From Kordiimonadaceae bacterium (GTDB lineage Bacteria > Pseudomonadota > Alphaproteobacteria > Sphingomonadales > Kordiimonadaceae), in assembly GCA_017640725.1 (NCBI GenBank), contig JAEPQB010000001.1:682001-746000 (forward strand): a DNA stretch of 64,000 nucleotides, written 5' to 3'. Below are positions 1 through 64,000 of this stretch, piece after piece. A program made the translations under genes and the position numbers. The notes beneath the pieces were generated by a model, which searched no databases, was not told the origin of the DNA, and was given only the letters and a program-made list of their open reading frames with translations. The first letter of the stretch is position 1. Every line of letters begins with the position of its first letter.

Positions 1-470
1 TGGATATCAAGCATCGCCGCCTTCAGCTCTGCTGCTGACAGGGAAGCATGGTCCAGCTTCAGGAAGGCTTCAATGTTGGCGCTTAGCCCATCATAGACTG
101 ATTGGAAAGCTGCGAGGATTTCCTCTTCTGAGCCGTCAACACCGGCTGGGTCTGGGTAGCCCCAATGCACGGTCACGGGTGATCCGGACCAAATGGGGCA
201 GGTTTCCCCTGCGGCGTTACCACACACAGTGACCACAATATCAATTGCAGGCGCGCCTTCGCCCGTAAACTCGTCCCAGCTTTTGGAGCGGAAACCAGAG
301 GTCTCTATTCCCTTGGATGCGAGCAGCTGCAAGGCATAGGGATTTGGCTTGCCAACCGGCTTGCTGCCGGCGCTGAAGGCCTCGATTTCGCCCGCGCCCA
401 GCGTGTTGAAAAGCGCTTCGCCCAAAATGGACCTTGCCGAATTACCCGTGCATAAAACCAATATTTTCAT
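1..470 (-). CDS. arsC: Arsenate reductase, thioredoxin-coupled ArsC (3' end cut by window)
   Basis: Cytoplasmic enzyme that reduces arsenate to arsenite for export. The low-molecular-weight phosphatase-type P-loop C7-T-G-N-S-A-R13-S is at the N-terminus, and Cys83 and Cys91 (VTVCGNAAGETCP) supply the other two cysteines of the redox triad used by thioredoxin-linked ArsC. The VHWGYPDP segment further on also fits the family. The frame is still open at the left edge after 156 codons, so the C-terminus lies outside. An alternative ATG two codons upstream (476) is possible. No ars regulator or arsenite exporter is visible, since the downstream side is off the window. Confidence 0.9.
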   Translation of the reverse strand, partial: MKILVLCTGNSARSILGEALFNTLGAGEIEAFSAGSKPVGKPNPYALQLLASKGIETSGFRSKSWDEFTGEGAPAIDIVVTVCGNAAGETCPIWSGSPVTVHWGYPDPAGVDGSEEEILAAFQSVYDGLSANIEAFLKLDHASLSAAELKAAMLDI

Positions 471-694
471 GACCATAGCTGCCCTTCGCCGACCTTCACC
501 GAGTGCACATTTGCTTCACAAAAACGTGCAATCCCTTAATTTCACAAACCTAGCCTCTATGTTGGCTACTACACCGCAGCCAGTGACAGATTTATGACAA
601 ATTGGCATGTGGTAGAAACTTTGAATAACGGCCGGATGCACTTGACAGCGCCAAAGCCGGAGCCAAAAGTGCCACCTGGGGAGCACAGTTAAAC

Positions 695-1321
695 ATGATA
701 CCATCGCCTGAAGCGATACTCGCCTGGCTGGAAGCCATGACGCACGACCCGCTTGGTCTTGCGGTTGCGCTTGCGCTTGCAACACTGGTGACCGAAGACG
801 GCGCGCTGGTGGCAGGCAGCCTTTTGGTGGGCGGTGACCTGGCGTCACCCTGGCTTGTGATCAGCGCCTTGCTCGTGGGCATTGTGGGCGGCGATGTAGC
901 ACTGTATTTCGCCGGGTGGTCCGCGCGTGAGTTCCGCCCCATCCGACAGCGCCTGCCTATCAAGCGTGCCAAAAAAATCCGCAACTGGCTGAGGGGCCGC
1001 GAGACGGCCATCCTGTTTTTCTCCCGCTTTTTGCCGGGAACACGCCTCGTTACCTATGTCACATTCGGGTTTTTGCGCCTGTCACTGATGCATTTTGTTG
1101 TGGTCATGAGCATTGCCTGCCTCGTATGGGTGATCGGCGTTGTGTTTTTCATTAGTGAAATCCAGCGCGCCTTCAGCGGTATGGGCGGCACATTTGCTGC
1201 GCTCATTGCCACTGGTGCTGCGGTTCTGATCATTCTGGTTGCACCGCGCCTTGCGCGCCGGTCCAAGTCTGCAACCACACTTGATGACGCTGTTGAGGAG
1301 AGTATTGATGCCAGCAAGTGA
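695..1321 (+). CDS. DedA/VTT-domain family membrane protein
   Basis: Integral membrane protein of 208 residues with the DedA fold: an early acidic TED segment, a hydrophobic re-entrant region around residues 40-70, and the family signature RFLPGTR followed by helices to about residue 180. DedA/VTT proteins act in the cytoplasmic membrane in lipid-carrier or phospholipid translocation and envelope homeostasis; the substrate here cannot be read from sequence. A GGGAG about 11 bases upstream supports the start. The stop codon lies inside the next gene, which implies translational coupling with the ATP-grasp gene. Confidence 0.85.
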   Translation: MIPSPEAILAWLEAMTHDPLGLAVALALATLVTEDGALVAGSLLVGGDLASPWLVISALLVGIVGGDVALYFAGWSAREFRPIRQRLPIKRAKKIRNWLRGRETAILFFSRFLPGTRLVTYVTFGFLRLSLMHFVVVMSIACLVWVIGVVFFISEIQRAFSGMGGTFAALIATGAAVLIILVAPRLARRSKSATTLDDAVEESIDASK

Positions 1322-2441
1322 TTTGAGCATGCCACGCACCGACGAACCGCACGCCGGCATGCCGCCATTGGACGAAACTGCTGGTCAGATTTCCTGGTTT
1401 GAGTTTGCGCCGCCGCGCCTGTTTTACACACCGATTGCAATCTACTGCGGCTGGCTGTCGCTACGCCATTTTGGGCCGACGCTCTTGACCAACTGCAACC
1501 CAGCGCTGCCATACTCGGGCCTGGTGGGCGAAAGCAAATATCAGGTTCTGTCTGAAGTGAAGGGCGCGTCCCGCGATTTGGTGCCAGACTATGTTTCCAT
1601 TCTGCGCTGGGGCGGTGAAGGCGGGCTTGAGCGAACGCTTTCAGAAGCAACATCAGCCATGCAGGAAGCAGGGCTTTCGTTTCCCGTTGTTGCCAAGCCT
1701 GACATCGGCATGCGCGGTGTGGGCGTGCAACTGGCGCACACGCAAGCTGACCTGCGCCAATATATTGAGACCTTCCCTGCGGGCGCCAACTTCATGCTGC
1801 AAACGCTGGTCGACGAAGAAGGCGAAGCAGGCGTGTTTTATGTGCGCGAACCCGGCGAAGACAAAGGCCGCATTACCAGCCTGACGCTTAAATACTTCCC
1901 GCGTGTCACGGGTGATGGGACAAGTACGCTCAGAGAGTTGATCCTGAATGACAGCCGCGCAGGCAAGCTGGCGCACATTTATATGGACCGTCATGAACAC
2001 CGTTTGAATGATGTGGTCCCGGCTGGTGAAAGTGTGCGTCTGGCCTTTGCCGGCAGTCATAGCCGCGGCACCATTTTCCGCAACGGCAATGCGGAGATCA
2101 CGGAAGCCATGACCGATGCCTTTGACGAAATCGCAAAGTCTGTTGGCGAATTTTACATCGGCCGCTTTGACGTGCGCTTTGGTGACTTTGATGCCCTGAA
2201 GGAAGGCAAGGGTTTCCGCATTATTGAGATTAACGGCGCAGGCGGTGAGCAAACCCACATCTGGGACAGTCGCACCACGCTCAGGGAAGCCTACAGGGCG
2301 CTTTTGATGCAGTTTGGCGCGCTCTACCGCATCGGCGCCAAAAACCGCCGGCGCGGCTTTAAACCCACGTCGTTGCTGGGGCTCATTCGCGCCTGGCTCG
2401 GCGAAAAGAAACTAACCAAACACTATCCCATCACCCATTAA
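1308..2441 (+). CDS. ATP-grasp ligase-like protein, substrate unknown
   Basis: A 377-residue cytosolic protein with an ATP-grasp core: the Lys-containing VVAKPDIGMRGVGV strand that contacts ATP, an LKYFPR strand, and the metal-binding end IIEINGAGGE. The N-terminal TNCNPALPYSGLVGESK segment is typical of a family often called D-alanine-D-alanine ligase-like or carboxylate-amine ligase without a known substrate. I chose the ATG at 1308 because GAGGAG lies just before it; a longer frame from 1239 would overlap dedA much more. The start overlaps the dedA stop by 14 bases and DoxX follows 16 bases downstream, so the three genes look like one operon. Confidence 0.8.
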   Translation: MPASDLSMPRTDEPHAGMPPLDETAGQISWFEFAPPRLFYTPIAIYCGWLSLRHFGPTLLTNCNPALPYSGLVGESKYQVLSEVKGASRDLVPDYVSILRWGGEGGLERTLSEATSAMQEAGLSFPVVAKPDIGMRGVGVQLAHTQADLRQYIETFPAGANFMLQTLVDEEGEAGVFYVREPGEDKGRITSLTLKYFPRVTGDGTSTLRELILNDSRAGKLAHIYMDRHEHRLNDVVPAGESVRLAFAGSHSRGTIFRNGNAEITEAMTDAFDEIAKSVGEFYIGRFDVRFGDFDALKEGKGFRIIEINGAGGEQTHIWDSRTTLREAYRALLMQFGALYRIGAKNRRRGFKPTSLLGLIRAWLGEKKLTKHYPITH

Positions 2442-2457
2442 CCGAGAGGAGACTTTG

Positions 2458-2913
2458 ATGGATTTTTTGAAGAAACATATTGAATGGATACCGGTCATTC
2501 TGATCGCTATCATTTTTGGCGGCAGCTTTCCGTTCAAGTTTATGGACGCGCCGATCACGGTACATATCTTTAATGTCGTGGGCGACTGGATCGGCCTCGA
2601 CTTTTTCAAAAGCATTGGCGGGTATCTGATTGGTGTAGCTGAAGCAATTGCCATTCTGCTGGTGTTTATTCCGAGAACGCGCGGCCTCGGCGGCCTGCTG
2701 GCTGTTGGCATCATGTCTGGCGCCATCATCTTCCACCTGTTCAGCCCGCTCGGCGTGACAGTTCGCTGGGAAGAAGGCGGCCAGATGATGGAAGACGGCA
2801 CCCTATTCTATACAGCCGTGCTGGTGTGGTTCAGTGGCCTGTTCCTGTTCCTGCGCAACAAAGACCAGGTGCTCGGCCTTATCGGCATGGGCGGAGACAG
2901 CAGCGAGGCTTAG
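2458..2913 (+). CDS. DoxX-like four-helix membrane protein
   Basis: A 151-residue membrane protein with hydrophobic helices near residues 10-25, 45-65, 75-95 and 118-135 and the layout of the DoxX/DoxD-like family. Members are often linked to redox or thiol metabolism, but the role is unsettled. The ATG is preceded by GAGAGGAGA at ideal distance. It ends the dedA/ATP-grasp operon. Confidence 0.7.
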   Translation: MDFLKKHIEWIPVILIAIIFGGSFPFKFMDAPITVHIFNVVGDWIGLDFFKSIGGYLIGVAEAIAILLVFIPRTRGLGGLLAVGIMSGAIIFHLFSPLGVTVRWEEGGQMMEDGTLFYTAVLVWFSGLFLFLRNKDQVLGLIGMGGDSSEA

Positions 2914-2943
2914 GCCTCTATTCTCTCGGTGGAGTTGAGGACT

Positions 2944-2961
2944 GGGCGGCGGCCGCCGCCC
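2944..2961. repeat. Perfect GC-only hairpin after the DoxX gene
   Basis: GGGCGGC-GGCC-GCCGCCC is a perfect 18-base palindrome in the gap between the convergent DoxX and DUF2336 genes. The T-run after it is short, so it is only a weak candidate terminator. Confidence 0.35.
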
Positions 2962-2982
2962 GGTTTCCCCGCAGGGTTTCGG

Positions 2983-3927
2983 TCAGCCTTTGTTGGCCTT
3001 TAGCACCTGCAAAATTGTATGAGCGTCCGCTTTGCTCATGTCGGCTTGCTTCATGAGTGCAACAAACAAAGCCGGGTCACCGGCATGCAGCATGTCACGC
3101 GCTGCAGCCAGCGTGAGGCCCGAACGGAAAGCAAGGGCACTTTCAAGAAACGGCATGCATCCCCGTTCCGCCATATCCAGCATCATATCGACCGTCAGCC
3201 GCTTCTGGGCGCGCAAATCGCTGACATAAGCATGAATCTGGTTTGGGTTTGCATTCTCGATCATCGTCCAGATTGTTTTGGACGCCGCAGACCGCATAAC
3301 CGCATCTGAAACATCACTCGACACGCCGTACTGGCCTTCAAGAAGGCTGCGGAACTTGTCTGACACCTTGTCGACAATATCTGACACGATCGAGATCGGA
3401 AGGTCTGGGCGTGCACTCAGTTGATCCATCAATGGCTGACGATCCGGGAAGCGCTTCACAACTTTTGACAGAACCGCTTCATTCAGCGGCGCATTGTCGT
3501 TGCGCACCAGAAAGCTGACGCTTTTCTCGCTGCCGAAAGTTACCAGCGCGTCGCAGGTGGTCTCACCCAGGTCTTTGCGCCGCGCTATTGTCACGTGGGC
3601 ATGTTCTTCCAGGTGTGGAATAAGGCCCGCCAACTGGCTGTCGGAAAACACTGTTGTGGTCGCTAGAAATGGACCCGATACGCTTTCAACATCTGTTGCG
3701 ATTTTCGCAGCCAAGTCATGCGGCAGATAGGTGCAGGTGCGCAGTTCAAACGCCAAGGCTTCGCGAACACGAGTCGCAACATCCTGCGCTAGTGTGCGTG
3801 CCACATTCTCAATCACAGAACGTTCTTCGTCGTCCTGCGAGCGGTGCAGAAATTCGGACACACGCCGGGTTAACACCACTTTTTCAAGGGTGTCAGCATT
3901 CACCATTTTAACTGGGTCGATGCTCAT
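2983..3927 (-). CDS. DUF2336 family protein (paralogue A)
   Basis: A 314-residue, mostly helical soluble protein of the alphaproteobacterial DUF2336 family, whose biochemical role is unknown. It shares its whole length with the neighbour at 4116-5066, for example ENVARTLAQD against ENVARVLAQD, SGPFL in both, and PFLESALAF against KFLESALAL. I place the start at 3927 because it aligns residue for residue with the neighbour's start; a frame open to 3987 would add 20 unmatched residues. Confidence 0.8.
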   Translation of the reverse strand: MSIDPVKMVNADTLEKVVLTRRVSEFLHRSQDDEERSVIENVARTLAQDVATRVREALAFELRTCTYLPHDLAAKIATDVESVSGPFLATTTVFSDSQLAGLIPHLEEHAHVTIARRKDLGETTCDALVTFGSEKSVSFLVRNDNAPLNEAVLSKVVKRFPDRQPLMDQLSARPDLPISIVSDIVDKVSDKFRSLLEGQYGVSSDVSDAVMRSAASKTIWTMIENANPNQIHAYVSDLRAQKRLTVDMMLDMAERGCMPFLESALAFRSGLTLAAARDMLHAGDPALFVALMKQADMSKADAHTILQVLKANKG

Positions 3928-4115
3928 ACTTTCCCGTCCAAACGTCATTTTAAAATCGTTCCACAACCTGACCGTACGTTGCAGCATGGCAGGCGGCTGT
4001 AACCATTTAGTGAATGACTAAGTAAAATTTTTGTTAATTTTCTTGTATTTAGCTGAAACGCATTTCGCCGCCCGGAGCCATGCTGTTGCTGATATGACTC
4101 ACCCGGCTTCACGTT

Positions 4116-5066
4116 CTACGCCTTTTGGTTGTAGGCTTTTACAAGCCCCAGGTACTTGGGTGCCAACTGGTCAGGCACCCGCGCTTGCTTCAACAATTTC
4201 ACAAAATCCGGCGGATAACGAAGGGTTAGAATAAGCTTAACAGCATCAACAGTTTTGCCAGTCTGAAGCGCAAGCGCACTCTCGAGAAACTTCATACTGC
4301 CTCGCGTCGCCATTTCCACCACCGTTTGGTGGGTCAGCCGCCTGTTTACCTTCAGGTCTGTAACAAAGGCATGAATTTGTGCCGAAGTGGCGTCTTTAAT
4401 CTGCCGCCACATCACTTCATAGGCACTGGCATCAACAATGTCTGAAGCCGCTGATGAGCCCATCAAATAATGGTCCACCAGCAGTTTTTTGAAGTGGCTT
4501 GAGACTTTTTCGATGATTCGCTCTGCAATCACCAACGTCAAGTCTTTGCGCGCGCCCATATGGTCCATCAAACGCTGGTTGTTGCCAAACTTGTCGATCA
4601 CGCGACCGCACGCAATCTCAGGCAGCTCAATCAAATCGTTTCGAAGCAGCGCAGCAATGCTGGTTTCACCGCCCTCCTGCACCAGAACCGAAATCAGGTT
4701 TTCAGAGAGCTTTTCCCTGCGCGCCACCCAGGCGCGCACACTGTCCGTGAGCACTGGAATGAGCTTTTCGAATGTTTCCTCGTCAAGTGCCTGTGTTGCC
4801 TGAAGAAAGGGGCCAGACACTTCTTCAATATCGGTCGCAATTTTGTTCGACAGGTCCCGTGAGAGCTGGTCACACCGACGCAGTTCATACGCCAACACGC
4901 CGCGCACCTGCTTTGAGATGTCTTGTGCTAAAACCCGCGCGACATTCTCAACTGTGCGCCGCTCCACGTCGGCTTGCTCGGTTGCCAGAAACTGGCCCAC
5001 CTTTTTCGCTAACATGATTTTTTCGATGCGGGTCGAATCAATAAGGCTCGCCATCGACAGTTCCAT
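4116..5066 (-). CDS. DUF2336 family protein (paralogue B)
   Basis: A 316-residue helical protein and tandem paralogue of the gene just downstream. Shared blocks include the N-terminal EKIMLAKKVGQFL region, the VSGPFLQAT segment near residue 90, the MDHMGARKDL segment and the LESALAL segment near the C-terminus. A local duplication followed by divergence is the simplest reading. No catalytic motif or membrane segment is evident. The 188-base gap between the two copies holds no gene I can support. Confidence 0.8.
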   Translation of the reverse strand: MELSMASLIDSTRIEKIMLAKKVGQFLATEQADVERRTVENVARVLAQDISKQVRGVLAYELRRCDQLSRDLSNKIATDIEEVSGPFLQATQALDEETFEKLIPVLTDSVRAWVARREKLSENLISVLVQEGGETSIAALLRNDLIELPEIACGRVIDKFGNNQRLMDHMGARKDLTLVIAERIIEKVSSHFKKLLVDHYLMGSSAASDIVDASAYEVMWRQIKDATSAQIHAFVTDLKVNRRLTHQTVVEMATRGSMKFLESALALQTGKTVDAVKLILTLRYPPDFVKLLKQARVPDQLAPKYLGLVKAYNQKA

Positions 5067-5219
5067 GTTGGATCCTCATAACTGTGCGCCGCTTTTGCCT
5101 GTGCGAACGCAACCAACTTTCACGCCTGATTGATGGCGACACTGTCATAAGAAGTTGAGGATTTCGTCAAGGAACGCCGAAAATATGTCTCAAATTGTAC
5201 GCGTTCCAGGGTGTAGACC

Positions 5220-6215
5220 CTAGGAGCTAACGGCATCAAAAAACTGGTGGGCTGCATTTTCATACCAAGGGTTCGCTTGACCTTTGGCATGGAATCCCAC
5301 ATGCCCGCCAGAAGGCGTAATGCAGGCCCCCACCGGGGCACCGTCGGACCAAGCTGCAGCATGATAGTCTTCCACCGGAATCCACGGGTCGTCCGCCGCA
5401 TGAATGGCAAGGGTCGGCACTTTTATGTTGCCAATCAGCGGCAAGGAAGACACGCGTGCGTAATAATCCTGCGCATCTCTGAAGCCAAACACAGGCGCAA
5501 TGACTTCCTGATCAAACGCCAACACGCTCGCCAGCTTTGTTGGGTCCGCCGTCACTTTTGGGTGCACGAGGCCCGCCAGGTCGGCACGCATGTTGTTCAC
5601 AACATAGCGGGAGTAGACGAAGTTTCTTGGCCGCTCCAACTTCTTCTGGCTTGTGGCAAGGTCAAGCGGCGCTGACACACTCACGCACGCTTTCAAGCCA
5701 TGGGGCACATCTCCTTCCCCCAACATGCGCAAGCTCAATTGGCCACCAAGGGAAAAGCCCATCAGAAAAACATCAAATCCAGGCCAATGATTGTTTAGCC
5801 ACCTGAGCACAGCACGCAGGTCGCTGGTTAATCCAGCGCTGTATGGTGGCTCGGAATACTCTTTGGAGGGGCCAACCCCGCGATAATTCATGCGCGCGAC
5901 CGTATACCCCTGGGCATTAAAATAACGCGCCGAATTCAGCATATATGTGCTGTCTTCCGCGCCGCCCAAGCCGTGAACCAGCAACAGTATTTTGTCTTGC
6001 TTGGTGGCATTTGTCGGCTGATTTATGGCAACGCTTATTGCGCCCACATCGATCGGTGCTTGCAGGCGGCTATCGGGGTTGAGCAGCCCCGGCGAGCGCA
6101 CAAAACTGTTTCTCAGTGTTTGCAGATCACCACCGAACCACGGGACGCGCGTGCGAAAAGCTTGCAAGGGGCAATCAGCCAGAAAACTCCGCAGACCCTG
6201 CCCCAGAATTTCCAT
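5220..6215 (-). CDS. Alpha/beta hydrolase, YheT family
   Basis: A 331-residue hydrolase with the oxyanion strand LLLVHGLGG (about residues 78-85), the nucleophile elbow G-F-S155-L-G-G, an acid at AADDPW (near 280) and the catalytic histidine in GGHVGF (near 305). The N-terminal region and overall length match the YheT/UPF0017 group of esterase-like proteins. The substrate is unknown. It follows the metallo-beta-lactamase-fold gene by 12 bases on the same strand, so the two are probably cotranscribed. Confidence 0.85.
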   Translation of the reverse strand: MEILGQGLRSFLADCPLQAFRTRVPWFGGDLQTLRNSFVRSPGLLNPDSRLQAPIDVGAISVAINQPTNATKQDKILLLVHGLGGAEDSTYMLNSARYFNAQGYTVARMNYRGVGPSKEYSEPPYSAGLTSDLRAVLRWLNNHWPGFDVFLMGFSLGGQLSLRMLGEGDVPHGLKACVSVSAPLDLATSQKKLERPRNFVYSRYVVNNMRADLAGLVHPKVTADPTKLASVLAFDQEVIAPVFGFRDAQDYYARVSSLPLIGNIKVPTLAIHAADDPWIPVEDYHAAAWSDGAPVGACITPSGGHVGFHAKGQANPWYENAAHQFFDAVSS

Positions 6216-6227
6216 GCGCCTGATTGC

Positions 6228-7178
6228 CTATCGATGGAGAGAATTGCTCGCGGTCAGCTCAAACCGTTCGGCTTGTGCGCGCCGCGCGTGATACATATCG
6301 ATATGCGCTTGAACACAGCCTTCCGCTGCCTTCAGAAGTCTTGGGGTCAGTCCTTCATAAAGCTCGGCCACAATGCTGGCAGGATCAGTTTTGCCTTGAT
6401 GCAGACACTCTTCTACCTGACCTTGGCGCATCATGCGATGATCACGAATTTCATTGATGCGGCTTTGCGCGTTATCAACAGGATCACCGTGACTGGGCAT
6501 CAAACGCACGGCACTGGTTGATGCAATAAGGTCCAGGCTGTCCATATAGTCGGCAAGATTGCCAAGCGGCGGCACAATCACCGTCGTCGACCAGCCCATG
6601 ACATGATCGCCCGTAAACACAATACCCATTTCCGGCAACCAGTAGCACAGATGGTTAGGGAAATGCCCTGGTGTGTGCAACACCTGCAAATGCCAGCGAC
6701 CTGTGCCAATTTTTTCACCGCCCATCAGGGCCCGGTGCGGCACAAAGTCGGGATCGATGTCTTCGTCACTGGAGTGCAAGACTTCTTCCGGCAGTCCGCC
6801 GTACCCGTATACGGGTGCATCCAGCTGTTCGGAAAGCGGTGTTGCAGCAGGGCTGTGATCAAGGTGATTATGGGTTACCAAAATACCTTCAACAACCCGG
6901 CCATCGACCGCATCAAGAACCGCCTGAAGATGAACCGCATCAGCGGGTCCCGGATCAATGATCCACAGCCGATCATTCCCCACCAGATAGGTATTGGTTC
7001 CTGGGCCTGTATAGTCTTTTGCGTTATCTGCCAATATCACAGAAATGCCGTCAGCAACCTCTAATGGTTGCCCATAAACGGCTTTTTCTCGTAGCGCTTT
7101 TGCAGCTAGGGGGCTGGGCACAAGGCCCTTGGTTTCGGTCTTACAATCAGTCACAAAAATACTCTTAGCAAATTTCAC
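6228..7178 (-). CDS. Metallo-beta-lactamase-fold hydrolase (LACTB2/glyoxalase II-like)
   Basis: A 316-residue MBL-fold protein. The metal site is clear: H103-N-H105-L-D107-H108, a further His in HTPGHFPNH and an Asp in TGDHVMGW. The length and the TNTYLVG and DPGPAD segments resemble LACTB2-type or hydroxyacylglutathione-hydrolase-like enzymes rather than antibiotic-degrading lactamases. The reaction cannot be fixed from sequence; thioester or nucleic-acid phosphodiester substrates are both known in the superfamily. Confidence 0.85.
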   Translation of the reverse strand: MKFAKSIFVTDCKTETKGLVPSPLAAKALREKAVYGQPLEVADGISVILADNAKDYTGPGTNTYLVGNDRLWIIDPGPADAVHLQAVLDAVDGRVVEGILVTHNHLDHSPAATPLSEQLDAPVYGYGGLPEEVLHSSDEDIDPDFVPHRALMGGEKIGTGRWHLQVLHTPGHFPNHLCYWLPEMGIVFTGDHVMGWSTTVIVPPLGNLADYMDSLDLIASTSAVRLMPSHGDPVDNAQSRINEIRDHRMMRQGQVEECLHQGKTDPASIVAELYEGLTPRLLKAAEGCVQAHIDMYHARRAQAERFELTASNSLHR

Positions 7179-7297
7179 ATTCTACGCTAGCCATTATTTA
7201 GGGGATCGCTCACAAAGTTCGCCACTCACCCTTATTCACGCTTCAGTGAAGCTTTTGTGTCGAGCGAAACGGCGAGACAAGCGTTGCTTTCCTTCGC

Positions 7298-8146
7298 TCA
7301 CGTAACTTGCCACCAAACTAACCAAAATTGAATCAGCCTGTAGACAAAGTGCGACACAACAAAGCCGAGGGACATGACCACTGCTTTTATGCCTGCGCGC
7401 CAAACCGGGTCTTCATACATGGTCTTTTGAGCAATGGTAAGATAGACCACCATAGGACCCAACAGCAACAGACCAGCAACCATGGGGGATTCAATCACAA
7501 ATGGTCCACCTAAGTTGTAAACAGCGCCAGCAAGCAATGCGAAGATCAGAGGCCACGCCAGCACAAAACTGTAGAAATGGATCGCGAAAACCGCGTGGTC
7601 GATCAGAAAATAACGATTGCCCAAATTGACCAGCCAGACAAACGGAATCAGGAAGGGTACGCCGACAATGACAATTGACTTGGCAACGATACCAGTCACC
7701 GAATCATACCGAGTAGCAACGTCTTCAAAGGTCTGACCAGTCGTGGTCAAATAGGCCTCAATGATACCTTGGACCCAACTTCCATACGGCTGCAATTCCT
7801 GGTTATCGAGCGGTAGAGCGAAATCCGTCAGCGGCGCACGCAGGAAATACAATAAGTTGATCAACAGGAATAGTGTGAAGGGCCGCATGTAAGCTTTTCT
7901 AGCGCCGCGGTAATGCTCTCGGGAGAGGAAACCCGGCCTCAAGAAGAAGGCCCGAAGGGTACGGGCAAATTTACTGTCCAGCGACGTAACCTCTTCAAAT
8001 AGCTGCCCAAAGAGAACACGAAGGCGACGCTGATTGGGACCGAACTGGCGCTCCCCACAATTCCAACAGAAGTTGCCGCGGGCACTGGTACCGCAACTGG
8101 CGCACGTCCATTCACTCTCTCCCGCCGTGTTTGTTCCCATTGCCAT
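7298..8146 (-). CDS. DUF3667 zinc-ribbon membrane protein
   Basis: A 282-residue protein. The N-terminus carries a four-cysteine zinc ribbon (CASC at about 16-19, CWNC at about 31-34). A basic linker with the DUF3667-type segment SKFARTLRAFFLRPG follows, and then about five membrane helices to the C-terminus. The family is widespread and uncharacterised. It stands alone, downstream of the Lrp gene on the same strand. Confidence 0.75.
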   Translation of the reverse strand: MAMGTNTAGESEWTCASCGTSARGNFCWNCGERQFGPNQRRLRVLFGQLFEEVTSLDSKFARTLRAFFLRPGFLSREHYRGARKAYMRPFTLFLLINLLYFLRAPLTDFALPLDNQELQPYGSWVQGIIEAYLTTTGQTFEDVATRYDSVTGIVAKSIVIVGVPFLIPFVWLVNLGNRYFLIDHAVFAIHFYSFVLAWPLIFALLAGAVYNLGGPFVIESPMVAGLLLLGPMVVYLTIAQKTMYEDPVWRAGIKAVVMSLGFVVSHFVYRLIQFWLVWWQVT

Positions 8147-8160
8147 TCCAACAGTCTCCG

Positions 8161-8592
8161 TCAGGTCGCACGTTCCAACTTAGTTGAAAGGATGACGCTG
8201 GTTTGCGTGCGTTCCACGCCTTTCAGCAGGGCGATGGCGTCAATCGCATCGTCGAGTTCCGCAGTTGTTTCTGCCCGCAGCATGGCCGCCATGTCATATT
8301 CGCCTGAAATGGTGTGAAGCGCGGTAACAGCGTTCTGGCGTCTGCAAAAAGACACCACATCATCCAGCGCCTTTGGCACGATTTTCAGCATGACCTGTGC
8401 CCTGATTTCCCGTGCTGCAATGTCCTGGCGCAGACGCACAGTATAGCCTGCGATCACACCCCGGTTTTCAAGCTTGCTTATGCGGTCCTGAACCGTAGAA
8501 CGCGACAGCCCCAAAACGCGCGACAGGGAGCTAAGGGAAATTCGTGCATTGTCTCGCAGCACATCCACTAGTTTCTTATCTGTTTCATCCAT
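8161..8592 (-). CDS. Lrp/AsnC family transcriptional regulator
   Basis: A 143-residue regulator with an N-terminal helix-turn-helix (SLSSLSRVLGLSRSTVQDRISKL is the helical region, residues about 20-42) and a C-terminal RAM/AsnC ligand-binding domain (SGEYDMAAML). It is transcribed away from the lysine-degradation genes across a 174-base gap. That layout suggests an amino-acid-responsive local regulator, probably of lysine catabolism. The link to lysine is inferred from position only. Confidence 0.9.
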   Translation of the reverse strand: MDETDKKLVDVLRDNARISLSSLSRVLGLSRSTVQDRISKLENRGVIAGYTVRLRQDIAAREIRAQVMLKIVPKALDDVVSFCRRQNAVTALHTISGEYDMAAMLRAETTAELDDAIDAIALLKGVERTQTSVILSTKLERAT

Positions 8593-8766
8593 TAAGCAAT
8601 ATTGCGGAACTTTCGTTAATTTGTAAAATAAATAAATACATTTTGCGCATAATGATCATTCAAATCGACCGATATTCCGTCATAATGTTCCGCATTCGCG
8701 CTTCGGGGTGGGGCGCACAGTTTTATTCCAATCCGCACGAGCGCGGACCAGTTTGGGGAGTTTCCA

Positions 8767-9861
8767 ATGAAACAAGTTTTGTTAATGGGCGCAGGCAAAA
8801 TTGGGGAAATGATTGCAACGCTTCTGGCGGAGTCAGGCGACTATCAAGTGACGGTTGCAGACATGAACGAAGCGGCTTTGGCGCGCATTCCCACAAATGA
8901 TCATGTTCAAACGCTCAAGGTGGATGTCACCAAAACGGCAGAACTTGACGCAGCGCTTGACGGCAAGTTCGCTGTGCTGTCGGCTTGTCCTTATGAGATG
9001 ACGCGCCTGATCGCACCCGCCGCCAAGCGGGCCGGTGCTCACTATTTTGACCTCACAGAAGATGTGGAAACCACTCGACTGACCAAAGAGTTGGCCGTCG
9101 ACAGCGACAGCGCTTTTGTGCCGCAGTGTGGCTTGGCACCGGGTTTTATTTCCATTGTCGCTTATGATCTCGCGAAACGGTTTGACAGCCTGCACAATGT
9201 GCATATGCGCGTTGGCGCGCTGCCGAAATACCCATCTAACTCATTGAAATATAACCTAACCTGGTCCACGGACGGCTTGATCAATGAGTATTGCAACCCG
9301 TGCGAAGCCATTGTTGAAGGCGAACAGCTGGAAGTGCCGCCGCTGGAGCAGCTCGAACATTTCAGCTTGGACGGCATCGAGTATGAAGCCTTCAACACAT
9401 CGGGCGGGCTTGGCACCTTGTGCGAAACGCTGGACGGCAAAGTAAACAACCTGAACTACCGCACTGTCCGCTATCCCGGCCACCGAGACATTCTGAAACT
9501 GCTTCTACAGGACCTGCGCCTGAGCGAACGGCGCGATCTGATGAAAGACATTTTTGAGCATGCCCTGCCGGTTACCATGCAGGATGTGGTGCTGATTTTT
9601 GTGAGCGTATCCGGCGAACAAAATGGCCGTTTCATGCAGGAAAGCTATGCCCACAAAGTGTATGCGCAGGACATTGCCGGCAAACGCTGGAGCGCCATTC
9701 AGATCACCACGGCGTCCGGGATTTGCACCATGCTTGACCTGATGGCTAACGGAAAATTGCCGCAGAAAGGCTTTGTGCGACAGGAAGATACCAATTTCGA
9801 TGATTTCATTGAAAACCGATTTGGTTCCGCCTATGCCCGTTCTGTAGAGGTGCGGGCGTAA
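8767..9861 (+). CDS. Saccharopine dehydrogenase-like oxidoreductase, probable lysine 6-dehydrogenase
   Basis: A 364-residue NAD(P)-dependent enzyme with an N-terminal Rossmann motif (VLLMGAGKIGEMIA) and a saccharopine-dehydrogenase C-terminal domain (GLAPGFISIVAYDL region). Saccharopine dehydrogenases of this fold and bacterial lysine 6-dehydrogenases are homologous. The cotranscribed ALDH7 enzyme would oxidise the semialdehyde made by either activity. No lysine-ketoglutarate reductase gene is nearby, so direct oxidation of lysine to allysine is my preferred reading. An Lrp-type gene diverges upstream, and the next gene starts 25 bases after the stop. Confidence 0.75.
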   Translation: MKQVLLMGAGKIGEMIATLLAESGDYQVTVADMNEAALARIPTNDHVQTLKVDVTKTAELDAALDGKFAVLSACPYEMTRLIAPAAKRAGAHYFDLTEDVETTRLTKELAVDSDSAFVPQCGLAPGFISIVAYDLAKRFDSLHNVHMRVGALPKYPSNSLKYNLTWSTDGLINEYCNPCEAIVEGEQLEVPPLEQLEHFSLDGIEYEAFNTSGGLGTLCETLDGKVNNLNYRTVRYPGHRDILKLLLQDLRLSERRDLMKDIFEHALPVTMQDVVLIFVSVSGEQNGRFMQESYAHKVYAQDIAGKRWSAIQITTASGICTMLDLMANGKLPQKGFVRQEDTNFDDFIENRFGSAYARSVEVRA

Positions 9862-9886
9862 CACCCCCGCACGCGAGGGGAAGGTT

Positions 9887-11566
9887 ATGGCAAAGTCACA
9901 ACAAACAACTGGGCAAACGACTGGCGGCGAAGCGCTTATTCAGGCGCTGATCGACAATGGCGCGTCGCTGGCGTTTGGCGTGCCGGGTGAAAGCTATCTC
10001 GCAGCACTTGATGCAATGCACGGCGTTGAAGACAAGCTCAGGTTCATCACTTGCCGCCACGAAGCGGGTGCCGCCAATATGGCGGAGGCGCACGGTAAAC
10101 TAACCGGCGAACCCGGGATTTGCTTTGTTACCCGGGGCCCCGGAGCGACGCATGCCACCATCGGACTGCATACCGCCTTTCAGGACAGCACACCGATGAT
10201 CATGCTGATCGGCCAAGTCGCTAGTGATCAAGTAGAACGCGAGGCATTTCAAGAAGTTGACTATCGCCGTTTCCTCTCAGAAGTCACCAAATGGACCGCA
10301 GAAATCAATGATGCCTCGCGCATTGCAGAGTATGTCGGCCGCGCCTTTCGGGTGGCAACCTCGGGCAGGCCCGGGCCGGTCGCCTTGGCATTGCCTGAAG
10401 ATATGCTAACGGACCTTTGCCCTAAACAAGTGTCAGTTCCTTACGTCCCAGCGAAAGCGCATCCGGGCGCTGAAGACTTAGCCGAGCTCAAGCATTTGTT
10501 AGAAAATGCAGAGCGGCCGCTGGTGATATTGGGGGGTAGCGGCTGGGACAATTCAGCTGTCGAGCTCGCTCAAACCTTCATTGAAAACAATGATTTACCA
10601 ATTTGCGTTTCGTTCCGCTGCCAGGACCGGTTTGACAACCGCCACCCCAATTATGTTGGGGATATGGGCATCGGGGCTAACCCGGCGCTGATCAAGCGAA
10701 TGCAGGCAGCAGATGTGCTGTTGGTGCTTGGCCCCCGATTGGGTGAAATGACCACAGGTGGCTATGCCCGGCTTAATGTTCCGGTGCCGGAACAAACTCT
10801 GATCCATATGCATCAAGGCGCGGAAGAGCTGGGGCGCGTGTATCAGCCGACGCTGGCGATCAACGCCACCCCGACGACCATAGCGCCCCTTCTTGCCGAC
10901 ATGCATATTGAGGGCAAGCCGGCATGGAAAACACAGGTCGCGGCAGCGCGAGCCGAGTATGAAGCCTGGATCACGCCGGTCAGCAACCCAGGCCCTGTGC
11001 AGTTGTCAGAGCTTTATGCTCACATGCGGGAGCGCCTGCCGGAGAACACAGTGGTCTGTAATGGCGCCGGAAACTATGCCGCCTGGCTGCATCGTTTTTA
11101 CCAGTACCGCGCACCCAAAACGCAGCTGGCACCTACCTCTGGCGCCATGGGGTACGGTGTGCCGGCAGCGATTGCCGCCAAAATCGCAAACCCTGATGCG
11201 CCCGTGATCGCCTGCGCCGGGGACGGCTGCTTTATGATGAGCGTGATGGAGCTCGCGACCGCAGCGCGCTACGGCGCCAACGTCATATTCCTCGTGTTCA
11301 ACAACAGCATGTTGGGCACCATTCGCATGCATCAGGAACGCGAGTATCCGGAGCGCGTGTCAGGCACTGACCTCACCAATCCTGATTTCGTTACGCTTGC
11401 GCAATCATTTGGCGCGCTCGGCATGCGGGTCGAAAACACCGGCGAGTTTGCACCCGCTCTTGAAAAAGCACTGAGTGCAAACAAACCGTCGCTTATTGAA
11501 ATTATCGTGGACCCGGAAGCCATTGCACCCACCGCAACGCTTTCGAGCCTCAGAAAAACTACATAA
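9887..11566 (+). CDS. Thiamine-diphosphate-dependent enzyme, acetolactate synthase-like, substrate unknown
   Basis: A 559-residue enzyme with the three-domain layout of the acetolactate synthase / 2-oxoacid decarboxylase superfamily. It has the catalytic Glu59 in CRHEAGAANMAEA, a GPG loop, a central domain, and the ThDP/Mg motif starting GDGCFMM and ending FNNSMLG near 445-475. Position between a lysine dehydrogenase-like gene and an aminoadipate-semialdehyde dehydrogenase suggests a lysine-derived 2-oxoacid such as 2-oxoadipate as substrate. This is inference; true acetolactate synthase is less likely because no small regulatory subunit gene is adjacent. Confidence 0.8.
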   Translation: MAKSQQTTGQTTGGEALIQALIDNGASLAFGVPGESYLAALDAMHGVEDKLRFITCRHEAGAANMAEAHGKLTGEPGICFVTRGPGATHATIGLHTAFQDSTPMIMLIGQVASDQVEREAFQEVDYRRFLSEVTKWTAEINDASRIAEYVGRAFRVATSGRPGPVALALPEDMLTDLCPKQVSVPYVPAKAHPGAEDLAELKHLLENAERPLVILGGSGWDNSAVELAQTFIENNDLPICVSFRCQDRFDNRHPNYVGDMGIGANPALIKRMQAADVLLVLGPRLGEMTTGGYARLNVPVPEQTLIHMHQGAEELGRVYQPTLAINATPTTIAPLLADMHIEGKPAWKTQVAAARAEYEAWITPVSNPGPVQLSELYAHMRERLPENTVVCNGAGNYAAWLHRFYQYRAPKTQLAPTSGAMGYGVPAAIAAKIANPDAPVIACAGDGCFMMSVMELATAARYGANVIFLVFNNSMLGTIRMHQEREYPERVSGTDLTNPDFVTLAQSFGALGMRVENTGEFAPALEKALSANKPSLIEIIVDPEAIAPTATLSSLRKTT

Positions 11567-11612
11567 ACACGCAAAAAATGGCGGAAAAATCGCCAAAAAA
11601 GGAAGAGAAACC

Positions 11613-13124
11613 ATGAATACCCGCGTCGCAGACATTCTAATGCAAATGGATCTCGATCCCGGCCATTTTGACGGCGGAAATTTGACCGCCACCTCCCCCA
11701 TCGACGGTGGTGTGATGGGTAACGTGAAAATGGATGACCCTTCATCCGTAGACGCAAAAATTGCAGCTGCCCAAAACGCGTTTCTTGAGTGGCGTCAGGT
11801 GCCAGCACCCCGCCGTGGTGAATTGGTGCGCTTGCTCGGCGAAGAGCTCCGCACCCACAAAGACGCACTTGGCGCGCTCGTGACCTCTGAGTGCGGCAAA
11901 ATCCTCGAAGAAGGTAAAGGCGAAGTCCAGGAGATGATCGACATCTGCGAGTTCGCTGTTGGCCTGTCGCGACAATTGCATGGCCTGACGATCGCATCGG
12001 AGCGTCCCGGCCACCATATGCGTGAGTATTGGCAGCCGCTTGGCCCCGTGGGCATCATTTCAGCGTTTAACTTCCCGGTTGCAGTTTGGTCATGGAATGC
12101 GGCGCTGGCCCTTGTGTGCGGTGACCCGTGCGTATGGAAGCCATCAGAGAAAACACCCATGACAGCGCTCGCGTGCCAGGCCCTGTTTGAGCGGGCCGTC
12201 GCGAAATTCGGCAGCGACGCGCCAGAGGGCCTCTCGTCCGTTATCATTGGCATGAAAGATGTGGGCGAACAGATGGTCGATGATGCGCGTGTCGCGCTGG
12301 TGTCTGCCACTGGTTCCACCCGCATGGGCCGAGAGGTAGGGCCAAGGGTTGCGGCGCGTTTCGGCAAGTGCCTGCTGGAGCTTGGTGGCAATAACGCCAT
12401 CATCGTGGCACCCAGCGCAGACCTTGATATGGCGATCCCCGGCATTGTGTTCGGCGCGGTTGGCACGGCTGGCCAACGGTGCACCACAACCCGCCGCCTG
12501 ATTGTGCATGAAAGCGTTTATGAGGCGCTCGTGCCGAAGCTGAAAAAAGCTTACGAAGGCATTCGCATTGGCGATCCGCTGGAAGCCGGCACGCTGGTGG
12601 GCCCGGTGATCGACGAAATGTCATTTAGCGCGATGCAAAAAGCACTTGATGATGCGCGCGCCGAAGGCGGCACCGTCACGGGCGGGGAGCGTGTACTTGA
12701 AGGCGAATTCCCGAACGGTTTTTATGTGCAGCCCGCCATCGCCGAAATGCCTTCACAGACCGCGAGCATGTGCGAAGAAACTTTTGCGCCGATCCTTTAT
12801 ATCGTGAAGTACAAGGAGCTCGCTGAAGCTGTTGCCATGCAAAACAACGTGCCGCAGGGCCTGTCGAGCAGCATCTTCACCACTGACGTGCGCGAAGCGG
12901 AGATGTTCATCAGCACGGGCGGGTCAGACTGCGGCATCGCCAACGTGAACATCGGCACATCAGGCGCCGAAATCGGCGGTGCGTTCGGCGGCGAGAAAGA
13001 AACCGGCGGCGGCCGCGAAAGCGGGTCAGACGCCTGGCGCGCCTATATGAGGCGGCAAACGTCTACGGTGAATTACAGCACCGAATTGCCACTGGCGCAG
13101 GGCATCAAGTTCGACCTGGACTAA
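11613..13124 (+). CDS. amaB: ALDH7-family aldehyde dehydrogenase, probable alpha-aminoadipic semialdehyde dehydrogenase
   Basis: A 503-residue NAD-dependent dehydrogenase of the antiquitin (ALDH7) type. Catalytic Cys290 lies in GTAGQRCTTTRR, the general base Glu256 in LELGGNN, and Asn153 in FNFP. It would oxidise aminoadipate semialdehyde (in equilibrium with piperideine-6-carboxylate) to 2-aminoadipate. The ATG at 11613 has GGAAGAG before it; an open frame reaching 11475 would overlap the preceding gene. It is the last gene of the lysine operon and is followed by a strong terminator. Confidence 0.85.
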   Translation: MNTRVADILMQMDLDPGHFDGGNLTATSPIDGGVMGNVKMDDPSSVDAKIAAAQNAFLEWRQVPAPRRGELVRLLGEELRTHKDALGALVTSECGKILEEGKGEVQEMIDICEFAVGLSRQLHGLTIASERPGHHMREYWQPLGPVGIISAFNFPVAVWSWNAALALVCGDPCVWKPSEKTPMTALACQALFERAVAKFGSDAPEGLSSVIIGMKDVGEQMVDDARVALVSATGSTRMGREVGPRVAARFGKCLLELGGNNAIIVAPSADLDMAIPGIVFGAVGTAGQRCTTTRRLIVHESVYEALVPKLKKAYEGIRIGDPLEAGTLVGPVIDEMSFSAMQKALDDARAEGGTVTGGERVLEGEFPNGFYVQPAIAEMPSQTASMCEETFAPILYIVKYKELAEAVAMQNNVPQGLSSSIFTTDVREAEMFISTGGSDCGIANVNIGTSGAEIGGAFGGEKETGGGRESGSDAWRAYMRRQTSTVNYSTELPLAQGIKFDLD

Positions 13125-13143
13125 AGGCCAATCCGAGCAACGC

Positions 13144-13172
13144 AAAAGGCCAGCTATCTGCTGGCCTTTTTT
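13144..13172. terminator. Rho-independent terminator after the lysine operon
   Basis: Eleven-base arms AAAAGGCCAGC and GCTGGCCTTTT flank a five-base loop and are followed by T-residues. Placed between two convergent genes, it can serve both strands. The arms are the same as those of the terminator at 17235. Confidence 0.9.
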
Positions 13173-13202
13173 ATTATCAAACGTTGATGGCTCAGTTCTG
13201 GG

Positions 13203-14111
13203 CTAGAAGGCAGCCAGCGCCTTTTTCAAAAAATCATTGCTGTGCTCAAACACCAAGGGTCCGGACTGGGTCAGTTTTATGATCGGCAAGGCGCCACGAA
13301 TGCGGGTTTGAGCCACGCCCAGTGATGGCAACCCTAAAACCGGGTCCTGGGTGCCGGCCACCAACTGACAAACGCCGTTCCATTCATGGCTGAGAAAATC
13401 AATCGCCTGTCTCGTAATGTGCGCAGTTGAAACGGTGTCCTCCAAGGGCACCATATTGGGGAATGCTCTAACACCCGCCTTGTGAACCTTGTCAGGAAAA
13501 GGCGCATCAAATCCCCTAAGCTCATCGGGCGATAGCTTGTCTTCAAAGGAGGCAAGCGTTTCCGAGACCTCCGGGTCGTCCTGTGCATTGTGACTTGCCC
13601 GCCAAACCTCAAAGCCCGCCCAAATAGTTTCTTCCGGCAAGTGGTGCATGAAATTGCCAAGCAGCAAACCCTTTATCGCACCCGGCCTATCCATGGGGAT
13701 CGTCGACCCGATCCAGCCGCCCCAATCAAACCCCGCAATAATCACATTCTCAAGCTGGAGTTCATCGATCAGTTCCAGAACAGATTTCCGGTGGGCGCCG
13801 AAGTCGTAAAAATCATCGCCAATTGGCTTATCCGATCGGCCAAAGCCGTAATAGTCCATGGCAACAACCCTGAAACCCTGGCCAATCATGATCGGCACCG
13901 CTTTGCGGAAGGCGTAACTCCAGGTTTTTTGGCCGTGCAGGCACAATATTGTCCTTCTGGCTGGCCGTGGCCCCTCATCAATATAGTGCAGCCTTAATCC
14001 GCGCGAGCTGGGCAGTGTGTCAGTATACCGTGGCTCAAAAGCCCACCCGTTCAACTCAGAAAACCGGCTATCGTCTGTCCTGACGGCAGGAACTACGATT
14101 GGTTTTGTCAC
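13203..14111 (-). CDS. Haloalkane dehalogenase-like alpha/beta hydrolase lacking the expected catalytic His
   Basis: A 302-residue alpha/beta hydrolase. The HGQKTWSYAFRK segment and the nucleophile elbow G-F-D129-W130-G-G match haloalkane dehalogenases, which use Asp as nucleophile and a neighbouring Trp for halide binding. Two positions differ: Gln61 replaces the usual Glu/Asn after HG, and Pro285 stands where the GHF histidine is expected (the segment reads SGPLVFEH). A histidine five residues later (His290) might substitute or the enzyme may be inactive. A LysR gene lies 58 bases upstream on the same strand. Confidence 0.7.
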   Translation of the reverse strand: MTKPIVVPAVRTDDSRFSELNGWAFEPRYTDTLPSSRGLRLHYIDEGPRPARRTILCLHGQKTWSYAFRKAVPIMIGQGFRVVAMDYYGFGRSDKPIGDDFYDFGAHRKSVLELIDELQLENVIIAGFDWGGWIGSTIPMDRPGAIKGLLLGNFMHHLPEETIWAGFEVWRASHNAQDDPEVSETLASFEDKLSPDELRGFDAPFPDKVHKAGVRAFPNMVPLEDTVSTAHITRQAIDFLSHEWNGVCQLVAGTQDPVLGLPSLGVAQTRIRGALPIIKLTQSGPLVFEHSNDFLKKALAAF

Positions 14112-14169
14112 AGATTATTCCCCCTACAACTGGCCCAAAGTTGCTTTGTATTTTTACTGTGTCATTTGC

Positions 14170-15039
14170 TCAAACAGCAAGCTTAACAATCTGTTCCTTA
14201 ATCGCCTCTGCGGACGGCGACAGTTTCCTGTTCGCCTGTTGCACCAGCACAATTTCACGGCTGAAGGACAGGTCTTCTACTGTTCGAATTTCCATGTCAC
14301 CTTGCGCCAACCCCCTGGGAAACAACGTAAACCCCAATCCAGCTTCTACCATTGTTTTTGCAATTTGGTCCTGATCCGTCGACAGCCGCGTGCTGATTTC
14401 AATGCCGCTTTTTGCGAAAATACTCTCCAGCACATAAGCTTTTTCACAGTGAGTGCGCTCAATGTATCCTGCCCCGTGCAAGTCTGAAAGGCTCAAGGCA
14501 TTTTTTGATGTCAACCGATGGCCCCGCGGTATTGCCGCCACATAATCTTCTTCATAGAGCTTTACGCATGTGAAATCCGTCAGGTCCTTCGGCACATTGG
14601 CCAACAGGGCAAGCTCCAACCTGCCCTGCTCCAGGTCTTTGATCAGGCCACGTTGATCAACGAGTTTGAGCGATAAAGCGATACCCGGTTGATGCCTTTG
14701 CACCCGCTCCACAAGTTTTGTGAAAGTCTTGTTGCCAATGGTGTTCAGGATGCCGAGCGTGTAAACCGCGCGGTCCAAACTGGCAAAAAGGCGAGCATCC
14801 GCATTAATCTCTTTCGCCATGCGGTGAATAGATTCGAACTTGCTCCTCAACTGAGTGCCCAGATCCGTCAACTTAATGGGCCTGGCTTGGCGATCAAACA
14901 GTTCTCCGCCCAGTTCAAACTCCAGGTGTTTGATCGCTTTTGTCAGCGCAGGCTGGGTTACGTTACTGGCTTTGGCTGCCTTGGTGAAATTGAGCTCGTC
15001 GCAAACGGCTAAGAAATATCGTACTTGGTGTAGTTCCAT
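14170..15039 (-). CDS. LysR family transcriptional regulator
   Basis: A 289-residue regulator with the N-terminal winged helix (FTKAAKASNVTQPALTKAI, residues about 18-36) and a C-terminal periplasmic-binding-like effector domain. The first residues MELHQVRYFLAV are typical of the group. It lies directly upstream of the dehalogenase-like gene on the same strand, so it may control it, although LysR genes are more often divergent from their targets. Confidence 0.9.
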   Translation of the reverse strand: MELHQVRYFLAVCDELNFTKAAKASNVTQPALTKAIKHLEFELGGELFDRQARPIKLTDLGTQLRSKFESIHRMAKEINADARLFASLDRAVYTLGILNTIGNKTFTKLVERVQRHQPGIALSLKLVDQRGLIKDLEQGRLELALLANVPKDLTDFTCVKLYEEDYVAAIPRGHRLTSKNALSLSDLHGAGYIERTHCEKAYVLESIFAKSGIEISTRLSTDQDQIAKTMVEAGLGFTLFPRGLAQGDMEIRTVEDLSFSREIVLVQQANRKLSPSAEAIKEQIVKLAV

Positions 15040-15251
15040 GGCAAAGCATCCTTCCGAGCCGAAACTCAGCGGCGTTGTGTGTGACCCCCATTTTCACCAT
15101 CTTGCTACAACAGAATAAGAAAGAAAACTTACCAAAGCTTATCAAGTCGATATCCATAAGAAATTGTACATGCTGTTTTTGCGTTCCTAGCATCTTCCCC
15201 ACAGCGCCTACTGGCTGAAACGTGGCCCGCGCTGAGCCAGGGGAATGCTGA

Positions 15252-15836
15252 ATGGATGAGACGTCAGGAAATAAGCTGAGGCTATTGATTTTGGACGCCC
15301 ATCGCGCCGATGCCACGCGCTTAGCCACACAGCTACACCCATATGGGTTCGAAGCCTATTTGCGGGATGGCTCAACCGATATTGTAGCTGAGGCAAAGCG
15401 CATTCAACCGACCCATATTGTTATAGACCCGGCACCCAGTTCGAAGCTTTCACTGTCCCACATCCCAGACCTGTTACGGGCGGTCCCGACCACCAGAATA
15501 CTTGTGTTTACCCTGTTCGCCGACATTCAAACTGCTATTTGGGCCGTTAAGGCGGGCGCTTGCGACTGTTTGGCCAAGCCCAGTCTGGCAGGTGTTGTAG
15601 GGGCCGTTTTGCACCCGAAGCAAAAATCAAAAATGCTGCCGCCAGAGTGCATGAACCCTTATGAGTATCGCTTGCAGTTCATCCAATCGGTATTGATTGA
15701 AAATGATTTCAATGTCACCCGGTCAGCACGTCAATTGGGATTGAGCAGGCGGTGCCTGCAGCGGTTGGCAGTATGCGGAGATGTTTATCTTCGTCCAGAT
15801 AACGCCGGGCAAAAAATTGTTGCTGCCGCAGAGTAA
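15252..15836 (+). CDS. Divergent RegA/PrrA/ActR-type response regulator
   Basis: A 194-residue protein with the RegA/ActR layout: a receiver domain (about 10-125) and a C-terminal Fis-type helix-turn-helix (NVTRSARQLGLSRRCLQR, about 155-172). In the receiver, the phosphoacceptor-position Asp (VIDPAP), the switch Thr (VFT) and the Lys-Pro (LAKP) are kept. The acidic pair near the N-terminus is reduced to one Asp (LILDAH). RegA-family proteins control redox and respiratory genes. No partner kinase is nearby. It is followed 153 bases later by two cytochrome P460 genes, which may be its targets. Confidence 0.75.
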   Translation: MDETSGNKLRLLILDAHRADATRLATQLHPYGFEAYLRDGSTDIVAEAKRIQPTHIVIDPAPSSKLSLSHIPDLLRAVPTTRILVFTLFADIQTAIWAVKAGACDCLAKPSLAGVVGAVLHPKQKSKMLPPECMNPYEYRLQFIQSVLIENDFNVTRSARQLGLSRRCLQRLAVCGDVYLRPDNAGQKIVAAAE

Positions 15837-15989
15837 ACTGTATTCGGGCGGCCAACATCGTCGCTGTTATGGCAATAGCAAAACCAACAGTTATCCAAGC
15901 CATACCCAGGTTTCATTGGTTTTGACCCGGTCTCGCTGATTGAATTCTCTCAGTAATTTTTCTTAACAATTTTGCTTCGGGAGCACGAT

Positions 15990-16589
15990 ATGAGCGTAAT
16001 CCAAAATGCGATAGTCGCAGCCTTGGCAATAGGCATGGTTGCAGCCACTACAACAACAGCCACAGCACGGCCTGCAAAGGCCAAGTTCACCAGCGAAGGT
16101 GCGGTGAAAATACCGGAAAACTGGCGGGATTGGATCTTTGTGGGTGCGCCCCTGACCCCCAATGCCCTGAACGGTGGTTCGGCACCCTTTCCCGAGTTCC
16201 ACAACGTATATGTAGAGCCTGGTGCGTTTAAGCATTTCGCCAAAACCGGCAAATGGGCCGAAGGCACACAGATCGTGAAAGAGTTGGTGACCATTCGGCA
16301 GAACAATAATGACCCTGAAACGGGCGCATCTGCTGAAGTAAGCGGCGTAGGATATCAAATGGGTGAGTTCGTGGGCCTAGAGCTGACGGTCAAAGACAAT
16401 AAGCGGTTCAAGGATCAGCCGGGTGGTTGGGCGTATTTCAGCTTTGGTCACCATCCGGAACCATACGCAAAAACAGCAGAGGCATTCCCTGCATCAGCCT
16501 GTAATGCCTGCCATCAGGCAAATGCCGACACCGACTGGACATTCACACAGTTTTACCCGGTCCTTCGCGCTGTAATGAAAGACAAATAA
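15990..16589 (+). CDS. Cytochrome P460 family protein (first copy)
   Basis: A 199-residue exported c-type cytochrome with a signal peptide ending near TATARP (about residue 27). The haem site CNACH near residue 174 is followed by TDWTFTQFYPVLR, the usual P460 C-terminal pattern. P460 proteins oxidise hydroxylamine and/or bind NO in the periplasm using a Lys-crosslinked haem. The Lys in the QIVKEL segment sits where the family has a conserved Lys, but I cannot confirm the crosslink. GGGAG precedes the ATG. The TAA overlaps the next ATG by one base. Confidence 0.85.
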   Translation: MSVIQNAIVAALAIGMVAATTTTATARPAKAKFTSEGAVKIPENWRDWIFVGAPLTPNALNGGSAPFPEFHNVYVEPGAFKHFAKTGKWAEGTQIVKELVTIRQNNNDPETGASAEVSGVGYQMGEFVGLELTVKDNKRFKDQPGGWAYFSFGHHPEPYAKTAEAFPASACNACHQANADTDWTFTQFYPVLRAVMKDK

Positions 16590-17182
16590 TGGCACACAAC
16601 GCACGAATAGTTGTCGCAGTTTCGCTGATTTTGGCGGTGGCCATTTTCAGCGAACTTGCCGGGGTGCAATCGGCAAATGGATCTATGTCCACAAACACAT
16701 TTGATCGATTTGTTGACGCTGAGGGCAACATCAAACGGCCTGAAAACATGCTTGGGGACCCGAACTGGGTGCATATCGGATCGTGGGCTGTCGTAAACGA
16801 CGGCGGTGAAGGCAACGGCCTGCATAATGTTTACACCACGAAAGATGTTGTGCAGGCGTACCGAAAAACCGGTGAGTTCCCGGACGGCGCCATGCTGGTA
16901 AAACAGGTTTTGTCAGCGGAAACTGACGCCTTGACCACCGGCCAAGCTTACTGGGCGGGTGAGCCCGGTGTGTGGTTCGTGATGATAAAGGACCGGCAAA
17001 ACCGGTTTCCGGGCAACGCGCTTTGGGGCAATGGCTGGGGCTGGGCACTGTTTGAAGCTGCTAACCCCGCCAAGCAGGTGGCCACTAACTTCCGGACCGA
17101 TTGTTTAGGCTGCCACATTCCTGCGCAGCAGTCTGATTGGGTTTATATTCAAGGCTACCGAGCCTTAACCCAAAGTGACTGA
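16589..17182 (+). CDS. Cytochrome P460 family protein (second copy)
   Basis: A 197-residue exported haem protein with a signal peptide or anchor at residues 7-28, the segment FPDGAMLVKQV, and the haem motif CLGCH near residue 173 followed by SDWVYIQGYRAL. It starts at the stop of the first P460 gene (one-base overlap), so the two are translationally coupled. The copies are clearly diverged, which suggests different substrates or a two-component electron path. A terminator follows. Confidence 0.85.
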   Translation: MAHNARIVVAVSLILAVAIFSELAGVQSANGSMSTNTFDRFVDAEGNIKRPENMLGDPNWVHIGSWAVVNDGGEGNGLHNVYTTKDVVQAYRKTGEFPDGAMLVKQVLSAETDALTTGQAYWAGEPGVWFVMIKDRQNRFPGNALWGNGWGWALFEAANPAKQVATNFRTDCLGCHIPAQQSDWVYIQGYRALTQSD

Positions 17183-17234
17183 GTTCCCTCTGCTTTGGCG
17201 GTGGTGAAAATAGTCCTTCCCCGCCTGAGCAATG

Positions 17235-17264
17235 AAAAAGGCCAGCCGAGCGCTGGCCTTTTTT
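17235..17264 (+). terminator. Rho-independent terminator after the P460 pair
   Basis: Arms AAAAAGGCCAGC and GCTGGCCTTTTT with a five-base loop and trailing T-run, 50 bases after the second P460 stop. The arms repeat those of the terminator at 13144. Confidence 0.9.
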
Positions 17265-17333
17265 GCTGCCATGATGTCAAAATCGCACCCATCTGTTCGT
17301 CTAAGATTACGCGCACTGTAATGGGAGGCATCT

Positions 17334-17798
17334 ATGGTGGCAGAAATTGCGATTGGTATGGTCATGAATTTGGCGGCAGAGGCCGCACCCAAACCTATCC
17401 CATTAATCGCGCGCGAGGCACCATGCGCCTTGCGCGGCATCGCAGCCACCTGCAGCAGCAGTTGGTCCCAAGGGTTGCATGCCTCCCATTTTGAACAGCG
17501 ATACCGCATCAGCCACCCTGAAACAGGTGCGCGCTTTTTTGAAGGTGTTGGCACCTACAGAATTGCGCCGGATGGTGAAGTCGACGGCGTATGGGCGGAC
17601 AGCAATGGCAACATTCACCCGCTTGATGGCACGTGGGATGGCACGAACCTCCGCATCAATTGGGGAACACCCAAAACCGAACAAGGCCGGTCCGACTATC
17701 AGTTTTTGGAAAATGGCAGCCTTTCAGTGCAGGACCGCGTGCTGGACAAAAGTGGGGATTGGCGTCTGTTCATGCAGGTCACCTATCCCGCACAATAA
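17334..17798 (+). CDS. Hypothetical protein
   Basis: A 154-residue protein I do not recognise. GGGAGG lies seven bases before the ATG, which supports translation. The C-terminal 100 residues are rich in Gly, Trp and Asp with short strand-like segments (GTYRIAPDGEVDGVW, LDGTWDGTNLRINWG), as in a small beta-barrel. The N-terminal 50 residues look hydrophobic and low in structure, perhaps a poor export signal. It follows the P460 terminator and converges on the next gene. Confidence 0.55.
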   Translation: MVAEIAIGMVMNLAAEAAPKPIPLIAREAPCALRGIAATCSSSWSQGLHASHFEQRYRISHPETGARFFEGVGTYRIAPDGEVDGVWADSNGNIHPLDGTWDGTNLRINWGTPKTEQGRSDYQFLENGSLSVQDRVLDKSGDWRLFMQVTYPAQ

Positions 17799-17805
17799 AT
17801 GAGGA

Positions 17806-18189
17806 TTACCCCCTCAGCTTGCCCTCACCTGTGTAGTCCGTTGCCGGCCAGTGGACCCGGCGCCAGGGGTTCTCGATAGCCGGCCCAACGTGGGTTTCCG
17901 ACCCATAGCCCCCGATGGAGACCACGCTTGTTTTTTTGTGCGTCTTAAAGTGGAACTCATGCATGATGGTGCCGACATATTCATCGGTGGCTGGGCCAGG
18001 GGTCCATACCTGGCTCGTGTGATCCAGAACCTGCACATCCCTGATGCCTAATACCCAGCGGTCATCGATTACGCTGAATCCGACCACAAACCCGCGAGTG
18101 ACGGTACTGCCCTGCTGATGCAAAAACGGGCGGTCGGATAAATCTAACTCAGCCATCTCCTTTGGGGAAAGTGTTCGTTCCTTGGCCAT
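17806..18189 (-). CDS. Hypothetical protein
   Basis: A 127-residue soluble protein without recognised domains, predicted to be mostly beta (STVTRGFVVGFSVIDDRWVLGI region). I chose the ATG at 18189 because AGGTG precedes it by six bases; GTG or ATG codons up to three codons earlier are possible. It lies alone and converges with the preceding small gene seven bases away. Confidence 0.6.
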   Translation of the reverse strand: MAKERTLSPKEMAELDLSDRPFLHQQGSTVTRGFVVGFSVIDDRWVLGIRDVQVLDHTSQVWTPGPATDEYVGTIMHEFHFKTHKKTSVVSIGGYGSETHVGPAIENPWRRVHWPATDYTGEGKLRG

Positions 18190-18316
18190 GGGCATCACCT
18201 GTTCCGTTTACACACGAACACCGTAGCTTCGACCAGGCACCAAGGCCAGGGCATTGCAAATGTAAGGGTTTTGCGACACACTTATTGGTGTCTAGTACAA
18301 CTAGCTGAGGTCCATC

Positions 18317-18856
18317 GTGGGGAAAATGCCGATCATGCCTGGTCGCTTATTTATAAGGGCTTTCACAGCACTGATGGGATTTTGCCTACTCGGTGCATGC
18401 GCCGTGATAGGCGAGCCTGGTTGCTCACCAGACCGCTCGGTGCCTGCGCGCATTGCTTCTGCGCAAAAAGCAAGCTGTGATGGTACTCGAAGCGCCAGTG
18501 TAACAGTGGGCGACTATTATGTTGCGGAAGCTGAGCGCACCGGGGACAACCGGTTGTATAAAAAGGCGGCGCGTTTTTATAAGCGAGCTGCCGAGACACG
18601 CAGCGGACTAACCTTCATCTATGTGCCTGGCGCGGGCAAGGTCGCTGGATACACCATGCCGGTGACCACAGGCCCAACCACCTATGGCTTGCCGGAAGCG
18701 CAGGCGAAACTGGCGGATCTCTATTATCGCGGGCTGGGCGTAAAACAGGATAAAGAGAAAGCTTGTCGCATAATGAGCGCATCCCTTCACCACGTCGCGC
18801 ATGTGTACAACCTACATTTTGAATGCCCTCAAGAGCCTGATAGCCAAGCTGGCTAA
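18317..18856 (+). CDS. Small lipoprotein with SEL1-like segment
   Basis: A protein of up to 179 residues with a lipobox LLGAC near residue 28, so it is probably a membrane-anchored lipoprotein. Later parts resemble SEL1/TPR-type helical repeats: an AARFYKRAAETRS helix near 84-96 and AQAKLADLYYRGLGVKQDKEKA near 128-149, the second being the typical SEL1 pattern. The GTG at 18317 has GAGG before it; ATG codons at 18326 and 18335 are alternatives. Function unknown. Confidence 0.65.
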   Translation: MGKMPIMPGRLFIRAFTALMGFCLLGACAVIGEPGCSPDRSVPARIASAQKASCDGTRSASVTVGDYYVAEAERTGDNRLYKKAARFYKRAAETRSGLTFIYVPGAGKVAGYTMPVTTGPTTYGLPEAQAKLADLYYRGLGVKQDKEKACRIMSASLHHVAHVYNLHFECPQEPDSQAG

Positions 18857-19043
18857 GTATAGGCCGTTCAATCCGATTCGGGCGGGATCAAAATGCATCA
18901 AATTTGATGAAAATTTGAAAGCTATTGTCGGTATTGGCTGAATTTGACCGGTCTTTTTAGATGCTCAAAAATCACTTATTGTAACCCCTACTAATCAGGC
19001 AAATTGGTGTTCAATCAGTCAAGAGTGGGGTCGAGACAAACCA

Positions 19044-19346
19044 ATGGCTTCTGAGTATGACGTAAAATATGTGGTGCGAGACCGCAGCCGCCCAAAGTTC
19101 AACAGCATTACCCACATCGGCGGCGAACTTTCAAGTGGGAACAGTTGGCAGATATCCGTGAAAGAAGCGATCGAGGGCATTCGCTCAGGGCGGTTTACTT
19201 TCACAATTACGCGCCAGATTGACCGGCCGGAAAAGCTGATGGTGCTTGACCATCCGCTGTATGGCCCTCTTCTCAAGTCAAACCATGATCGGCGCGACCC
19301 GGAGTCGCTGATGAGTTTGCCTGAGAAGAGTTCCAGTTTGTTCTAA
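19044..19346 (+). CDS. DUF3892-like protein
   Basis: A 100-residue protein whose first 65 residues follow the DUF3892 pattern (ITHIGGELSSGNSWQISVKEAIEGI, then a short beta strand FTFTITRQ). Role unknown. It ends five bases before the convergent serine hydrolase stop. Confidence 0.6.
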   Translation: MASEYDVKYVVRDRSRPKFNSITHIGGELSSGNSWQISVKEAIEGIRSGRFTFTITRQIDRPEKLMVLDHPLYGPLLKSNHDRRDPESLMSLPEKSSSLF

Positions 19347-19351
19347 GCCGC

Positions 19352-20908
19352 TTAGCGCGATCCTTCTGAAGCCGGCACACGCTGGTAAAAGGACTGCGCG
19401 CCCGTCAGTTCCAGCGTCATGCTGGATGTGCTGGCATCCACACCCCGGTGAAACACAAGCTCGGCCACACCGATACGCTGGTCAAAGCCGGTCATCACAA
19501 ACCTGTTGGGCGCTGAAGGGGTCAACTCAAGGCGGTTTTCACTGCCCTCAATACCCGCATAAAGCTTGCCTTCATCATAAGAGACATTCAGCGCCCGGTC
19601 ATAGATCCAGCCGATCATGTTTTCCCGGTGCGCCAATGGATAGTTGCCTGACGGTTCATACTTGCCAGCATAGCTCGCCAGCATGGCGTCCGGTGAGGGC
19701 ACGGGCGCCAGACTCACTGGCTGATTGAGGTTCCAGCCATAAACGTCAGCAGCCGCGTTACGGATTTCCAGGAACAGGTCATCCCCGTTGGTACCGTTCG
19801 TGAGCACAACCAGCCCGTTGCCGGTCACCAAGTGCCCTTCAATCCAGGCACGGTAGCTATTGTTGGCACCGCCGTGGTGGAACATGCGGGTCATGCCACT
19901 GCCCTCAAGTCGCGGGCCCATGCCATGTTCGCTTGGGCTGACTTTGGTCATCATGTCAGCCGTGTCCGCTTGCGGCAAATACCCGCCCACTGTGCGATAG
20001 CTTTCAATAAGCGCCGCCACCATGGCACCCAACTCATTAGCGCTGGTCCACAGGCCGGAGGCGGCCATTTCCGGCATCGCTTCATAGCCGCGTGGCAAAG
20101 CAACCGGTTCGCCGCTGCGGTTATGGGCCTTGGCGACGTTCGTAAAACTGGTGGGTAATGGGTTTGCAAAACTGCTGCGATCCATACCCAGCGGCGCAAA
20201 CAACAGTTCGTCAGCAAGTGTGGGGAAGTCTTTTCCCGCGACATCAGTGGCCACCAACTGCGCCACCGTATAGCCACCACCTGAGTAGCGGTACCGAGAA
20301 CCCGGCGCATCGACAAAACGCACGGCACCATGCGTTGCTGGCGAGGTGCCATTCAGGGTGTCATAAACCGTTGGCAGCTCTGCCCCCGGCAGAAAGTCAC
20401 CAAAGCCGTGAACATTAAACCCGGCTGTGTGCGACAGGATCATGCGCAGGGTGATCGGCGTATCGCTCGCGGGCAATTCCCAGCTTTTTAGATAGTCACG
20501 GATGTCTGTGTCCATATCGATGAGGCCCTGCGCCTGCATCTTCATAAGCATGGTTGCGGTGGCAACCTTGCTGACAGAGCCAACCGAGAAAAGTGTGTCA
20601 GCATTCACAGGCTCATTGCCGCCGGCCTGCAGCACGCCAAAGCCGCCGGAGTGCAATATTTTGCCGTCTTCAAGCACAGCGATCGCGACACCGGCTACGC
20701 CAAAACGCGCCATACGGTCGGCAAGAGTGTAGCGTGGTGGTTCGGTGCCGACGCTCACACGAGGGCGGAGGTTTTCCGCCAGCTGGTCCAGTGAAGGTTG
20801 GTCGTCAGCGCTAGAGGCCGAACCAAGCTGAGCTGCGACAAACAGCGTAAAGCCTGAGAAGAGAGAGCGAGCGGCAGTGCCCGCGATTGAACGTGATTTT
20901 GTCATCAT
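19352..20908 (-). CDS. Class C beta-lactamase-type serine hydrolase
   Basis: A 518-residue exported hydrolase with a signal peptide to about residue 32. The S111-V-S-K114 motif, Y208-S-G and a HHGG motif near residue 345 give the catalytic set of the class C/esterase EstB/D-aminopeptidase group. A C-terminal lipocalin-like domain follows (about 405-518). It is probably periplasmic or anchored. It lies 120 bases downstream of the BlaI/M56 pair on the same strand, so it may be the gene they regulate. Whether it acts on beta-lactams, peptides or esters is not readable. Confidence 0.8.
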   Translation of the reverse strand: MMTKSRSIAGTAARSLFSGFTLFVAAQLGSASSADDQPSLDQLAENLRPRVSVGTEPPRYTLADRMARFGVAGVAIAVLEDGKILHSGGFGVLQAGGNEPVNADTLFSVGSVSKVATATMLMKMQAQGLIDMDTDIRDYLKSWELPASDTPITLRMILSHTAGFNVHGFGDFLPGAELPTVYDTLNGTSPATHGAVRFVDAPGSRYRYSGGGYTVAQLVATDVAGKDFPTLADELLFAPLGMDRSSFANPLPTSFTNVAKAHNRSGEPVALPRGYEAMPEMAASGLWTSANELGAMVAALIESYRTVGGYLPQADTADMMTKVSPSEHGMGPRLEGSGMTRMFHHGGANNSYRAWIEGHLVTGNGLVVLTNGTNGDDLFLEIRNAAADVYGWNLNQPVSLAPVPSPDAMLASYAGKYEPSGNYPLAHRENMIGWIYDRALNVSYDEGKLYAGIEGSENRLELTPSAPNRFVMTGFDQRIGVAELVFHRGVDASTSSMTLELTGAQSFYQRVPASEGSR

Positions 20909-21028
20909 TTTTCGCTTGTCGTTGTTGATTTGTATTCAGCCACAGCGTCGCCTTGCGTCAACGCAAGCGCGACGAACCGGTGGCATCATAGGGATGAAAG
21001 GGAGGGGCGCATCATGCGCCCCAGGGGA

Positions 21029-22702
21029 TTAGTCTTCGCGAGTGGGTGCTGGTGTGGCCCCGGCGTTCCGGAGAAGCTCGGCCATTTCTGAATTTCCTTT
21101 CAGGCGAGCTTGACCCATCGGCGAGCGATACTGCGCACGCCCACGACCATTGCCTGTTTCCACCCGCAGGTTCACATCTGCGCCGTTTTCAATCAGATAC
21201 GCGGCAACATCGAGTTGGTTTTGACGCGCGGCACCAATAAGCGGTGTTTCGTCGCCAAGCACAAACCCGTCCACGTCTGCACCGGAGTCAACAAGCAGTT
21301 TTACAAGATCGAGGCTGCCATGACGCGCCGCCATAATCAGTGGATTGCCATCACCGGGCGCGGCTTTGTTCACATCTGCACCGGCTTCAATGAGGAACTT
21401 GGCAGCCTCCAGGTTGTCACGGCGGGCCGCAATCACGAGCGCTGTACCATCACCAGGAACATAACCATCCACATCCGCGCCTTTTGAAAGCAACAGCTCC
21501 ATCATCGCCCGGTTGTCACGCGCAACCGCCACCATCAGGGCCGTACCATCACCGCGAAGCTTATAGTTTACGTTTGCGCCACCATCAATCAGGGCCCGTG
21601 CGTGGTTGTAGCGGCGATCAAGCATAGCGTTCACCAGAGCTGCACCTTGTGCGTCATCAAGGCTGTATCCATCGTCCTCGCGCTCGCCGCGCCAGCCGCG
21701 ACCAAAGCTGCTGTCTTCGCGGTCCTCCTGTTGCGCTTCATTCTCCACGTACACAACGTGGCTAGATAGCGTGGCCCAGGCAATCGAGCTTGAAAAAGCC
21801 GAGAGTGCAACAAGCGAGATGGCACCCAGCATGCGACGACCACGCGGCGTCGCCGAGTTTGAGAGGCGCGCCACGCGTTCTTTCAAAGGATGACCTGCAC
21901 GGCCAAGTGCGCAGCCAAGTGGTGACGTTTGTGTCATCAGCTGCGACTTCAACAGCGTTTCTGCATAGAGCCTGCGATGCTGACCGTGCGCTTGCATGAC
22001 GCGCTCATCACACGCCAGTTCCTGGTCAGCGCGAAACCATTGGTGACCAACATAGGCAACCGGATTGAACCAAAAGAGGCTGCGGATCATCAGGGCAAGC
22101 AGGTTGGTTGGCACGTCGCCAGACGTCAAATGCGCGCGCTCATGCGCAAGAATAAGCCTGCGTTCAAGCTTGGAGAACTGCTTCACAAAATTCTTTGGAA
22201 CGATGATGTAGGGCTTCACAAGGCCAATGATGGAAGGCGCCACGTCACTGCTGCTGGCGCGCTGGATACGGGGGCGGCCACCGGAAAGGCGATTGCGATG
22301 CACAAAATGCCAGTGCGCCCCCAACTGCAATGCAAATGCGGCAACAGCGCCGATGCCCCAAACCGCGAGCAACCAAGGTGCTACGTCAGATAAAGACAGG
22401 GATGCGTCAGTAGTTTGTGCAACGGCTGCTGATGGCGAAGTAGGCGCTACAGCATTCATACTGGCCGCAGCGGGAACTTCAAATTGTTGGGCAATTGCAC
22501 TCTCACGATCTACCGAAACAGTCTGAATGCCAGTCGGCAGCATACTGGCGATCACCGCCATTGGAACGATCAGCCAAAAGGTGTAGGCAACGCGCGCGCC
22601 AAAAAGCTGGCGCAGTTTGCCACGCATCACGGCAACCGCAAAAATAGCAACTGTCGCTGCCAACGTCGCGTTCATAAGAAGGGTGAAACTATCTGCTGTC
22701 AT
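21029..22702 (-). CDS. M56 (BlaR1-like) metallopeptidase fused to ankyrin repeats
   Basis: A 557-residue membrane peptidase. It has N-terminal helices near 8-26 and 37-55, a helix near 108-128 and a zinc site H187-E-R-A-H191 with the downstream ELACDE segment (Glu228) typical of M56. A helix follows near 276-292. The C-terminal part (about 355-550) has about six ankyrin repeats with 33-residue spacing (GTALMVAVARDN and similar). BlaR1 would have a penicillin-binding domain instead. It overlaps the blaI-like gene by 14 bases and probably cleaves that repressor upon a signal sensed by the ankyrin part. Confidence 0.85.
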   Translation of the reverse strand: MTADSFTLLMNATLAATVAIFAVAVMRGKLRQLFGARVAYTFWLIVPMAVIASMLPTGIQTVSVDRESAIAQQFEVPAAASMNAVAPTSPSAAVAQTTDASLSLSDVAPWLLAVWGIGAVAAFALQLGAHWHFVHRNRLSGGRPRIQRASSSDVAPSIIGLVKPYIIVPKNFVKQFSKLERRLILAHERAHLTSGDVPTNLLALMIRSLFWFNPVAYVGHQWFRADQELACDERVMQAHGQHRRLYAETLLKSQLMTQTSPLGCALGRAGHPLKERVARLSNSATPRGRRMLGAISLVALSAFSSSIAWATLSSHVVYVENEAQQEDREDSSFGRGWRGEREDDGYSLDDAQGAALVNAMLDRRYNHARALIDGGANVNYKLRGDGTALMVAVARDNRAMMELLLSKGADVDGYVPGDGTALVIAARRDNLEAAKFLIEAGADVNKAAPGDGNPLIMAARHGSLDLVKLLVDSGADVDGFVLGDETPLIGAARQNQLDVAAYLIENGADVNLRVETGNGRGRAQYRSPMGQARLKGNSEMAELLRNAGATPAPTRED

Positions 22703-23075
22703 TGTCTAACTCCGCAATTATTTTTTTTAGGTCGGATATGTCGTTGGCATCGAGTTTTTGATGCTTCGAAAAATGCGTTATCAGCTCGGACACTCGGCCA
22801 TCAAACAAGCGGTCCACCAAATTCTGGCCCTCGCCACTGATATAATCAGCCTGGCTGAGTTCAGGGCTATAAAGATAGCGCCTGCCATCTTTAGCTGCCG
22901 AAATCGCCTCTTTGGACAAAAGCCGATTAAGCAGTGTTTTCACAGTTGCCGTGCTCCACTCCTCAGCCGATGCGACCTTGGCGTGGATGTCTTCAGCGGT
23001 TAAGGGATGGTCATGCCACAGCACTTCCATAACCTTGCTTTCCGCGATGCTTATTTGTTTTTTCGAATCAGTCAT
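22689..23075 (-). CDS. BlaI/MecI family transcriptional repressor
   Basis: A 128-residue repressor with the BlaI winged helix (ISIAESKVMEVLWHDHPLTAEDI, then TVKTLLNRLL) and a C-terminal dimerisation helix region. The start at 23075 gives the normal BlaI N-terminus; the frame is open to an ATG at 23093 that lies within an operator. Two TACA-N2-TGTA operators just upstream indicate autorepression. It is cotranscribed with the overlapping M56 gene. Confidence 0.9.
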   Translation of the reverse strand: MTDSKKQISIAESKVMEVLWHDHPLTAEDIHAKVASAEEWSTATVKTLLNRLLSKEAISAAKDGRRYLYSPELSQADYISGEGQNLVDRLFDGRVSELITHFSKHQKLDANDISDLKKIIAELDNDSR

Positions 23076-23086
23076 GACGCATTGTT

Positions 23087-23096
23087 TACACATGTA
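23087..23096. promoter_or_regulatory. BlaI/MecI-type operator 1
   Basis: TACACATGTA fits the known TACA-N2-TGTA BlaI/MecI half-site arrangement. It lies in a 20-base block repeated almost exactly 33 bases away, next to the repressor start codon. Confidence 0.8.
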
Positions 23097-23119
23097 ATCG
23101 TTATTATCAAGTGATTGTT

Positions 23120-23129
23120 TACATATGTA
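23120..23129. promoter_or_regulatory. BlaI/MecI-type operator 2
   Basis: TACATATGTA is the second TACA-N2-TGTA site. Its centre is 33 bases from that of operator 1, about three helical turns, so two repressor dimers could bind on the same face of the DNA. Confidence 0.8.
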
Positions 23130-23163
23130 ATCGAAAAGTGCGTTTCAACCCGCTAAACAAAAG

Positions 23164-23197
23164 AAAAACCCCCGAGGCATCGGCCTCAGGGGTTTTA
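23164..23197 (-). terminator. Terminator of rpsU
   Basis: Arms of CCCC-GAGGC type and GCCTC-GGGG with flanking A and T runs form a strong hairpin just after the rpsU stop, read on the minus strand. Confidence 0.85.
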
Positions 23198-23229
23198 AAT
23201 TCGTTGTGGTTGGTTCTAGCTAGAAGTGT

Positions 23230-23442
23230 TTACTTCGACACCAGACCATCACGCTCAAGGCGCTTACGCTCCAGTTTGCGTGCACGGCGAACAGCTGCTG
23301 CTTGCTCACGAGCCTTCTTTTCAGATGGCTTTTCGTAGAAGCGACGCATCTTCATCTCGCGGTATACGCCTTCACGCTGAAGTTTTTTCTTCAGTGCACG
23401 AAGCGCTTGATCCACATTGTTATCCCGAACGGAAACCTCCAT
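23230..23442 (-). CDS. rpsU: 30S ribosomal protein S21
   Basis: A 70-residue basic protein with the S21 core [22 protein letters not shown] and the basic C-terminal helix [20 protein letters not shown]. It binds the 30S platform and helps initiation. The start at 23442 has AAGGAGTGAG before it; the 14 codons in frame upstream do not resemble S21. A single gene with its own terminator. Confidence 0.95.
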
Positions 23443-23707
23443 GGGTTTCTCACTCCTTTCATAGCCAAATTTTGTGGGCGACAAGCCGGGTGCGCACCCA
23501 CGGGCTCGGGGGATATAGCAAAGGCATGTCAGTCACACAAGTCAAAACGACAAAAAAGCTTGGTCCAGCAAGCGTTAGCGCGCCAGATCAGCTCAATATT
23601 GCGGTTCTTATAGCATATTTGCGCCCGTTCAGCAAAATGCGGCAACTTGTCGGTCGCGGGGCGCCAGCATCCATGCTAAAAGGCACGCAATACTGGAGTT
23701 GACCACC

Positions 23708-24376
23708 ATGAACGCGCAAAAAACATCAGATATGACACCCGAAGAGCTGCGGTTGCCGCTTTTGGTGGCGATGGATGCGCATGTGCCGTTTGATGGCTGG
23801 AGCGACAAGGCGCTGGCGCACGCCGCCGCAGACATTGGCATCACAGAACCCATGGCAGAACTGGCGTTTCCGGGCGGTGCTTTAGAGGCGCTGCAAATGC
23901 ACCTTGACGGCGAAGACCTCGCACTTGCGGAAAAGCTGGCGACACTCGACATGCCTTCCATGAAAATCCGCGACCGCATCACGGTTGCCATCCGCACACG
24001 CATTGAGATGAACGCCCACCGCCGAGAAGCTGTGCGTCGCGGGCTCACCAAGCTCGCGCTCCCGCAACATGTGGCCATGGGCACCAAGGCTTTGTGGAAT
24101 ACGGCTGACATCATGTGGAAGGCGGCGGGTGATACGTCCACCGACCACAATTGGTATACCAAGCGCGCGACACTCAGCGCGGTTTTGAGTGCGGTATTAT
24201 TATTCTGGCTGAATGACGAGTCTGACGACTTCCAAGACACCTGGGCCTTTCTGGACCGGCGCATTGAAGATGTGATGAAGATCGAAACCGCCAAGTTTAA
24301 AATGCGCGGCGTCAGCGCGAACCTGCCATCGCTGTCGCGCTTCCTCGGTCGCTTGCGCTATCCGGATCAAGGATGA
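23708..24376 (+). CDS. COQ9 family ubiquinone biosynthesis protein
   Basis: A 222-residue COQ9-like protein with a TetR-like helical fold and the COQ9 segment DIMWKAAGDTSTDHNWYTKRATLSAV represented around residues 140-165. In mitochondria and alphaproteobacteria COQ9 binds lipid and supports the COQ7 hydroxylation step of ubiquinone synthesis. The ATG at 23708 is preferred over a TTG nine bases earlier. Its stop overlaps the xerC start by four bases (ATGA). Confidence 0.85.
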   Translation: MNAQKTSDMTPEELRLPLLVAMDAHVPFDGWSDKALAHAAADIGITEPMAELAFPGGALEALQMHLDGEDLALAEKLATLDMPSMKIRDRITVAIRTRIEMNAHRREAVRRGLTKLALPQHVAMGTKALWNTADIMWKAAGDTSTDHNWYTKRATLSAVLSAVLLFWLNDESDDFQDTWAFLDRRIEDVMKIETAKFKMRGVSANLPSLSRFLGRLRYPDQG

Positions 24377-25326
24377 AGGCGGCGACTTTCGAAGAACTTT
24401 GCGGCCTGCCGCTTGTGGGCGAAAGCACTATCAAGTCCCTGACCGGTTGGCGGCGTTACATGGAAACGGAACGCCGGGTTTCTGACTTGACGCTCGATGC
24501 CTATGGGCGCGATGTTGGCAGCTTCATTGCCTTTCTGTCTGATTATCGCGGTGAAGTGATTGAAACCCGCCTGCTCGCCTCCCTTTCCATCAGGGATTTT
24601 CGTGCCTTTTTGGCTGCGCGCAGGGCCGATGGCCTTTCGTCACAGTCGGCGGCGCGGCTGCTGTCGTCGATCCGCAATTTCTATCGCTATCTGGCGCGCG
24701 TGGAAGGCATTGAAAACGATGCAATCAATGCCGTTCAGTCGCCCAAAATACCACACAGGGTGCCCAGGCCTCTCACCGAAGAAAGCGCCAAGGCGGTCAT
24801 TGAAACACTGCCCGATTTTGCAAGCGACGACTGGACAGCTGCGCGCGACGTGGCGGTGGTCACCCTCTTGTATGGCTGCGGCCTGCGCATCAGCGAAGCG
24901 CTGGGCATGAACGGCCAAGACAAACCAAAAGGCGACACCATGCGTGTGGTGGGCAAACGCGGTAAGGAACGCATCGTACCGGTGTTGCCACTGGTGCATG
25001 ATGCTCTCGACGCCTACATCAAGCAATGCCCTCACGCACTATCCAACGAGGCCCCCCTGTTCGTCGGCGTGCGCGGCGGCCGGTTAAACCCGCGTGCCAT
25101 CCAGGGCGCCATGCAGAAAATCCGCGCCGTGCTTGGTTTGCCCGATACGGCAACACCCCACGCGCTTCGGCACAGTTTTGCAACGCACCTACTGTCCGCG
25201 GGCGGTGACCTGCGCACCATTCAGGAGCTATTGGGTCATACAGACTTGAAAGCCACTCAGGTTTATACAGAAGTGGATAGCGCGCGTCTGAAGGATGTGT
25301 ATGATCAAGCCTTCAAACGAAGGTGA
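24373..25326 (+). CDS. xerC: Tyrosine recombinase XerC
   Basis: A 317-residue site-specific recombinase. It has an N-terminal SAM-like domain (about 20-110) and a catalytic domain with Arg172 (CGLRISEAL), Lys195, His263-x-x-Arg266 (HALRHSF), His289 (LLGH) and the nucleophile Tyr298. This is the full XerC/D set for resolving chromosome dimers at dif. XerC rather than XerD is inferred from overall similarity and length. It overlaps coq9 by four bases and the next gene starts inside its 3' end. Confidence 0.85.
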   Translation: MKAATFEELCGLPLVGESTIKSLTGWRRYMETERRVSDLTLDAYGRDVGSFIAFLSDYRGEVIETRLLASLSIRDFRAFLAARRADGLSSQSAARLLSSIRNFYRYLARVEGIENDAINAVQSPKIPHRVPRPLTEESAKAVIETLPDFASDDWTAARDVAVVTLLYGCGLRISEALGMNGQDKPKGDTMRVVGKRGKERIVPVLPLVHDALDAYIKQCPHALSNEAPLFVGVRGGRLNPRAIQGAMQKIRAVLGLPDTATPHALRHSFATHLLSAGGDLRTIQELLGHTDLKATQVYTEVDSARLKDVYDQAFKRR

Positions 25327-25666
25327 TCCGTTGGTGCTAGACCCCAAAAACTTTCAGCAGATGGAGCGGTTTCGCGGCTGGTCGCTCACCGCACTTTATT
25401 TTGCCATTGCACTTTGGGGCATCGTTTTCTGCTTCGCCACATACCACTTTTGGCCGTTCCTGTTGGAGCAATCAGGCGGCAATAACTTTCAGGCTATTGC
25501 TCTGGCGATATTAAGTGTCGCAACCTTTCTGTTGTCGGCGCGCACCGGCCAGCGCTTTCTCGATGTCATGCGGGCAAAAGCGCCGCTTCCCCGTGTTGAT
25601 TTCTTGCCCTTCCTCGCGATAGCCGCAACCATCGTTGTGGCAGGGCGCGCTTTCGGGCCTGTTTAA
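25301..25666 (+). CDS. Small membrane protein of unknown function
   Basis: A 121-residue protein with three hydrophobic helices (around residues 25-45, 60-75 and 97-115). AAGGA lies seven bases before the ATG, within the end of xerC, so it is probably translationally coupled to it. No family recognised. Confidence 0.6.
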   Translation: MIKPSNEGDPLVLDPKNFQQMERFRGWSLTALYFAIALWGIVFCFATYHFWPFLLEQSGGNNFQAIALAILSVATFLLSARTGQRFLDVMRAKAPLPRVDFLPFLAIAATIVVAGRAFGPV

Positions 25667-25729
25667 GCCTTTTAGAAAAAAGTCCGAAAATGGCGAGTAA
25701 TGGGTGCGTGTTCCCGCTAAGATGCTCCC

Positions 25730-26302
25730 ATGAATATGACAGACCCCCATACCCGCCACCTTCTGTATGAAGCCTTGTTGAGACGCGATGAGCGCTATGA
25801 CGGCAAGCTGTTTTTTGCCGTCACCAGCACAGGCATTTATTGCAGACCGGTGTGCCCGGCCCCCAAGCCAAAACCCCAGAATGTTCTCTATTACGCCGAC
25901 GCACAAACGGCCGCGCTTGCCGGCTTTCGTGCCTGCAAACGCTGCAGACCTGAAAGCCGACCGGGCAGCCCCGCCTGGCAAGGCACCAAAGCAACGGTCA
26001 GCCGGGCACTCAGGTTACTTGCAGATCCTGAAGGGCCCGAAAGCCTGGAAGCCTTATCCGACAAGCTTGGTGTCACCGACCGGCACTTGAGGCGCCTTTT
26101 CCACGAGCATCTGGGCAAAAGCCCGATGGACATCAAGCAGGAAAACCGCCTGTCGCTGGCGACCACATTGCTCGCTGACCCTAACGCCGCAATCGCGGAT
26201 GTTGCGTTTGCCTCAGGGTTCCAGAGCCTTCGGCGGTTCAACGATGTTTTTAAGAAAGAGTATGGCGTGCCGCCATCGAAATGGAGACAGCAATGCAACT
26301 GA
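25730..26302 (+). CDS. AdaA-type methylphosphotriester sensor/activator
   Basis: A 190-residue protein matching the N-terminal half of Ada. Zinc cysteines are Cys38, Cys42, Cys69 and Cys72 (IYCRPVC, ACKRC); Cys38 is the expected methyl acceptor from DNA phosphotriesters. An AraC-type helix-turn-helix pair follows (about 100-188, SLEALSDKLGVTDRHLRRLF and DVAFASGFQSLRRFNDVF). Methylated AdaA activates the alkylation response. The methyltransferase is encoded separately, starting inside this gene's 3' end, instead of being fused. Confidence 0.85.
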   Translation: MNMTDPHTRHLLYEALLRRDERYDGKLFFAVTSTGIYCRPVCPAPKPKPQNVLYYADAQTAALAGFRACKRCRPESRPGSPAWQGTKATVSRALRLLADPEGPESLEALSDKLGVTDRHLRRLFHEHLGKSPMDIKQENRLSLATTLLADPNAAIADVAFASGFQSLRRFNDVFKKEYGVPPSKWRQQCN

Positions 26303-26805
26303 TAAAAAGTGAGATCGACAGCCCGCTTGGCGCTATCACGCTGGTGACCGACGCCGACACTGTGCTTGTGTGCGAATTCGCCGACAGAGATGCCCGTGTC
26401 GTCCGCCAGCTGACGCAATATTACCCTGAAGCAACGGTGGTGGATGGCGCTTGCCCACAGTCTATCAAAGCAACATTTGATGCCTATTTTGCCGGTGACC
26501 GAGATGCCTTGCTTGGCCTTAAAACCGACCCACAAGGCACGGCGTTTGAAAAGCGTGTCTGGCAAGACTTGAAATCCATCAAAGCAGGCCTGACCGATAG
26601 CTACGGCGGCATGGCCAAGCGCCTGAATTCAAGCCCGCGCGCGGTTGGCCGCGCCAACGGTCGCAACCCCATAGGGCTTATCCACCCCTGCCACAGGGTG
26701 ATTGGCGCCGATGGCTCGCTAACGGGATACGCCGGCGGGCTTGAGCGCAAGGAATGGTTGCTCAGGCACGAAAAAGCGATCCTTGACCTGACAGGAACAA
26801 TGTAG
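26293..26805 (+). CDS. ogt: Methylated-DNA-protein-cysteine methyltransferase (AdaB/Ogt type)
   Basis: A 170-residue suicide enzyme that removes methyl groups from O6-methylguanine. The acceptor Cys133 lies in IHPCHRVIG, and the downstream Glu is in GGLERKEWLL. The start at 26293 has GGAGA six bases before it and overlaps the adaA-like gene by ten bases. Together the two genes cover both halves of enteric Ada as a two-gene operon. Confidence 0.9.
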   Translation: MQLIKSEIDSPLGAITLVTDADTVLVCEFADRDARVVRQLTQYYPEATVVDGACPQSIKATFDAYFAGDRDALLGLKTDPQGTAFEKRVWQDLKSIKAGLTDSYGGMAKRLNSSPRAVGRANGRNPIGLIHPCHRVIGADGSLTGYAGGLERKEWLLRHEKAILDLTGTM

Positions 26806-26901
26806 GCGCATTGGCCAGAGCGTCCGTCAGAATCCAATTTCATATATAAAAAACGCATGGGCTCTGCTTAAATGCTTCTGGCATCCAGCTGGGAGTAAAT
26901 C

Positions 26902-27546
26902 ATGGAACCTGTTGACGTATATTGGTCTTTCCGAAGTCCCTATTCATATTTGGCAACGCCAGAGCTTGAGAAACTGATTGAAGACTATGAGGTGGAGGTC
27001 AATCTGCGGGTTGTCTTTCCGGTGGCTATCAGGACCAAAAAAACGCTCTTCGATGCGGCGAACAAAAAACCCATCATGTATATTGTGATGGACTCCGCTC
27101 GCCGCGCAGAATTTCTGGGCATGCCCATGCATTTCCCGCCCAAACCTGACCCCGTTACGCAAGACCTTCAAACCTTCAAAGTGGCGGAAGAGCAGCCGCT
27201 GATCAAACGGCTTGCGAAGCTGGGCGTGGAGGCGCAGCGGCGCGGCAAGGGTGTCGCGTTCGCGAAGGAAGTCTCGCATCTGGTTTACGGCGGTACCGAA
27301 GGCTGGGACCAAGGCGATCATTTGGCACAAGCCGCGGCCAGGGCGGGCCTTGATTTGGCGGACATGGAACAAGCCATCGAGGACGGCGACCATCTGGAAG
27401 AAGTTGAATGCAACCACGAAGGCCTTGAGGCCGCTGGCCACTGGGGCGTGCCGACAATGGTGGTGCGCGGTGAACCGTTTTTTGGACAGGACCGGATCGA
27501 CACCCTCAGGTGGCGGCTGGACCAGTTGGGGCTGAAGCGCGCTTGA
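26902..27546 (+). CDS. 2-hydroxychromene-2-carboxylate isomerase-like DsbA-fold protein
   Basis: A 214-residue thioredoxin-fold protein of the kappa-GST/HCCA isomerase group. The N-terminal YWSFRSPYSYLA carries the Ser in place of the DsbA cysteine pair, and the GVPTMVVRGEPFFGQDR segment near 180-196 is conserved. HCCA isomerase acts in naphthalene breakdown with glutathione, but family members occur widely outside such pathways and no aromatic-degradation genes are here. The exact substrate is unknown. Confidence 0.8.
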   Translation: MEPVDVYWSFRSPYSYLATPELEKLIEDYEVEVNLRVVFPVAIRTKKTLFDAANKKPIMYIVMDSARRAEFLGMPMHFPPKPDPVTQDLQTFKVAEEQPLIKRLAKLGVEAQRRGKGVAFAKEVSHLVYGGTEGWDQGDHLAQAAARAGLDLADMEQAIEDGDHLEEVECNHEGLEAAGHWGVPTMVVRGEPFFGQDRIDTLRWRLDQLGLKRA

Positions 27547-27633
27547 GCTAACAAAAAAGCCCGGGTGCAAGACACTCGGCAGCCAGCCAATCCAGTCTAT
27601 TCAAATTCACTCAGAAACACTTATCTAGAGGTT

Positions 27634-28194
27634 ATGGTTGAAAGATTCAAAGTATGGAGTCCAAAGCTAGCTGCCGTGTTTTTTGTTGGCACGGCTCTGT
27701 TACTGACTGCCTTGTTTAACAACTTGGATGAGCCGGAACTCGAACTTGAAGCTGCATATGGGAGAGTACTGACTGGAGAAGAAGCTCTGTTGGTATATGA
27801 GCAATGCTCTCGAGAGACTCCCCCCATGCCGGATAGCGTCTGGACTCCCTCACATGAGGTCATATCTGAAATCGAGCAGGTTTTGCCTGAAGCCACGAGA
27901 AACGCTTTGTGGAAACTTAAAATCAGCAACATCGGTCGTTGGATAGGTGGCCGCTATGTTGGTGACCTGGAAAAGGAACTGCCATCCCTTGCACGAGAAT
28001 ATGTTGGCGCGGTGCGGGACGGGAAAAAGCATGTCTATGTCAATTTGTTTGTCGATATAGACCGTGGCGAGCTATTCGATGATGGAGATAGTGGCCCAAC
28101 GGTGTTCTGTGATGGTGGAATCATGTTTTTTGGGCTCGAATATAATGTAGAGCAACAAAAGGTAACGCACATCGCTTTCAACGGCGCAGTTTAG
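27634..28194 (+). CDS. Hypothetical membrane-anchored protein
   Basis: A 186-residue protein with one N-terminal membrane helix (about residues 10-30, LAAVFFVGTALLLTALF) and a soluble C-terminal part rich in acidic residues. No family recognised. GAGG lies just before the ATG at 27634; the frame is open for 23 more codons upstream. Composition is a little more AT-rich than its neighbours (about 50% GC in three lines I counted). It converges on lpdA through a shared terminator. Confidence 0.6.
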   Translation: MVERFKVWSPKLAAVFFVGTALLLTALFNNLDEPELELEAAYGRVLTGEEALLVYEQCSRETPPMPDSVWTPSHEVISEIEQVLPEATRNALWKLKISNIGRWIGGRYVGDLEKELPSLAREYVGAVRDGKKHVYVNLFVDIDRGELFDDGDSGPTVFCDGGIMFFGLEYNVEQQKVTHIAFNGAV

Positions 28195-28200
28195 TCTAAA

Positions 28201-28229
28201 AAAAAGCCCCGGCAGAACCGGGGCTTTTT
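28201..28229. terminator. Bidirectional terminator between the hypothetical gene and lpdA
   Basis: AAAAAGCCCCGG-CAGAA-CCGGGGCTTTTT is a perfect hairpin with A and T runs on both sides. It ends the TCA operon on the minus strand and the small gene on the plus strand. Confidence 0.95.
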
Positions 28230-28249
28230 GAATTCTGTGTCCAGCAAAT

Positions 28250-29656
28250 TTACATGTGGATCGGGCGACCGTGCACCGCAAGCGCGGCTTCTTTCACGGC
28301 TTCACTTTCGGTTGGATGCGCGTGACACGTTAGTGCAATGTCTTCAGCACTCGCGCCAAACTCCATCGCAGTTGCCGCTTGCGCGATCATGTTGCCTGCA
28401 TCCGCACCAATGATATGAACACCGAGCACGCGGTCTGTTTCTTTGTCCGCAAGAATTTTCACAAACCCATCAGTAATCTGGTTGGTCTTCGCGCGGCTGT
28501 TGGCGGTGAACGGGAACTTGCCTGCAGAATACGCAATGCCAGCTTCCTTCAGCTCGTCCTCCGACTTGCCAACGCTCGCCACCTCAGGGTGCGTGTACAC
28601 AACACCCGGGATCACATCATGGTTCACATAGCCATTGAGGCCAGCGATATTTTCCGCGCAGGCAATGCCCTCGTCTTCGGCTTTGTGCGCCAGCATCGGG
28701 CCCTCAACCACATCACCAATCGCCCAAATACCAGGCACATTGGTTGAGAAGTCATGACCGATCTTAACGCGTGAGCGTTCGTCCATCTCAACACCAACCG
28801 TCTCCAGGCCAAGGCCGTCGGTGTAGGGCCGCCGCCCGACAGATACGAGCACGCGGTCCGCTTCAATTGTTTCGGCGTCGCCGCCTTTAACCGGCTCGTA
28901 CGTCACTTTGACTTTGGTCTTGAGGGCGTCAACTTTTGTAACCTTGGACGACAGCTTCAGCGTCATGCCCTGCTTCTTAAGAATACGCGCGAAAGTTTTG
29001 CGCACTTCTGTGTCCATGCCCGGCAGGATCTGGTCCATAAATTCAATAACCGTGACGTCAGCGCCCAAACGCGCCCAAACGGAACCGAGCTCCAGGCCGA
29101 TGACACCGCCACCGATAACCACCATATGCTTTGGCACTTCCGGCAGGTCCAGCGCACCAGTGGAGGAAACCACCCGGTCTTCATCAATCTCAATGCCCGG
29201 CAGGCTTGCCACATCACTGCCGGTGGCGATGATGGTGTTTTTGGCCTTCACCGTCTGAGTGCCGCCTTCATTGAGCGCCACTTCGATGGTGTCTTTGGCA
29301 ACAAAACGACCGGCACCTTTGATCCAATCAATTTTGTTTTTCTTGAACAGAAACTCGACACCCTGCGTCAGGCCATCAACTGACTTTTCCTTGGAGCCCA
29401 TCATTTCTTTAAGGTCAAAGGAAATGCCGTCGGCTTTCAGGCCATATTTGCCAAAATCATGCGCGGCTTCGTGATACAGGTGCGAGGCATGCAACAACGC
29501 CTTCGAGGGAATACAGCCCACATTCAGGCAGGTGCCACCAAGCGTTTCACGCTTTTCAATGCAGGCTGTTTTGAGGCCCAGCTGCGCGGCACGAATTGCT
29601 GCCACATATCCACCAGGGCCAGAGCCAATCACTACTACATCATAAACTTCAGACAT
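28250..29656 (-). CDS. lpdA: Dihydrolipoyl dehydrogenase (E3)
   Basis: A 468-residue flavoenzyme that reoxidises the dihydrolipoyl arm of 2-oxoacid dehydrogenases with NAD. It has the FAD motif [12 protein letters not shown] at the N-terminus, the redox pair C43-LNVG-C48, the NAD-binding [11 protein letters not shown] near 180 and the C-terminal His-Glu pair in CHAHPTESE. Last gene of the suc operon, 11 bases after sucB, so it probably serves the 2-oxoglutarate dehydrogenase complex. Confidence 0.95.
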
Positions 29657-29667
29657 TGGTTTCTGCC

Positions 29668-30906
29668 TTACATATCCAGAAGAAGACGCGTTGGGTCTTC
29701 AAGAGCTTCTTTGACACGCACGAGGAAGGTCACTGCCTCCCGGCCATCAATGATGCGGTGATCGTACGAGAGCGCCAGATACATCATCGGGCGCACAACA
29801 ACTTCGCCGCCGATTGCCATCGGGCGTTCCTGAATTTTATGCATGCCCAGAATAGCGGACTGCGGCGCATTCAAAATCGGGCTCGACATCAAGGAACCGA
29901 AGATACCACCGTTTGAAATGGTGAAAGTACCGCCCTGCATATCGTCGATTGTCAGCTTACCGTCACGGGCTTTCTTGCCATAGCCCGCGATCGCAAGCTC
30001 GGTGTCAGCAAAGGACATGTCCTGCGCGTCCTTGAGAACCGGCACCACAAGGCCGTTCGGGCTAGAGACCGCAACACCGATGTTAGCGAAGTTGTGATAG
30101 ACAATTTCTTCGCCATCGATCTGCGCATTGACCGCTGGAATTTCCTTGAGCGCAAGGCAGCAGGCTTTGGTGAAGAAGCTCATGAAGCCAAGCTTGATAT
30201 TGTGCTTCTTCGCGAACAGGTCTTTGTATTTGGCACGTGCCGCCATCACTGCTGTCATGTCCACTTCGTTATAAGTGGTCAGCATGGCCGCGGTGTTTTG
30301 TGCGTCCTTCAGGCGTGCTGCGATTGTTTTCCGCAGCCTCGTCATCTTCACGCGCTCTTCACGCGGACCAGATGGCGCAGCAGCCGCGGCGGGTGCCGCG
30401 AGCGTGCGGGCGCTGCCACCTTCAATGGCCTTCAAGACGTCGCCCTTGGTCAACCGGCCGTCTTTACCGGTGCCGGTCACGGACGTTGGATCAAGGTTAT
30501 AGTCCTCCACCATGCGGCGCACGGCTGGTGACATGGGCATCAAGTCTTTTGGCTGTGCTGCAGGTGCAGGAGCGGGCGCTGGAGCAGGCGCAGGAGCTGC
30601 TGCGGCTGGCGCAGGCTCTGCGGCTGCGGGCGCTGCTGCCGGGGCCGGTGCGGCTGTCGCGGCACCTTCTGTGTCAACCCGTGCGATCAAGGCACCGATC
30701 TCAACCGTGTCGCCTTCGGCAACAAGCTGCTCAACCAGCACACCGGCCACAGGGCTTGGCACTTCCATCGCCACTTTGTCGGTTTCCACCTCAACGATGG
30801 GTTCGTCTTGTGCGACGGCTTCGCCAACACCTTTTAGCCAGGTTCCGATTGAGCCTTCGGCCACCGATTCACCCATCTGCGGGATTACGATATCTTCAAT
30901 TGCCAC
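29668..30906 (-). CDS. sucB: Dihydrolipoamide succinyltransferase (E2 of 2-oxoglutarate dehydrogenase)
   Basis: A 412-residue E2 with an N-terminal lipoyl domain ([11 protein letters not shown], Lys near 43), an Ala/Pro-rich flexible linker (about 80-118), a peripheral subunit-binding domain ([21 protein letters not shown]) and the catalytic domain ending in [13 protein letters not shown] with the active His and Asp. It forms the core of the complex that makes succinyl-CoA. One lipoyl domain is normal for SucB, so the extra free lipoyl-like protein upstream is not needed to complete it. Confidence 0.95.
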
Positions 30907-30948
30907 CTTCAGTGCTCCTAGTTTGTGATCTCTGTTTTACCGGTTCGC

Positions 30949-31281
30949 TTAACCATCAAGTCCAAACATCTTGGCGAACCATGATTTCTTTTGTTTTACC
31001 GTGGGTGCTGCTTCTGTATCCAAAATACCTGCAGTATCCCCAACGGAAATTCGCTGTTTCTTTTTGAAGTGAGTTTCGACCAAGACTCCGTCATCTTGGC
31101 TCAAAATCTCTACTTCTACTCCCATCGGCTGATTCAAAATCGTCTTGCCAGTGGCCATCTCCACCTTGAATACCGGTTCATCAATTTGAACCTGCTCTCC
31201 GATTTTTTTCATCCAAGAGAGGAAAACTACTTCCTTTGTTTGCTCTCCAAGACTTGGCATATGCACCTCAACCAGAGCCAT
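30949..31281 (-). CDS. Free-standing lipoyl/biotinyl-like domain protein within the suc operon
   Basis: A 110-residue single-domain protein lying between sucA (19 bases away) and sucB (42 bases away). The N-terminal MPSLGEQTKEVVFLSWMKKIGEQVQIDEPVFKVE matches a lipoyl domain over residues 8-41, given here in parts as MPSLGEQ, LSWMKKIGEQV and DEPVF. The expected DK lipoylation pair reads T-G-K46, and the region after it is about ten residues longer than in SucB. A basic tail ends in WFAKMFGLDG. GC is about 44% by my count (146 of 333), well below the flanking genes. AGGAGG precedes the start. Function unknown. Confidence 0.75.
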   Translation of the reverse strand: MALVEVHMPSLGEQTKEVVFLSWMKKIGEQVQIDEPVFKVEMATGKTILNQPMGVEVEILSQDDGVLVETHFKKKQRISVGDTAGILDTEAAPTVKQKKSWFAKMFGLDG

Positions 31282-31290
31282 AACAGCTGA

Positions 31291-31296
31291 CCTCCT
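31291..31296 (-). promoter_or_regulatory. Consensus ribosome binding site of the lipoyl-like gene
   Basis: AGGAGG on the minus strand, nine bases before the ATG at 31281. It is stronger than most sites in the window and indicates that the small gene is translated efficiently. Confidence 0.8.
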
Positions 31297-31300
31297 AAAA

Positions 31301-34210
31301 TCAGCTTGTCAGCGCATCGTGGACGAGTTGTTTCTGTTCTTCAGCGTGCTTGGACGCCAGACCTGTTGCCGTTGAGGCGCTTGCCAAACGACCAGTATAG
31401 TTGGCGCGCTTGACCGGCATCTTCATAACGGTCAGCAGCGATTCAAGCGGCTCGTTGATGTAGGTCCAGGAGCCCATGTTGCGCGGCTCTTCCTGACACC
31501 AGTTGATGCTCTTCACATTCTTGAAGCGCTTCAGCTCCACCCGCAGCGCATGCGTTGGGAATGGGAACAGCTGCTCCACGCGCAGAATGTATGTGTCATC
31601 AAGGCCGCGGGCATCGCGCTCTTCCAGAAGGTCGAAATAGACCTTGCCCGAGCACAGAACCACGCGTTTGATCTTGTCATCTGCTTTCAACTTGATGTCA
31701 GACACGCCGTTATCGAGGTCTGCGTCATCCCACAAAACACGGTGGAACTGCGAGCCTGGGCCAAACTCATGCAGGCTGGAGACGCAGCGTTTGTGACGCA
31801 GCAATGACTTCGGCGACATAACGATCAGCGGCTTGCGGAAAGTTCGGTGCATCTGTCGTCTGAGAGCATGGAAATAGTTCGCCGGCGTGGTGCAGTTCAC
31901 CACTTGCCAATTGTCTTCCGCTGAAAGCTGCAAATAGCGCTCAAGCCGCGCTGACGAGTGCTCAGGCCCCTGCCCTTCGTACCCGTGCGGTAGCAGCATC
32001 ACCAGACCCGACATGCGCAGCCATTTGGCTTCGGCAGAACAGATAAACTGGTCGATGATGATCTGGGCACCATTGGCGAAGTCACCAAACTGGGCTTCCC
32101 AAAGCGTCAGGCTGTTGGGGTTGGCCATGGAGTAACCATATTCAAAACCCAGCACACCAAACTCAGACAAGTGACTGTCCAGCACTTCAAAATGCTGGTC
32201 TTCATTCATGGTCTTCAGCGGGATGTAACGATCTTCGGTTTTTTGGTCGACAAACACCGCATGACGATGGCTGAAGGTACCGCGTCCGCAATCCTGACCG
32301 GACAAGCGCACATCGTACCCTTCCTTAAGAAGTGTTCCAAACGCCAGCGCCTCAGCCGTGGCCCAGTCAAAGCCAGTGCCGTTTTCAAACATTTTCACTT
32401 TGTTATCGAGAACGCGTTTGAGCGTGCGGTGAATATTGAACTTCTCAGGGTATGTGGTGAGCTGTTCGCCCACTTCCCGAAGCATCATTTCTGCCACGCC
32501 GGTTTCCGCCCGGCGCTTTTCATGGTCTTTGTCGGCAAGGCCAAGGCCTTCCCACTTGCCTTCAAACCAATCAGCCTTGTTTACGCGGTAGTCTTTTGCG
32601 GCTTCAAACTCGTCTTCAAGGTAAGTCACGAACTCAGCCTGCATCTGCGTGAACTGCTCGTCGGTCAGAATGCCTTGTTCCTTGAGGCGGTCAGCATAAA
32701 GCTTCACCACGTTCGGATGCTTTTTGATCGCTGCATACATCAGTGGCTGCGTGAACGCGGGCTCGTCAGATTCGTTGTGACCAAAGCGGCGGTAACAGAA
32801 CATGTCGATCACCACGTCGCGCTTGAACGCCATGCGGAATTCGGTGGCAAGCTTGGTTGCAAAAACTGCGGCCTCTGGGTCGTCACCATTCACGTGGAAA
32901 ATTGGTGCCTGCACCATTTTCGCAACGTCGGACGGATATGGGCTGGAGCGCGCGAACTGCGGGCTTGTTGTAAAGCCAATCTGGTTGTTCACGATGAAGT
33001 GGATCGTGCCACCGGTGTTGTAGCCCCTGAGGCCAGACATGCCGAAACATTCAGCCACGATGCCCTGCCCCGCGAACGCCGCATCGCCGTGCAACAACAA
33101 GGAGAGCGTATCATTGTGCTCTTTATCCTGCTTCATCTGCTGCTTGGCGCGCACTTTACCGATCACAACCGGGTTCACCGCTTCAAGGTGAGACGGGTTT
33201 GCGTTCAGGGACAGGTGCACTTTGTTGCCGTCAAACTCACGGTCGGCACTGGTGCCAAGGTGATATTTCACATCACCCGAGCCCTGCACATCGTCGGGCG
33301 TGGAAGCGCCGCCGTGGAATTCGTTAAAGATGGCGCGGTACGGCTTCTGCATTACGTTCGCAAGCACATTCAAGCGCCCACGGTGCGGCATGCCGATAAC
33401 AATTTCATTGAGGCCCATCTGGCCACCGGTTTTCATCACACCTTCAAGCGCGGGCACCATGGCTTCACCGCCATCAAGGCCAAAGCGTTTGGTGCCGGTG
33501 TATTTACGGCCCAGGAATTTTTCGAACTCAACAGCTTCAATCAGCTTGTTGAGGATCGCAACTTTGCCTTTGTCGGTAAACTGGATTTCCTTGTCGCGGC
33601 CTTCGATCTTGCGCTGGATCCAGGCTTTCTCTTCTGCATCATTGATGTGCATAAACTCCACACCAATGTTGGCGCAGTAAGTGCGCCGCAGGATCGCAAT
33701 GATTTCCCGCATGCTTGCGGTATCAAGGCCAAGCACACCGTCCATGAAGATTGGACGGTCCATGTCGTCTGCGCTGAAACCATAGGTGCCCGGCTCAAGC
33801 TCAGGGTGTGTTGGGCGCTCTTCAAGACCGAGCGGGTCAAGGTTTGCCATCAGGTGGCCCCGCACCCGGTAGGTGCGCACCATCATCAAAGCGCGGATGC
33901 TGTCAATTGTCGCGGCGCGAACATCTGCTGCCGATACACCAGCACCGGTTTCGGCTTTTGGTGTTTCGGTTTCGATGAACATGTCCGAGCCATCAAGGCC
34001 GGTTGTCAGGTCATCGTCAGGGCGAAGGGGCCAGTCAGACCGCGACCAGCTTGGGCCGGTCTTTTGAATGCCCGCTTCGAGCGTTTGGAAATATTCCTGC
34101 CAGCCTTGGTCCACGGATGTGGGGTCAGCGGCATATTGCTCATACAGGTTTTCAACAAATTGGGGGCTCACGCCCTCCAAAGCTGCGATACGGTCTAAAT
34201 CTGCGCCCAT
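31301..34210 (-). CDS. sucA: 2-oxoglutarate dehydrogenase E1
   Basis: A 969-residue thiamine-diphosphate enzyme that decarboxylates 2-oxoglutarate and succinylates the E2 lipoyl arm. It shows the N-terminal FVENLYEQYAADP E2-interaction helix, the GMPHRGRLNVLANV and GDAAFAGQG segments of the ThDP site and the C-terminal QEEPRNMGSW region typical of SucA/OdhA. Length is normal. It follows sucD by 43 bases. Confidence 0.97.
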   Translation of the reverse strand: MGADLDRIAALEGVSPQFVENLYEQYAADPTSVDQGWQEYFQTLEAGIQKTGPSWSRSDWPLRPDDDLTTGLDGSDMFIETETPKAETGAGVSAADVRAATIDSIRALMMVRTYRVRGHLMANLDPLGLEERPTHPELEPGTYGFSADDMDRPIFMDGVLGLDTASMREIIAILRRTYCANIGVEFMHINDAEEKAWIQRKIEGRDKEIQFTDKGKVAILNKLIEAVEFEKFLGRKYTGTKRFGLDGGEAMVPALEGVMKTGGQMGLNEIVIGMPHRGRLNVLANVMQKPYRAIFNEFHGGASTPDDVQGSGDVKYHLGTSADREFDGNKVHLSLNANPSHLEAVNPVVIGKVRAKQQMKQDKEHNDTLSLLLHGDAAFAGQGIVAECFGMSGLRGYNTGGTIHFIVNNQIGFTTSPQFARSSPYPSDVAKMVQAPIFHVNGDDPEAAVFATKLATEFRMAFKRDVVIDMFCYRRFGHNESDEPAFTQPLMYAAIKKHPNVVKLYADRLKEQGILTDEQFTQMQAEFVTYLEDEFEAAKDYRVNKADWFEGKWEGLGLADKDHEKRRAETGVAEMMLREVGEQLTTYPEKFNIHRTLKRVLDNKVKMFENGTGFDWATAEALAFGTLLKEGYDVRLSGQDCGRGTFSHRHAVFVDQKTEDRYIPLKTMNEDQHFEVLDSHLSEFGVLGFEYGYSMANPNSLTLWEAQFGDFANGAQIIIDQFICSAEAKWLRMSGLVMLLPHGYEGQGPEHSSARLERYLQLSAEDNWQVVNCTTPANYFHALRRQMHRTFRKPLIVMSPKSLLRHKRCVSSLHEFGPGSQFHRVLWDDADLDNGVSDIKLKADDKIKRVVLCSGKVYFDLLEERDARGLDDTYILRVEQLFPFPTHALRVELKRFKNVKSINWCQEEPRNMGSWTYINEPLESLLTVMKMPVKRANYTGRLASASTATGLASKHAEEQKQLVHDALTS

Positions 34211-34253
34211 GCGATACTGGCGCGACGCTTCCGCCGCGCCCCTCTAAGTGTGA

Positions 34254-35126
34254 TTAGCCAATTGCTTCCAGAAGCGTCTCGCCGAGGCGAGCCGGGCTGT
34301 CAGACACAATGATACCCGCGGATTTCATCGCTTCGATCTTGTCTTCTGCACCGCCCTGACCGCCAGAGACGATCGCGCCTGCGTGGCCCATTGTGCGGCC
34401 CGGAGGCGCCGTACGGCCAGCGATGAAACCAGCAACTGGCTTCTTCACTTTGCTTTGCTTCAGGAACTCGGCTGCTTCTTCTTCGGCAGAACCACCAATT
34501 TCACCAATCATGATGATGGAGTGGGTGTCGTCGTCACCCAGGAACATGTCCAGGCAATCGATGAAGTTGGTGCCGTTTACCGGGTCACCGCCGATACCGA
34601 TACACGTGCTTTGGCCAAGGCCAGCAGCTGTTGTTTGAGCGACAGCCTCGTATGTGAGCGTGCCAGAACGGGAGACAATACCCACATTACCCGGCTTGTG
34701 AATGTGACCAGGCATGATGCCGATCTTGCACTCACCCGGCGTGATAACGCCCGGGCAGTTCGGTCCAACAAGGCGTGAGCCTGAGTTCTTCAAGGCGCGC
34801 TTCACGCGAACCATGTCCAGAACAGGAATGCCCTCAGTGATACAGATGATCAATTCAATCTCAGCGTCGATGGCTTCCAGGATTGAATCTGCCGCAAACG
34901 GAGGTGGCACATAAATTACAGAGGCGTTTGCGTCTGTTGCTTCGCGCGCATCACCCACAGTGTTGAACACTGGCAGGTCAAGGTGCGTCATGCCGCCTTT
35001 ACCAGGCGTTACACCGCCGACCATTTTGGTGCCGTAAGCGATGGCTTGCTCAGAGTGGAAGGTGCCTTGCGCGCCCGTGAAACCCTGACAGATAACTCGA
35101 GTATCTTTTCCAACTAGAACTGACAT
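34254..35126 (-). CDS. sucD: Succinyl-CoA synthetase alpha subunit
   Basis: A 290-residue subunit with the CoA-binding Rossmann segment ([16 protein letters not shown]), VGPNCPGVI, and the phosphorylated histidine in [14 protein letters not shown] near residue 250. It converts succinyl-CoA to succinate with nucleoside triphosphate formation in the TCA cycle. Its start overlaps the sucC stop by one base. Confidence 0.97.
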
Positions 35127-36295
35127 TACGCAGCCTCCTTCACAGCTTTAACAATCTTTTCAGCTGCGTCATTCAAATCGTCGGCGGAGATGATTGGCAG
35201 GCCACTGTCAGCCATAATCTGTTTGCCGAGTTCTACGTTTGTGCCTTCAAGGCGAACCACCAGCGGCACTGAAAGCGCCACTTCGCGGGCGGCTGCGACC
35301 ACACCTTCTGCGATCACATCGCAGCGCATGATGCCACCGAAGATGTTCACGAGAATGCCTTCCACATTGTCGTCCGACAGGATGATTTTGAAGGCTTCGG
35401 TCACACGCTCTTTTGTGGCGCCACCACCAACATCAAGGAAGTTGGCTGGCTCGCCGCCTTTGAGCTTGATGATGTCCATGGTTGCCATCGCAAGACCGGC
35501 ACCGTTGACCATGCAACCGATCGAACCATCAAGGCTGATGTAGTTTAGGTCATACTTGGATGCTTCGATCTCTTTGGGGTCTTCTTCGCTCTCGTCCCTG
35601 AGTTCACGAACCGCAGGGTGGCGGAACAGCGCATTGCCATCGAATGACATCTTGCTGTCAAGAACAACCATGTCATCGTCTTCTGTCAAAACGAGAGGGT
35701 TGATCTCAAGCATTTGCGCGTCAAGTTCTGTGTAAGCTTTATAGAGTGAGCTAACCACTTTCATGCACTCTTTCGCGGCCTTGCCTTCAAGGCCAAGGCC
35801 GAATGCTACGCTGCGGCAATGATATGGCTGAAGACCAGTTGCTGGCTCAATTGTAGTCGTTGTGATCTTTTCCGGGGTCGCTTCGGCAACTTCCTCAATA
35901 TCCATGCCGCCTTCAGTTGACGCCATGATTGCAAGTTGACCAGATGCGCGGTCCAGAAGGATCGCCAGATAAAATTCTGATTTGATCGCGCAACCGTCCT
36001 CAACGTAAACGCGCTTCACCTCTTTGCCCTCTGGGCCGGTTTGGTGCGTTACAAGTGTTTTGCCGATCAGCTCTTTTGCAACAGCTTCAACATCATCCAA
36101 AGACTTAACAACTTTTACGCCGCCAGCCTTGCCGCGGCCACCCGCATGGATTTGAGCTTTCACAACCCAAACCGGGCCACCCAGCTTTTTCGCAGCGTCA
36201 ACTGCTTCGGCCGCTGTGTAGGCAACGCCGCCGCCAAGCACCGGTGCGCCATATTCTTTCAGCAGGCCTTTCGCCTGATATTCATGAATATTCAT
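35126..36295 (-). CDS. sucC: Succinyl-CoA synthetase beta subunit
   Basis: A 389-residue ATP-grasp subunit starting with the canonical [12 protein letters not shown] and containing [17 protein letters not shown] (ATP site), EINPLVL (metal) and the [12 protein letters not shown] loop. Overlaps sucD by one base; 54 bases after mdh. Confidence 0.97.
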
Positions 36296-36349
36296 TTATC
36301 CACCCACTCTCTCAATTCGTGTCAGGAGGTTCATATGAAAATGGACCGC

Positions 36350-37670
<1,321 letters not shown>

Positions 37671-37709
37671 CCCTTTAACTGACTGTACGGTCAGTTAAAG
37701 GGGTTTTTT
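37671..37709 (+). terminator. Long perfect inverted repeat with T-run (terminator or TetR-type operator)
   Basis: Thirteen-base arms CCCTTTAACTGAC and GTCAGTTAAAGGG flank a six-base centre and are followed by six T residues. By form it is a Rho-independent terminator on the plus strand, yet no plus-strand gene precedes it. The core ACTGAC-N6-GTCAGT also looks like operators of TetR-family repressors. Confidence 0.6.
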
Positions 37710-37736
37710 ATGATTGACAGATTCAACAAATAAACG

Positions 37737-37758
37737 AGCCGGACAAAGATGCCCGGCT
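37737..37758 (-). terminator. Candidate terminator of the PEP-CTERM gene
   Basis: On the minus strand AGCCGG and CCGGCT arms enclose a ten-base loop, with T-rich DNA after it. It lies 30 bases past the PEP-CTERM stop. Confidence 0.55.
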
Positions 37759-37787
37759 TCAAAAAACATAATAGCCTAGTTTAAATC

Positions 37788-38600
37788 CTACAGTCGCCTG
37801 CCGGCTGAGCGGGTGCGCCGCTGCCCAAACCCAATCATTGCCAACGCAGCAAAAAGCAGCGCCCAGCTAGAAGGCTCAGGTACTGTAACCGCATCTGTTA
37901 CGGTCAAGGTGGTTTGTGACAAACCAACATTCGCTTGCCCATTGCCGCGGCCACGACCTGACCCAAACGACCGGCCGTCAAAATTGCCTACTGATACCCC
38001 ATTGATATCAAAACCTGTTTCGCCGTTGCCTATCTGCAAAAGGCCATCCCTGAAGGTGCGCTGGTTGGTGCCGTTGCCCTGAGAGAAAGTGACATTGCTT
38101 TCAGCAGCCACAATAAGGCTAATCACATAAGAGCCGGCCGTTGAGAAAATTGAGCTTCCCACACCACTTGAAAGAGACAAAGAGAACGGGTTGGAAAATA
38201 TGCTGGACGCCGACCCCAGATTTTGGAAAACGCCACCGCCAGACACAAGCGAGTTAACTGTTGTCTGCGCAGGTGAGGTTTCACCGGCATCGGCGAACAG
38301 ACCCGTTCCGCCAGTACCAAACGACAGCACAGATGTGGTGCTTTCACTGGAAATCACATAATTAACGCTGAACAGGTCCGGTCTCGCGGTGTCACAAACA
38401 CTGTTCAAAAACTGACCACTGCCACGTGTTACACTGCTGCCGCAAGGGTCGAGTTCAAGACTGGTCCCAAGAGCAACCGGATCAAACAAGCCAACCTCTG
38501 ACGAAACATCAACGCCAATCGTCTGAGCACTGGCCATGTTGGTCAGTAAAAATAGCCCCGTGGCGGCTGCCAATGATTTTGAGAACAGGTTACGCATCAC
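37788..38600 (-). CDS. PEP-CTERM sorting-domain protein
   Basis: A 270-residue exported protein. It has a signal peptide ending ASAQ (about residue 26), a Ser/Gly-rich low-complexity body, and the C-terminal sorting signal VPEPSSWALLFAALAMIGF followed by QRRTR. The PEP motif plus helix plus basic tail marks it as a substrate of an EpsH/exosortase system, which cuts at the motif and anchors or secretes the product. No exosortase is in the window. Body function unknown; such proteins are often linked to exopolysaccharide or biofilm. Confidence 0.85.
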   Translation of the reverse strand: MMRNLFSKSLAAATGLFLLTNMASAQTIGVDVSSEVGLFDPVALGTSLELDPCGSSVTRGSGQFLNSVCDTARPDLFSVNYVISSESTTSVLSFGTGGTGLFADAGETSPAQTTVNSLVSGGGVFQNLGSASSIFSNPFSLSLSSGVGSSIFSTAGSYVISLIVAAESNVTFSQGNGTNQRTFRDGLLQIGNGETGFDINGVSVGNFDGRSFGSGRGRGNGQANVGLSQTTLTVTDAVTVPEPSSWALLFAALAMIGFGQRRTRSAGRRL

Positions 38601-38919
38601 AAGTTAACTCCGAATAACGGCTTGTTACTGCGACCCCCAATAAATGGTCAGATCAACATGCCTAGCAGAAATTACGGTTATTGAACAGGACTTTAGTGCA
38701 TGCATTTTGGAGCGCGTAATAACGATAAAACACGCGTGGTCACAATTAAGCTAACCAATCACCATTTCCATCGCCGCATAAATGATTTAAGTTACCTATG
38801 TGCGTTGGGGTTGAGTTTCATCAAACAAGGCCACCTATGCGCGAACTTTCAAACAGTCAAACGGTCCCGCCAGTTCCCATATTGCAACGTCAATCTTTTG
38901 GGCAAAGAGGCGTGTGCCC
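38601..38919. other. Divergent intergenic region between the PEP-CTERM and TPR lipoprotein genes
   Basis: A 319-base gap, AT-rich in its left half, that must carry both promoters. I looked for a sigma-54 site of the kind used by some PEP-CTERM regulons (GG-N10-GC type) and found none convincing. Confidence 0.5.
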
Positions 38920-40872
38920 ATGAAACGCGTGGCCAAGCATATAGTTGTCGCCGCTGCGTTGCTGCTGCAGGCCTGCAGCGAGGCAAATGAGCCCTCCTCG
39001 CCCGATCTGACGCCAGATGCACTCAACGACATGTACGCGGCTGGCCAGTATCAGAACCTGATAGAATTTGTGCGGCAGAAAGAACGCAGCGGCGAGGCAA
39101 CTTCTGCGGACTATCTTGTTGCTGCCAAAGCGAATTTGGCGATTTTTGACCCAATTGGTGCCGCCATCGCAATTGAGAAAATCCAGCCTGTTGACCTTAC
39201 CAATCTAGACGAGTTTGTGCTTGTGCAAGGCCAAACACTGATGCTGGAGCAAAGGTTTGCAGCAGGCTATTCTTTGGTGAGCTCCCACGAGTTCACCCTG
39301 CCACCCCAGATATATCAGTCACAGGTTTTGTTGGGCGACCTGGCGTCCTTAACAGACAAACCACTTGAAGCGCTGGAGTATTTCAACAATGCGCTGGACC
39401 TGGACCCAAGCGACTATCGGGTTCACATTTCGCGTGCACAGGTGCTGCTAAAGCTCGACCGGCTAACAGATGCGGCCGAGGCAGCGCAGGCCGCCGTTGC
39501 CTTAGCCCCGGACAACAGCTTAACGCGTTATACTCTCGGCACCGCCTACACCATGCTTGGCCAACAGGCAGACGCCAAAGCCGCATTCGAAGAAGCCATT
39601 TATTATAATGAAGGCAACGTCCCCGCACTCTTGGAACTGACGCGTATCAGCATTGTTGAACAGGACTACATGGGCGCCGAAGCTTACCTCGACAGGGTGT
39701 ATTCGTTGTTTCCGGACAACAATACAGCCAAATATTACTCCTCCATGCTGCTCGCGCTGGCCGGCGACGATGAAGAAGCGCAGAAAGTGCTGCTGGTGCC
39801 CACGCTTCAAGAGCGTGAAAACCCGCATATTATCCGCCTGCACGGGCATCTTGCCTATCGCTTGAACGAACTAAGCCTGGCGCGTGCCAAATTTGAACAG
39901 TCGCTAAGATTTGCACCCTATGACCGCGCCACAATTCTGGCGCTGAGTGACATCTACATTCAACAGGGCACCAATGGGCGCGCGCTTGAATTACTATCTC
40001 CACTGTTGCGCGCAGACAGCGCAGACATAGCGGCTTTTTCAATGGCAAGCCTTGCCGCTGCACAGCGCAACGACCTGCCGCGCGCCATTGCCTATGCACA
40101 GCGGACAATCGAACTTGCCGAAGCCCCTGAGACCATTTTGGATGGTGCAGTGTTTGCGGACCGCCTTGACGACGATGCCATCAAAGTCCTGAAGCGCCGC
40201 TTGGCGACCTATTACCAGCGCACCGGCGCCCACGAGAGAGCTAGCGAAACTTTGCTGCGCCTCTTCAAAGAAGATGATCAAGACGCCACCAGCGCGTTGC
40301 TGCTGTTCAACCTGATGATTGAAGCAGGAAACACCGAAAAGGCGCTCGGCGTCGCGGACACAATGATCGTCACTATGCCAACGCAGGCCAGTGGCTTTAA
40401 CGCGCGCGGCACAGCCCTTTATAAGCAAGGTAACCTTGACGAAGCGCTAACAGCCTTCACGCAGGCTATCGAGCTTGAAGAGGCCTATGTTTCTGCCATC
40501 AAAAATCGCGCAGGCGTATATTTGGCGCGGCAGGAATACCTGCTTGCGCGGGATGAGCTTGATATGGTGCTGGACGTAACGCCGGGTGATGTGCAGGCGC
40601 AGTTGATGTATGTAAGGGCGCTTGTTGAAACCGACCGCGCCACCGAGGCGCTCAGCTACTTTTCTGCCATTTTCCGTGCCTATCCAAACGCCATTACACC
40701 GCGCGTATTGCAAGTGCGCGCCCTGGGCATGACAGGCGAATACGAAAAGGCAATAACGGAGGCCAATGCCGTCCGTGAACGGCTTGGCGAAAACGACAAG
40801 GCAACTGACGACTTTCTTTCTGACCTGGTAACGCGCTATGAACGTATCATCTTCGAGCGCAACATTGAGTGA
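38920..40872 (+). CDS. TPR-repeat lipoprotein
   Basis: A 650-residue lipoprotein: a signal peptide with lipobox LLQAC near residue 18, then tetratricopeptide repeats over almost the whole length, for example ALEYFNNALDLDPSDYRVHISRA and GNLDEALTAFTQAIELEEAYVSAI in shorter form. It could be related to PrsT, the TPR lipoprotein of PEP-CTERM loci, since it is divergent from a PEP-CTERM gene, but it is shorter than PrsT proteins I know of. AAAGAGG precedes the ATG at 38920. Confidence 0.75.
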   Translation: MKRVAKHIVVAAALLLQACSEANEPSSPDLTPDALNDMYAAGQYQNLIEFVRQKERSGEATSADYLVAAKANLAIFDPIGAAIAIEKIQPVDLTNLDEFVLVQGQTLMLEQRFAAGYSLVSSHEFTLPPQIYQSQVLLGDLASLTDKPLEALEYFNNALDLDPSDYRVHISRAQVLLKLDRLTDAAEAAQAAVALAPDNSLTRYTLGTAYTMLGQQADAKAAFEEAIYYNEGNVPALLELTRISIVEQDYMGAEAYLDRVYSLFPDNNTAKYYSSMLLALAGDDEEAQKVLLVPTLQERENPHIIRLHGHLAYRLNELSLARAKFEQSLRFAPYDRATILALSDIYIQQGTNGRALELLSPLLRADSADIAAFSMASLAAAQRNDLPRAIAYAQRTIELAEAPETILDGAVFADRLDDDAIKVLKRRLATYYQRTGAHERASETLLRLFKEDDQDATSALLLFNLMIEAGNTEKALGVADTMIVTMPTQASGFNARGTALYKQGNLDEALTAFTQAIELEEAYVSAIKNRAGVYLARQEYLLARDELDMVLDVTPGDVQAQLMYVRALVETDRATEALSYFSAIFRAYPNAITPRVLQVRALGMTGEYEKAITEANAVRERLGENDKATDDFLSDLVTRYERIIFERNIE

Positions 40873-40877
40873 GGCCC

Positions 40878-41429
40878 ATGAGCAACCAAGACAAAGCCGT
40901 CACTACAGTGATCAGGCATCATATTCGCCCTGGCGAAATGGCAACTTTTGAGACTTGGTCAAAACGCATTCGGGACGCCAGCAAAGGCTTTGACGGATTT
41001 GTTGGCAGCGAATTGATCAGGCCGGTTGATCCCCCTGAAGCAGGCGAGCACTGCACCGCCACGCATATCTTTCGTTTTGCGAGCGTTGACCAGTTGGAAG
41101 GCTGGATGACATCTGATGTGCGGCACCAGCTCTTGTCAGAAACCAGCAGTTTCTGCGCAGCAGCGCCTGAATACAGTCGGTTTGAAAGCCTCGAGTATAT
41201 GTTCCCGGTAAGCGCTGCTGGCAGCCCACCCAGCCGGCCTAAAATGGCGCTGGTCACTTTTGTCGGCCTGATTGCACCGGTGTATTTTATTCCGCCTTTG
41301 ATCGCGGAGCATGTAACCAATCAGCCGTTTCTTGTGACGCTCGCGTCACTCACGGTGATTGTGCCGTTGATGGTGTATGGGATCATGCCTTTGCTCACCA
41401 AACTGGTGAAACCCTGGCTGCATCGTTAA
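40878..41429 (+). CDS. ABM-domain protein with C-terminal membrane helices
   Basis: A 183-residue protein: an antibiotic-biosynthesis-monooxygenase-like ferredoxin-type domain (about 5-105, VTTVIRHHIRPGEMATFETW onward) followed by two membrane helices (about 118-140 and 150-172). The combination is known in an uncharacterised family. It follows the TPR gene by five bases, so it is probably cotranscribed. It overlaps the convergent PhyH gene by four bases. Confidence 0.7.
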   Translation: MSNQDKAVTTVIRHHIRPGEMATFETWSKRIRDASKGFDGFVGSELIRPVDPPEAGEHCTATHIFRFASVDQLEGWMTSDVRHQLLSETSSFCAAAPEYSRFESLEYMFPVSAAGSPPSRPKMALVTFVGLIAPVYFIPPLIAEHVTNQPFLVTLASLTVIVPLMVYGIMPLLTKLVKPWLHR

Positions 41430-42103
41430 GCCAGCGACAGCCAATTCAAGTCATCCGGCAAACCCTCTGCCGAATAGTCAACATGTAAGATACGGCGATT
41501 TTCCGTTAGTTGAGACCGATTTGAAGAATGCACAGAACTGCCAGCATGAACCCAAACATCACCAGCCTTACCCACCAGATTTATTTGCTTTCGACCTTCT
41601 ATTGCTTCGGCCACTTCACTCGCCTTGAGCTTTCCGAGGTGGTGTGAACCAGCCGCAATTTTGATCGGTCCATTTTCAGGACCACAATCATCCAACAGGA
41701 CCTTAATGGTGATCATGTTTTCGATGATACGAAACGGCGGTTCGACGTGGTGCACACCTTCTTTTTCTGACCATGTTTCATAGCCCTGTAGTATCTTTTT
41801 CTCGCGCATAGGAACAGCACGGTCCTGATGCCAAGGGGTAATCCAATTTTTAGATACTGTTTTGTTAAACAGCACACTCTTGATGGGCTGCGCCGCAGAC
41901 CCAATAATCCGTCTAGCCAGTCGTCCAATCGGGCCGTTTGCGTCCAGCAGCCAACCAAGTGACGGATCGGTCAAACGATAACCGGGCTTTTTGGACAAAT
42001 GCAGATCGGTAAATTTGCTGAGCTCCGCAAGATCGCCGGAACCGACAAGTTTCTCAAACAACAGAACGCCATCTGGGTTTTCGAAAACAAGATGATTAGT
42101 CAC
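41426..42103 (-). CDS. Phytanoyl-CoA dioxygenase (PhyH) family protein
   Basis: A 225-residue Fe(II)/2-oxoglutarate dioxygenase-like protein. The metal ligands fit WHQD (His-x-Asp, near residue 93) and the His in SSVHSSNRS (near 193), with a later Arg in ENRRILHVDY for 2-oxoglutarate. Substrate unknown. Its start is three bases after the zapE stop on the same strand, so it may be cotranscribed with zapE. Confidence 0.75.
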   Translation of the reverse strand: MTNHLVFENPDGVLLFEKLVGSGDLAELSKFTDLHLSKKPGYRLTDPSLGWLLDANGPIGRLARRIIGSAAQPIKSVLFNKTVSKNWITPWHQDRAVPMREKKILQGYETWSEKEGVHHVEPPFRIIENMITIKVLLDDCGPENGPIKIAAGSHHLGKLKASEVAEAIEGRKQINLVGKAGDVWVHAGSSVHSSNRSQLTENRRILHVDYSAEGLPDDLNWLSLA

Positions 42104-42106
42104 AAA

Positions 42107-43348
42107 TCAATCATCTGTATCGAGCTTTCCGTGCCCACGCGTCAGATAGTCTTCTGACTGCATTTCAATCAGGCGGGAAACCGTGCGTTCAAATTCAAAC
42201 GAGCCGTCGCCTTCCGGGTACAAATCTTCTGCGCGGGCTTCTGCGCTGCACAGGAATTTCACACCGTGCTCATAAAGCGCATCAATGAATGTTACAAACC
42301 GCTTGGCTTCATTGCGCTTGTCTTTCGTGAGCTGCGGGATCGCAACCATAATCACCGTATGGTAGGCGCGCGCGATGGCGAGATAGTCCGCCGAGCCAAG
42401 CGGGTTGGCGCACAAACGCTTGAAGGAAAACACCGCCACACCGCGCGCCGACTTGGGCACAAAAAGCGTACGCCCCTGCACCGTAAGTTCTGCTGACGGC
42501 ACCTTGTCCCGGTTTTCAACATCCCGGTCGGTCAGGCGAAAGAAGGCCGCTGACAGTTTGTCGGTGGTTTCCTGATTAACTGGTGTGTAATAGGTGTCAA
42601 CGCCCTTGAGCCGGTCATAGCGATAATCGGTAGGGCCATCCAAAGTCATGACATCAAAGGTGTTTTTGATCATCGCAATGAATGGCAAAAACAGCTGTCG
42701 GTTCAGGCCGTCCTTATAGAGGTCATCCGGCTGCCGGTTTGAGGTGGACACGATAATCACGCCGCGCTCCAAAAGCTCTTTGAACAATCGCCCCAGCACC
42801 ATGGCGTCCGCAATGTCGGTCACCTGTAGTTCGTCAAAGCACAGAAGCGTTGCCTCGGCCGCAATCTGCCGCGCCACCGGCGGGATCGGGTTATCCTCAC
42901 TGGCGCGCCCCCCAAGGGCTGCGCGCTCTCTGCCGCTTAGGCCACGCCACACTTTCATGCGCGCATGCACATCGAGCATAAACTCGTGAAAATGCACCCG
43001 CTTTTTGGATTTCAGAGGCGCGACTTCATAAAAAAGGTCCATCAACATGGATTTGCCGCGCCCAACACCACCGACCAGATACACACCTTCCGGTACTTTG
43101 GTTTTGCGGGACTTTTGAAAGAGCTGTGCCAAACGCCAGTTCTTGATCGACAGGCCACTGCCATGTCCGGCAATTTCCGGATAGTCAATGAGCTCGTCAT
43201 ACAAGCGCTGCAAACGGTTAACCACCCGCGCCTGATCTTCGTCAGGGCGAATTTCCCCCTCTTGCATGAGGCGATTATAGGCGGCGAGCGGCCCTTCTGC
43301 GGTCACTGTGACTGAACCCCGAAGTTGACGTCCTTTTGTCCCTAACAT
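42107..43348 (-). CDS. zapE: Cell division protein ZapE (AFG1-like ATPase)
   Basis: A 413-residue AFG1/ZapE-type P-loop ATPase with Walker A GGVGRGKSML near 95-104, Walker B LLCFDELQVTD near 170, and the sensor segment IIVSTSNRQPDDLYKDGL. In bacteria ZapE associates with the Z-ring; the mitochondrial relatives act in respiratory protein quality control. Length is slightly above the E. coli protein, as in other alphaproteobacteria. Confidence 0.9.
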   Translation of the reverse strand: MLGTKGRQLRGSVTVTAEGPLAAYNRLMQEGEIRPDEDQARVVNRLQRLYDELIDYPEIAGHGSGLSIKNWRLAQLFQKSRKTKVPEGVYLVGGVGRGKSMLMDLFYEVAPLKSKKRVHFHEFMLDVHARMKVWRGLSGRERAALGGRASEDNPIPPVARQIAAEATLLCFDELQVTDIADAMVLGRLFKELLERGVIIVSTSNRQPDDLYKDGLNRQLFLPFIAMIKNTFDVMTLDGPTDYRYDRLKGVDTYYTPVNQETTDKLSAAFFRLTDRDVENRDKVPSAELTVQGRTLFVPKSARGVAVFSFKRLCANPLGSADYLAIARAYHTVIMVAIPQLTKDKRNEAKRFVTFIDALYEHGVKFLCSAEARAEDLYPEGDGSFEFERTVSRLIEMQSEDYLTRGHGKLDTDD

Positions 43349-43455
43349 GGGAACGTCATCACGCCAATATTTTTGGCCTGTTCGCTGGCAACATAGCGAA
43401 ATGAAACTAGGTCTATGCCATAAGCCAATCCGCGCAGCCCTGTTTGGAGACTTTT

Positions 43456-44244
43456 ATGCCAGCCCGAATCCTTGATATTCCCGGCGTCCGCAATTTTCGC
43501 GATATGGGCGGTTATGTGAACAGGGAAGGCCGCAATTTGGCGCACGGGCGCTTGTTCCGCTCTGGCCACTATGCAGAGATTGATGAAACAACCGCGCAGC
43601 TGATTGCGGATCAGGGAATCACAACAGTGGTGGACTTTCGCTCCCCGCACGAAAAAGAGAATATGGCCATCACCTGGTATGCGCCTTGGCAGCCCACTTA
43701 TGTCGACAACCCTATTGGTGGCAATGCAGCCGCCTGGATCAGGGAAATGTTCGACAAGCTGCAGCATACCGAGTTTCCGGAAACCGAACTTAGGGACCAG
43801 TTTATTCTCGCATTTGAAACCATGCCGATAGCGAACGCATCGGGCCTAAAGAAACTGTTTGATGTCTTGGTGGACGATAATGATGGCGGTGCAGCGCTCT
43901 TTCATTGCACAGCAGGCAAGGACCGCACGGGCATAGCAGGCGCGCTTGTTATGCTGGCGCTGGATATGCCCGAGGACGCGATCTTCGAAGACTTTCTATT
44001 GACCAACCAGGCTGTCGACATTGATAACCGCGCCGTTGAGGTCGCAAAGCAAGTCAGCGAGCGGGCCAAACGCCCAGTCAGCCCCAGGGCAGTGCATCCG
44101 CTTATCGGTGTGGAACCTGCGTTCCTCGAGGCTGCGTTTGATGTGATGGCGCGCGAGCATGGCTCGGTGGACGAGTATCTAACGAACGCCATGGGTATGA
44201 ACGCCGAGCGCCGCGCGCTACTGAAAACTCGGCTGCTGTCCTAA
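43456..44244 (+). CDS. Tyrosine/serine protein phosphatase family
   Basis: A 262-residue phosphatase with the signature H-C-T-A-G-K-D-R-T-G near residue 152 (Cys nucleophile and Arg) and the N-terminal GVRNFRDMGGY typical of the bacterial tyrosine/serine phosphatase family (LipA/MptpB-like). GGAG before the ATG at 43456 decides the start. Divergent from zapE. Target unknown. Confidence 0.85.
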   Translation: MPARILDIPGVRNFRDMGGYVNREGRNLAHGRLFRSGHYAEIDETTAQLIADQGITTVVDFRSPHEKENMAITWYAPWQPTYVDNPIGGNAAAWIREMFDKLQHTEFPETELRDQFILAFETMPIANASGLKKLFDVLVDDNDGGAALFHCTAGKDRTGIAGALVMLALDMPEDAIFEDFLLTNQAVDIDNRAVEVAKQVSERAKRPVSPRAVHPLIGVEPAFLEAAFDVMAREHGSVDEYLTNAMGMNAERRALLKTRLLS

Positions 44245-44771
44245 CTGAGCGTTGCCGCCAGTTTTTTGGCGCGACCAGAGACTGACTTACGGGCATCCTT
44301 GGCAAGGCGGCCCAACTCCGGCAGCAACCAGGGTTTCAACTCATCGTCTGATCTCGCCCACTCTGAAAGCGTGCGCATGGTTTCGTTCAGGACGATCCAG
44401 TCCTGACTGGCCGTCAAATTCCGCTTGAGAACGCTTTTCGCCGCCACAAGCTCATCAGGGCTCATATCATCCGCCAAAGCCTGAAACAGGTTGGCCATGG
44501 TCCACTGGGTGGAGGCTTGATCAATCTTGCTCACCTCATCAAGTAACCGTTTGATGTAGGGCACGAGCCATTCATGCTCCGCCTTTTCGATACGCTTGAG
44601 GGCATTGGATGTTCGCAGCCGCACAACAGCATCATCGCAGAAATAGCAATTAAACAGCTCATCCAATCGGGAGCTGTCTGCAAGCACTAACTCAACAACC
44701 TCAAGGGTGCGTCCCAGCGAGTTTGCGTGACCGCCGGTCAGCATTTCTTGAATTGACTCAGGCAAGGTCAT
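44241..44771 (-). CDS. HEAT-like helical repeat protein
   Basis: A 176-residue all-helical protein with HEAT-like pairs (DDAVVRLRTSNALKRIEKAEHEW, LPELGRLAKDARKSVSGRAKKLAATL given in part). No catalytic motif. Its start overlaps the stop of the GFA gene by four bases, so the two are coupled; it also overlaps the phosphatase gene tail by four bases. Confidence 0.6.
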   Translation of the reverse strand: MTLPESIQEMLTGGHANSLGRTLEVVELVLADSSRLDELFNCYFCDDAVVRLRTSNALKRIEKAEHEWLVPYIKRLLDEVSKIDQASTQWTMANLFQALADDMSPDELVAAKSVLKRNLTASQDWIVLNETMRTLSEWARSDDELKPWLLPELGRLAKDARKSVSGRAKKLAATLS

Positions 44772-45205
44772 TCACCCGCAAACATGGCGAACACTTCGGC
44801 GCCCGTCATATTGTGCAGCTTATCGTGCCCAGCAAACTGATAATAGTCGGGTTGCTGGTCCACAAAGACCTGATGATCGAGCACAAATTGGCTTTCGGCA
44901 CTAAACAAGCCAGCGGGCACGATATGCTGTCCATTTTGCTTAAGCCGGTAAAAGAGGCTCGATCCGCACTGTTTGCAAAAGCCGCGCTCCGCCCAATCAG
45001 AAGAAGAGAAGACGCCGATATTGTTTTCGCCGTCGAACGTTATGTCTGAGCCGCAATCCACAGCGAGCAAAGGACCACCCGCCCACTTCCGGCACATATC
45101 ACAGTGGCAGGCACCCACGCCGGTATCCACTGCGCTGGCTTCAAACGAAACGGCGCCGCACATGCAGGCACCTTTGGCGGCAATTCTTGGCTTTTCATTG
45201 TCCAT
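44768..45205 (-). CDS. GFA/CENP-V domain zinc protein
   Basis: A 145-residue protein of the GFA family with zinc cysteines Cys14, Cys16, Cys33, Cys35, Cys38, Cys77 and Cys80 (CMCGAV, CHCDMC, CKQC). Some members are described as glutathione-dependent formaldehyde-activating, but the role of most is unknown. The start at 45205 begins just before the conserved domain; an open frame reaches 45352. Confidence 0.85.
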   Translation of the reverse strand: MDNEKPRIAAKGACMCGAVSFEASAVDTGVGACHCDMCRKWAGGPLLAVDCGSDITFDGENNIGVFSSSDWAERGFCKQCGSSLFYRLKQNGQHIVPAGLFSAESQFVLDHQVFVDQQPDYYQFAGHDKLHNMTGAEVFAMFAGE

Positions 45206-45366
45206 GATGTTGTCCCCTGTCTTGTTCCTCAACGACTCAATGCAAGGGAGCATAGCACTTGCATTGTTGAGCGAAAGCCAGCTCCTGCCACTCTCCTGAC
45301 AGTATATGTCAGTAGTCGACCGTCTTTCGGGCTTTCCCTTTTTGTCTCGCACGGTAAGCTGCTGCC

Positions 45367-46128
45367 ATGCAGGATGAGTATCAGGAAAACGGATTTGTTT
45401 TAGCGCGCGGATTTTTCAGCGAGGCAGAATTGACGGAAATAGAGCCTGTCCTGCGCGTGTTTCATGAAAACTGGCTAAACGACAATCAGGCATTCTATGA
45501 AAACGGGGCCATCAACAGCGCCTATATCACGCACAAGGATGCGCTGACACCTTCCAGGCGAACGGCACTGTTGGACTTCATTGCAACCGACAAACTTTTA
45601 AAACTGGCCCAAATGCTTATCCCGAACGGACCAGCCTTCATGGGCACGCAGTTGTTTTTCGACCCTAAGCATTCTGACAGGAAAAATTATTGGCACAGAG
45701 ATGGCCAATATAATAGCGACGACATTTCAGAACAAAAGGCCATGCTGACAGGAGGCTTGGTTTTGCATTTCCGGGTGCCGTTGGTCGACGAACGCGGCAT
45801 CGAACTCATGCCGAGAACTCACTTCCGCTGGGATACAGATCTTGAATATGCGACCCGAACAGCTGCAGATGGACGTAACGTTTTTGATGACCTGCCAGAC
45901 AGCAAAGCCATCCCGCTGAACCGCGGTGACCTGCTGGTGTTTAACGCCAATATGATCCATCGCGGCCTCTATGGCGGCAACAGGTTTGCGCTCGACATCA
46001 TCTTCTGTGACACAGATCCGGAACTGCTACGGTTTGTACAGCCCGATTGCTTGCCTGACATGCAGGAGTTGAATGCACTGGCACACCCACAAATATTTCA
46101 AGCTACCCTTCAGGCACTTCGAAGCTGA
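45367..46128 (+). CDS. Phytanoyl-CoA dioxygenase (PhyH) family protein
   Basis: A 253-residue PhyH-type oxygenase starting EYQENGFVLARGFFSEAEL. The iron ligands fit His-x-Asp in YWHRDGQ (near residue 104) and the His in NMIHRGLYGGNRFALDI (near 198) with the Arg after it. It differs clearly from the PhyH protein at 41426. Substrate unknown. It ends directly against the next convergent gene. Confidence 0.75.
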   Translation: MQDEYQENGFVLARGFFSEAELTEIEPVLRVFHENWLNDNQAFYENGAINSAYITHKDALTPSRRTALLDFIATDKLLKLAQMLIPNGPAFMGTQLFFDPKHSDRKNYWHRDGQYNSDDISEQKAMLTGGLVLHFRVPLVDERGIELMPRTHFRWDTDLEYATRTAADGRNVFDDLPDSKAIPLNRGDLLVFNANMIHRGLYGGNRFALDIIFCDTDPELLRFVQPDCLPDMQELNALAHPQIFQATLQALRS

Positions 46129-46893
46129 TCAGGGTTTTACGAACAGGCTCGGCGTGGCCTCAAGGTCTGGCTCAATTGATTTGACCTCCAGCCACGAAAG
46201 CCGTTCGTTTTTATCCACGTCCCACTGGCTGTAACCAAACGGGAACAACACGCCGTCGACCCGGCGAAAGTCAGACCAGCGTTCTTCAATATTGATCTGA
46301 GTTGCATCAAGTGTTGGGTGCAGGGCCCGGGTGGCGCGGGCGCGCTCAACTAGAAACGAGGCTGCATGCACAAAATATTCGATATCTGTGCCAAAGGTGG
46401 CTTTAACCCGCACCACATAATAAGGCTGCTCATCAAGCGTTACGCAGCCAGTTTTGCTGACTTCTGCGCCCATGGCCGCCATATCGTGAAGGCCGTATAG
46501 GTGGATAGGCGAATGAGCCCCCTGTGCCAAACCCTTGAAGGCGTCGCCTTCCACATATACGGGTTCCGGGTTGCGCTCCAGGTCTTCCCAGGCGCGCTTG
46601 CCATCAAACCCTTCGGTGATAACCACACCGTCCGAGTAAGTAGCAGTCATTATCATGAAGCCCGGCTTCATGATGCGGTAGTCAAAGTCCGGGTTCCATT
46701 TGCCCTCGTGATGTTTGCTTTTGATACGAAGCGCAGTGAGTTTCGCCAGTGCGTCTTTGCCTCTCGCTTCGGCCGCCTGGTCCAGAATGTCGTCCAGCGG
46801 CAGTGTGCAATTACTGTCCTGCGCACTGGCTATGCCGCTTGTCATCATCAGGCAAGATGCGACCATGAGTGTTCTTGTTAGTGCTGTCGTCAT
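46129..46893 (-). CDS. Secreted hypothetical protein, LolA/LolB-like fold suspected
   Basis: A 254-residue exported protein with a signal peptide ending GIASAQ (about residue 24). The body (ARGKDALAKLTALRIKSKH onward, then alternating strands) resembles the outer-membrane-lipoprotein-sorting-like proteins that have a half-barrel fold. Role unknown. AGGAG before the ATG at 46893 decides the start. Confidence 0.6.
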   Translation of the reverse strand: MTTALTRTLMVASCLMMTSGIASAQDSNCTLPLDDILDQAAEARGKDALAKLTALRIKSKHHEGKWNPDFDYRIMKPGFMIMTATYSDGVVITEGFDGKRAWEDLERNPEPVYVEGDAFKGLAQGAHSPIHLYGLHDMAAMGAEVSKTGCVTLDEQPYYVVRVKATFGTDIEYFVHAASFLVERARATRALHPTLDATQINIEERWSDFRRVDGVLFPFGYSQWDVDKNERLSWLEVKSIEPDLEATPSLFVKP

Positions 46894-47042
46894 GATGTTG
46901 TCTCCTCTCAATACGGGATGTAAGCAGCATCATGGATCGCTGTGCCCACTTTCAAGGCATGTTCGGCAGGCGCGCGAGCTCACGGCCAGGCACGCCCGCC
47001 AGTCGGTAAAAAAACGATGAACGGGAAGTTGATGAGTGTGGT

Positions 47043-47801
47043 CTATCGCAGGTCGAAGGCCGCGATAACAGCCTCTTCAAAGCTGCGACCCGAGGTGACG
47101 GACGCGTGCTCGCCCATATCAAACTCGAATTGGCCCTTGGGTTTTCTGATGATATCGGCAACCAGTGTTTTGTTGATCATAAAGGAGCGATGTACGCGCA
47201 CAAAATGGTCCGGGTTCAACTGATTTTCCAGATCACTCAAATACCCGCGCCGCAAATCCGTTTTATCACCGTGCAACAGCTCAACATAATCCCCGGCTGC
47301 GCGGATCACGGCGATATCGGCAACAGCCACAACCCGCTGACCCCTTGCATCATCAACTGTAAGTTTTGTGACAAACTGCGCCGTGCTCTCGGTCTGGTAA
47401 ATCGGTACATTTGCCCGCACCAGAAACAGCAAGCTCCAAACAAATAGCACGAGCGAAAAGTTGAGCGCCCCGCTGACGGCATATTGCCATGTCAACGCCT
47501 CCCAACTGCCGCCGATTTGCAAGAAAGTGATGGGGTTCACGCTTAACGTGCACGCAAAGCCAACAGCTAACGAGACCAGGACTGCTGGCACAAGCATCGT
47601 CTTTGATTTGGGCACAATGAAGCGTTCATACAGGAACGCGAGAAAGAAGCTGGCGAGAAAACCCGCACCGGTCAGATAGAGGTTGCGCACAAATGCTGCG
47701 TCTGCTTGCATCTGGACGATGCCGGACGCCAACAGCGCGCTGCCGGCCAACAGCCAAAAAATCACCTGAAAACGAATGAATGTTGTGTCGCCAAATTTCA
47801 T
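47043..47801 (-). CDS. Membrane-bound LytTR-domain transcriptional regulator
   Basis: A 252-residue protein: four membrane helices in the N-terminal half (about 10-30, 40-58, 70-90, 110-130) and a C-terminal LytTR DNA-binding domain (about 155-250; IRAAGDYVELLHG, RRGYLSDLENQL, FVRVHRSFMINK). There is no receiver domain, so the signal probably enters through the membrane part. Its target is unknown; the secreted protein gene downstream is a candidate. Start at 47801 is preferred over an extension to 47885. Confidence 0.85.
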   Translation of the reverse strand: MKFGDTTFIRFQVIFWLLAGSALLASGIVQMQADAAFVRNLYLTGAGFLASFFLAFLYERFIVPKSKTMLVPAVLVSLAVGFACTLSVNPITFLQIGGSWEALTWQYAVSGALNFSLVLFVWSLLFLVRANVPIYQTESTAQFVTKLTVDDARGQRVVAVADIAVIRAAGDYVELLHGDKTDLRRGYLSDLENQLNPDHFVRVHRSFMINKTLVADIIRKPKGQFEFDMGEHASVTSGRSFEEAVIAAFDLR

Positions 47802-47849
47802 ACGGCGATGGTAACGCTGCGCGCAGTGTCCCGCTACAGTTTTGAATAA

Positions 47850-47882
47850 AGAAAAAGGCGCACCAACAGGCACGCCCTTTAT
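47850..47882 (-). terminator. Imperfect terminator after sdhB
   Basis: On the minus strand AAAGGGCGTGCC and GGTGCGCCTTTTT form an imperfect hairpin ending in T residues, just after the sdhB stop. Confidence 0.5.
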
Positions 47883-47904
47883 CAATCAGTTTTGATCAGT
47901 GGCT

Positions 47905-48681
47905 TCAGCCCTGACGCTCGACCATCATTTTCTTGATCTCGGCAATCGCTTTCGCCGGGTTCAATCCCTTCGGACAAGCGTTTGCGCAGTTCATGATGGT
48001 GTGACAGCGATACAGCCGGAACGGATCCTCAAGATCATCCAGACGCTCACCTGTCGCTTCGTCCCTGCTGTCGATCAACCAGCGGTAGGACTGCAGCAAA
48101 ATCGCCGGGCCCAGATACTTGTCATCATTCCACCAATAGCTTGGGCAGGACGTTGAGCAACAAGCACACAGGATACACTCATAAAGGCCATCCAGTTTTT
48201 CACGATCTTCATGACTTTGAAGGCGCTCTTTTTCTGGTGTTGGCGACTGAGTCTGCATCCAGGGTTTGATCGACGCATACTGCGCATAGAAGTTGGTGAG
48301 ATCAGGCACCAGGTCCTTGATCACTTGCTGGTGCGGCAGTGGTGTAATCGCCACCGCGCCTTTGGCGTCTTCAATCGCGGTCGTGCACGCCAGACCGTTC
48401 TTGCCATTGATGTTCATGGCGCAGGAGCCACAAACCCCCTCACGGCAGGACCGACGGAAGGTGACCGTGCTGTCCATCTCATTTTTGATTTTAATGAGAG
48501 CGTCCAGAACCATCGGGCCACATGTGTCCATGTCCACTTTAAACGTGTCCATGCGCGGGTTTTCACCGTCATCAGGGTTCCAGCGATAGACGTGGAAATC
48601 CCGGGTGTTGGTTGCTCCCTCGGCGGCAACGGTCTTGCCTTTGCCAACCTTGGAGTTTTTGGGAAGTGAAAATTCAGCCAT
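47905..48681 (-). CDS. sdhB: Succinate dehydrogenase iron-sulfur subunit
   Basis: A 258-residue subunit with the [2Fe-2S] cysteines (CREGVCGSC and a later Cys in GLAC), the [4Fe-4S] set ([11 protein letters not shown]) and [3Fe-4S] set ([15 protein letters not shown]). It passes electrons from the flavoprotein to ubiquinone. Last gene of sdhCDAB. Confidence 0.97.
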
Positions 48682-48695
48682 TGTTCAATCCTCCC

Positions 48696-50486
48696 TTAAT
48701 AAACACGTGCTTTAGGTTTGATATATTCGACTTCTTCCGTAAGGGTGAAGTCGTGCACTGGACGGTCGCCAAGTGTAACGTCCTTGCCGTCATACCAGCA
48801 GACCGTATGTTTCATCCAGTTTTCGTCATCGCGGTCCGGATAGTCCTCTTGCATGTGCGCGCCGCGGCTTTCCTTCCGGGCGTTGGCAGAATGCATGGTC
48901 AGTACCGCCTGACCCATCAGGTTATCCAGCTCAAGCGTTTCGATAAGGTCGCTGTTCCAAACAAGTGAACGATCACTTGTTTTCAGGTCGTCCATGCGGC
49001 CCGCGATGTCATCGATCTTCTTGACGCCTTCCGCGAGCACTTCATTGGTACGGAACACAGCACAGTTGGTTTGCATGTTGCGCTGCATTTCAAGGCGAAG
49101 CTCAGCGGTTGGCGTGCCGCCGTCGGCATAGCGCGCTTTATCAAGGCGCGACAGTGCCATTTCTTCATAGCCTGCAGGCAATGGTTTTTGGGCTGCGCCC
49201 GCTTTTGCGATCTCTGGCACCCGCTTGCCAACCGCGCGGCCAAACACCACGAGATCAATCAGCGAGTTGGAGCCCAAACGGTTCGCGCCGTGCACGCTAA
49301 CGCATGCAGCTTCACCGATCGCAAACAAGCCAGGCACGACTGCATCCGGGTTATCTTTGGTCGGGTTAATCACTTCACCATGATAATTGGTTGGAATACC
49401 GCCCATATTATAGTGAACCGTCGGCAGGATCGGGATTGGCTCTTTCGTCACATCCACGCCCGCAAATACTTTGGCACTTTCAGAAATGCCTGGCAGGCGC
49501 TCTGCGAGGATCGCCGGGTCCAGGTGATCCAGATGCAGGAACATATGGTCCTTGTCCGGGCCAACGCCGCGACCTTCCCGAATTTCGTTCGAGATGGAGC
49601 GAGACACCACATCGCGGGACGCAAGGTCCTTGGCGCTTGGTGCATAACGTTCCATGAAACGCTCGCCCTCAGAGTTGATCAGGATGCCGCCTTCCCCGCG
49701 CGCACCTTCCGTGATCAACACGCCCGCACCGTAAATGCCGGTGGGGTGGAACTGAACAAACTCAAGGTCTTGCAGGCTAAGGCCAGCGCGCAGCACCATG
49801 CCACCACCGTCGCCGGTGCATGTATGCGCTGATGTCGCAGAGAAGTACGCCCGGCCATAACCACCTGTCGCCAGCACCACAACCTGGGCGCGGAACGCGT
49901 GGATGGAACCGTCTTCCATGTTCATCGCGATCACACCGCGGCATTCGCCGCCTTCCATGATCAGATCAATGGCGAAATATTCGATATAGAAGTCACTGTC
50001 ATACTTCAGTGACTGCTGGTAGAGCGCATGCAGCATGGCGTGACCGGTCCGGTCAGCTGCCGCACACGTGCGCTGCGCTGCTGGGCCTTCACCAAAATTC
50101 TGGGTCATGCCACCAAAAGCACGCTGGTAAATCTTGCCTTCTTCGGTGCGTGAAAATGGCACGCCGTAGTGCTCTAGCTCGTAAACCGCTGCTGGTGCTT
50201 CACGCACCATATACTCAATGGCGTCCTGGTCACCAAGCCAGTCAGACCCCTTAACCGTGTCATACATATGCCACTGCCAATGGTCGCCGCCTTCCATATT
50301 GCCAAGCGACGCGGCAATGCCGCCCTGCGCTGCAACTGTGTGCGAACGGGTCGGGAAAACTTTGGTGATACAGGCTGTCTTCAGGCCAGCCTCGGCGATG
50401 CCCATGGTTGCCCGCAGGCCAGAGCCGCCCGCGCCAACAACAATGGCATCATAAGTGTGAACATGAATTGGATAAGAACTGCTCAT
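48696..50486 (-). CDS. sdhA: Succinate dehydrogenase flavoprotein subunit
   Basis: A 596-residue flavoprotein with the FAD motif [16 protein letters not shown], the FAD-linking His in [16 protein letters not shown], the [21 protein letters not shown] active-site region and [18 protein letters not shown]. Oxidises succinate in the TCA cycle and complex II. Confidence 0.98.
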
Positions 50487-50489
50487 GAC

Positions 50490-50873
50490 TTATCCTCCAA
50501 ACGCAATACGAAGAATGGAAAAAATACTAAGGGCCGCTATGAGTACGCTCGCGAACGTGAGAGCGATCATGCTGGCAAACTTCAGCCCGTGATCATGCAC
50601 ATAGTCTTCGATCAAGACCTGAAGACCAAGGCGCATGTGATGCACCATGTTTGCGATAAACAGGATCATCAGCACAGAAACGATGGGCTGCTTCAGCCAG
50701 GCCACCCATTCTGCGTGGCCCTTACCGGCATTCCCCACAAAAGAGACAACAACAAAAAGAATGAGCGGGATGTTGGCAATCGCGGTCACCCGGTGTGCCA
50801 GCCAGTGATGCGTACCGTCTTTTGCAGAGCCGAGGCCGCGAACTTTTGCCAAGGGTGTTTTCATGTCAGTCAT
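50490..50873 (-). CDS. sdhD: Succinate dehydrogenase membrane anchor SdhD
   Basis: A 127-residue membrane anchor with three helices. The HWLAHRVTAIANIP segment and the MVHHMRLGLQVLIEDYVHD segment are typical of alphaproteobacterial SdhD, the latter close to haem and quinone. Three bases before sdhA. Confidence 0.9.
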   Translation of the reverse strand: MTDMKTPLAKVRGLGSAKDGTHHWLAHRVTAIANIPLILFVVVSFVGNAGKGHAEWVAWLKQPIVSVLMILFIANMVHHMRLGLQVLIEDYVHDHGLKFASMIALTFASVLIAALSIFSILRIAFGG

Positions 50874-50874
50874 A

Positions 50875-51270
50875 TCAAAGCACCCCCATCACTTTATAGC
50901 CGGCGTACCAAACGCCGATGGTAGCAAGGATGGAGAACACAAACGTCAGCTGTGCAGACAGCGTGTTCACTTTGAGGTCATACAGGCGACCCATATCCAT
51001 GAACAGGTGACGCACACCCGATGCAAGATGCTGCATCAGCGCAAATGTGATGCCGAACAACACGAGCTGCCCGATGAGCGAATCTGCATATCCTTGCACA
51101 GTTGCGAAATATTCATGTCCAGTTGCGAGTGCCACCAGCCACCAGGTCAGAAGTACAGCGCCGACAGCAAGTGCCGAGCCGGTCGCGCGGTGCAATATGG
51201 ACACAGCCATATGGGCACCCCAACGATAGACCTGCAGGTGGGGAGAAAGCGGGCGGTTACCCTTTGACAT
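50875..51270 (-). CDS. sdhC: Succinate dehydrogenase cytochrome b556 subunit SdhC
   Basis: A 131-residue anchor starting with the SPHLQVYRW motif. SILHRATGSAL and HLASGVRHLFMDMG carry the Ser/Arg quinone residues and the haem-ligand His. Three membrane helices. First gene of sdhCDAB; its promoter must lie in the 277-base gap upstream. Confidence 0.93.
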   Translation of the reverse strand: MSKGNRPLSPHLQVYRWGAHMAVSILHRATGSALAVGAVLLTWWLVALATGHEYFATVQGYADSLIGQLVLFGITFALMQHLASGVRHLFMDMGRLYDLKVNTLSAQLTFVFSILATIGVWYAGYKVMGVL

Positions 51271-51479
51271 ATCCAGTCCCCTGACAGAGTTTACATTTGG
51301 CCCTCTGCGGAGGCCCGTTGGGCACCGCAGTCCTAGTCGGAAACAGGTTTAGCCCGGCTTGCCTATAATTCGCAAGCATGGAATGCACCCATGCGACGTT
51401 ACGGCCTCAAATAAATTTTATGTAACCAAAAGCAAATGAAAAGTATCGGCAATGATGTGAAATTGTGAAGAATTTGGTG

Positions 51480-51509
51480 TTGCACTCACATCATGTGCCT
51501 GCTTATAAA
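51480..51509 (+). promoter_or_regulatory. Promoter of the S9 peptidase pair, with palindrome in the spacer
   Basis: TTGCAC and TATAAA are 18 bases apart, and CACAT-C-ATGTG lies within the spacer, a possible operator. The surrounding 64 bases align without gaps to the region before the metallopeptidase gene at 55645. Confidence 0.65.
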
Positions 51510-51547
51510 TTCCGCGGGGCTATAAACTTTTGATAGGGGGCAAATCC

Positions 51548-53524
51548 ATGCGTCTTCGCGACCATCGGTTCTTTTCCGCATTTCTGTATTCTTTTGTTGC
51601 CGTAAGTATGGTTTCGGCCAGCACGTCCATTGCGCAAGCACAGTACGCAAAACCATCTGACATTCCTGCAGAAGCGTTTGCCGCTCTGCCACAGGTAAGC
51701 CACTTATCGCAGTCACCCAATGGTGCGAAAGTCGCCTTCATGTCCTCGATTGAAGGCCGCAAGGTAATGGTTGTTCAAAATCTGGATGGCAGTGACAGAT
51801 ATATTCAACCGCCGATTGGCGAAGCTGATATTTTTGACTTCCGCTGGGCCAACGATGAGCGCTTGCTGGTAATGTATGAAATGACGCTTACCCGAAACGA
51901 GTACGTCAACTTCCGCAACACAGAATCGAGGCTCGCCGCCATCAATGCGGACGGATCGGATTTTGAATGGATTGTGCGGACCAGCAAAAAGAAGAATGGT
52001 GCGGGCGGCCTGAAAGCTAGAGAAGACGTTCCAATGTGGCAAACCGATATCATCGACATGTTGCCAGACGAGCCTAACCATATCCTTTTGTCGCTGGACG
52101 GTGACTTTAACAACCAGTCTGAAATCAGAAAGATCGATATTCGGAACGGGCGATACAAAGAATTGGAAGATGGCTTCCGCGGTGTCCAGTCCTGGATCAC
52201 CGATCCCACCGGAGAACCGCGCTATGGATCGGGGGTCTATGAACAGGAGGATGTAGCATACTGGAAAAACCCAGAAGGAGGCTGGGTACAGGTCACCAAT
52301 CAGGATTGGTACAAAAAATATCCGATATTCGGGTTTGCCGAAGACGGCGAACATATGCTGGTTTCTGCCACCTCACCGAGCGGTAAAACCGGGGTCTACA
52401 GACTACACGTACCGTCCGGCCAAATTCTTGATGAAGTCTTTTCCCACCCCGATGTGGACATCGACTATGTGCGGTATGATCGCAGTTTTCGCCAAGTGGT
52501 CGGTGTTGGTTACACGGACGACATGCTCAAATTCCATTATCTTCACCGCGGAAGGGCCGGCCTGATGCGGGCTATGCGCAAAGCCCTGCCAGGCTATGAG
52601 TTGGATATTGTCGACTTTGATCATGCCAATGGGCGCTACCTCTTGAAAGGATTTAGCGACACAGAACCTGGGGCCTATTTTCAATATGACCGCAAAGCCA
52701 AGTCGCTGGTGCAGTTAGCTGAAAGCCGTCCCGGCCTGCCGGCAGACCTGATGTCTGAAACAAAAGCGGTCAACATCACCGCTACCGATGGCACGGTCAT
52801 CCCATCTTACTTAACCATTCCAATGGGTGCTGACCCGTCAAACTTGCCTGCGGTTGTGCTGGTGCATGGTGGTCCTTGGGGTGCGCGTGACGACAAACAG
52901 TGGGACTATTGGACCCAGTTTATTGCATCACGGGGCTATGCCGTGCTCAGGCCAAACTTTAGGGGCTCGTCAGGTTACGGCAACGCGTTCGAACGCGCCG
53001 GGTTCATGCAATGGGGCGGCTTGATGCAGCGCGATGTGGAAGATGCCACACAGCAAATGATCGATGAAGGTGTTTTTGACGCCAACCGAATTTGTATTGC
53101 TGGCGCGTCCTACGGCGGATATGCCGCTATGATGGGGCTTATTCAAAATCCGGAGCTCTACCAATGTGGTGTTACCGTCAATGGCGCGGTTAATCTTCCA
53201 CGCCTCAAGAGCGCTGATTCCACTTTTTGGGGCAGCCGCAATTGGTTGCAACGGGTAGGACTTGAGGGCCATGACCTTGAGGACGTGTCACCCTTCCATC
53301 AGGTGAAACAGATATCGCGGCCAGCGCTTGTGATGGCATCAAAAGACGACACCCGCCTGCGCATTGTAGACAGCGAAAACTTCTACGGCCGCCTGAAGGA
53401 CGTCAGTCCCGAAAGCGAGTATGTCGAAATTGAAGACGGTGGCCATGGTATGGACACCGCAGCGTCGCGGCTAACAAAACTGAAGGCCATGGAAGCCTTT
53501 TTGGCCAAACACATCGGACAATAA
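51548..53524 (+). CDS. Secreted S9 family peptidase (acylaminoacyl/dipeptidyl-peptidase-like), copy 1
   Basis: A 658-residue exported serine peptidase with a signal peptide ending AQAQ (about residue 32), an N-terminal beta-propeller-like region (to about 390) and a C-terminal alpha/beta hydrolase domain. The nucleophile is Ser521 in G-A-S-Y-G-G-Y, the acid lies in ASKDDTRLR and the histidine in EDGGHGMD. HGGPWGARD is the oxyanion region. Probably trims peptides in the periplasm. GGGGG lies before the ATG at 51548. The next gene, a paralogue, starts two bases after its stop. Confidence 0.85.
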   Translation: MRLRDHRFFSAFLYSFVAVSMVSASTSIAQAQYAKPSDIPAEAFAALPQVSHLSQSPNGAKVAFMSSIEGRKVMVVQNLDGSDRYIQPPIGEADIFDFRWANDERLLVMYEMTLTRNEYVNFRNTESRLAAINADGSDFEWIVRTSKKKNGAGGLKAREDVPMWQTDIIDMLPDEPNHILLSLDGDFNNQSEIRKIDIRNGRYKELEDGFRGVQSWITDPTGEPRYGSGVYEQEDVAYWKNPEGGWVQVTNQDWYKKYPIFGFAEDGEHMLVSATSPSGKTGVYRLHVPSGQILDEVFSHPDVDIDYVRYDRSFRQVVGVGYTDDMLKFHYLHRGRAGLMRAMRKALPGYELDIVDFDHANGRYLLKGFSDTEPGAYFQYDRKAKSLVQLAESRPGLPADLMSETKAVNITATDGTVIPSYLTIPMGADPSNLPAVVLVHGGPWGARDDKQWDYWTQFIASRGYAVLRPNFRGSSGYGNAFERAGFMQWGGLMQRDVEDATQQMIDEGVFDANRICIAGASYGGYAAMMGLIQNPELYQCGVTVNGAVNLPRLKSADSTFWGSRNWLQRVGLEGHDLEDVSPFHQVKQISRPALVMASKDDTRLRIVDSENFYGRLKDVSPESEYVEIEDGGHGMDTAASRLTKLKAMEAFLAKHIGQ

Positions 53525-53526
53525 AC

Positions 53527-55485
53527 ATGGACAGAGCTAACCCTGCATTCGCAGCGGTGCGTTGCCATTTGGCGTGCGTACTCTTGGTTTCAACGGCTTT
53601 GTTTGCAAACGCCGTTGATGCTCAGGAAGCATCGAAGTCACCCGCTGATATACCCGTAGAAGTCTTTGCTGCTCTACCGGGGTTCACAGGTGCACAGATG
53701 TCCCCCGACGGCAAGTACATGTCCTTTTTCCTTGAGCAAAACGGCGTCAGCAATCTGGTGATCCAGCCGCTTGATGGCGGCGGCGGCATTATGATTCCGC
53801 CGGAGGGAGGCACAAGCTTCCTGGACCACCGTTGGGCCAACGAGAATTTTGTCTTGTTGAATGCAGCCGCAACACTGAAAAGGCGCGTTTTCCGTGGCAA
53901 GACCACAGAAACCCGCTGGTTCGCGTACGACATCAGAAAAGATCGTACGCGCTGGCTCGGAAACCCCGGCAAAAGTGACGGCCGGTATGCCTCACAGCAT
54001 GAGAGAATTGTCGACATGCTGCCCGATGACCCGGATCATATCCTTATGCAGCTGGATATGGAGTTGGACGGAAAATCAACAGTTTACCGCGTGAAGCTGA
54101 AAACAGGCTCGCATCGCAAAGTTGAAGGCCAACACCGAGGTATTCAGAACTGGTATACAGATGCCACATCGGAAGTCCGGTTGGGCACCGGGTATAACGG
54201 TGACACTTGGACGACCCGCATCAGAAACGAAGATGACGACTGGGTTAACTTGGCCAAGACAGACTGGGCAAAACGCTTTGATGTTGCAGGGTTCACAGAA
54301 GATTTCTCGCGCATCTTTGTCACCGGTCGGGGCGATACCGGTCTGGAAAATCTGTATGAATTGGATTTGGCCACGGGCGAAGTATCTGAGCCTGTTTTCG
54401 CGCACCCGGACGTAGACATCGATTATGTTTTTGAAAGTCCGTTGACCGGACGTGTTGAGGGGGTTGTTTTCACAGACGACTTTACGCAGCGTCACTATTT
54501 TGAAGCGACAAAAGCCCGCATTCAGCGCGGCCTAGACAAAGCCCTGCCCAACACAACGAATACAATTCTGAACCATGTTCCTTCAAAGGATTGGTATTTC
54601 GTGCTGGTGGAAAGCGACACGAGCTCTGGAGAATATTTTCTCTATGATCGACCAAATCGCAGTTTGCAGTTTGTGGCTGCCATGCGACCCGATGTTGACC
54701 CCAGCCTCATGGCGTCAACAGAACCAGTTACGATTCCCGTACGGGATGGCAGCACTATTCCAGGTTACCTGACCAAGCCCCATGGCAAGGATCTGAAGAA
54801 TTTACCAACAATTATTCTTCCACATGGTGGGCCATACGGAGTGCGTGACAATGCCAGATGGGACTATGAGGCTCAATTTTATGCCAGCCGCGGTTACCTG
54901 GTACTGAAACCAAATTTCCGTGGTTCGGGTGGATATGGCAGTGCATTTCAAGCAAAAGGTGCCAATCAATGGGGCGGCCTTATGCAAGACGATGTCACTG
55001 ACGCCACTAAATGGCTCGTTGATCAGGAGTATGCAGATCCAGAACGCGTTTGCATCGTTGGGTCTTCATATGGCGGGTACGCTGCGTTGATGGGCACTAT
55101 CAAAGAGCCTGGCCTCTATAAATGCGCCATTTCACTCAATGGGGTTGCCAATCTTGTGAAAATCAAACGAGACGACAAACGCAACACAATTGGCGGAAGT
55201 TCATGGACCAAAAGAATGGGGCTTAAGGACGTTGAAGATGAACTTGTGTCGCCGCATCATCAGGCAGAGCGTGTGAGTGCACCTGTTCTCCTGATGGCAA
55301 CACAAGACGATGCCAGAGTTCCCTGGACACAGTCGAGCGAGATGCACAAGCGCCTGAAAAAATCTGGCAAAGAAAGCGAGTTCGTCAAAATTGAAGAAGG
55401 TACCCATTATATGGTGACCGCAAAATCGCGGCTTGTCGCATTGAAAGCTGCGGAAGCATTCCTCGCCAAACACATCGGTGAGTAG
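53527..55485 (+). CDS. Secreted S9 family peptidase, copy 2
   Basis: A 652-residue paralogue of the preceding gene with the same layout: a signal peptide ending VDAQ (about residue 35), propeller-like region, and hydrolase domain with Ser514 in G-S-S-Y-G-G-Y, the acid in ATQDDARVPW and the histidine in EEGTHYMVT. Both proteins begin their mature part with the same S-D/A-IP-EAFAALP pattern and end with AFLAKHIG. A tandem duplication, diverged enough for different substrate ranges. Confidence 0.85.
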   Translation: MDRANPAFAAVRCHLACVLLVSTALFANAVDAQEASKSPADIPVEVFAALPGFTGAQMSPDGKYMSFFLEQNGVSNLVIQPLDGGGGIMIPPEGGTSFLDHRWANENFVLLNAAATLKRRVFRGKTTETRWFAYDIRKDRTRWLGNPGKSDGRYASQHERIVDMLPDDPDHILMQLDMELDGKSTVYRVKLKTGSHRKVEGQHRGIQNWYTDATSEVRLGTGYNGDTWTTRIRNEDDDWVNLAKTDWAKRFDVAGFTEDFSRIFVTGRGDTGLENLYELDLATGEVSEPVFAHPDVDIDYVFESPLTGRVEGVVFTDDFTQRHYFEATKARIQRGLDKALPNTTNTILNHVPSKDWYFVLVESDTSSGEYFLYDRPNRSLQFVAAMRPDVDPSLMASTEPVTIPVRDGSTIPGYLTKPHGKDLKNLPTIILPHGGPYGVRDNARWDYEAQFYASRGYLVLKPNFRGSGGYGSAFQAKGANQWGGLMQDDVTDATKWLVDQEYADPERVCIVGSSYGGYAALMGTIKEPGLYKCAISLNGVANLVKIKRDDKRNTIGGSSWTKRMGLKDVEDELVSPHHQAERVSAPVLLMATQDDARVPWTQSSEMHKRLKKSGKESEFVKIEEGTHYMVTAKSRLVALKAAEAFLAKHIGE

Positions 55486-55576
55486 TTACCGGCTGTTACG
55501 CTGTAAAAAATAGTGAACGACACTGTGCTCAAGAGCAAAGCGTGTGACCCTATTGGGATGTGCTACAAATTCAGTG

Positions 55577-55606
55577 TTGCATTGACACATTGGTGATGCC
55601 TATAAA
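55577..55606 (+). promoter_or_regulatory. Promoter of the HExxH metallopeptidase gene
   Basis: TTGCAT and TATAAA are 18 bases apart, at the same distance from the start codon as in the promoter at 51480. The conserved downstream block ATAAACTTT-N-GAT-N-GGGG also lies at the same place in both. Confidence 0.65.
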
Positions 55607-55644
55607 ATTATTGATTTCATAAACTTTCGATTGGGGCGTTATTT

Positions 55645-57303
55645 GTGCACATTTTGGGGTTTGAAGTGAGCATCGCTAACCTTTGCGGGTTGGTGCGAAG
55701 TTCAATGGCAAGATTGTTTTCTTACGCTGCACATCGTTTAGCTGTTCAAATGAGCGGGGCGGCTGTGGTGTTGTTATTGAGCTCGGCTAACTCCCACGCT
55801 GATTGGGCCAGATACAACACGCCAAATTTCACACTATTTTCGGAGCGGAACGAAGAAGACTCTGTCCAGTTTCTTAAGGATTTGGAGCGCTATAGACAGT
55901 TTTTGATCGAAGTAGCAGGCCTCACACCACGCCCCGGCAGTCTTAAACTCACAATATACTTTGCAAAAAACAGCCGGTCCTACCGAGACATAACCCAATC
56001 GAAGGGGTCGCTGGGCCTGTTTTGGAATAGTCAAGAAGGCCCCGTTTCAGTTTTCTATTCCGGAAAACAACTCGGACTATTTAAAATTGAAGGAGAACAG
56101 GTGCTGCGGCACGAATATGTTCACTTTCTGCAGTTCCAAAGCGCGCCAGCACCATACCCTTTTTGGTATCAGGAAGGGTTTGCTGAGTATTTATCGTCTG
56201 TGAAATACCGTGACGGCGCCATGTGGGTTGGTGAAATTTTGATGGCGCGCGCGGCTGCTTTAAAAGTGAATGAGTGGTTGTATGTGCGCAAGCTGGTTGA
56301 AGGTGACCGGGACGAATGGGATGGTTACTCTATCTACGGCCAATCTTGGTTGTTGACGCACATGCTTTATACGGACCCGAAGTATCGAACTGGCCGGTCC
56401 ACTTTGCTGCAGTTGTTGGCAGACGGCGCTAAACCCCGGGAAGCATTTGAAACGGCCTTTGGAGTAAACTACCAATCCCTTGATACCGATATGCGCGACT
56501 ATTACAAAGCGGGTAAATTTTACTCCTACAAGTTTGTCATAGAAGAACCAGTGTTCGACATCGAAGGACCGATTGTGCTCAGCGACAAGGAAGCTGAGGC
56601 AGCCAAATGGCGTGCCAAACTCGCGCTGAGACGATCGGAAAAGGCCGCAAGACGTCTTGTTCGTGATCTCAAAAAAGCGCTGAAAAAGGACCCCCACAAC
56701 AATGACCTTCATGAAATCCTGCTGAAGGCTTGGACCAATGCGAATGATTGGGACGCAGCGGCAGTGCAGGCAAAACAATCACTTGCGATGCCCGCCGTTT
56801 CACCGGCAGTGAAAGCCATCGCAGGAGAAGTATTGTGGCAGGCTGAAGTTGAACGTCGAAGGGCATTGCTTAAAGACGCTAAAGATGAGGAAAATGAAGG
56901 AAGCAGCGATCCTGACCTTGGACTTGACGACATGTTTTTACAGACAGTGCGCGGCTATATGGAAGAAGGCATTGATGCAGACCCGCTTAACGCAAGAGCC
57001 CGTATGTGGCACGCGGGTACATACATCTATGGCGGCCAAAACGATTTTGATGCAGCGGCAGAAAGCATCAAACAGGCGTATATTCTTTATCCCCAACGCT
57101 GGCGAATTCGTCGCCAATATGCGGACCTGCTGTACACACAGAAGTCTTTCGATCAGGCCTGTCTTCTTTATGGGCCACTGTATCGCACAACTCGTTCAAA
57201 AAGCGAGTTGAAAGGCATCAAAGCGCGACTGAAAGAACTGGCACCAGACCATCCCGATTGCAAAATCCGTGAGTTGGAAGAAACACCGGAAACCAGTCGC
57301 TAA
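55645..57303 (+). CDS. Secreted HExxH metallopeptidase with C-terminal TPR-like region
   Basis: A 552-residue protein with the zinc motif H156-E157-Y-V-H160 and a downstream Glu in WYQEGFAEYL, the gluzincin (peptidase MA/DUF1570-like) pattern. The C-terminal part (about 330-545) is helical with TPR-like units. A hydrophobic export segment lies at residues 36-52 if the GTG at 55645 is used. That start is at exactly the same distance from a matching leader as the S9 start at 51548; an ATG at 55705 would give a shorter, more ordinary signal peptide. It overlaps the next convergent gene by four bases. Confidence 0.75.
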   Translation: MHILGFEVSIANLCGLVRSSMARLFSYAAHRLAVQMSGAAVVLLLSSANSHADWARYNTPNFTLFSERNEEDSVQFLKDLERYRQFLIEVAGLTPRPGSLKLTIYFAKNSRSYRDITQSKGSLGLFWNSQEGPVSVFYSGKQLGLFKIEGEQVLRHEYVHFLQFQSAPAPYPFWYQEGFAEYLSSVKYRDGAMWVGEILMARAAALKVNEWLYVRKLVEGDRDEWDGYSIYGQSWLLTHMLYTDPKYRTGRSTLLQLLADGAKPREAFETAFGVNYQSLDTDMRDYYKAGKFYSYKFVIEEPVFDIEGPIVLSDKEAEAAKWRAKLALRRSEKAARRLVRDLKKALKKDPHNNDLHEILLKAWTNANDWDAAAVQAKQSLAMPAVSPAVKAIAGEVLWQAEVERRRALLKDAKDEENEGSSDPDLGLDDMFLQTVRGYMEEGIDADPLNARARMWHAGTYIYGGQNDFDAAAESIKQAYILYPQRWRIRRQYADLLYTQKSFDQACLLYGPLYRTTRSKSELKGIKARLKELAPDHPDCKIRELEETPETSR

Positions 57304-58172
57304 CGGGCAGACAAATATTCAGATAATGCTACCATGCGGCGGGCTTCCGAGAGGTGTAGTTCTTCGATCATGCGGCCATCCAGAACGGCAACGCCCTTGC
57401 CTTCTGCTTGCGCCGCTTCGAAGGCTGCGATCATGCGGCGGGCTTCTTCCACTTCGGCGTCGCTGGCGCTAAATGCAGCGTTCGCCGCATCTACCTGGGA
57501 TGGATGAATAAGGGTTTTGCCGTCAAAACCCATGTTGCGGGCCTGGGTGCACTCGGCACCAAAGCCTTCTGCGTCTTTGAAATTGCTGTAAACACCGTCG
57601 AGCACGTTGAGACCATACGCCCGTGCCACCAAAATGGCGTGCGAGAGGGCGTGCAGCACAGGTTCACGCCCTGGCACATGCCGGGCCCGGGTTTCTTTCA
57701 CAAGGTCATTGGTGCCAATGACAAAGGTGGTCAGCCGGTCATGGCTTTGCGCAATATCTTCGGCCCGCAAGAACCCGCGGGGCGTCTCAAGCATCACCCA
57801 AAACTCGGCAGAGTGATCGCTTGAGTGCCAAACGAGCTCGTCAGAAACTTTCTCAAGCGTATCGATGCTCTCCACCTTCGGCAGCAGCACAGCCGATGGA
57901 TGATGCGGGCCAATGGCCGCCAAATCCGCGCGCCACCAATCAGTACCCAGTGCATTAATGCGCACCACCAGCTCGCGGTGACCATAATCACCGGACTGAA
58001 GCGCCGCCGCCACAAGCGCACGCGCCTCTTCTTTGGCCTCGGGTGCCACTGCGTCCTCAAGGTCGAACACCAGAACATCTGCGTCGATTGTCTTGGCTTT
58101 CTCAAGCGCACGCGCGTTTGAGCCCGGCATGAACAACACGCTGCGGCGTGGTCTGATCGCTGCTTCTGTCAT
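57300..58172 (-). CDS. HpcH/HpaI aldolase family protein, CitE-like CoA-ester lyase
   Basis: A 290-residue enzyme of the CitE/malyl-CoA lyase group. The N-terminal RRSVLFMPGSNARALEKA, the metal-binding VFDLEDAVAP (Glu, Asp) and the GFDGKTLIHPSQVDAAN segment near 210-226 are all typical. It probably splits or forms a malyl-CoA-like ester. No citrate lyase partners are near, so citrate lyase itself is unlikely. Exact substrate unknown. Confidence 0.85.
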   Translation of the reverse strand: MTEAAIRPRRSVLFMPGSNARALEKAKTIDADVLVFDLEDAVAPEAKEEARALVAAALQSGDYGHRELVVRINALGTDWWRADLAAIGPHHPSAVLLPKVESIDTLEKVSDELVWHSSDHSAEFWVMLETPRGFLRAEDIAQSHDRLTTFVIGTNDLVKETRARHVPGREPVLHALSHAILVARAYGLNVLDGVYSNFKDAEGFGAECTQARNMGFDGKTLIHPSQVDAANAAFSASDAEVEEARRMIAAFEAAQAEGKGVAVLDGRMIEELHLSEARRMVALSEYLSAR

Positions 58173-58233
58173 TTCCCCTGATCCTCTTTTTTGCCCTTAA
58201 GCCATCTCGCCAGCTTCAATTGGTGGACGCAAT

Positions 58234-58265
58234 AAAAAAGCGGCGACATGTGCATGCCACCGCTT
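58234..58265 (-). terminator. Terminator of asd
   Basis: On the minus strand AAGCGG and CCGCTT arms with an inner CATG/CATG pairing are followed by six T residues, 33 bases past the asd stop. Confidence 0.85.
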
Positions 58266-58297
58266 GATATGGTCTTCTGGCCCGATGGGCCATGACA

Positions 58298-59320
58298 TTA
58301 GTCAGCCGACAACAATCCCTGGTTCAAGAGGCTTTCAGCGATTTGCACTGCATTGAGCGCCGCTCCTTTGCGCAGGTTGTCAGACACCACCCAAATGTTC
58401 AGGCCGTTCTTAACGGTGTCATCTTTGCGGATGCGTGAAACGTAAGTTGCGAATTCACCCACGCTTTCAACCGGTGTGATGTAGCCACCGTCTTCACGCT
58501 TGTCGATCACCAAGCAACCCGGTGCGTTCCGGAGAACGTCACGGGCTTGCTCTTCGCTCATCGCATCTTTGAATTCGATGTTGATCGCTTCCGAGTGACC
58601 AATGAACACCGGCACACGCACAGCCGTTGCTGTCACTTTGATGTTCGGATCAAGCATCTTGTGCGTTTCCGCTTTCAGCTTCCACTCTTCTTTCGTGTAG
58701 CCATCATCCATGAAGGTATCGATGTGCGGGATCACGTTGAAGGCGATCTGTTTGGTGAAATTCTCAGCCTTTACCGGGTCATTCACGAAAATCGCACGTG
58801 TCTGGCTAAAGAGTTCGTCCATCGCGGCGTTACCAGCACCGGAAACGGACTGGTAGGTGGATACAACAATCCGCTTGATGGTTGCTGCGTCGTGCAGTGG
58901 CTTTAGGGCCACCAGCATCTGCGCCGTGGAGCAATTCGGGTTGGCGATAATGTTCTTTTTGGAAAACTTCGCCAGGTCCTGCGGGTTCACTTCCGGCACA
59001 ATGAGCGGCACATCCGGGTCCATGCGGTAAAAGCTGGAGTTATCAATCACAACAGCGCCCGCTTTGGCAGCCTTTGGGCCAAACTCTTTGGACACACCAG
59101 AACCTGCGGCAAACAACGCGATATCAACGCCCGAGAAGTCAAACGTATCAAGCGCAACGATCTTCAGCTCTTTGTCGCCGTAATCCACGATCTGGCCCAT
59201 GGATTTCCGGGACGCAATCGCAATAATTTCCGTTGCCGGAAAATCCCGCTCAGCAAGGATGTTCAGCATTTCGCGACCGACGTTACCGGTCGCTCCTACA
59301 ACAGCGACGCGAAAACCCAT
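58298..59320 (-). CDS. asd: Aspartate-semialdehyde dehydrogenase
   Basis: A 340-residue NADPH enzyme making aspartate semialdehyde for lysine, methionine, threonine and diaminopimelate. It has VAVVGATGNVGREML at the N-terminus, the nucleophile Cys in NPNCSTAQM (near 130) and the SVSGAGNAAMDEL segment. Same strand as leuBDC, 101 bases after leuB; has its own terminator. Confidence 0.97.
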   Translation of the reverse strand: MGFRVAVVGATGNVGREMLNILAERDFPATEIIAIASRKSMGQIVDYGDKELKIVALDTFDFSGVDIALFAAGSGVSKEFGPKAAKAGAVVIDNSSFYRMDPDVPLIVPEVNPQDLAKFSKKNIIANPNCSTAQMLVALKPLHDAATIKRIVVSTYQSVSGAGNAAMDELFSQTRAIFVNDPVKAENFTKQIAFNVIPHIDTFMDDGYTKEEWKLKAETHKMLDPNIKVTATAVRVPVFIGHSEAINIEFKDAMSEEQARDVLRNAPGCLVIDKREDGGYITPVESVGEFATYVSRIRKDDTVKNGLNIWVVSDNLRKGAALNAVQIAESLLNQGLLSAD

Positions 59321-59346
59321 TTTAAATCTCCTTAAGGGTCGAATTG

Positions 59347-59373
59347 GGCGCCGTGATAAACCGTTGCGGCGCC
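59347..59373. repeat. Inverted repeat between leuB and asd
   Basis: GGCGCCG and CGGCGCC seven-base arms enclose a 13-base loop. There is no T-run beyond it, so it is either an RNA-stabilising hairpin or a chance palindrome. Confidence 0.4.
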
Positions 59374-59421
59374 GATGTCAGATAAAAAATCTGTCAGCAA
59401 AGAATTTTTTGATCTCTCGGA

Positions 59422-60507
59422 TTAGTGTTTGAGTGCGGTGAGGATGGCGTCACCCATACCGTCGGTGCCAACGCGGGTGAAACCATCGGCATAGATGTCA
59501 CCCGTTCGCACGCTATCGAGTGCTTTTGAAACCGCGGCTTCCACTTGGTCTGCCGCATCACCCATATTCAGCGAATACCTAAGCGCCATTGCAAACGACA
59601 GGATCGCTGCGATCGGGTTGGCAAGATTCTCGCCCGCGATATCTGGTGCAGAACCGTGTACCGGCTCATACAGGCCAGGCCCACCATCACCAAGAGACGC
59701 CGACGGCAACATGCCAAGCGAACCTGTGAGCATCGCGGCGGCGTCAGACAGCAGATCGCCAAACAGGTTATCTGTAAGGATCACGTCAAACTGCTTCGGC
59801 GCTTTCACCAGCTGCATGGCACAGTTGTCAGCAAGGATATGCTCCAGCTTCACGTCAGCGTATTCAGCCGCATGCAGCTTGGTGACTTCCTCGCGCCACA
59901 GCACACCCGCTTCCATCACATTGGCTTTCTCTGCGCTATGCACCCGGCCGTCACGCTTGCGCGCCATATCAAACGCGACGCGAGAAATACGAATGATTTC
60001 TGCGTCTGTGTAGCGCTGGGTGTTGATGCCCACGCGCCCACCACCAGGCAGGTTTTCAATGCCGCGCGGCTCACCAAAATAAACGCCGCCCGCCAGTTCA
60101 CGCACGAACAGAATATCGAGCCCGGCAACGATCTCGCGTTTCAGGCTGGAAGCGTCCGCGAGCGCGTCAAAACACATGGCAGGCCGCAGGTTGGCAAACA
60201 GGTCCAGTTCTTTACGCAGCCGCAACAGGCCGGCTTCAGGGCGCTTATCGTATGGCACCTGCCCGTCCCACTGCGGGCCGCCAACTGCGCCCATCAAAAT
60301 GGCGTCTGACGCTTTTGCTGTTGCGAGCGTCTCATCCGATAGCGGCACACCGTCCGCCTCATATGCACAGCCGCCGATCAAGCCGTCGGTGACATCAAAA
60401 GAAACACCGTGGGTTTCTTCGACCCACGCCATCACGCGCTTCACTTCGCGCATAATCTCGGGGCCGATGCCGTCGCCCGGCAGCATAGTGATGTTGTATG
60501 TGGTCAT
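59422..60507 (-). CDS. leuB: 3-isopropylmalate dehydrogenase
   Basis: A 361-residue enzyme of leucine synthesis starting [38 protein letters not shown], the metal-binding [16 protein letters not shown] region and the C-terminal [15 protein letters not shown] are all standard for LeuB. Four bases after leuD. Confidence 0.97.
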
Positions 60508-60511
60508 GGGC

Positions 60512-61120
60512 TTATCCTTCGCGGTAGAGCCACGGGGTCATGAGTTTCTGCTTGGTCTCAAAATCCGAAATCGCGCCAGACGACTTGAGCGTACGGCCAA
60601 TTTCGTCCAGGCCTTCCATCAGCATGTCTTTGTGCGTCGGATTGAAGTCAAAACTGTATTGTGCATTGCCGCAGGTAACTGTTTGCTCGTCCAGGTCGAC
60701 GGTGATGTCGTTACCAGCTTCAGCAGCGATCACGAGAGCATCCACATCTTCCTGCGGCAGGCTGACGGTCAGGATGCCGTTTTTGATGCAGTTGCCTGCA
60801 AAAATATCAGCAAAGCTTGGTGCAATGATGCAGCGATAGCCCATTTCACCAATCGCCCAGGGGGCGTGCTCGCGGCTTGAACCGCAACCAAAATTGTCCC
60901 CCGCGATCAGTATCTGCGCGCCTTCGTATTTTGGACCATCGAAGACATTGTCTTTGATCAGGTTGCCGTCATTGTCATAACGCACGCTCTCAAACGCGCC
61001 AGCGGCAAACCCGGTGCGCTTGATCGACTTCAAATGCTTTGCCGGGATGATGATATCGGTATCAACATTCACGCGCGGAAACGGCGTGGCGATGGAGGTG
61101 ATTTTGGTGAATTTTTCCAT
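60512..61120 (-). CDS. leuD: 3-isopropylmalate dehydratase small subunit
   Basis: A 202-residue swivelling subunit. The [15 protein letters not shown] start, [17 protein letters not shown] and the C-terminal LMTPWL are typical. Pairs with LeuC to isomerise isopropylmalate. Eleven bases after leuC. Confidence 0.97.
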
Positions 61121-61131
61121 GGGTCTACCTC

Positions 61132-62532
61132 CTAAAAATCACGCACGTCAACAAAGTGACCAGCAATCGCAGCTGCCGCCGCCATGGCGGGACTGACAAG
61201 ATGCGTGCGTGCGCCCGGCCCCTGTCGGCCCACAAAGTTACGGTTGCTGGTGGAGGCCACATGCTCCCCCGGCAACGCTTTATCCGCATTCATCGCAAGG
61301 CACATGGAGCACCCGGGCTCCCGCCACTCAAATCCGGCATCCTCGAAAATTTTGTCGAGACCTTCTTCTTCGGCTTGTGCCTTCACAAGGCCAGAGCCCG
61401 GCACGATGAGGACCTCTTTGACAGTGTCGGCTTTCCTGCGGCCTTTGATCACTTCAGCCACAGCGCGCATGTCTTCGATCCGGCTGTTGGTGCAGCTGCC
61501 GACAAACACACGGTCCACGGCAATATCTGTGATTTTCTGACCGGCCTGCAGCCCCATATAATCAAGCGCCTTTTGCGCGCCTTCCTGCTTGGAAGGTTCT
61601 GCGAAGCTTTCTGGCTGAGGCACTTCGCCGGTGACAGGCACCACATCCTCGGGGCTGGTGCCCCAAGTGACTTGCGGCACAATCTCGCTGCCCTCGAGCA
61701 CAATTTCCTTGTCGAATTTCGCGCCGTCATCTGACCGCAATGAACCCCAGAAACCCACTGCAGCTTCCCATTGGCCCGCCTTCGGCGCATAGGGGCGACC
61801 TTTGATGTACTCAAATGTCTTTTCATCGGGCGCCACGAGGCCCGCGCGTGCGCCTGCCTCAATGGACATGTTACACAGCGTCATACGGCCTTCCATCGTC
61901 AGGCTTTCAATCACCGGGCCTGCATATTCGATCACATGGCCGGTACCGCCCGCTGTACCTACCGCACCGATGATCGCCAGCGCCACATCTTTGGCCGAGC
62001 AACCAACCGGCAGCTCGCCGCGCACGGTCACGCGCATGTTTTTCGCTTTCTTCAAGAGAAGCGTCTGTGTCGCCATCACATGCTCAACTTCACTGGTGCC
62101 AATGCCAATGGCAAATGCACCAAACGCACCGTGCGTTGAGGTGTGGCTGTCGCCGCAAACCATGGTGACGCCCGGCTGGGTGAAACCCTGCTCTGGCCCA
62201 ATTACATGCACGATGCCCTGCCGCGCGTCAGCCATGGGAATATAGTCCAGATTGAATTCGCGCGAGTTGGCCTCAAGCGCCTCAAGCTGCGCCACCGACA
62301 TATCGTCCGGGTTTTTCTGGTCCCGATCTTTTGTCGGCACATTATGGTCCGGCACGGCAATGATGCTGTCGCGGCGGCGGATGTCGCGGCCCGCTGCACG
62401 CAGGCCATCAAACGCCTGCGGGGAGGTCACTTCGTGCACCAGATGCCGGTCGATATAAATGAGGCCCACACCTTCGCCGCGTTCTTCAACAAGGTGATTG
62501 TCCCAGATTTTATCGTACATGGTCTTTGGCAT
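61132..62532 (-). CDS. leuC: 3-isopropylmalate dehydratase large subunit
   Basis: A 466-residue aconitase-like subunit. The iron-sulfur cysteines lie in VGSCTNSR and in [10 protein letters not shown], and [15 protein letters not shown] is the active-site segment. First gene of leuCDB. I see no leucine-rich leader peptide in the 98 bases between it and the rplS terminator. Confidence 0.97.
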
Positions 62533-62630
62533 CTTCTACCTCCACTCATTGGCCCATTCGTCTGTTAGGCTTCCCTACGCCCGCAATCCATGCGTTGGAT
62601 CAAGGGGTGGCCCAAGGTCAGCCAAAAACG

Positions 62631-62663
62631 AAAAACGGGAGCAGGTTTTGCGCCCGCTCCCGT
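62631..62663 (-). terminator. Terminator of the rimM-trmD-rplS operon
   Basis: On the minus strand ACGGGAGC and GCTCCCGT arms are followed by T-rich sequence; it lies about 70 bases past the rplS stop. Confidence 0.85.
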
Positions 62664-62735
62664 CTTTATCTATGTGCTCAGCCTCGCGCAAGATATTTAG
62701 GGTGCAGGGCCGAACTTTGAAATTTTATTGCGCAA

Positions 62736-63107
62736 TTATTTGCGGTTAAAATCCTTCTTCTCGGCGATGCGAGCGGCCTTACCGGTGCGGCCACGCAGGT
62801 AGTATAGCTTCGCACGACGAACTTTACCGCGGCGTACAACCTCGATGCCTTCAACAGCTGGACCATAAAGTGGGAACACACGCTCAACACCCTCACCGTA
62901 GGAAATTTTCCGTACTGTGAAGTTGGAGCTGATGCCTTTGTTGGAGCGTGCAATGCAAACGCCTTCAAAAGCCTGGGTCCGCTCACGGTCGCCCTCGCGG
63001 ATTTTCACTGCAACACGCAGCGTGTCACCTGCGGCAAATTCAGGAATGTCTTTGCCTTCTGACATTTTGGCAATTTGTTCCTGCTCGAGTTTTTCAATCG
63101 TATTCAT
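62736..63107 (-). CDS. rplS: 50S ribosomal protein L19
   Basis: A 123-residue basic protein with the L19 core [30 protein letters not shown], then [42 protein letters not shown] in parts. It lies at the 30S-50S interface. Nine bases after trmD. Confidence 0.97.
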
Positions 63108-63116
63108 GTCTCAAAC

Positions 63117-63830
63117 CTATTCTTCTTTGTCCCGAACATAGGTCGACCAGAGGTCTGGCCGGCGTATCCGAGTAATCTCTTCTGCTCGTTCGCGTCGCCA
63201 CTCAGCGACTTTTCCATGATGGCCGCTCGTAAGAACCGCCGGAATTTCTTTTCCTTCCCAAACCTGGGGTCTGGTATAGTGCGGGTATTCAAGAAGCCCG
63301 CTTTCAAAACTTTCTTCAGTCAGCGTTTCGCTTGCGCCCATAATACCGGGCAACATGCGAACCACCGCGTCCAGCATCACGATCGCCGCAGGCTCACCGC
63401 CTGACAGAACAAAATCGCCGACACTGACTTCCTCTACGTTCCTCGCTTCGAGCACACGTTCATCAACGCCTTCGAAGCGACCGCAAAGGATCGTTACGCC
63501 GCCAGCCTGTTGCCACCGTTTGGCCTCCGATTGGTCGAAACGCCGACCGCGCGGGCTCATGTAAACAACGGGCCATTCTGGGTCTGCACTTTCAGCCGCA
63601 GCATCAAATGCCTTACCCAAAATATCGGCGCGCATCACCATCCCCGGACCGCCGCCCGCGGGGGTGTCGTCCACCGAGCGGTGCTTATCGCTCGAAAAAT
63701 CTCGAATGTCCAGCGTTTTTAACGCCCATTTTTCTTGCTCTAACCCGCGGCCAGCAAGGGATGCACCCAGTGGCCCGGGGAACATTTCCGGGAAAAGCGT
63801 CAGGATTTGCGCTGTAAACAAGGGTTTCAC
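63117..63830 (-). CDS. trmD: tRNA (guanine-N1)-methyltransferase
   Basis: A 237-residue SPOUT methyltransferase making m1G37 in tRNAs. [30 protein letters not shown], the trefoil-knot [15 protein letters not shown] and [26 protein letters not shown] are all TrmD hallmarks. It starts with GTG and an AAGGA site sits in the end of rimM. In the usual rimM-trmD-rplS order. Confidence 0.97.
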
Positions 63831-63833
63831 CGG

Positions 63834-64000
63834 CTATCCTTCTGATTCTTCAGCGTTTTTCATCTGGCTTTCAGCGATTTTACCTGTCTGGATTTCCTGC
63901 CATAATGCCATATTGATAGTCAGATAGCCGTCAGAGATCGCCACATCCGGCACCAATTCGGTGCGAAACGGCACAAAAGCAAAGCGGCCCAAGCCCTTAA
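63834..64000 (-). CDS. rimM: 16S rRNA processing protein RimM (C-terminal part; start lies beyond window)
   Basis: The last 54 or so codons of a minus-strand gene that enters at the right edge and stops three bases before trmD. The residues GRFAFVPFRTELVPDVAI followed by strands match the RimM PRC-barrel end (PF-x-x-x-x-V-P-x-V). It is the expected first gene of this ribosomal operon. Confidence 0.8.
   Translation of the reverse strand, partial: KGLGRFAFVPFRTELVPDVAISDGYLTINMALWQEIQTGKIAESQMKNAEESEG

Follow-up and report, generated by a model that had tools for sequence, protein, structure and literature searches.

A free-standing lipoyl-like protein encoded between sucA and sucB in one Kordiimonadaceae species

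Gene order and composition at the sucA-sucB junction

The window, a 64,000 nt stretch of a Kordiimonadaceae genome (contig JAEPQB010000001.1, positions 682,001 to 746,000), carries on its minus strand the genes of a 2-oxoglutarate dehydrogenase complex in the order sucA, P0001, sucB and lpd. These comprise sucA, encoding the E1 component (31301-34210; NF006914, 1358.6 bits), sucB, encoding E2 (29668-30906), likewise confirmed by family profiles and having a canonical ETDK lipoyl site as well as E3-binding and catalytic domains, and lpd, encoding E3 (28250-29656; TIGR01350, 586.5 bits). Ahead of sucA on the same strand lie ORFs that, from their translations, we take to be mdh, sucC and sucD. 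P0001 itself is a 110 aa ORF at 30949-31281 on the minus strand, with an ATG at 31281 and a stop codon at 30949-30951; it is separated from sucA by 19 nt and from sucB by 42 nt, and an AGGAGG Shine-Dalgarno motif (31291-31296, minus strand) is found 9 nt 5' of its start codon. An earlier reading of the sequence alone had proposed a single-domain ORF with a consensus Shine-Dalgarno sequence here, inside the suc operon, and the coordinates, length and ribosome site are all as it described. Elsewhere in the window, the ORF at 37788-38600 has a C terminus, VPEPSSWALL...RR, which we take to be PEP-CTERM-like.

A sucB match at an E value threshold of 1e-100 was found in 18 of the 19 genomes searched in the genus, this one included, the remaining genome (G008) being incomplete. 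The sucA-sucB junction could be aligned in 17 other congeners; all 17 lack an ORF at this position, having spacers of 21-59 nt where the window has a gap of 394 nt, and the ribosome binding site and start of sucB are conserved past the far side of the insert. Hence P0001 represents an insertion in this species. The incomplete genome was searched at the protein level only, its junction lying outside the 17 that were aligned. P0001 is present in one of the 19 genus genomes and in no other genome searched, and the only traces suggestive of a mobile element at the point of insertion are short repeats.

The composition of the gene is also distinctive. P0001 has a GC content of 43.8%, compared with 58.1% in sucB and 55.2% in sucA, close to the values of about 44% and 60% estimated previously for P0001 and a sampled stretch of sucB, and its GC3 is 0.45, against 0.62 and 0.66 respectively. 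Both values are the lowest among 63 ORFs of at least 100 aa in the window, a script-picked and mostly non-overlapping set, and a GC content as low as that of P0001 was reached by just 10 of 1930 sliding 333 nt stretches. The suggestion in the sequence-only reading that this looks like an acquired gene is thus supported both by the foreign-looking composition and by the insertion into the suc operon of a single species.

Relationship to lipoyl domains and possible origin

Residues 5-83 of P0001 match the Pfam Biotin_lipoyl family (PF00364) with a score of 31.8 bits, over the curated cut-off of 22.1, at an E value of 1.3e-7; judged on this profile match, the homology of P0001 to lipoyl domains is above chance, as had been claimed. 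No NCBIfam model reached its cut-off for P0001, and the five that were listed are all E2 models, matching within residues 3-98, the top one, with 36.9 bits, being that for actinobacterial SucB, and the next reaching 36.3. PF00364 was the sole Pfam match at an E value of 0.01, no E3-binding or acyltransferase domain being found at this limit; the E3-binding domain PF02817, which matched the SucB of the window at 1.2e-12 in the same search, gave no match in P0001, nor did GCV_H (PF01597) at an E value of 0.01. Biotinyl domains are modified at a Met-Lys-Met motif, which is not found in P0001, where the neighbours of K46 are G45 and T47. In an alignment with 36 rows of canonical domains, two of which are the same SucB domain from the window, P0001 keeps 14 of the 18 columns conserved in at least 85% of canonical rows, departing from them at residues 14, 39, 45 and 78, where the canonical letters are S, E, D and V. 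All 36 canonical rows have the D and K at the turn; P0001 has Gly in place of this Asp (T-G-K-T), and the change from Asp-Lys to Gly-Lys noted from the sequence is seen in all five alignments.

Protein searches covered relatives (40 genomes, E value limit 1e-3), the order (396, 1e-7), the phylum (398, 1e-6), Bacteroidota (345, 1e-7), the organism's own family (29, 1e-8) and the order containing one top Bacteroidota match (376, 1e-11), whilst the class was searched with residues 40-110 alone (385 genomes, E value limit 0.01). No free-standing homologue of P0001 was found among the matches listed from these samples of up to 398 genomes, although, as the samples overlap and the E value limits differ, weaker free-standing relatives would go unlisted. 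Other than P0001 itself, the listed matches lie in frames of at least 270 aa, the size of an E2 protein, with the exception of a 102 aa frame at the end of a contig in the incomplete genus member G008; some were translated, and those that were aligned proved to be lipoyl domains. The search of the class with residues 40-110 returned, besides the ORF itself, two weak matches, one in a 420 aa frame and the other in a 294 aa frame. A short-pattern scan of genome contigs, which reaches close relatives only, gave a single match, to the E2 of an uncultured Taibaiella.

Among plasmids, seven records match P0001 at less than 60% identity, six having an E2-type annotation and one having none, and residues 40-110 gave three chance-level matches (E values of 8-9). 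Two hits in the plasmid collection, H2 and H13, are chromosome-sized, at 11.8 Mb and 4.9 Mb, and may be wrongly labelled. A single phage record matched, unannotated and unverified: this 159 kb 'Bacteriophage sp.' sequence (MT835496.1), matched in two places, contains an E2-like lipoyl domain and may be bacterial DNA. Viral contigs scanned with the P0001 protein by pattern, which again reaches only close relatives, gave no match, whilst a viral scan with alignment A2 identified three loci, two of which were translated and both of these found to be canonical ETDK domains. One contig classed as viral, IMGVR_UViG_3300009051_000020, has a canonical ETDK lipoyl domain followed shortly by two in-frame stop codons. 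A phage or defence origin was considered and rejected, with no family found in PHROGs and one weak match in PADLOC (PDC-M64A, E value 0.024).

At an E value of 1e-7 or better, matches to P0001 were found in 9 of 396 genomes of its own order and 28 of 398 of its phylum, both including its own genome, and in 108 of 345 Bacteroidota. The best E values, 6.6e-13 and 3.7e-12, came from the Bacteroidota-side searches, that for its own phylum being 3.2e-11 (in family f193); identity to P0001 reaches 45% for Bacteroidota domains, and the highest among the matches listed is 47%, over residues 1-69 (G1069). Domain profiles scored 66.0 bits against P0001 when composed of seven Bacteroidota E2 domains, 48.6 with two domains of family f193, 43.6 with 17 SucB rows of its own order (the SucB domain of the window being entered twice), 43.5 with seven rows from families f198 and f221, and 19.9 with three other lipoyl domains from its own genome. 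In a phylogenetic tree, P0001 joins the Bacteroidota rows with support of 91/79, but its branch, 2.27 changes per column in length, was flagged as unsure by the tool; alternative placements in its own order (p-AU 0.136) or with the f198 and f221 group (p-AU 0.146) were not rejected. A transfer from Bacteroidota is therefore suggested by these comparisons rather than established, as such alternative placements stand and the rows of both profiles and tree were mostly picked as best matches to P0001, from a sampling of its own phylum and of Bacteroidota. Duplication of the lipoyl domain of the native sucB fits less well, the own-order SucB profile scoring 43.6 bits against 66.0 for the Bacteroidota E2 profile, but it may still be the source, the own-order placement having a p-AU of 0.136.

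The elongated hairpin, K46 and the C-terminal tail

Where canonical domains have T-D-K at the hairpin turn, P0001 reads M-A-T-G-K-T-I-L-N-Q-P-M-G before the next strand. All five alignments place around ten extra residues at or beside this turn. In one, T44 lies opposite the lipoyl lysine and the ten extra residues (45-54; 31120-31149) follow it; in the other four, which share rows, K46 (codon at 31144-31146), the candidate lipoyl lysine of P0001, takes that place, and the extra residues divide into two ahead of it and eight behind. Hence the total of about ten extra residues given by the sequence-only reading stands, whilst their placement after the lysine is uncertain. This segment includes part of a weak 11-residue internal repeat (31075-31140), in which ILNQPMGVEVE and ILSQDDGVLVE, 11 residues apart, are identical at seven of 11 positions. 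A tandem duplication could account for the extra residues, but the score of this repeat was reached by 10 of 500 shuffles, the DNA identity is 18/33, and our own comparison indicates that deleting one copy yields no canonical hairpin.

An AlphaFold2 model was built from six sequences, five of which are canonical domains that possibly bias the fold. It has a mean pLDDT of 79.7 (72 over residues 41-50 and 81 over residues 51-60) and predicts an elongated beta-hairpin at residues 36-60 (31102-31176), composed of strands 36-48 and 51-60 around a turn at 49-50; a model of P0001 from its sequence alone was not usable (pLDDT 34.1). Structure comparison with the model found the lipoyl domain 3crk_D (Z 12.8, rmsd 1.1, 77 aligned) and the biotinyl domain 2d5d_A (Z 11.9, rmsd 1.3, 70 aligned), with two integrative models ranked above 3crk_D, and Foldseek likewise led to lipoyl and biotinyl domains; given that five of the six aligned sequences are canonical, this match to the lipoyl/biotinyl fold does not constitute an independent test. 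In this six-sequence model K46 lies inside the strand that ends at residue 48, not at the tip of the hairpin. The lipoyl fold is accordingly predicted, with moderate model confidence, to be kept, the hairpin to be elongated and K46 to lie off the tip. The sequence-only reading had asked whether the fold is lipoyl-like, as is modelled, and whether K46 is at the tip, which in the model it is not, despite four of the five alignments still placing it opposite the lipoyl lysine.

A review (PMC6270654) describes, for a Bacillus pyruvate dehydrogenase lipoyl domain, lipoylation of the correct lysine alone, the lysine shifted to the adjacent position in a D41K/K42A variant not being modified; correct positioning of the lysine at the tip was crucial there, and outweighed the flanking Asp and Ala. 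As K46 falls short of the tip in the model, normal lipoylation of P0001 by the usual enzymes looks unlikely. This argument rests on the modelled tip, since the same review (PMC6270654) ranks the Asp below lysine position in importance, making the loss of the Asp weak evidence when taken by itself. The P0001 genome has one match over the cut-off to the LplA/LipB family (PF03099), which does not indicate which ligase it represents.

The protein ends in a basic, aromatic tail (residues 93-110; 30952-31005) with a net charge of +3, agreeing with the basic tail described previously; in the model this has low confidence (mean pLDDT 55), with a short helix at residues 100-105. An amphipathic helix here is unsupported: the hydrophobic moment of KKSWFAKMFGL is 0.10, a value that 94% of 5000 shuffles attain, and across the ten 11-residue stretches that were measured it is at most 0.32. 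A 10 nt exact direct repeat, TGTTTTACCG, is found at 30933-30942 and 30992-31001, flanking the part of the gene that encodes the tail. It is possibly a trace of the joining of the tail or insert, or a product of chance, the estimated probability of such a repeat in a sequence of this length being around one in ten.

Possible roles at the 2-oxoglutarate dehydrogenase complex

The reading we prefer, at a probability of roughly 35%, is that P0001 acts on 2-oxoglutarate dehydrogenase as an unlipoylated docking protein or decoy. An insertion in this one species has put a small gene into the sucA-sucB gap, and this encodes a putative free lipoyl-fold domain related to those of E2 proteins and most like the Bacteroidota ones. 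We infer that this protein is made together with the subunits of the complex and is not lipoylated, and that the face of the lipoyl domain that it has kept (E13, E17, W23 and others) docks on either SucA or the lipoylation enzymes, where it would tune or compete with the lipoyl domains of SucB, as a decoy or a modulator subunit. A conserved core and face combined with an altered carrier site fits a lipoyl-like docking protein that carries nothing, and consistent with this are the PF00364 score, the match of the model to lipoyl domains, the 14 of 18 conserved columns and the consensus ribosome site within the operon. Against it, there is a single known copy, with no second one to demonstrate conservation at this site, the model derives from six sequences of which five are canonical, and four of the five alignments set K46 opposite the lipoyl lysine. 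With one genome known to carry the gene, it is almost as likely, if still doubtful, that P0001 is a passenger, derived from part of a foreign E2 gene and tolerated in a permissive intergenic gap, with no role in this host. Presence in one of 19 genus genomes and in no other genome searched, as well as the lowest GC and GC3 of the 63 ORFs, would be expected of such a fragment, and the odd hairpin may be the product of decay, as the best-matching aligned E2 domains have the canonical T-D-K. However, the frame is open, a consensus ribosome site precedes it, and 14 of 18 conserved columns persist despite a very long branch; moreover, a recent fragment should resemble its donor, and no listed match exceeds 47% identity. 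An open frame and conserved core on so long a branch (2.27) argue for constraint over part of the history of the gene, though not necessarily in this host.

Less likely is a mobile carrier, in which K46 would bear a lipoyl or other acyl group and the free domain would shuttle groups between SucA, SucB and Lpd. K46 is opposite the lipoyl lysine in four of the five alignments (with shared rows) and T44 is kept; functional free lipoyl proteins exist, such as LbpA (in the excerpted text of PMC6067878) and GcvH, and the lesser importance of the conserved Asp relative to lysine position (PMC6270654, as above) would favour this too. Yet P0001 has Gly where all 36 canonical rows have the Asp of the DK turn, the modelled turn at 49-50 is away from K46, and a lysine shifted by one position stayed unlipoylated in the work covered by that review (PMC6270654). 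Hence, from the options raised by the sequence-only reading, a mobile lipoyl carrier is disfavoured by the position of K46 off the modelled tip, and an unlipoylated protein is favoured. An adaptor, binding the complex through its domain and tethered to a membrane or to another protein by the tail KKSWFAKMFG, seems improbable: the tail has its charge of +3 alongside W and F residues and the short modelled helix at 100-105, but the low hydrophobic moment means that there is no clear amphipathic helix, and the pLDDT is 55. About as remote is the possibility that the elongated hairpin is a protein stand-in for the lipoyl arm, plugging or gating SucA. The domain would then dock on SucA as the lipoyl domain of SucB does, with the I48-L49-N50-Q51 tip directed towards the entrance to the active site, where it would block or gate 2-oxoglutarate dehydrogenase as a genetically encoded inhibitor derived from an E2-type carrier domain. 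Around five extra residues per strand, at approximately 3.3 angstrom per residue, would give a finger about 16 angstrom longer, where the lipoyl-lysine arm is about 14 angstrom; however, a two-stranded finger is wider than the lipoyl arm, which argues against deep entry.

Among the open-licence papers listed in our literature searches, none was seen to describe a protein of this kind encoded at the sucA-sucB junction. P0001 is an altered form of the known lipoyl fold, encountered here in one species. With the lipoyl domain of E2 proteins (SucB/OdhB, of the Bacteroidota type) it shares the modelled fold, the PF00364 score, 14 of 18 columns and up to 45% identity; it differs in being free-standing, in having Gly for Asp, around ten extra residues in the hairpin region and an added tail, and in lacking the E3-binding and catalytic domains of the complete SucB. 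If bound to the complex, the preferred docking protein or decoy would add a further subunit to a bacterial 2-oxoglutarate dehydrogenase, one that arose from a carrier domain now without its cofactor, and a central TCA cycle enzyme would have gained a regulator through the capture of a single domain, in the one species in which it is known here. Such an addition would have parallels in the E3-binding protein (protein X) of pyruvate dehydrogenase and in MRPS36/KGD4, likewise added subunits of 2-oxoacid dehydrogenases, although P0001, unlike protein X, has no match to an E3-binding domain; MRPS36 is reported to be an E3 adaptor that lacks prokaryotic orthologues (PMC9974300). Biotinyl domains (BCCP) are alike in modelled fold, as seen with 2d5d_A, and unlike in their Met-Lys-Met. 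P0001 differs from GcvH and LbpA in its location in the suc operon and in having no GCV_H match at an E value of 0.01, but resembles both in being a small stand-alone protein of the lipoyl kind.
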